17,326 nt of DNA from Clostridiaceae bacterium (lineage in GTDB: Bacteria > Bacillota_A > Clostridia > Clostridiales > Clostridiaceae). How positions within the stretch are numbered: position 1 is the first letter of the stretch; every line of letters starts with the position of its first letter. A program made the position numbers and the translations under genes. The notes below the pieces were generated by a model. That model did no database searches and was not told the DNA's origin. It was given only the letters and a program-made list of their open reading frames with translations. The stretch lies in NCBI GenBank assembly GCA_029256485.1, contig JAQSXU010000070.1:1-17326 (forward strand), given 5' to 3'. Positions 1-17,326 of the stretch are shown here, piece by piece.

Positions 1-71
1 ATTGCTTTAAATGGGTATTCCTTTTCATTATTATTGATAACAGTTATTTCATAGTCTTTATATTTTTCCAT
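1..71 (-). CDS. Unidentified protein, N-terminal fragment cut by window edge
   Basis: An ATG at 69-71 on the minus strand opens 23 codons that run off the left edge (MEKYKDYEITVI...). A strong ribosome binding site (AAGGGGG, about 80-86) lies some 8 bases upstream, and an extended -10 box lies further up at 101-109, so this is probably a real gene start. Too little is visible to name a family; the fragment is charged, soluble-looking and has no signal peptide. Confidence 0.55.
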   Translation of the reverse strand, partial: MEKYKDYEITVINNNEKEYPFKA

Positions 72-100
72 AAGCTATACCCCCTTAAATATTTTCTTTC

Positions 101-109
101 ATTATATCA
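101..109 (-). promoter_or_regulatory. Probable extended -10 promoter for the left-edge gene
   Basis: Read leftward the sequence is TGATATAAT: a perfect TATAAT (plus-strand ATTATA at 101-106) preceded by the TG of an extended -10. The -35 region 17 bases upstream is poor (TTTTCA). It lies 30 bases before the ATG of the leftward gene at 71. Confidence 0.45.
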
Positions 110-170
110 TTTTCTGAACAATTTGAAAATTCCATTATTGTAATATATCTTGGAAAATATGTGAAAACTT

Positions 171-482
171 TTTAAAAATATAAGTCTAGGGGCATTCAGA
201 CTATATTGTATATTAAATAGTTACTGTTATGGACACAAGGATACCTGTTTTCCTTCACAGAGAACTCTGGCTGAACAAATGAAAAAATCCATTAGAACTA
301 TTCAAAGGTAGTTAAAGGAGCTAATGAAAAACGACATAGTTAAAATAATGAGAAGAGGATCTACCAGCAATTTATATCAATTATTAAGAAATGCTACAGA
401 TAAAGCCAAAGCATGCAATCCTAGCTTATTTGAAAAGCCCTCAAATAAAAAGGATAACAACAGCCACGGTGATTTGCCGTGA
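171..482 (+). pseudogene. Decayed helix-turn-helix (HTH_36-like) DNA-binding protein
   Basis: The frame whose codons include 309-311 reads as a helix-turn-helix domain: SLGAFRLYCILNSY, then CFPSQRTLAEQMKKSIRTIQR, then an amber TAG at 309-311, then LKELMKNDIVKIMRRGSTSNLY and a tail ending at TGA 480-482. In this family the residue after 'RTIQR' is normally tyrosine (TAC or TAT), so one base change explains the stop. The visible frame begins right after a TGA at 162-164 and has no plausible start codon or ribosome binding site, so the N-terminus is lost as well. The family match is from memory of the pattern 'CFPSQ.TLA..M..S.RTIQRY.KEL' seen in clostridial HTH proteins. The remnant lies between two live genes and gives no hint of its former target. 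Confidence 0.7.
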
Positions 483-488
483 CTGTTG
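458..488 (+). terminator. Hairpin, probable terminator of the HTH remnant
   Basis: Arms 458-469 and 477-488 pair over 12 positions with one C/A mismatch around a 7-base loop. The arms are GC-rich for this sequence (CCACGG/CCGTGA). The downstream tract (TTGCTTTAATAAATT) is only moderately U-rich. It overlaps the 3' end of the pseudogene and insulates the following gene. Confidence 0.5.
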
Positions 489-570
489 GTGTTGCTTTAA
501 TAAATTGTATCTGCTATCATGTAATTTGTAACAAAAATGCAAAAATAAATTATAAAAATGAGGGAATATA

Positions 571-1635
571 ATGAGCGCAGATAACACATTGGATGAGAAA
601 GAGCCTAAACATCAGCGACGTACTCGATATAAAGGCACTTACCCTAAGAATTTTAAAGAGAAATACAAGGAACTTCAACCAGATCAATATGCTGATGATG
701 TGGCAAAGATTATTAAGAAGGGCTGTACCCCTGCCGGTATGCATCTTTCAATTTGCGTTAAAGAAATATTGGAATTCCTACAAATTTCACCAGGACAAAC
801 GGGATTAGATGCAACACTAGGTTATGGTGGCCATACTTTAGAGATGCTTAAATGTTTAGATTCAAAGGGACGTTTGTATGCAATTGATGTAGATCCTATT
901 GAATTACCACGCACCAAAGATCGTTTAGAGCGTTTAGGCTATGGATCAGAAATTTTAGAGATTAAGCAAATGAACTTTTCTAAAATAGATCAAGTCACTT
1001 CCGAATCAGAGCCATTTAATTTTGTACTGGCAGATTTGGGTGTTTCTTCTATGCAAATAGACAATCCTGAACGAGGGTTTACCTTTAAGTTTGAAGGGCC
1101 CTTGGACTTAAGACTTAATCCTAAAATCGGTAAATCTGCAGCAAGCCTTTTAAAAGAAATGACACTATCTGAAATAGAAGATATGTTGATAGAAAATGCT
1201 GACGAGCCTCATTCCGCAGTAATCGCTCGGGCCATTCTTTCCAGCATAAATAAAGGAATTGATATATGCACAACAACGCAACTCCGAAATATCATCAGGG
1301 ATGCTCTGAAATATGTTCCACAAATCAAAGAAGATGAGATTAAAAAATCATGTCAACGCTCCTTTCAAGCGTTGCGAATTGATGTCAATAAAGAGTTTGA
1401 AGTGTTAGATGAATTTTTAGAAAAACTCCCTAATGTCCTAGCGACCGGTGGCCGAGTTGCCATACTTTCATTTCATTCAGGAGAAGATCGTCGCGTTAAA
1501 AAATCTTTTAAACGCTTTTTTCGTGAAGGAGTTTATAGTGAGATAGCCCAGGATCCTATTCGTCCATCAGCAGAAGAATGTCATGTAAATAGTCGTGCAC
1601 ATTCTGCTAAATTGCGTTGGGCAATCAAAGCATAA
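571..1635 (+). CDS. rsmH: RsmH-type 16S rRNA C1402 N4-methyltransferase, extended paralogue
   Basis: RsmH (MraW) uses S-adenosylmethionine to N4-methylate C1402 in the 16S rRNA decoding centre. At 354 residues this copy is longer than the usual 310-315; the excess is a basic N-terminal extension of about 50 residues. Recognisable motifs are the SAM loop DATLGYGGHT (80-89), AIDVDP (104-109), ADLGVSSMQID (154-164), RGFTF (168-172), GPLDLRL (176-182), FQALRIDVN (265-273) and SFHSGEDR (300-307, normally SFHSLEDR). The usual 'HxPVL' segment is HLSICV (58-63). ATG 571 is preceded by GAGGGA at about 560. It stands alone rather than beside ftsL and murein genes as the standard mraW does. Of its 22 arginines, 20 use CGN codons, unlike AGA-rich neighbours, suggesting transfer. 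It probably retains methyltransferase activity; whether the substrate is still C1402 is inference. Confidence 0.85.
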   Translation: MSADNTLDEKEPKHQRRTRYKGTYPKNFKEKYKELQPDQYADDVAKIIKKGCTPAGMHLSICVKEILEFLQISPGQTGLDATLGYGGHTLEMLKCLDSKGRLYAIDVDPIELPRTKDRLERLGYGSEILEIKQMNFSKIDQVTSESEPFNFVLADLGVSSMQIDNPERGFTFKFEGPLDLRLNPKIGKSAASLLKEMTLSEIEDMLIENADEPHSAVIARAILSSINKGIDICTTTQLRNIIRDALKYVPQIKEDEIKKSCQRSFQALRIDVNKEFEVLDEFLEKLPNVLATGGRVAILSFHSGEDRRVKKSFKRFFREGVYSEIAQDPIRPSAEECHVNSRAHSAKLRWAIKA

Positions 1636-1645
1636 TTTGTAATAC

Positions 1646-1674
1646 TTGAAAAAACATAACTAGCTTGTTATACT
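1646..1674 (+). promoter_or_regulatory. Promoter of the marR gene with embedded inverted repeat
   Basis: TTGAAA (1646-1651), a 17-base spacer and TATACT (1669-1674) form a good vegetative promoter 36 bases before the marR ATG. The inverted repeat ATAAC-N6-GTTAT (1656-1671) covers the spacer and the -10 box, where a MarR dimer would repress by autoregulation. The operator role is inferred from position and symmetry. Confidence 0.65.
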
Positions 1675-1709
1675 AATATTAATTATGGCAATTACTTGGA
1701 GGGAATTTT

Positions 1710-2150
1710 ATGTTTGAATCCTATGATGAAAATATTGGCAATTTTACAAGTTTAGTTAATAAAAAAATGGTTTATTTCTTAAATTCACAATTAGGAGTTT
1801 TTGATATAACTGCTGAACAATGGCAAGTATTGCTTACGCTTTCTAAACATAATAAGATAAATCAAAAAGTCCTGTCACAAACAGTAAATAAAGACCAGCC
1901 TACATTAACAAGAATGCTTGATATATTAGAAAGAAAAGCCCTTGTTGAAAGACATATGAGTAAAGAAGACAGACGTTCATTCTCTATTCACATAACAGAA
2001 AAAGGACTGGATTTAACGGAAAAACTTACACCATACATAGAAGATATATTCAGAAAAATTCTAAATGGTATTTCTGAAAAGGACTTACAAATTTATCTAG
2101 ATGTTCTTAATAAGATAGATGATAATATAACCAATTTAAATCACCTATAA
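1710..2150 (+). CDS. MarR-family transcriptional regulator
   Basis: A 146-residue dimeric winged-helix repressor, normal length for the family. The DNA-binding core runs from roughly residue 30 to 100: ITAEQWQVLLTL, the recognition region NKDQPTLTRMLDILERKALV and the wing ERHMSKEDRRSFSIHITEKG. The flanking helices at both ends would form the dimer interface. GGAGGG lies 6-7 bases before ATG 1710. The next gene in the same direction is a DHA2 drug exporter, a classic MarR target, and both promoters carry similar sequence. A terminator separates the two genes, so they are separate units probably linked by regulation. The ligand is unknown. Confidence 0.9.
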   Translation: MFESYDENIGNFTSLVNKKMVYFLNSQLGVFDITAEQWQVLLTLSKHNKINQKVLSQTVNKDQPTLTRMLDILERKALVERHMSKEDRRSFSIHITEKGLDLTEKLTPYIEDIFRKILNGISEKDLQIYLDVLNKIDDNITNLNHL

Positions 2151-2205
2151 ATTAACATAACTTACATAAATCAAATTCAATTCAATAATTTTTTCCAACA
2201 TATAT

Positions 2206-2244
2206 AAAAAATGTGATTAACACAAAATGTTAGTCACATTTTTT
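2206..2244 (+). terminator. Intrinsic terminator after marR
   Basis: AAAAAATGTGA-T-TAAC (2206-2221) pairs with GTTA-G-TCACATTTTTT (2229-2244), with one T/G wobble, around a 7-base loop. The 3' arm ends in a U-tract. It lies 56 bases after the marR stop codon. Confidence 0.85.
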
Positions 2245-2294
2245 ATATTTCTCCCAAAAACCACTTAATTGCATAATGCTTACAATAAAGCTAT

Positions 2295-2323
2295 TTGACA
2301 GAAATATATAATAAGCGTATTAT
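2295..2323 (+). promoter_or_regulatory. Promoter of the DHA2 exporter with candidate MarR operator
   Basis: A perfect TTGACA (2295-2300), a 17-base spacer and TATTAT (2318-2323). The inverted repeat TAAGC-N9-GCTTA (2312-2330) overlaps the -10 box. The words TAGCTT (2324-2329) and TTATACTAAT (2341-2350) also occur in the marR promoter (1661-1666 and 1668-1677), suggesting control by the same repressor. Promoter assignment is strong; the operator is inferred. Confidence 0.7.
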
Positions 2324-2406
2324 TAGCTTAACAATTATTTTTATACTAATTATTTGTATATCACGGAACATACAACAAAATAACATTTTCATGGAGGTTG
2401 ATAGAA

Positions 2407-3861
2407 ATGGAACAAGAATTAGAACAAGTTATCTTTGAAGACGATGAAGTAAAGGATGAATTAAAAGTAGTACTGATTACTACAGCACTTATACTAGCCG
2501 GTTTTTTATGTATGCTGAATGAAACAGTATTAAATATGGCTCTAAAAAATTTAATGGAGCAATTTAGTATATCTGCAAACACTGTTCAATGGTTAAGTAC
2601 AGGCTATATGCTTATCATGGGTATTTCAATCCCAATTTCAGCTTTTCTTACTAAAACTTTTACAACAAGGCAATTATTTTTAGCTTCTGTTATTATATTT
2701 ATGATTGGAACAATCATATCTGGCAGTGCTCCTGTTTTTTCTATTTTACTAATAGGGCGATTAATTCAAGCTGTAGGAACCGGGGTATTAATTCCAAATA
2801 TAGTAAATACATTGTTAATTATTAATCCCGTAGAAAAACGTGGTAAAGCATTAGGTATATTTAATCTTGTAATGTTTTGCGCACCAGCCATTGGCCCAAC
2901 TCTTTCTGGTTTAGTTATACAATCATTCAGTTGGAGATGGTTATTTTTCAGCATAGTCCCTTTTACTATCATTGCGCTAATAATTGGATACGTATATATA
3001 AAAAATGTAACTGAATTATCAAAACCACATCTTGATATCTTATCTATTTTATTATCTACCATTGGTTTTGGAGGATTTATATATGGTGTTAACAATATTG
3101 GTGGTTCTGCAGCTGCAATGACTATCCCAATAATTGCTGGATGTGCTGCACTATTTGCATTTGTATTTCGTCAAATACATTTGGAGGAGCCTATGTTAGA
3201 CATGCACCCTTTTAAATATCCTATGTTCACAATTGGGACTATACTTATGATTATTATGCATATGGTTAACTTTGCAACCATGCTTATTTTACCAATGTTT
3301 CTGGAAGGAGCTTTGGGATTAACTGCTTTTACTGCTGGACTTATTATGTTACCTGGTGGAGCTATTAATGGTATAATATCACCTATTTCAGGACATCTTT
3401 ATGATAAGTTTGGGGCTAAAGTATTAATTCTTCCTGGATTTGCAATTTCAGCCCTTGCATTTTATATTTTTTCATATACAATATCTCTTGAAATAACAAT
3501 TCCATTAATTATTACTTTACATTGTTTGTCATTATTTGCTGTAGGAATGATAAATACACCAAATCAAACAAATTGCTTGAATCAATTATCACTTGAAGAT
3601 GCACCTCATGGTACGGCCATAACTAATACACTGCAGCAAATAGCTGGAGCCTTTGGAACGGCTTTGTTTGTTGCTATTATGTCTTCAGGTCAAAAAAGCT
3701 ATTTAGCATCCATAGGTAATGCTAATGCTTCAAACCCACAGGCTTTATCTTTAGTTTATGGTGTGCATAAGGTTTTTGTAATTCAAGTATTCATTGTGGT
3801 TGCTGCTGTAATTTTATCGTTATTTTTAAAACAGAATACTTATCAACACGAAAGCCACTAA
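2407..3861 (+). CDS. DHA2-family multidrug efflux transporter (MFS, 14 TM)
   Basis: A 484-residue inner-membrane drug:proton antiporter of the major facilitator superfamily, DHA2/EmrB-LmrB type, of usual length. After an acidic cytoplasmic N-terminus of about 20 residues come many hydrophobic helices. Family landmarks are LNETVLNMAL near TM1, QWLSTGYML in TM2, FTTRQLFLAS in the TM2-TM3 loop (motif A region), GRLIQAVGTG in TM4, and motif C (APAIGPTLSG) in TM5. A TTG nine bases upstream (2398) directly abuts the GGAGG at 2393-2397, so ATG 2407, 9 bases from that site, is the real start. The MarR gene just upstream is the probable regulator. Likely exports toxic compounds or antibiotics; substrates cannot be read from the sequence. 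Confidence 0.88.
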   Translation: MEQELEQVIFEDDEVKDELKVVLITTALILAGFLCMLNETVLNMALKNLMEQFSISANTVQWLSTGYMLIMGISIPISAFLTKTFTTRQLFLASVIIFMIGTIISGSAPVFSILLIGRLIQAVGTGVLIPNIVNTLLIINPVEKRGKALGIFNLVMFCAPAIGPTLSGLVIQSFSWRWLFFSIVPFTIIALIIGYVYIKNVTELSKPHLDILSILLSTIGFGGFIYGVNNIGGSAAAMTIPIIAGCAALFAFVFRQIHLEEPMLDMHPFKYPMFTIGTILMIIMHMVNFATMLILPMFLEGALGLTAFTAGLIMLPGGAINGIISPISGHLYDKFGAKVLILPGFAISALAFYIFSYTISLEITIPLIITLHCLSLFAVGMINTPNQTNCLNQLSLEDAPHGTAITNTLQQIAGAFGTALFVAIMSSGQKSYLASIGNANASNPQALSLVYGVHKVFVIQVFIVVAAVILSLFLKQNTYQHESH

Positions 3862-3879
3862 AACACATTAATTCCATAA

Positions 3880-3916
3880 AAATAGCAGCTTCTAAAATAA
3901 TTAGAAGCTGCTATTT
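3880..3916. terminator. Bidirectional terminator between convergent units
   Basis: A perfect 15-bp stem (AAATAGCAGCTTCTA at 3880-3894 with its complement at 3902-3916) and a 7-base loop. It lies 18 bases after the exporter stop and 21 bases past the larB stop. Read leftward it ends in TTTTT, so it is the stronger terminator for the lar operon, but it can serve both strands. Confidence 0.88.
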
Positions 3917-3937
3917 AACCATTTAACCATAATTCAA

Positions 3938-4684
3938 TTATAACTTATTAATTATACTAGCATTATACGCTGCACCAAATCCATTATCTATATTTACCAC
4001 ACTTACTCCGCTGGCACAACTATTCAGCATTGATAGCAATGCAGAAATACCTCCAAAGTTAGCTCCATAGCCAACACTTGTTGGAACTGCTATGACAGGT
4101 TTGTCCACAAGGCCGCCTACAACGCTAGCCAAGGCTCCTTCCATGCCTGCAACTACTATAACAACTTTTGCCCCTCTAATAACATCCAATCTTGCAAAAA
4201 GTCTATGTATACCAGCAACCCCTACATCAATTACTTTTTCAACTCTATTTCCTAGTATTTTAGCAGTTTCATAGGCTTCTTCTACTACTGGCAAATCGGA
4301 AGTACCCGCTGCAACAATAGCTATATAACTATCTGTAACAACTTGTTCTTTTTTTCTAATAGTTATGGTTTTTCCAAGCTTATTGTATTCTGCGTCCATG
4401 CATATTTCCTTTACTGCATAATACATTTCTTCATTTGCTCTAGTTCCCAATATATTATTATTTTTTGTAACCATGTATTTAACAATATCTCTAACCTGAT
4501 GTACTGTCTTTCCAGCACAATATATTACTTCCGGATAACCAACTCTGATTTCTCTTTGATTATCTATTTTAGCAAAGCCTAAATCTTTAAAAGGTAAATC
4601 TTCTAATTTTTCAACAGCTTCTTCTAAGTTTACTTTATTGTTCTTAACACCTTCCAATAAAGTTTTAATTTCTTCTTTATTCAC
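3938..4684 (-). CDS. larB: LarB, pyridinium-3,5-biscarboxylate mononucleotide synthase
   Basis: LarB carboxylates the nicotinate ring of NaAD and releases AMP, giving pyridinium-3,5-biscarboxylic acid mononucleotide, the first step to the nickel-pincer nucleotide cofactor. The 248 residues match the family length (about 246 in Lactobacillus plantarum). The C-terminal half is the PurE-like domain: IVAAGTSDLPVVEEAY, VVIVVAGMEGALASVVGGL and the glycine-rich segment GYGANFGG. The start is GTG at 4682-4684, set by GGGAGGA 8-9 bases upstream; no ATG fits better. It follows larE by 21 bases and is the last gene before the terminator at 3880-3916. The order larC-larE-larB behind a nickel importer supports the assignment. 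Confidence 0.93.
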   Translation of the reverse strand: MNKEEIKTLLEGVKNNKVNLEEAVEKLEDLPFKDLGFAKIDNQREIRVGYPEVIYCAGKTVHQVRDIVKYMVTKNNNILGTRANEEMYYAVKEICMDAEYNKLGKTITIRKKEQVVTDSYIAIVAAGTSDLPVVEEAYETAKILGNRVEKVIDVGVAGIHRLFARLDVIRGAKVVIVVAGMEGALASVVGGLVDKPVIAVPTSVGYGANFGGISALLSMLNSCASGVSVVNIDNGFGAAYNASIINKL

Positions 4685-4705
4685 TAGCGTATCCTCCCAG
4701 GATTC

Positions 4706-5518
4706 CTATTTACTACTTTTTACCATAGTCTCATTGAAACTCCCTACTCTATATCCTTGTAAATCTAATGTTACATATTTAAAACCGCATTGTTTTATGT
4801 TTTCAGCAATGGTGTCTAACAGCTCCTCATGAAATAATTTATTTCTGTCCTGTCTAGCTACTTCAACTCTTGCCAAATCACCATGACATCTTACTCTAAC
4901 AGCTCTAAATCCTATGCTCATCATGTATTTCTCTGCATTTTCTATTTTCACAAAATCTTCTTCTTTTAATTCATTTCCATAAGGTATTCTTGTCAAAAGG
5001 CAGGCATATGGCGGCTTATCCCAGGTTTTAAGTCCTAATTCCTTAGAAAAAGCTCTTATTTCTGCTTTAGTTATTTTACATTGTAAAAGAGGGCTTTTTA
5101 CTTTCAGTTCCTTTAATGCTCTAAGTCCTGGTCTGTAATCATTTATATCATCATAGTTTGTTCCATCAATTACACATTCATATCCCTGCTTTTCAGCTAA
5201 ATCCAGTATCATGGTAAATACAGCTGTCTTACAAAGATAGCATCTGTCTTCAGGGTTATATCTAATTGAATCAATAATTGGTGCTTTTATAATTTCATGC
5301 TCCACTCCTAACTCTTTAACCAGCTCCTCAGCTTCTGCTATTTCCCACTTTGGTATATATGGCGATAGAATTGTCACTGCTTTAAAATTTTCTCCCAGAG
5401 CTTCTTTTCCTGCTTTAAGTAAAAAAGTACTATCCACTCCCCCTGAAAATGCTAAAACCACTTTTCCTAAACCTTTCAGATATTTTATTAATTCATTATA
5501 CTTTTCATTGTTTATCAT
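4706..5518 (-). CDS. larE: LarE, ATP-dependent pyridinium sulfurtransferase (three-cysteine type)
   Basis: LarE adenylates the two carboxylates of the LarB product and converts them to thiocarboxylates. The N-terminal PP-loop ATP-pyrophosphatase motif SGGVDS is at residues 25-30. ATG 5518 is used because AGGCGG lies about 8 bases upstream; a GTG six codons earlier (5536) has no clear ribosome binding site. From this start the protein has 270 residues, normal for the family. Cysteines are seen at 93 and 96 (RCYLCKTAVF) and at 173 (KPPYACLLTRIPYG). The last matches the position of the sulfur-donating Cys176 of L. plantarum LarE. The additional CxxC fits the homologues that hold a [4Fe-4S] cluster on three cysteines and may act catalytically rather than sacrificially; that reading is inference. 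It lies 26 bases after larC and 21 before larB. Confidence 0.92.
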   Translation of the reverse strand: MINNEKYNELIKYLKGLGKVVLAFSGGVDSTFLLKAGKEALGENFKAVTILSPYIPKWEIAEAEELVKELGVEHEIIKAPIIDSIRYNPEDRCYLCKTAVFTMILDLAEKQGYECVIDGTNYDDINDYRPGLRALKELKVKSPLLQCKITKAEIRAFSKELGLKTWDKPPYACLLTRIPYGNELKEEDFVKIENAEKYMMSIGFRAVRVRCHGDLARVEVARQDRNKLFHEELLDTIAENIKQCGFKYVTLDLQGYRVGSFNETMVKSSK

Positions 5519-5544
5519 ATATTTTCCGCCTCTCACCTATAAAA

Positions 5545-6738
5545 TTAAATTAGATCCTGTTTATAAACAGCTTTATATATGCTGTCAATTGGTATATTCT
5601 TTTCTTTTGCTATAGCTTTGCATTCCTCATATTCCGGCTTATATTTCACTAACTTTCCTTTATAATAGGATTTTTTCACAGTTATATCTCCATACTCTGT
5701 TGTCACTTTTGAAAAATCTCTTTTCAGCATTATTTTATCAACACTATATTTTCTAACACCCAGTGAAGTTGTTTCTTCAAAAATAATATCTAAAACAGCT
5801 TTTTCATTTTTTTCACCAACCAATACACTTAACTTTATTCCCGGTCTTCCCTTTTTCATATATATAGGTGTTTTAAATACATCCATAGCTCCTGCTTCAA
5901 AAAGTTTTTCTTCTACATATCCATAAAGTTCTGGATTCATATCATCTATATTGGTTTCAAGTATATACTGCTCTCCTTTTTTTTCTGAGCTTTCCTTTTC
6001 CCCTAAATATATTCTTAACACATTTGGAATTTCTAAATCTCTGTGGCCTATCCCATAGGCTGTGTTTTTAATTGAAAAATCAACTTTATCAGTAAATTCC
6101 TCCACGTTTGATGCTAATATGGCAGCCCCAGTAGGAGTGGTGGTTTCAAACTGTACTATTCCAGAATTTATAGGAATATTCTTTAATATCTCCACTGTTG
6201 CAGGGGCAGGTACAGGCATAATACCGTGAGCACATTTAACAAATCCCCCTCCGACCTGAACATGGGATGCCATAATTTTATCAACATTTAAATAATCTAA
6301 ACAAATAGCTGCTCCCACTATATCTATAATAGAATCAACTGCTCCCACCTCATGAAAGTGTACTTCATATAAAGTTTTTCCATGAACCTTTGCCTCTGCT
6401 TCTGCAACCTTCATAAACATATCTAAACTAAGTTTTTTAACTTTATCACTTAAATCACTTGAATTTATTATTTCCTCTATATCCTTCAGGTTTCTGTGAT
6501 GATGATGGTGATCATGTTCGCCATGGCTGTGTTCATGTTCATGTAATATAACGTCTACCCTAGTTCCTGTTATTCCCAGCTTCTCAGAGGTATCAATTAT
6601 TAGTTTATATTCAGAATTTAAGTTAATTTTTGAAAGCTGCTGCAGTAAATATTCTTTAGGAGCTCCTAAATCTATTAATGCTGCTAAATTCATATCACCG
6701 CTTATTCCACAGAAACAATCATAATATAAAATCTTCAT
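5545..6738 (-). CDS. larC: LarC, CTP-dependent nickel insertase (single fused ORF)
   Basis: LarC inserts Ni into the bisthiocarboxylate mononucleotide, forming the C-Ni and S-Ni bonds of the pincer cofactor at the expense of CTP. The 397-residue protein opens with the family signature YYDCFCGISGDM (5-16). It has a histidine-rich nickel loop at 66-81 (HEHEHSHGEHDHHHHH), then EVHFHEVGAVDSI, and the C-terminal DUF111 part (ETNIDDMNPELYGYV). In L. plantarum the gene is split as larC1/larC2 and joined by programmed frameshifting; here it is one continuous frame. ATG 6738 is preferred because AAGGAG lies 8 bases upstream; a GTG at 6747 overlaps that site. It follows cbiO by 40 bases and leads larE and larB. 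Confidence 0.95.
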   Translation of the reverse strand: MKILYYDCFCGISGDMNLAALIDLGAPKEYLLQQLSKINLNSEYKLIIDTSEKLGITGTRVDVILHEHEHSHGEHDHHHHHRNLKDIEEIINSSDLSDKVKKLSLDMFMKVAEAEAKVHGKTLYEVHFHEVGAVDSIIDIVGAAICLDYLNVDKIMASHVQVGGGFVKCAHGIMPVPAPATVEILKNIPINSGIVQFETTTPTGAAILASNVEEFTDKVDFSIKNTAYGIGHRDLEIPNVLRIYLGEKESSEKKGEQYILETNIDDMNPELYGYVEEKLFEAGAMDVFKTPIYMKKGRPGIKLSVLVGEKNEKAVLDIIFEETTSLGVRKYSVDKIMLKRDFSKVTTEYGDITVKKSYYKGKLVKYKPEYEECKAIAKEKNIPIDSIYKAVYKQDLI

Positions 6739-6778
6739 GTTTACCACTCCTTCACATCCTTTGAATTTTACTGCTAAT

Positions 6779-7504
6779 TTATATAATGTTATATTTTCTT
6801 AAAAAATCTTTATCATTTATAATATTTTCATACTTATCGTCTCTTATTATTTTATGATCTTCTGAAAATACAATGGCTCTATTAAAAACACCTTCTATAT
6901 ATCCAAAATCATGAGTTGCACAAATTATAGTTTTACCGCTATTATTTAGGGCTATTAATAGTTCTTTTAAAAAGTTTTTTCCTTTTGGATCTATTCCACT
7001 CATTGGCTCGTCCAAAGTTATTACTTCTGGATTCATTGCTAAAACGCTGGCAATTGCAACTCTCTTCTTTTCTCCTCCGCTTAAATTATATGGATATTCA
7101 TCTTTTAACTTATCTATATTAAGAAGATTAAGACAGTCACTTACTCTTTTATTTACTTCTTCCTCTGGCAGTTCCATTTGCATAAGTCCAAATGCCGCTT
7201 CTTCAAAGACAGTGGGGCAAAATAACTGGGCATCAGAATTTTGAAATATAAATCCCATTCTTTTATGAAACAGTTTTAAGTACCTGGTATCCTTTAAAGT
7301 ATGCTCATTTATTTCAGTATTATCAAATATATACTTGCCCTTGTTTGAAAAAATAATGGCATTTAATAATTTTAAAAAGGTTGACTTTCCGCTTCCATTG
7401 GGGCCAATAACCGCTATAGATTCCCCTTCTTCTATATTGACATTTACATTATCAAGAGCTGTTTTATTCTTGTATGTAAATGAAATATTCTCTAATTTTA
7501 TCAT
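6779..7504 (-). CDS. cbiO: CbiO-type ECF transporter ATPase, nickel/cobalt uptake
   Basis: Cytoplasmic ATPase that powers the ECF-type importer encoded with cbiM and cbiQ. All ABC motifs are intact: Walker A GPNGSGKS (about 34-41), Q-loop FIFQNSDAQLF, signature LSGGEKKR, Walker B VITLDEP and the switch histidine in ATHDF. The 241 residues are normal for a single ECF ATPase. AGGAG lies 8 bases before ATG 7504. It starts 12 bases after the cbiQ stop and larC follows 40 bases downstream, which points to nickel as the substrate. Cobalt cannot be excluded from the ATPase alone. Confidence 0.92.
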   Translation of the reverse strand: MIKLENISFTYKNKTALDNVNVNIEEGESIAVIGPNGSGKSTFLKLLNAIIFSNKGKYIFDNTEINEHTLKDTRYLKLFHKRMGFIFQNSDAQLFCPTVFEEAAFGLMQMELPEEEVNKRVSDCLNLLNIDKLKDEYPYNLSGGEKKRVAIASVLAMNPEVITLDEPMSGIDPKGKNFLKELLIALNNSGKTIICATHDFGYIEGVFNRAIVFSEDHKIIRDDKYENIINDKDFLRKYNII

Positions 7505-7516
7505 TAATAATTCTCC

Positions 7517-8308
7517 TTAATTTTTTAGTAAGGCGTATATAACTAAGAGTATATTTATTGTTAAATATACATAGTCAATTTTCTTTAATTTTAAATTTAC
7601 TTTTGCAGTATATTCTCCTGCAAAGCCTCTGCATTCCATAGCATGAAACATCTCTTCACTGATTTTATAAGACTTTATAAATAAATTTCCCATAATTCCT
7701 ATAAGAGAATTATATTTATTAGAAGTTATACCTATTGATCTGAGTTTTAATGCATATAACAAGTTAATAGAATGTTCTCCTAGAAGAACAATATATTTTA
7801 TGGTTATATCCATAATCCATATGAATATATCTGGTATATATAGTAGTTTTAATGATTTACTAATTTCACTCCATTTAGTGTTATGGGATAATAGATTCAT
7901 AAGTAATATTGTTATAATTAATTTTTGGAAAAGCAATAAGCTATTATAGATATTCCCATGAAGCATAGACGGTATTAAAGCTATTAAAGTTATTAAAGGA
8001 AACATAAAACTATTAAACAGTATCCTTTTCCTTGATTTCTTTTCCATAAGTAAAAGATTAATTAATACATACATATCCACTATTCCTAGGTAACTAAAAC
8101 TTCTTGAAATAGATACGCACAGTACCAATACTATAATGCTTAAAATCTTTAATGTTGGATTTATTGAGTAAACTAATCTATCCTGATTTTTATTTTGCCT
8201 GATTATTGAAACTATCTTAATTAAAGAAAAAATACTTTTTTCCATGTATAAGTTTTTTTCTTCCTTTGGAACGTAATTATCTTTTGCTGAAAGCCATTGT
8301 GGAACCAT
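7517..8308 (-). CDS. cbiQ: CbiQ-type transmembrane (T) subunit of nickel/cobalt ECF importer
   Basis: The integral-membrane coupling subunit between the CbiO ATPase and the CbiM substrate-binding subunit. The 263 residues contain several hydrophobic helices (for example KILSIIVLVLCV and LITLIALIPSML). Near the C-terminus are the two coupling-helix motifs of EcfT proteins in divergent form, ALKLRSIG and AMECRGFAG. The ATG at 8308 directly abuts the cbiM stop codon (TAAATG), with AGGAG inside the end of cbiM, so the two are translationally coupled. The protein is variable outside the coupling motifs, as usual for the family, so the call rests on motifs plus neighbours. Confidence 0.87.
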   Translation of the reverse strand: MVPQWLSAKDNYVPKEEKNLYMEKSIFSLIKIVSIIRQNKNQDRLVYSINPTLKILSIIVLVLCVSISRSFSYLGIVDMYVLINLLLMEKKSRKRILFNSFMFPLITLIALIPSMLHGNIYNSLLLFQKLIITILLMNLLSHNTKWSEISKSLKLLYIPDIFIWIMDITIKYIVLLGEHSINLLYALKLRSIGITSNKYNSLIGIMGNLFIKSYKISEEMFHAMECRGFAGEYTAKVNLKLKKIDYVYLTINILLVIYALLKN

Positions 8309-9289
8309 TTAATCTCCTTTTGTATTTCTCTTCAAATTTATTTTGCCTAAAACCTTAAAAGTAATTAAAATTATCATTACACCAACTAATGCTGATAAAA
8401 TATATCCAAAATATTTATTTAAAAATCCAAAACTATAGTTTGAAATTGGAGAATTAAATTGAAATCCTTCTTTCATTCCCTTAGGTACAAATCCTATAAG
8501 ATTCTTGATTTTTTCTGAACCCCATTCACCCCAGGCAGTTCCATTTGCTAAAAGTCCTAAAGGAGCAGCTAAAATAAGAATTCCTATTATAATGTATAAA
8601 AATTTTATTTTTCTTACTTTCCCTCTGTATAATAAATCTGGTGATGCCTTTTTTATATAACTGTACGCCCCTGCAGTTATTATTCCTTCCAAAATGCCAA
8701 CTACTAATAGATGAGGTATCAGCATAGCAGGAATAGATACAGCTAGACCATAGGGACTATATAATGGCAATCCAGAAAAATCTTTAAAAAGTAATGGCTG
8801 AATACCAAACTCAATTGCAGTAAATAAAGCTGCCATATTAACAGAAATATATCCTGCTAAGAATGCTCCAATATATTCTCCCCTTTGATTTTTAAATACC
8901 TTTTTTATGAGTTTAAATAAATAAAATGCTGTAAACGGCATTATAAAAGCCATATTAAAACAATTTACACCTAAAGCTAAAATTCCTCCATCTCCAAAAA
9001 ACAATGCTTGAATTACAATAGCTATAGTAACTGCAAGAACTGCAGAATAGGGCCCAAGCAAAATAGCAGCAAGGGCACCGCCAATAGCATGTGCTGTAGT
9101 TCCTCCTGGAACAGGTATATTAAACATCATAATTAAAAATGAAAAAGCTGCTGCTACTCCAAGAAGAGGCATTTTCTGTCTTGTTATTTCAGCTTTTACC
9201 TTTAAACTTGCCCTTCTCCATATAGGCAGCATAGCCAATCCAAAAGCAGCACAAGTTGAAGGACTTAAATAATTATCAGGTATATGCAT
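8309..9289 (-). CDS. cbiM: CbiM/NikMN-type nickel-binding subunit of ECF importer
   Basis: Membrane substrate-binding (S) subunit that captures the metal ion. It begins MHIPDNYLSP, the CbiM/NikM N-terminus whose Met1 amino group and His2 bind the metal. A second histidine lies at residue 67 (GGTTAHAIGG), the position of the third ligand in the NikM2 structure. After the CbiM helices, roughly residues 235-320 form a NikN/PDGLE-like domain (LGLLANGTAWGEW, then a soluble loop and one last helix). The protein is thus an NikM-NikN fusion and no separate nikN is needed. A G-rich ribosome binding site (GGGGGG) precedes ATG 9289. Only 47 bases separate it from the reductase upstream, with no terminator, so they are probably co-transcribed. 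The lar genes downstream argue for Ni over Co. Confidence 0.93.
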   Translation of the reverse strand: MHIPDNYLSPSTCAAFGLAMLPIWRRASLKVKAEITRQKMPLLGVAAAFSFLIMMFNIPVPGGTTAHAIGGALAAILLGPYSAVLAVTIAIVIQALFFGDGGILALGVNCFNMAFIMPFTAFYLFKLIKKVFKNQRGEYIGAFLAGYISVNMAALFTAIEFGIQPLLFKDFSGLPLYSPYGLAVSIPAMLIPHLLVVGILEGIITAGAYSYIKKASPDLLYRGKVRKIKFLYIIIGILILAAPLGLLANGTAWGEWGSEKIKNLIGFVPKGMKEGFQFNSPISNYSFGFLNKYFGYILSALVGVMIILITFKVLGKINLKRNTKGD

Positions 9290-9336
9290 AAAGTCATCCC
9301 CCCTTTGTGTTTCTAACCATTTATATTAATTTATGT

Positions 9337-10497
9337 TTATTCAAATAATGCCTTAACATTTTTTAATTCCTGACGGATTTTAATTCCTTGTGGACAATGG
9401 CTTTCACATTTACCGCACTCACGGCATTTATCTGCTCTTTCTGACTCATTAGTAAAAACATTATAGTGAGCCTTAAGTTCTCCTTCTGTCTGAGGTGTAG
9501 CAAGCATATAATACTGATTGTAAAGAGTAAAGTTCTTAGGGATATTTACTCCTGCTGGACAAGGCATACAATACTGACAGCCTGTACAGTTAACTTTTGT
9601 TCTTTCTCTATATGCTTTTATAACATTATCCATTATTTTTAATTCTTTTTCTGTTAGAGAGTTAGGCAGTGTTTCACTGGCAATTCTTAAATTTTCATTT
9701 ACATGGTCCATTACGTTCATACCACTGAGTACTACAGATACTTCTGGATGATTCCATACCCATCTTAGCGCCCAGTCAACAGGTGATCTTTTAATTTCTG
9801 CTTTTTCCATTGCATTAGTAACTGCTTCTGGAAGATCTCTAACCAGCTTTCCTCCTCTAAGCGGTTCCATTATAACAACTCCCAGACCTTTATCAGCAGC
9901 ATATTTTAATCCTTCTGTACCTGCCTGGAAATTTTCATCCAGATAATTATATTGGATTTGGCAGAATGACCAATCATAATAATCAACTATTTCTTTAAAT
10001 ACATTTAAATCATCATGAAATGAAAATCCTGCATATCTTATTCTTCCATCTTTAATTGCTGAATTTAAAAAATCATCTATTCCTAATTTCTTTAAATTTT
10101 CCCAAACACCTTTATTTAAAGCATGCACTAAATAAAAGTCTATTTTATTTGTCTGCAGACGTTGTAACTGTTCATTTAAATACTTATCCATATCTTCTCT
10201 GGTCTTAATGAGCCAGCTGGGAAGCTTTGTAGCTAAATTCACTTTTTTTCTATAGCCGTCTTTTAAAGCTCTGCCTACAAATGGTTCACTTTCTCCACCT
10301 CTTGCCATTCCTGTTCCATGATATGGATATGCAGTATCTATATAATTAACTCCTTCATCAATTGCATGATGAATCATTTCTATTGCCTTTTCCTCATCTA
10401 TGTATGTTACATCTCCATTAATTATAGGTAATCTCATACATCCATAGCCTAAAGCTGACACCTTTTCATTTGTCTTTCCTAATTTTCTGTATTGCAT
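9337..10497 (-). CDS. Aldo/keto reductase with C-terminal two-[4Fe-4S] ferredoxin domain
   Basis: A 386-residue cytoplasmic oxidoreductase. The N-terminal TIM barrel (about 1-295) has the full AKR catalytic tetrad: Asp54, Tyr59, Lys91 and His125. The tail carries two four-cysteine sets, C304-C307-C310-C313 and C358-C361-C364-C368, each ending CP, typical of AKRs with 4Fe-4S dicluster domains. It probably reduces aldehydes or ketones, or exchanges electrons with ferredoxin; the substrate is unknown. AAGGAGG precedes ATG 10497. The promoter is the MerR-type one at 10542-10572. The reductase is the first gene of the likely unit that continues into cbiM, only 47 bases downstream. Confidence 0.92.
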   Translation of the reverse strand: MQYRKLGKTNEKVSALGYGCMRLPIINGDVTYIDEEKAIEMIHHAIDEGVNYIDTAYPYHGTGMARGGESEPFVGRALKDGYRKKVNLATKLPSWLIKTREDMDKYLNEQLQRLQTNKIDFYLVHALNKGVWENLKKLGIDDFLNSAIKDGRIRYAGFSFHDDLNVFKEIVDYYDWSFCQIQYNYLDENFQAGTEGLKYAADKGLGVVIMEPLRGGKLVRDLPEAVTNAMEKAEIKRSPVDWALRWVWNHPEVSVVLSGMNVMDHVNENLRIASETLPNSLTEKELKIMDNVIKAYRERTKVNCTGCQYCMPCPAGVNIPKNFTLYNQYYMLATPQTEGELKAHYNVFTNESERADKCRECGKCESHCPQGIKIRQELKNVKALFE

Positions 10498-10541
10498 ATT
10501 AATTCCTCCTTAATAAATCATTTTTTAACCTCATAAAATTA

Positions 10542-10572
10542 ATTCTATCACTTGGAGTTAACTCCAAGTCAA
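10542..10572 (-). promoter_or_regulatory. MerR-type promoter and perfect palindromic operator of the reductase operon
   Basis: Read leftward: TTGACT (-35), a 19-base spacer, TAGAAT (-10). The spacer is filled by the 20-bp perfect palindrome ACTTGGAGTTAACTCCAAGT (10550-10569). A 19-bp spacer with a palindrome between the boxes is the hallmark of promoters activated by MerR proteins through DNA distortion. The neighbouring MerR gene is the obvious activator. Confidence 0.88.
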
Positions 10573-10597
10573 CATGTTTTTTCTGTATTTATATAAT

Positions 10598-10644
10598 AAA
10601 AAAACCTCTTTACACCTATAAATTCAAAATCAAGTGTAAAGAGG
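10598..10644 (-). terminator. Intrinsic terminator after merR
   Basis: Read leftward, CCTCTTTACAC (10634-10644) and GTGTAAAGAGG (10605-10615) form an 11-bp perfect stem followed by a run of seven T (10598-10604). It lies 31 bases past the merR stop and separates merR from the reductase promoter. Confidence 0.88.
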
Positions 10645-10674
10645 GCCTAATTTATTATTTAGGATGCAGAAATA

Positions 10675-11061
10675 CTAATTATCCGTTCTTTTTAGTTCAT
10701 TTTCTTTCTTAACTACTGATTGCTCATATCTTTCTATTTTATAATCCAGGCGTTCTATTGTCTTTTTTATATCTTCCATTTTTTCTATTAGATGTTTACG
10801 TTGTTCAGTTAATAGTTCTTTTCTTGCCTCAATAGTTTCATCACCCTGATGAAACAGCGTAACATACTCAATTAATACTTCAATGGGAAGACCTGCACTT
10901 CTCATACATTTAATAAATTCCACCCACCTGCAGTCTTCTTCCGTATAGTCTCTTATTCCGCTTTTACTTCGGTTTACTCCAGGAATAAGTCCAACACGTT
11001 CATAATAACGAAGGGTGTCCGCTGTAAGATCATATTTTTTACTTACTTCTGCAATGGTCAT
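10675..11061 (-). CDS. MerR-family regulator, AdhR/NmlR-like (carbonyl or electrophile sensing)
   Basis: A 128-residue MerR regulator: N-terminal winged helix (IAEVSKKYDLTADTLRYYERVGLIP), second helix-turn-helix to about residue 70, then a long dimerisation coiled coil (75-125). Cysteines occur at 44 and 52 (FIKCMRSAGLPI). Cys52 matches the single conserved cysteine that Bacillus subtilis AdhR needs to respond to aldehydes; a metal-binding C-terminal cysteine loop is absent. AGGAGG precedes ATG 11061. Its own promoter (11087-11117) has the 19-bp spacer and an imperfect copy of the same operator, so it should be autoregulated. It probably activates the reductase and flavodoxin promoters. Effector identity is inference. 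Confidence 0.9.
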   Translation of the reverse strand: MTIAEVSKKYDLTADTLRYYERVGLIPGVNRSKSGIRDYTEEDCRWVEFIKCMRSAGLPIEVLIEYVTLFHQGDETIEARKELLTEQRKHLIEKMEDIKKTIERLDYKIERYEQSVVKKENELKRTDN

Positions 11062-11086
11062 GAGCTTTCACCTCCTAATATCAGAT

Positions 11087-11117
11087 ATTATAACACTTGG
11101 AGTTAACATCAAGTCAA
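11087..11117 (-). promoter_or_regulatory. Autoregulated merR promoter with imperfect operator
   Basis: Read leftward: TTGACT, a 19-base spacer, TATAAT. The operator at 11095-11114 is ACTTGATGTTAACTCCAAGT, one half-site perfect and the other with two changes. The better -10 box and weaker symmetry fit a lower-affinity, partly constitutive promoter for the regulator itself. Confidence 0.85.
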
Positions 11118-11166
11118 TAATATTTTAACGGTATCACTTCTGGCAATATAGTTTCTGTGGTCTAAA

Positions 11167-12287
11167 CTATCTTTTCACATCCACTACAACATATTCCGAA
11201 TGATGACCAGTTCGAATTGGATAACCCCAGCCTCCTATTCCAGATGAAACAATAATCTGATACTTGTCAATCATTTTATAACCGTAATTCATCTGGCCGA
11301 ATCCTAATTTATCACTGATTAGTCCACGGGCCAAATCTGACCTCCGTGGGTATGTCCCGATAATTGCAAATCCATACCAGCCGCACTGTTTTCCTGAAGT
11401 TCACTTGGCTGATGATCCAGCAGTAAAAGAAAATTGTTAGTATGTACATTTTTTAATAACTCATCACTTGTTTTTCTTTTTATTCCGGAAGAAAAGCCTT
11501 TATCCTTTCTACCGATTATGGTAAACTCATCATTTATATTATATATTTCATCTTCAAGCACATGAATTTCATTACTTACTAATTGTTTTTTTAACTGATC
11601 TTCACTAAAATTCGGTTTGGAAGCATAGGTGCTTTTATCGTGGTTTCCATAGACATAAAAAGTTCCATATGTGCTTTTTATATTGCCTAGTATTTTTGCA
11701 GCATTCTCCATTTGCAGCTTGGTGGTTTTTTCATCCACTATGTCTCCGCAGAGAACTACTAAATCCGGCTTCTTACTTTCAATTTCATTACAGTATTTTT
11801 TTAGTTTTTCCTCATTCATGGTTGTACCAAAGTGAAGATCTGCAATCATTGCAATTCTATAACCCTGTTGTGGAATTGCCTTTTCTGTGTGTATGGTATA
11901 ATCAGTTTCAACCACATTTTCCATGTTGAAATAACCGTACCCGAGAATCAATACGGTTATTATAACAGGTACAATCCCGCAGCAGTAAATCTTATTCCAC
12001 AAACCAATTTTTATATCTCTGTGTTTACGTAAAGCAGCATATATAAGGTTAAGTGCCTCCATACATAAAGCCGCCGCAGCCAAATGTAGTACAATTAATG
12101 CACCAAATCCAAACAGATTCACAGACCATATAATTGCCAGTAGTGCAAGAAACGCTGCCAACATTTTAACTTTTTTAATCTTACATCCTATTCTCCAAAA
12201 ATCTGCAATCCTCAGGAAATAAAAATATAAGTAAACTCCTACAGGAATCAACAGAAGAAATGATATTATTATGAAAGTAATATACAT
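11167..12287 (-). pseudogene. YkuE-like membrane metallophosphoesterase, frameshifted near the C-terminus
   Basis: The N-terminus has about four hydrophobic helices, followed from roughly residue 145 by a calcineurin-like phosphoesterase: ADLHFGT, LVVLCGDIVDE, VYGNHDKS and SGHTHGGQIWP provide the metal-ligand motifs. The open frame stops at 11319, just after QIWPVD. One base further in register, the strand continues without a break as LISDKLGFGQMNYGYKM, then VSSGIGGWGYPIRTGHHSEY to a TAG at 11167, which is the expected end of the family. One missing base in 11322-11327 (a G of a GG pair in the message) explains it; the repaired protein would have about 373 residues. All metal-binding motifs lie before the break. 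It is a young pseudogene, a truncated but partly active enzyme, or a sequencing error. GGGGGGA precedes ATG 12287. Confidence 0.85.
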
Positions 12288-12379
12288 TGGATTTTCCCCC
12301 CCTATTTATATTTTATCACTTTTCTTTTTAAAAATATTAAACATACCTTCACCCTCTTTCAACCTTCATGAAATAATAA

Positions 12380-12442
12380 ACTCTCCTGGATAATTACGAA
12401 AAAACAGATTAAACTCTGTTTTAGGTAACACTCCAAGAGAGT
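12380..12442 (-). terminator. Nested-hairpin terminator of the flavodoxin-CMD operon
   Basis: The inner stem AAAACAGA/TCTGTTTT (arms 12415-12422 and 12401-12408, 6-base loop) is perfect and, read leftward, is followed by a T-run (12399-12404): a standard terminator 45 bases past the CMD stop. It is enclosed by a 4-bp stem (TTAC/GTAA) and an outer 10-bp stem at 12381-12390 and 12432-12441 with one G/U wobble. Confidence 0.7.
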
Positions 12443-12467
12443 AACAATCCCGGATACTTAAATATTT

Positions 12468-13220
12468 CTACTCTGGTATTACTTCATTTAAACATCTTAT
12501 GGCATTTAATGTCCTTGGGTATCCCACATATGGTAATAATTGTGTAGCTGTACTAAGCAATGTTTCTTTATTATTTCCAACATTTAAATTGCCCTGTATA
12601 TGTCCTTTTAATTGTAGTTCACATCCACCCAAGGATAAAATCATGGAGAAAGTTAAAAGCTCTCTCATTTTTACGTTCAGTCCTTTTCTTGTGTAATAGT
12701 CACCAAAGCAATTGTCAGATAAATATTTTTGAATATGAATCTGGCTTTTTGGTGATTTCTCATACATTTTATCAATAACTTCTCCAAAAATTGATTTTTG
12801 TAAGTCTAATCCTTTTTCATATCTTGTTTCCGGTGAAGTTGTGGACTGTCCTTCCAATGGCAGTTTTACTCCTCTGCTTTCTAATATTTCATTAGTAGCA
12901 TGTATAAATTCAAATGCTTTTGCAATTCCAACATATGGTACAGCCTGATATACAATTTCCTTCACCTCTATAGGAGTTACTCCAACATTAAGAGCACCGC
13001 CCAGCATTACTTTATATTCACTTAATGTTTGCATAGCAATCATAGATGATAAAATAACCATTAATCTGGTTTTTGTATCTAAATTTCCATAGCTTATTAC
13101 TTCATCAAAAGCAAAATTATCAAATACTTCTATAAGCTCCGGATCTGTTATCTTTAAAGTTGATTTATGATTGAGAAACAGTTCCTCATGGTTTTTATTT
13201 GCTGTTTCACTTATACGCAT
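12468..13220 (-). CDS. Carboxymuconolactone decarboxylase family protein, two CMD domains
   Basis: A 250-residue cytoplasmic protein with two tandem CMD/AhpD-like helical domains: one around residues 30-115 (TRLMVILSSMIAMQT, TPIEVKEIVYQAVPYVG) and one around 160-250 (MRELLTFSMILSLGG, LSTATQLLPYVGYPR). The AhpD redox CxxC is absent; the second domain keeps only CELQLKGH, one Cys and one His, and the first has neither. It is therefore more like the gamma-CMD-type proteins found beside reductases and flavodoxins than a peroxidase partner. GGGAG lies about 9 bases before ATG 13220. It follows the flavodoxin by 49 bases and shares its MerR-type promoter. Probable role in detoxifying reactive carbonyl or electrophilic compounds; the reaction is unknown. 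Confidence 0.85.
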   Translation of the reverse strand: MRISETANKNHEELFLNHKSTLKITDPELIEVFDNFAFDEVISYGNLDTKTRLMVILSSMIAMQTLSEYKVMLGGALNVGVTPIEVKEIVYQAVPYVGIAKAFEFIHATNEILESRGVKLPLEGQSTTSPETRYEKGLDLQKSIFGEVIDKMYEKSPKSQIHIQKYLSDNCFGDYYTRKGLNVKMRELLTFSMILSLGGCELQLKGHIQGNLNVGNNKETLLSTATQLLPYVGYPRTLNAIRCLNEVIPE

Positions 13221-13269
13221 AATTTAACACTCCCGTTCTTTTTATTTAAAACAAAGCTGATTTTGGATT

Positions 13270-13806
13270 TTAGGAAATCACTCCTGATTTCTTCAGCCAG
13301 TTTGATATGTCTTTTTCTGCTTCGCTTACACTGCCCCCTCTAATTGGAATGCCACTCAAAACATTAGCATTTGGGCAAAGTTTTTTAATATCACTTTCAC
13401 TATGTCCCATTCCGCTTCCTTCATGTGTACAGAATGGAATAATTGTTTTTCCTGAAAAATCATATGCTTCTAAAAATGTAAATATTGCCATAGGCATTGT
13501 ACCCCACCAGTTTGGGTAGCCTAAAAATATAACATCATAAGAATCCATATTCTCCACCTGGCTGGTAAGTTCCGGTCTTGCTTTCTGTCTTAATTCCTTC
13601 TGTGCCACTTCTGTTGTTTCTGTGTAATCCACCGGGTAAGTATTTACTGTATCTATATGGAACATATCGCATCCAGTGATTTCATGAATCATCTTTGCTG
13701 CAACTTCTGTGTTACCCACCGGCAGATTCATAATTTTTCCGCTAACGTAGTTATTCCCCTGACGTGAAAAATAAGCTGCCATGCATTTTTTATCTCTTAA
13801 ATTCAT
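13270..13806 (-). CDS. Flavodoxin-like protein (Flavodoxin_4 type)
   Basis: A 178-residue FMN-binding electron carrier or small flavin reductase. The phosphate loop is of the interrupted form: AAYFSRQGNN then about 12 residues and GNTEVAAKM. FMN-stacking loops follow at FLGYPNWWGTMP and FCTHEGSGMG. The C-terminal helix ends DISNWLKKSG. No signal peptide is present, so it is cytoplasmic. GGGAG precedes ATG 13806. It is the first gene of a two-gene unit with the CMD protein and is driven by the MerR-type promoter at 13879-13909. Flavodoxins of this subgroup are often encoded beside aldo/keto reductases and MerR regulators, as here. It could pass electrons to or from the [4Fe-4S] reductase; this is inference. 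Confidence 0.88.
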   Translation of the reverse strand: MNLRDKKCMAAYFSRQGNNYVSGKIMNLPVGNTEVAAKMIHEITGCDMFHIDTVNTYPVDYTETTEVAQKELRQKARPELTSQVENMDSYDVIFLGYPNWWGTMPMAIFTFLEAYDFSGKTIIPFCTHEGSGMGHSESDIKKLCPNANVLSGIPIRGGSVSEAEKDISNWLKKSGVIS

Positions 13807-13878
13807 TATTTATTCTCCCTTTCTTTTGGTATAAATCTAAATAACTCAAACAATAAAATTATTGTTTATCTGTAATAT

Positions 13879-13909
13879 ATGTTACCCCTTGGAGTTAACT
13901 CCAAGTCAA
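13879..13909 (-). promoter_or_regulatory. MerR-type promoter and operator of the flavodoxin-CMD operon
   Basis: Read leftward: TTGACT, a 19-base spacer, TAACAT. The spacer contains the perfect 18-bp palindrome CTTGGAGTTAACTCCAAG (13888-13905), identical to the core of the reductase operator. The poor -10 box suggests that expression depends on the activator. Confidence 0.85.
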
Positions 13910-13922
13910 GAAATTTTTCAAT

Positions 13923-13958
13923 TAAAAATGCCATCCGATTCTATAAATCTGATGGCAT
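13923..13958 (-). terminator. Intrinsic terminator after the UvrD-like helicase
   Basis: Read leftward, ATGCCATC-A-GATT and AATC-G-GATGGCAT (arms 13951-13958 and 13928-13935, extended inward by GATT/AATC) form a long hairpin followed by TTTTTAATT. It lies 17 bases past the helicase stop codon. Confidence 0.85.
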
Positions 13959-13975
13959 ACATAAACTATAATTAT

Positions 13976-16027
13976 CTATAAAAATTCCAGATCACCAAAT
14001 GCCTTTATAAATTCTTTTACTCCATAATCTTTAAATTCCACTTCGATGATCATTTTATCTTCTCTCAGCACTTTTCCTATGCCGTATTTCTTATGTTTTA
14101 CCTGTTTTGAGCATATCTGATTTACTGATTCCACTGGCGCTTCCTCTTTCTTTTTTTCAAGTTTTTCCTCCTGAATCTGCTTCTTAAGTTCCTGTAAATT
14201 TACTGGTGCACTTTTCAAAGCATCATTTTGTATTAAGTGTGACGGAATCATACGAATATATCTGCTTTCCCCAGGTGTTGCCCTATAGTAGTCCGGATTT
14301 GTATAATATGAAAGCTCCAGATAATCCTTTGCCCTGGTAATTCCCACAAAAAATAATCTTTGTTCCTCTTCCTCCTCTTCTGTATCTCCGGCCTGTAATG
14401 GAATCAAGCCATAATTGACCCCTGTAATAAACACATATGAAAACTCCAGCCCCTTGGAAGCATGTAACGTCATCAGCTTAACAGAATCTGTATCACTTTT
14501 TATATTCTTCTGCAAAATATTAACACCATATAATGCAGATGAATTGATAAAATCTCTTAGTCCATCTAAAAACGATATTTGCTTTTCCTGCACATGTTTC
14601 ATAATAATGTCCAGCAATGTACATATGGATTTTTTATCCTCTTTGTAAGCAGAAGAGGTGGGCCTGATATATCTGTCAAATTCAAAATAATCATAAAGCT
14701 GCTGTGGCTTGGTTATTTCAGAGCATTTGCTGACAAACTCCTGCATTTTTTTATATAATTCCGATTTATCTGCCTGCTGACCCTTTAATATTTTACCTGC
14801 TGCTTTTTCTGATATTCTTTCTCCATAATCCTTATTGCTGAGAACATAAATTCCGGATGGCATATCATTATTATTTATCGAAAACCTGAATAGCTTAATC
14901 ACCCAGTTTAACACAGGAATATCACCTATGGTTTTCTTCAGTGATACTTCATATGGAATATGATTTTTTGAAAATACATCTTCAAAAACCTGAGACTGAT
15001 TCTGCAGCCTGTAAAAAACTGCAATGTCTTTATATGGTACACCTGAGTTATGTATTTCTCTGATTTTATCTGCTAGATAACAGGCTTCATTAAATGGATT
15101 ATACTGATTCTTCACTACTATTTTATTTCCAGGTTCACGTATACCAGTGAGATCGCTTCCATCCTGCAGGAAGCACTTAGCTGCTTCTAAAATTGAACTG
15201 CTGGAACGGTAATTAATAGGAAGAGATAATTCTTTTGCATTATATTTATGCTTCAATTCAGAAAACACATTAAGTGTACTTCCACGCCAGCTGTAAATAA
15301 CCTGATTCGGATCCCCTACTGCAAATAATCTGGTATGGGAACTCTTTAATTTATCAATAAAATTAAGCTGCAGTTTATCGCTGTCCTGAACCTCATCAAT
15401 GATAATCCACTTTAAATCTATATTAGAATCAGCCATTAAAGCATTGGCATTTTGCAGCAAATCTGAAAAGCACATTTTGTTTTGTCTTATTTTTTCTTCC
15501 TTTAACAGCTGAACCAGCTTAAAAATATCATCATTATATTTTGAAACCTTTTGCTCCTCTGTCTCAATGGACATTGCCCTTTCCATACGTTTTTTTAAAC
15601 GGTTTTTATATTTTATTTGAAGCTTTTCTGACTGTATTATTTCCATGGCAATATCTAATTCTTCTTTTGGTTCTATTACCAGAAAATCCTTTGAATAGCC
15701 CAATTTTTCTACAGAAAGTGTGGTTCTCAGAAGATGAAGTGCCACACTGTGAAAGGTTCCGAAGGTTTCTAACTCTTCCATTTCAATGCTGCTGTCTAAG
15801 CCCGTTAGCCTTTCCTTGATCTCATTAGCTGCCTTATTGGTAAAGGTTAATACAATCATATCCTTATAGCTTATTTTTTTTGCATAATGCAGATATATAA
15901 TCTTTGAAATCAACACTGTTGTCTTTCCGCTTCCTACATTTGCATTTACTATACAGGCATCACTTTCATCCAATACAGCTTCCTTCTGATATTCATTCAG
16001 CCTTTCTAATTCTTTCTCATAAAGCAT
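13976..16027 (-). CDS. UvrD/PcrA-like SF1 DNA helicase, divergent
   Basis: A 683-residue ATP-dependent 3'-5' helicase of superfamily 1A, near the usual 650-750. Motifs in order: Q-motif LNEYQKEAV (10-18), Walker A NVGSGKTT (30-37), Ia TFTNKAA (61-67), II IIIDEVQDSD (208-217), III VGDPNQVIYSWRGS (237-250), IV LPINYRSS (269-276), V LMTLHASKGLEF (518-529) and VI RLFFVGITRAKD (557-568). The C-terminus holds a PcrA/UvrD-type Tudor-like module (HKKYGIGKVL). Divergences are DEVQD for DEFQD and NANVGSGKT for AGAGSGKT. An acidic stretch EEEEEE follows motif V. AGGAG precedes ATG 16027. Only 9 bases separate it from the stop of the DUF1998 helicase, so the two are one coupled transcript. It is probably a second, specialised UvrD rather than the housekeeping PcrA. 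Confidence 0.92.
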   Translation of the reverse strand: MLYEKELERLNEYQKEAVLDESDACIVNANVGSGKTTVLISKIIYLHYAKKISYKDMIVLTFTNKAANEIKERLTGLDSSIEMEELETFGTFHSVALHLLRTTLSVEKLGYSKDFLVIEPKEELDIAMEIIQSEKLQIKYKNRLKKRMERAMSIETEEQKVSKYNDDIFKLVQLLKEEKIRQNKMCFSDLLQNANALMADSNIDLKWIIIDEVQDSDKLQLNFIDKLKSSHTRLFAVGDPNQVIYSWRGSTLNVFSELKHKYNAKELSLPINYRSSSSILEAAKCFLQDGSDLTGIREPGNKIVVKNQYNPFNEACYLADKIREIHNSGVPYKDIAVFYRLQNQSQVFEDVFSKNHIPYEVSLKKTIGDIPVLNWVIKLFRFSINNNDMPSGIYVLSNKDYGERISEKAAGKILKGQQADKSELYKKMQEFVSKCSEITKPQQLYDYFEFDRYIRPTSSAYKEDKKSICTLLDIIMKHVQEKQISFLDGLRDFINSSALYGVNILQKNIKSDTDSVKLMTLHASKGLEFSYVFITGVNYGLIPLQAGDTEEEEEEQRLFFVGITRAKDYLELSYYTNPDYYRATPGESRYIRMIPSHLIQNDALKSAPVNLQELKKQIQEEKLEKKKEEAPVESVNQICSKQVKHKKYGIGKVLREDKMIIEVEFKDYGVKEFIKAFGDLEFL

Positions 16028-16036
16028 TGAATTCTC

Positions 16037-17326
16037 CTATTCCACAAGATTTTCATATCTTTTCTGCAATTTATTTTTCACATCTTTTCTGTCACTGTCA
16101 ATGTTATCAAGCCTGATTTTTAAGTCAATAACCAATGGGCCTTCCGTATAAAATGAAATAATATTGATTAAACTTTTTTTATTGTTTTTTTCCATGATCC
16201 ATTCCTTATAAAATGCATTATTGGTCACTAAAATTAAAACATTATTTTCTATCTCCACTTCCGGAATAGTACTTAAAAATGCTGCAAAGGTGTCTCCATT
16301 TTCCTTTAGATATGAGCAGAATTCTTTCCACTTTTCTTGTAATTCATTAAATTGAAAGGGCTTTTTTATAAATGTTGAAGGTGCATATTCCACCAGCTTC
16401 ATATCCTTAGGAGCTTCTATTTCTTCTAATAAATTCTTCAGCCCCCACAACACCACTGCTTTATCAAGCTTATAGTCCCCTATACATGCCACACAGCCAT
16501 TTTCGCACTTACATCCACCAACCATTTTAATAGCATTTTCAATAATCTGTGCAGTAAGGTCAAATACTTTTTCTGAATATCCTAAACCACCTATATATTT
16601 ATCGTAAATAAACATATAAACGGCATCTTCAAAGTTTCCTCTTATTTCAACTGCATTATTGGACATTGAAACGCCTATATCTTCCTGTTCTGTCATGGTG
16701 GCCATCATAGCAGCATTTTTTATTGCATAGCATAAACCTTCAAAATGATTATTCCTTATAATCTGACCGTTTTCACCCTCTTGCAGCAGTCTTCTAAACA
16801 CATTAACCACATTGCCTGGAATCTTTATCCATGTGCTTTCTGTATCATAATCCTTTGATAATGGTTTTTCTAAATGTTCAAAGCCTAAGTTCTGATGATT
16901 GTGAAATTGAAGCTTTTTATACATAAATACCATTTCATCTACATTTACATCTCCAAAAGCAACCTTCACACGGTTATAATCCATTTCCTTACCGCCTTTA
17001 ATAATCCTGATATTAATATTGCTGCCTGGCATTGTATAATAGTTCCCATTAAATGGTATGGCATATGCAGTTTTGCTTTCCAGATCAAGCTTTATAACCT
17101 GAAACTGTATACCATCATGCATATAAATTGCTCCGCTGTGGATTTCACGGAAGGCCTGCATCTCATCCATTTCTGTAATTTCCTTATTGTTTTCCCTATT
17201 TATCAGCTTATATCTGGATTTATCAATGTTTCTTAAGCTGAAGTCTCCCGCTGGGAAGGAATTTCCGCACCATGCAAACTTGCCACCTTGACTGGTCAGC
17301 TCATTTGCTCTGATTAAAACAGGAAT
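16037..17326 (-). CDS. MrfA-type DEAD/DEAH helicase with DUF1998 and extra DnaX-like tail (C-terminal part)
   Basis: The frame is open to the right edge, so 429 residues of a larger protein are visible and the helicase core lies outside. The ATG at 17170 is internal: 52 sense codons precede it (IPVLIRANEL to NKEITE). Visible parts are FPAGDFSLRNID and REIHSGAIYMHDG, typical of MrfA/YprA-like helicases just after the motor domains, then the DUF1998 (MZB) metal site at about residues 272-281 (CKCENGCVAC) preceded by DKYIGGLGYSEKVFD. B. subtilis MrfA is a 3'-5' helicase in mitomycin-C repair, and related DUF1998 proteins occur in DISARM defence (DrmB). After this domain the protein continues for about 145 residues. 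Residues about 331-404 (WKEFCSYLKENGDTFAAFL, VEIENNVLILVTNNAF) resemble the small domain at the C-terminus of clostridial DnaX and the N-terminus of DnaA. It is coupled to the downstream UvrD-like helicase. Confidence 0.85.
   Translation of the reverse strand: MPVLIRANELTSQGGKFAWCGNSFPAGDFSLRNIDKSRYKLINRENNKEITEMDEMQAFREIHSGAIYMHDGIQFQVIKLDLESKTAYAIPFNGNYYTMPGSNINIRIIKGGKEMDYNRVKVAFGDVNVDEMVFMYKKLQFHNHQNLGFEHLEKPLSKDYDTESTWIKIPGNVVNVFRRLLQEGENGQIIRNNHFEGLCYAIKNAAMMATMTEQEDIGVSMSNNAVEIRGNFEDAVYMFIYDKYIGGLGYSEKVFDLTAQIIENAIKMVGGCKCENGCVACIGDYKLDKAVVLWGLKNLLEEIEAPKDMKLVEYAPSTFIKKPFQFNELQEKWKEFCSYLKENGDTFAAFLSTIPEVEIENNVLILVTNNAFYKEWIMEKNNKKSLINIISFYTEGPLVIDLKIRLDNIDSDRKDVKNKLQKRYENLVE

What the first reader, a model, noticed from the sequence alone, without database searches (positions are those of the whole stretch)
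10542..13909. Three-promoter MerR regulon with identical 19-bp-spacer operators
Three leftward promoters (10542-10572, 11087-11117, 13879-13909) have TTGACT, exactly 19 bases, then a -10 box, with CTTGGAGTTAACTCCAAG or a near copy filling the spacer. They drive an [4Fe-4S] aldo/keto reductase, the regulator itself and a flavodoxin-CMD pair. The MerR has Cys at 52, the position used by AdhR for carbonyl sensing. Together they define a compact electrophile/aldehyde response unit whose redox partners (flavodoxin, ferredoxin-type reductase) may work together.
Basis: partly seen in the sequence, partly recalled or inferred. Interest (0 to 1): 0.7.

Follow-up and report, generated by a model that had tools for sequence, protein, structure and literature searches.

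The report
Stress switch controlling nickel-cofactor genes
Three matching control sites in a Clostridium-like genome mark genes run by a protein that probably senses reactive aldehydes, and one of them appears to switch on a seven-gene set that takes up nickel and builds the rare nickel cofactor of lactate racemase, a link that also points to a likely job for a large enzyme family of unknown function.

Summary
In detail: three minus-strand promoters carry TTGACT, a 19-base spacer and a -10 box, with the palindrome exact at two sites and two mismatches at the third (chance 0.01). The regulator is NmlR/AdhR-like; Cys52 is invariant in 79 of 79, but it scores below the NmlR cut-off. The link recurs: in 59 sampled genomes, 5 of 13 with both have an operator within 8 kb upstream of larC (expected 0.06). 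In relatives operators also precede DUF362 genes. A modelled class I DUF362 protein has the lactate racemase (LarA) fold; class I proteins keep its H-x9-K-x15-H cofactor motif and occur in genomes with LarC or LarA (28 of 29 and 47 of 48; base rates 37 of 59 and 81 of 101). I predict ferredoxin-wired NPN enzymes. No binding, transcript or enzyme was measured; the window's own genome was not available.

The parts
10542..10572 (-). MerR-type promoter/operator 1: TTGACT-N19-TAGAAT with exact palindrome; 44 nt from its -10 box to the AKR start
11087..11117 (-). promoter/operator 2 (autoregulatory), palindrome with 2 mismatches; 25 nt upstream of merR
13879..13909 (-). promoter/operator 3, exact palindrome, weak -10 (TAACAT); upstream of flavodoxin-CMD
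10675..11061 (-). MerR-family regulator, NmlR/AdhR-like, Cys44 and Cys52
   Evidence: Pfam MerR_1/MerR-DNA-bind; NmlR model 147.7 bits, cut-off 175; closest solved chain 3gp4; Cys52 79/79, Cys44 77/79
10595..10652 (-). terminator-like hairpin with U-run after merR, upstream of operator 1, so AKR is unlikely to depend on merR read-through
   Evidence: fold -17.3 kcal/mol, z -4.5
9337..10497 (-). aldo/keto reductase with C-terminal dicluster 4Fe-4S motif; first gene after operator 1
   Evidence: Pfam Aldo_ket_red 138.5 bits, Fer4_9 39.3
8309..9289 (-). CbiM-type ECF transporter S component with PDGLE domain (nickel uptake inferred from the lar context)
   Evidence: PF01891 213 bits, PF13190 45 bits; NCBIfam names it cobalt transporter CbiM
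7517..8308 (-). CbiQ transporter subunit
   Evidence: PF02361 74.5 bits
6779..7504 (-). CbiO-type ATPase
   Evidence: ECF/CbiO models, best 222 bits but below cut-off
5545..6747 (-). LarC, NPN biosynthesis (nickel insertion)
   Evidence: NCBIfam LarC1 225.7 (cut-off 90), LarC2 158.6 (cut-off 50)
4706..5536 (-). LarE, sacrificial sulfur transferase of NPN biosynthesis
   Evidence: TIGR00268 322.9 (cut-off 150)
3938..4684 (-). LarB, NPN biosynthesis
   Evidence: NF033503 296.5 (cut-off 175)
3880..3916 (-). terminator-like hairpin after larB, end of the seven-gene run
   Evidence: fold of 3880-3940 -23.8 kcal/mol, z -6.5; T-run seen
13270..13806 (-). flavodoxin (Flavodoxin_4)
12468..13220 (-). 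two-domain carboxymuconolactone-decarboxylase-family protein
   Evidence: PF02627, two stretches
12380..12440 (-). terminator-like hairpin after the CMD gene
   Evidence: fold -26.3 kcal/mol, z -7.1

Best explanation
An NmlR/AdhR-like MerR protein sits on a palindrome that fills an over-long (19-base) promoter spacer. When its Cys52 reacts with an electrophile or aldehyde it is expected to twist the DNA so that RNA polymerase can open three promoters: its own, flavodoxin-CMD, and a seven-gene unit AKR-CbiMQO-LarC-LarE-LarB. The last unit brings in nickel and makes the nickel-pincer nucleotide, so the cell raises a hydride-transfer cofactor together with carbonyl reductases. The cofactor goes to LarA-type racemases and, most likely, to class I DUF362 proteins (LarA fold with a ferredoxin insert) that lie in the same regulon in some relatives. 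Shown: sites, gene order, hairpins, recurrence, predicted fold and motif. Inferred: binding, inducer, co-transcription, nickel as the metal, cofactor use by DUF362.
For: Sites far above chance (reversed control 0). Of 17 sampled genomes with an operator 14 carry a relative of this MerR at E<=1e-20; of 42 without, 6 do. Gaps inside the run are 0 to 47 nt; folding shows no hairpin at AKR/CbiM or CbiO/LarC (the other gaps were not folded) and strong ones after merR and after larB; no Rfam family reaches its gathering score in the window. An operator directly precedes the same module elsewhere: G045 and G076 op-CbiMQO-LarCEB; G002 op-MerR-CbiMQO-LarCEB; G050 op-AKR-LarC-LarB; G010 and G073 MerR-op(5 mismatches)-AKR-LarC-LarE-LarB; G001 op-AKR(88%)-...-LarC-LarE-LarB-op(5 mismatches)-MerR. 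In 59 genomes an operator lies within 8 kb upstream, same strand, of larC in 5 of 13 that have both; expected 0.056. LarC, LarE or LarB lies within the fetched flanks (up to 8 kb) of merR in 14 of 78 loci (L075 with a 38% LarC hit not counted). CMD and an AdhC-type dehydrogenase are AdhR targets in B. subtilis (PMC4776306 passages).
Against: No binding or transcript data. An extra promoter at 9290-9336 cannot be excluded, and the consensus scan lists one terminator-like match inside cbiM on the minus strand (9083-9064; 8 matches in the scanned region, 4.0 expected). 8 of 13 genomes with both features have no <=3-mismatch operator within 8 kb of larC (2 of these 8 have a 5-mismatch site), and 4 of the 17 operator genomes have no LarC. 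In L023 and L058 merR is followed by CbiMQO in genomes with no LarC, LarA or DUF362 hit, so nickel or cobalt uptake there serves something else. The protein is below the NmlR cut-off. The P value assumes uniform, independent sites, whereas sites cluster.
Confidence: 0.72

Rival explanations
1. One reading: a plain aldehyde-detoxification regulon of three short transcripts; the cbi-lar genes are neighbours with their own promoter.
For: AKR, flavodoxin and CMD relatives are first genes after 34, 4 and 2 of 130 operators. In many loci the operators precede AKR or Fe-ADH with no lar gene in the flanks: lar genes are in 14 of 78.
Against: In G045, G076 and G002 an operator is the promoter of the cbi-lar run itself, without an AKR between. 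No hairpin is predicted between AKR and cbiM and no Rfam family matches.
Confidence: 0.2
2. The NPN made by this regulon serves lactate racemase (LarA) only: methylglyoxal is turned into D-lactate, possibly by a nickel glyoxalase I (recalled), and LarA converts it to L-lactate. DUF362 is a bystander.
For: LarA occurs in 14 of 16 genomes picked for lar or cbi genes beside merR. In G045 LarA and an aquaporin-like gene (by eye) lie between merR and the op-cbi-lar unit. In L025's genome (G008) LarC and LarA are present and DUF362 gives only a weak hit on a LarA frame.
Against: 15 of 36 LarC-bearing genomes in the family sample show no LarA at E<1e-9, and all 15 have DUF362. LarA within 10 kb of a <=3-mismatch operator was seen in 1 of 7 genomes with both (G045; my comparison; a weaker Lar_N hit in G050 lies 8.4 kb from a site but upstream of it). 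C. polyendosporum (G002) has the operators, the cbi-lar operon and DUF362 but no LarA hit.
Confidence: 0.35
3. The palindrome is read by a different or additional MerR paralogue, so the three sites are not a single regulon of the window's MerR.
For: Several genomes hold more than one relative of this MerR (C. polyendosporum three close ones, behind sites with 6, 1 and 1 mismatches, plus one at 35%). G050 and G076 have operators but only 35-37% MerR relatives. G059, G066 and G074 have operators and no hit at E<=1e-20.
Against: In the window the site is in the regulator's own promoter, and 35 of 130 sites precede a merR gene. tblastn with this MerR finds no second one in the window.
Confidence: 0.15

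Closest known systems
B. subtilis AdhR (YraB) regulon
   Same: MerR with Cys52; targets include a CMD protein and a carbonyl-handling oxidoreductase; responds to formaldehyde and methylglyoxal (passages of the review PMC4776306; the original paper is not held)
   Different: here an Fe-S aldo/keto reductase instead of AdhA, flavodoxin beside CMD, and a nickel/NPN operon that is not described for AdhR in the passages I saw
NmlR of Neisseria/Haemophilus
   Same: same MerR clade and conserved cysteine (PMC4776306 passages); NmlR is the best NCBIfam hit
   Different: below the curated cut-off; no adhC-estD found among the annotated neighbours; multi-operator cluster
lar operon of Lactobacillus plantarum (LarABCDE, nickel transporter, LarR)
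   Same: LarB, LarC, LarE and a CbiMQO-type transporter (the L. plantarum layout is recalled)
   Different: no larA in the run; led by an AKR; behind a MerR-type operator rather than LarR control (recalled)
LarA superfamily (DUF2088)
   Same: class I DUF362 shares the fold (one model), the H174/K184/H200 spacing and Pfam clan CL0471 (stated in PMC11770544)
   Different: ferredoxin domain inserted after the motif; shorter than LarA; the modelled protein is not matched by the Lar_N model; DUF362 is used only as an outgroup in the passages of that paper

Membership tests
NmlR/AdhR-type MerR regulators | MerR DNA-binding and dimerisation domains | tested here: met
NmlR/AdhR-type MerR regulators | conserved sensing cysteine (Cys52 in AdhR, Cys54 in NmlR) | tested here: met
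   79 of 79; position from PMC4776306
NmlR/AdhR-type MerR regulators | NCBIfam NF041849 NmlR equivalog cut-off (175 bits) | tested here: not met
   147.7 bits; hence called NmlR-like only
NmlR/AdhR-type MerR regulators | operator inside a 19-20 bp promoter spacer | tested here: met
   spacing rule from PMC5045206 passages
NmlR/AdhR-type MerR regulators | induction by carbonyl compounds through the cysteine | not testable with these tools
   needs transcripts and a C52A variant
NPN (lar) biosynthesis and nickel-uptake operon | LarB, LarC and LarE above curated cut-offs | tested here: met
NPN (lar) biosynthesis and nickel-uptake operon | transporter specific for nickel | tested here: inconclusive
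   CbiM plus PDGLE domain; NCBIfam calls it a cobalt transporter
LarA superfamily (for class I DUF362 proteins of relatives) | LarA fold | tested here: met
LarA superfamily (for class I DUF362 proteins of relatives) | H174, K184, H200 (catalysis, NPN link, Ni ligand) | tested here: met
   H159, K169, H185 invariant in 57 and 35 aligned sequences, with one extra residue before the last His in some (L028, L054); profile alignment puts them on H174/K184/H200, though with low probability (18 and 14%)
LarA superfamily (for class I DUF362 proteins of relatives) | D72, R75, H108, K298 equivalents | tested here: inconclusive
   not resolved by the profile alignments
LarA superfamily (for class I DUF362 proteins of relatives) | match to Pfam Lar_N (PF09861) | tested here: not met
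   L142 protein matches DUF362, not Lar_N, at E<=0.001; some class I loci give weak Lar_N hits. So a clan relative, not a Lar_N member
LarA superfamily (for class I DUF362 proteins of relatives) | bound NPN and hydride-transfer activity | not testable with these tools
   needs protein

The most novel reading that the evidence does not exclude
Class I DUF362 proteins are a second, ferredoxin-wired class of nickel-pincer-nucleotide enzymes. They have the LarA fold and its His-Lys-His cofactor site, with a 2[4Fe-4S] domain that could carry electrons to or from the NPN hydride, making them net oxidoreductases (for example of 2-hydroxy acids or 2-oxoaldehydes) instead of racemases. In anaerobic Bacillota an electrophile-sensing MerR raises them together with nickel uptake, NPN synthesis and aldo/keto reductases.
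Probability: 0.5. Interest if true: 0.88.

Novelty: new variant of a known kind. Interest (0 to 1): 0.7.

Why it matters
It ties nickel-pincer cofactor synthesis, known mainly from lactate racemase and its relatives, to a probable stress-sensing MerR with a defined operator, so the control of NPN supply in anaerobes becomes directly testable. It also gives DUF362, a widespread family for which my one search (9 papers, listing; passages of one) showed no function, a concrete cofactor, a site to mutate and a control set (genomes with LarC and DUF362 but no LarA hit). If right, NPN would serve net redox chemistry as well as racemisation.

Tried and rejected
Own-genome regulon scan: impossible, no genome is held for the window. 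Rfam families: none at gathering score. Plasmid origin: no megablast match of 3900-13950 in the plasmid collection. The consensus scan for terminators listed none of the four hairpins used here and one inside cbiM; folding showed the four, which have long loops or AT-rich stems.

'All DUF362 use NPN' was rejected: class II proteins (H-x9-K-x14-H, TGA[IV]KN) are common in genomes without LarC. Of 37 fetched DUF362 proteins the strict class I motif is in 11 (9 of 22 from LarC+ genomes, 2 of 15 from LarC-; L162 is class I-like but fails the pattern; L170 gave no ORF and the stubs L171 and L189 were not used). The plain DUF362-LarC association is strong in the family sample (33/3/3/20) but weaker over the phylum sample (57/7/21/16). 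In both samples class I was called by hit span >=780 nt (10 of the 11 fetched proteins with such spans have the strict motif), plus the motif in G002 and G045; the phylum list was cut off by the tool near E 8e-40, so those counts are lower bounds. Exceptions: G072 and G131 have class I with neither LarC nor LarA. Thresholds set by me: DUF362 E<1e-10, LarA E<1e-9. The nine family-sample genomes with only weaker Lar_N hits have them on DUF362 frames; in the phylum sample G096, G105 and G108 have Lar_N hits near 1e-7 that I counted as absent without seeing the frame. C. glutamicum is not rung by the LarA model although a paper lists a LarA homologue there, so LarA absences may be overcalled. Bacteroides ihuae among the controls has DUF362 but no LarC, and M. 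jannaschii and C. glutamicum LarC but no DUF362.

LarA as the main regulon member: rejected as general; one case (G045). Methylglyoxal-induced flavodoxin Cbei_3015 in C. beijerinckii (log2 5.71, PMC11497831 passages) is a lead only; its operator and orthology were not tested, and the same paper reports a MerR gene (Cbei_2721) going down.

Literature: no paper holds GGAGTTAACTCC; the 20 that hold GAGTTAACTC look unrelated by title (listing only); none holds both 'nickel-pincer' and 'MerR'. A looser search (633 papers, 20 listed) shows one listed paper holding both 'lactate racemase' and 'MerR' (PMC4155825), not opened. 'DUF362' gives 9 papers, of which I saw passages of one (PMC11770544). PMC9909328 was seen in a listing only; PMC12611868 as abstract start, with a term search that found nothing; PMC3146418 and PMC12077213 in passages, not used. 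Most subscription papers are not covered.
Full report
OBSERVATION. The three sites are real. On the minus strand the window has TTGACT, 19 bases and a -10 box at 10572-10542, 11117-11087 and 13909-13879. The 18-base palindrome is exact at two and has two mismatches at the merR site; shuffled windows gave 0.01 matches on average. The third -10 box (TAACAT) is weak.

THE REGULATOR. The 128-residue MerR (10675-11061) has the MerR domains, its best NCBIfam match is NmlR but below cut-off (147.7 against 175 bits), and its closest solved relative is chain 3gp4, a Listeria protein according to PMC5045206 (passages). In 79 sequences (78 loci and the window) Cys52 is invariant and Cys44 is present in 77. 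The review PMC4776306 (passages) states that this cysteine is absolutely conserved in the NmlR clade and that a strain with AdhR C52A makes no adhA transcript in response to formaldehyde.

THE OPERATOR IS A CLADE-WIDE MARK. One scan of genome contigs with this MerR kept 78 distinct loci (358 candidate stretches encoded a relative, the best 80 were kept). With the promoter frame required and up to 5 mismatches, the palindrome occurs 130 times in these loci and the window, 0 times in five shuffles. The first gene downstream is merR in 35, a relative of the window's AKR in 34, flavodoxin in 4, CMD in 2 and something else or nothing called in 55. Among 83 distinct non-MerR first genes Pfam finds aldo/keto reductase in 33, iron alcohol dehydrogenase in 9, DUF362 in 9, LarC in 4, Flavodoxin_4 in 4 and CMD in 2. 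In 14 whole genomes chosen because they hold the regulator all 14 have sites, reversed control 0. In 59 genomes drawn from the family of C. magnum 17 have sites (53 rows), reversed control 0; 14 of these 17, and 6 of the other 42, hold a relative of the MerR at E<=1e-20.

Downstream of operator 1 the minus strand runs AKR, CbiM with a PDGLE domain, CbiQ, CbiO, LarC, LarE, LarB with gaps of 0 to 47 nt. LarB, LarE and LarC exceed their curated equivalog cut-offs. Terminator-like hairpins follow merR, CMD, the helicase gene upstream of operator 3, and larB (for the T-runs); none is predicted at AKR/CbiM or CbiO/LarC (the other gaps were not folded), and no Rfam family reaches its gathering score in the window. 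The consensus scan lists one terminator-like match inside cbiM (8 found in the region, 4.0 expected). So operator 1 most likely drives a seven-gene unit for nickel uptake and NPN synthesis. This is inference from anatomy; no transcript was seen.

RECURRENCE. In 14 of 78 MerR loci LarC, LarE or LarB lies in the flanks. Several layouts place the operator on this module: op-CbiMQO-LarCEB (G045, G076), op-MerR-CbiMQO-LarCEB (G002, C. polyendosporum), op-AKR-LarC-LarB (G050), MerR-op-AKR-LarC-LarE-LarB with a 5-mismatch site and a 34-35% MerR relative (G010, G073) (identities), op-LarC-LarE-LarB (L042), op-LarE-MerR (L026), MerR-LarC-LarE-LarB (L025). In the family sample 5 of the 13 genomes with both an operator (<=3 mismatches) and larC have them within 8 kb on one strand; uniform placement predicts 0.056 (the tail probability of 1e-9 is too small because sites cluster). 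Two loci (L023, L058) have merR followed by CbiMQO in genomes with no LarC, LarA or DUF362 hit, which I cannot explain.

WHO USES THE COFACTOR. LarA genes are mostly elsewhere: in the 16 genomes searched 14 have LarA, and among 7 sampled genomes with both an operator and LarA (E<1e-9) only G045 has them within 10 kb. DUF362 genes are often inside the regulon: directly behind an operator in G076 (L142) and, with a 5-mismatch site, G050 (L144); directly behind a 34-37% MerR relative in G067 and G078; and in a merR...DUF362-larC-larB run in L012 and L018. Among the 13 sampled genomes with an operator and a class I DUF362, 4 (G002, G050, G057, G076) have them within 10 kb by my comparison of coordinates; 9 do not. 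PMC11770544 (passages) places DUF362 and LarA in one Pfam clan and uses DUF362 as an outgroup.

PHYLETIC TEST. In the family sample, of 36 genomes with LarC 21 have LarA; the other 15 all have DUF362, and the 3 without DUF362 all have LarA; of 23 without LarC, 3 have DUF362. In a phylum sample of 101 the pattern is weaker: LarC without LarA 17, of which 14 have DUF362; without LarC and LarA 20, of which 7 have DUF362. Restricting to class I sharpens it: 28 of 29 class I genomes in the family sample and 47 of 48 in the phylum sample have LarC or LarA, against base rates of 37 of 59 and 81 of 101; the exceptions are G072 and G131. For comparison, LarC against LarA itself gives p 2e-5 and 0.01, LarC against class I 1.5e-8 and 1.2e-5; relatedness and incomplete assemblies are not corrected for, and 17 phylum genomes have LarA but no LarC hit. 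G001 is in both samples.

HOW IT PROBABLY WORKS. By the MerR rule (PMC5045206 passages) the long spacer keeps the promoter closed until the activated dimer untwists it. Cys52 alkylation or oxidation is the likely trigger, by analogy; PMC4776306 notes that no S-alkylation had been reported for NmlR or AdhR. Output: AKR and CMD for carbonyl and perhaps peroxide handling, a flavodoxin, and extra nickel and NPN. The NPN feeds hydride-transfer enzymes, LarA where present and, I propose, class I DUF362.

VERDICT. The finding is real and its regulator is of a known kind. The new elements are the nickel/NPN operon in the regulon and the prediction for DUF362. Interest 0.7; new variant of a known kind; the boldest reading at 0.5.

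Noticed in passing
window 11150-12287, minus strand: The metallophosphoesterase gene between CMD and merR is interrupted near its 3' end: the expected C-terminal stretch lies in another frame just downstream of the stop. A true frameshift or a sequencing error; left as it is.
   Followed up: partly
L139 and L140 (C. polyendosporum, contig positions about 5900-30560): An archipelago of operators in about 25 kb (7 rows with up to 3 mismatches) with three close MerR paralogues behind sites of 6, 1 and 1 mismatches, plus flavodoxins, AKR, an Fe-ADH-like and a MATE-like gene, DUF362 and the whole cbi-lar operon (some names by eye).
   Followed up: partly
L023 8001-about 11100; L058 8001-about 11600: merR followed by CbiMQO in genomes with no LarC, LarA or DUF362 hit: nickel or cobalt uptake under this MerR must serve something else.
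   Followed up: partly
L041 3752-6100 and 8653-11000, L042 5578-7891, L051 4441-6760: Operators precede a pair of genes: a class II-like DUF362 protein that looks exported (by eye) and a membrane polyferredoxin of about 450 residues, which suggests an exported or membrane-linked DUF362 redox pair.
   Followed up: no
L001 4284-4619 (C. magnum): Between AKR and larC only a 111-residue CbiM fragment is left and no CbiQ or CbiO was matched, where the window has the complete transporter.
   Followed up: no
L145 8530-10566 (G045): A LarA gene and an aquaporin-like gene (by eye) sit between merR/AKR and the operator-driven cbi-lar operon.
   Followed up: no
window 1710-3861, plus strand: A MarR regulator next to a transporter that looks like a multidrug MFS (by eye), a separate likely efflux unit beside larB.
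   Followed up: no
DUF362 (PF04015) hits: DUF362 splits into two classes by motif: H-x3-G[FY]GG-x2-K-x15-H, usually with a ferredoxin insert, and H-x9-K-x14-H. The two differ in their link to NPN genes.
   Followed up: yes
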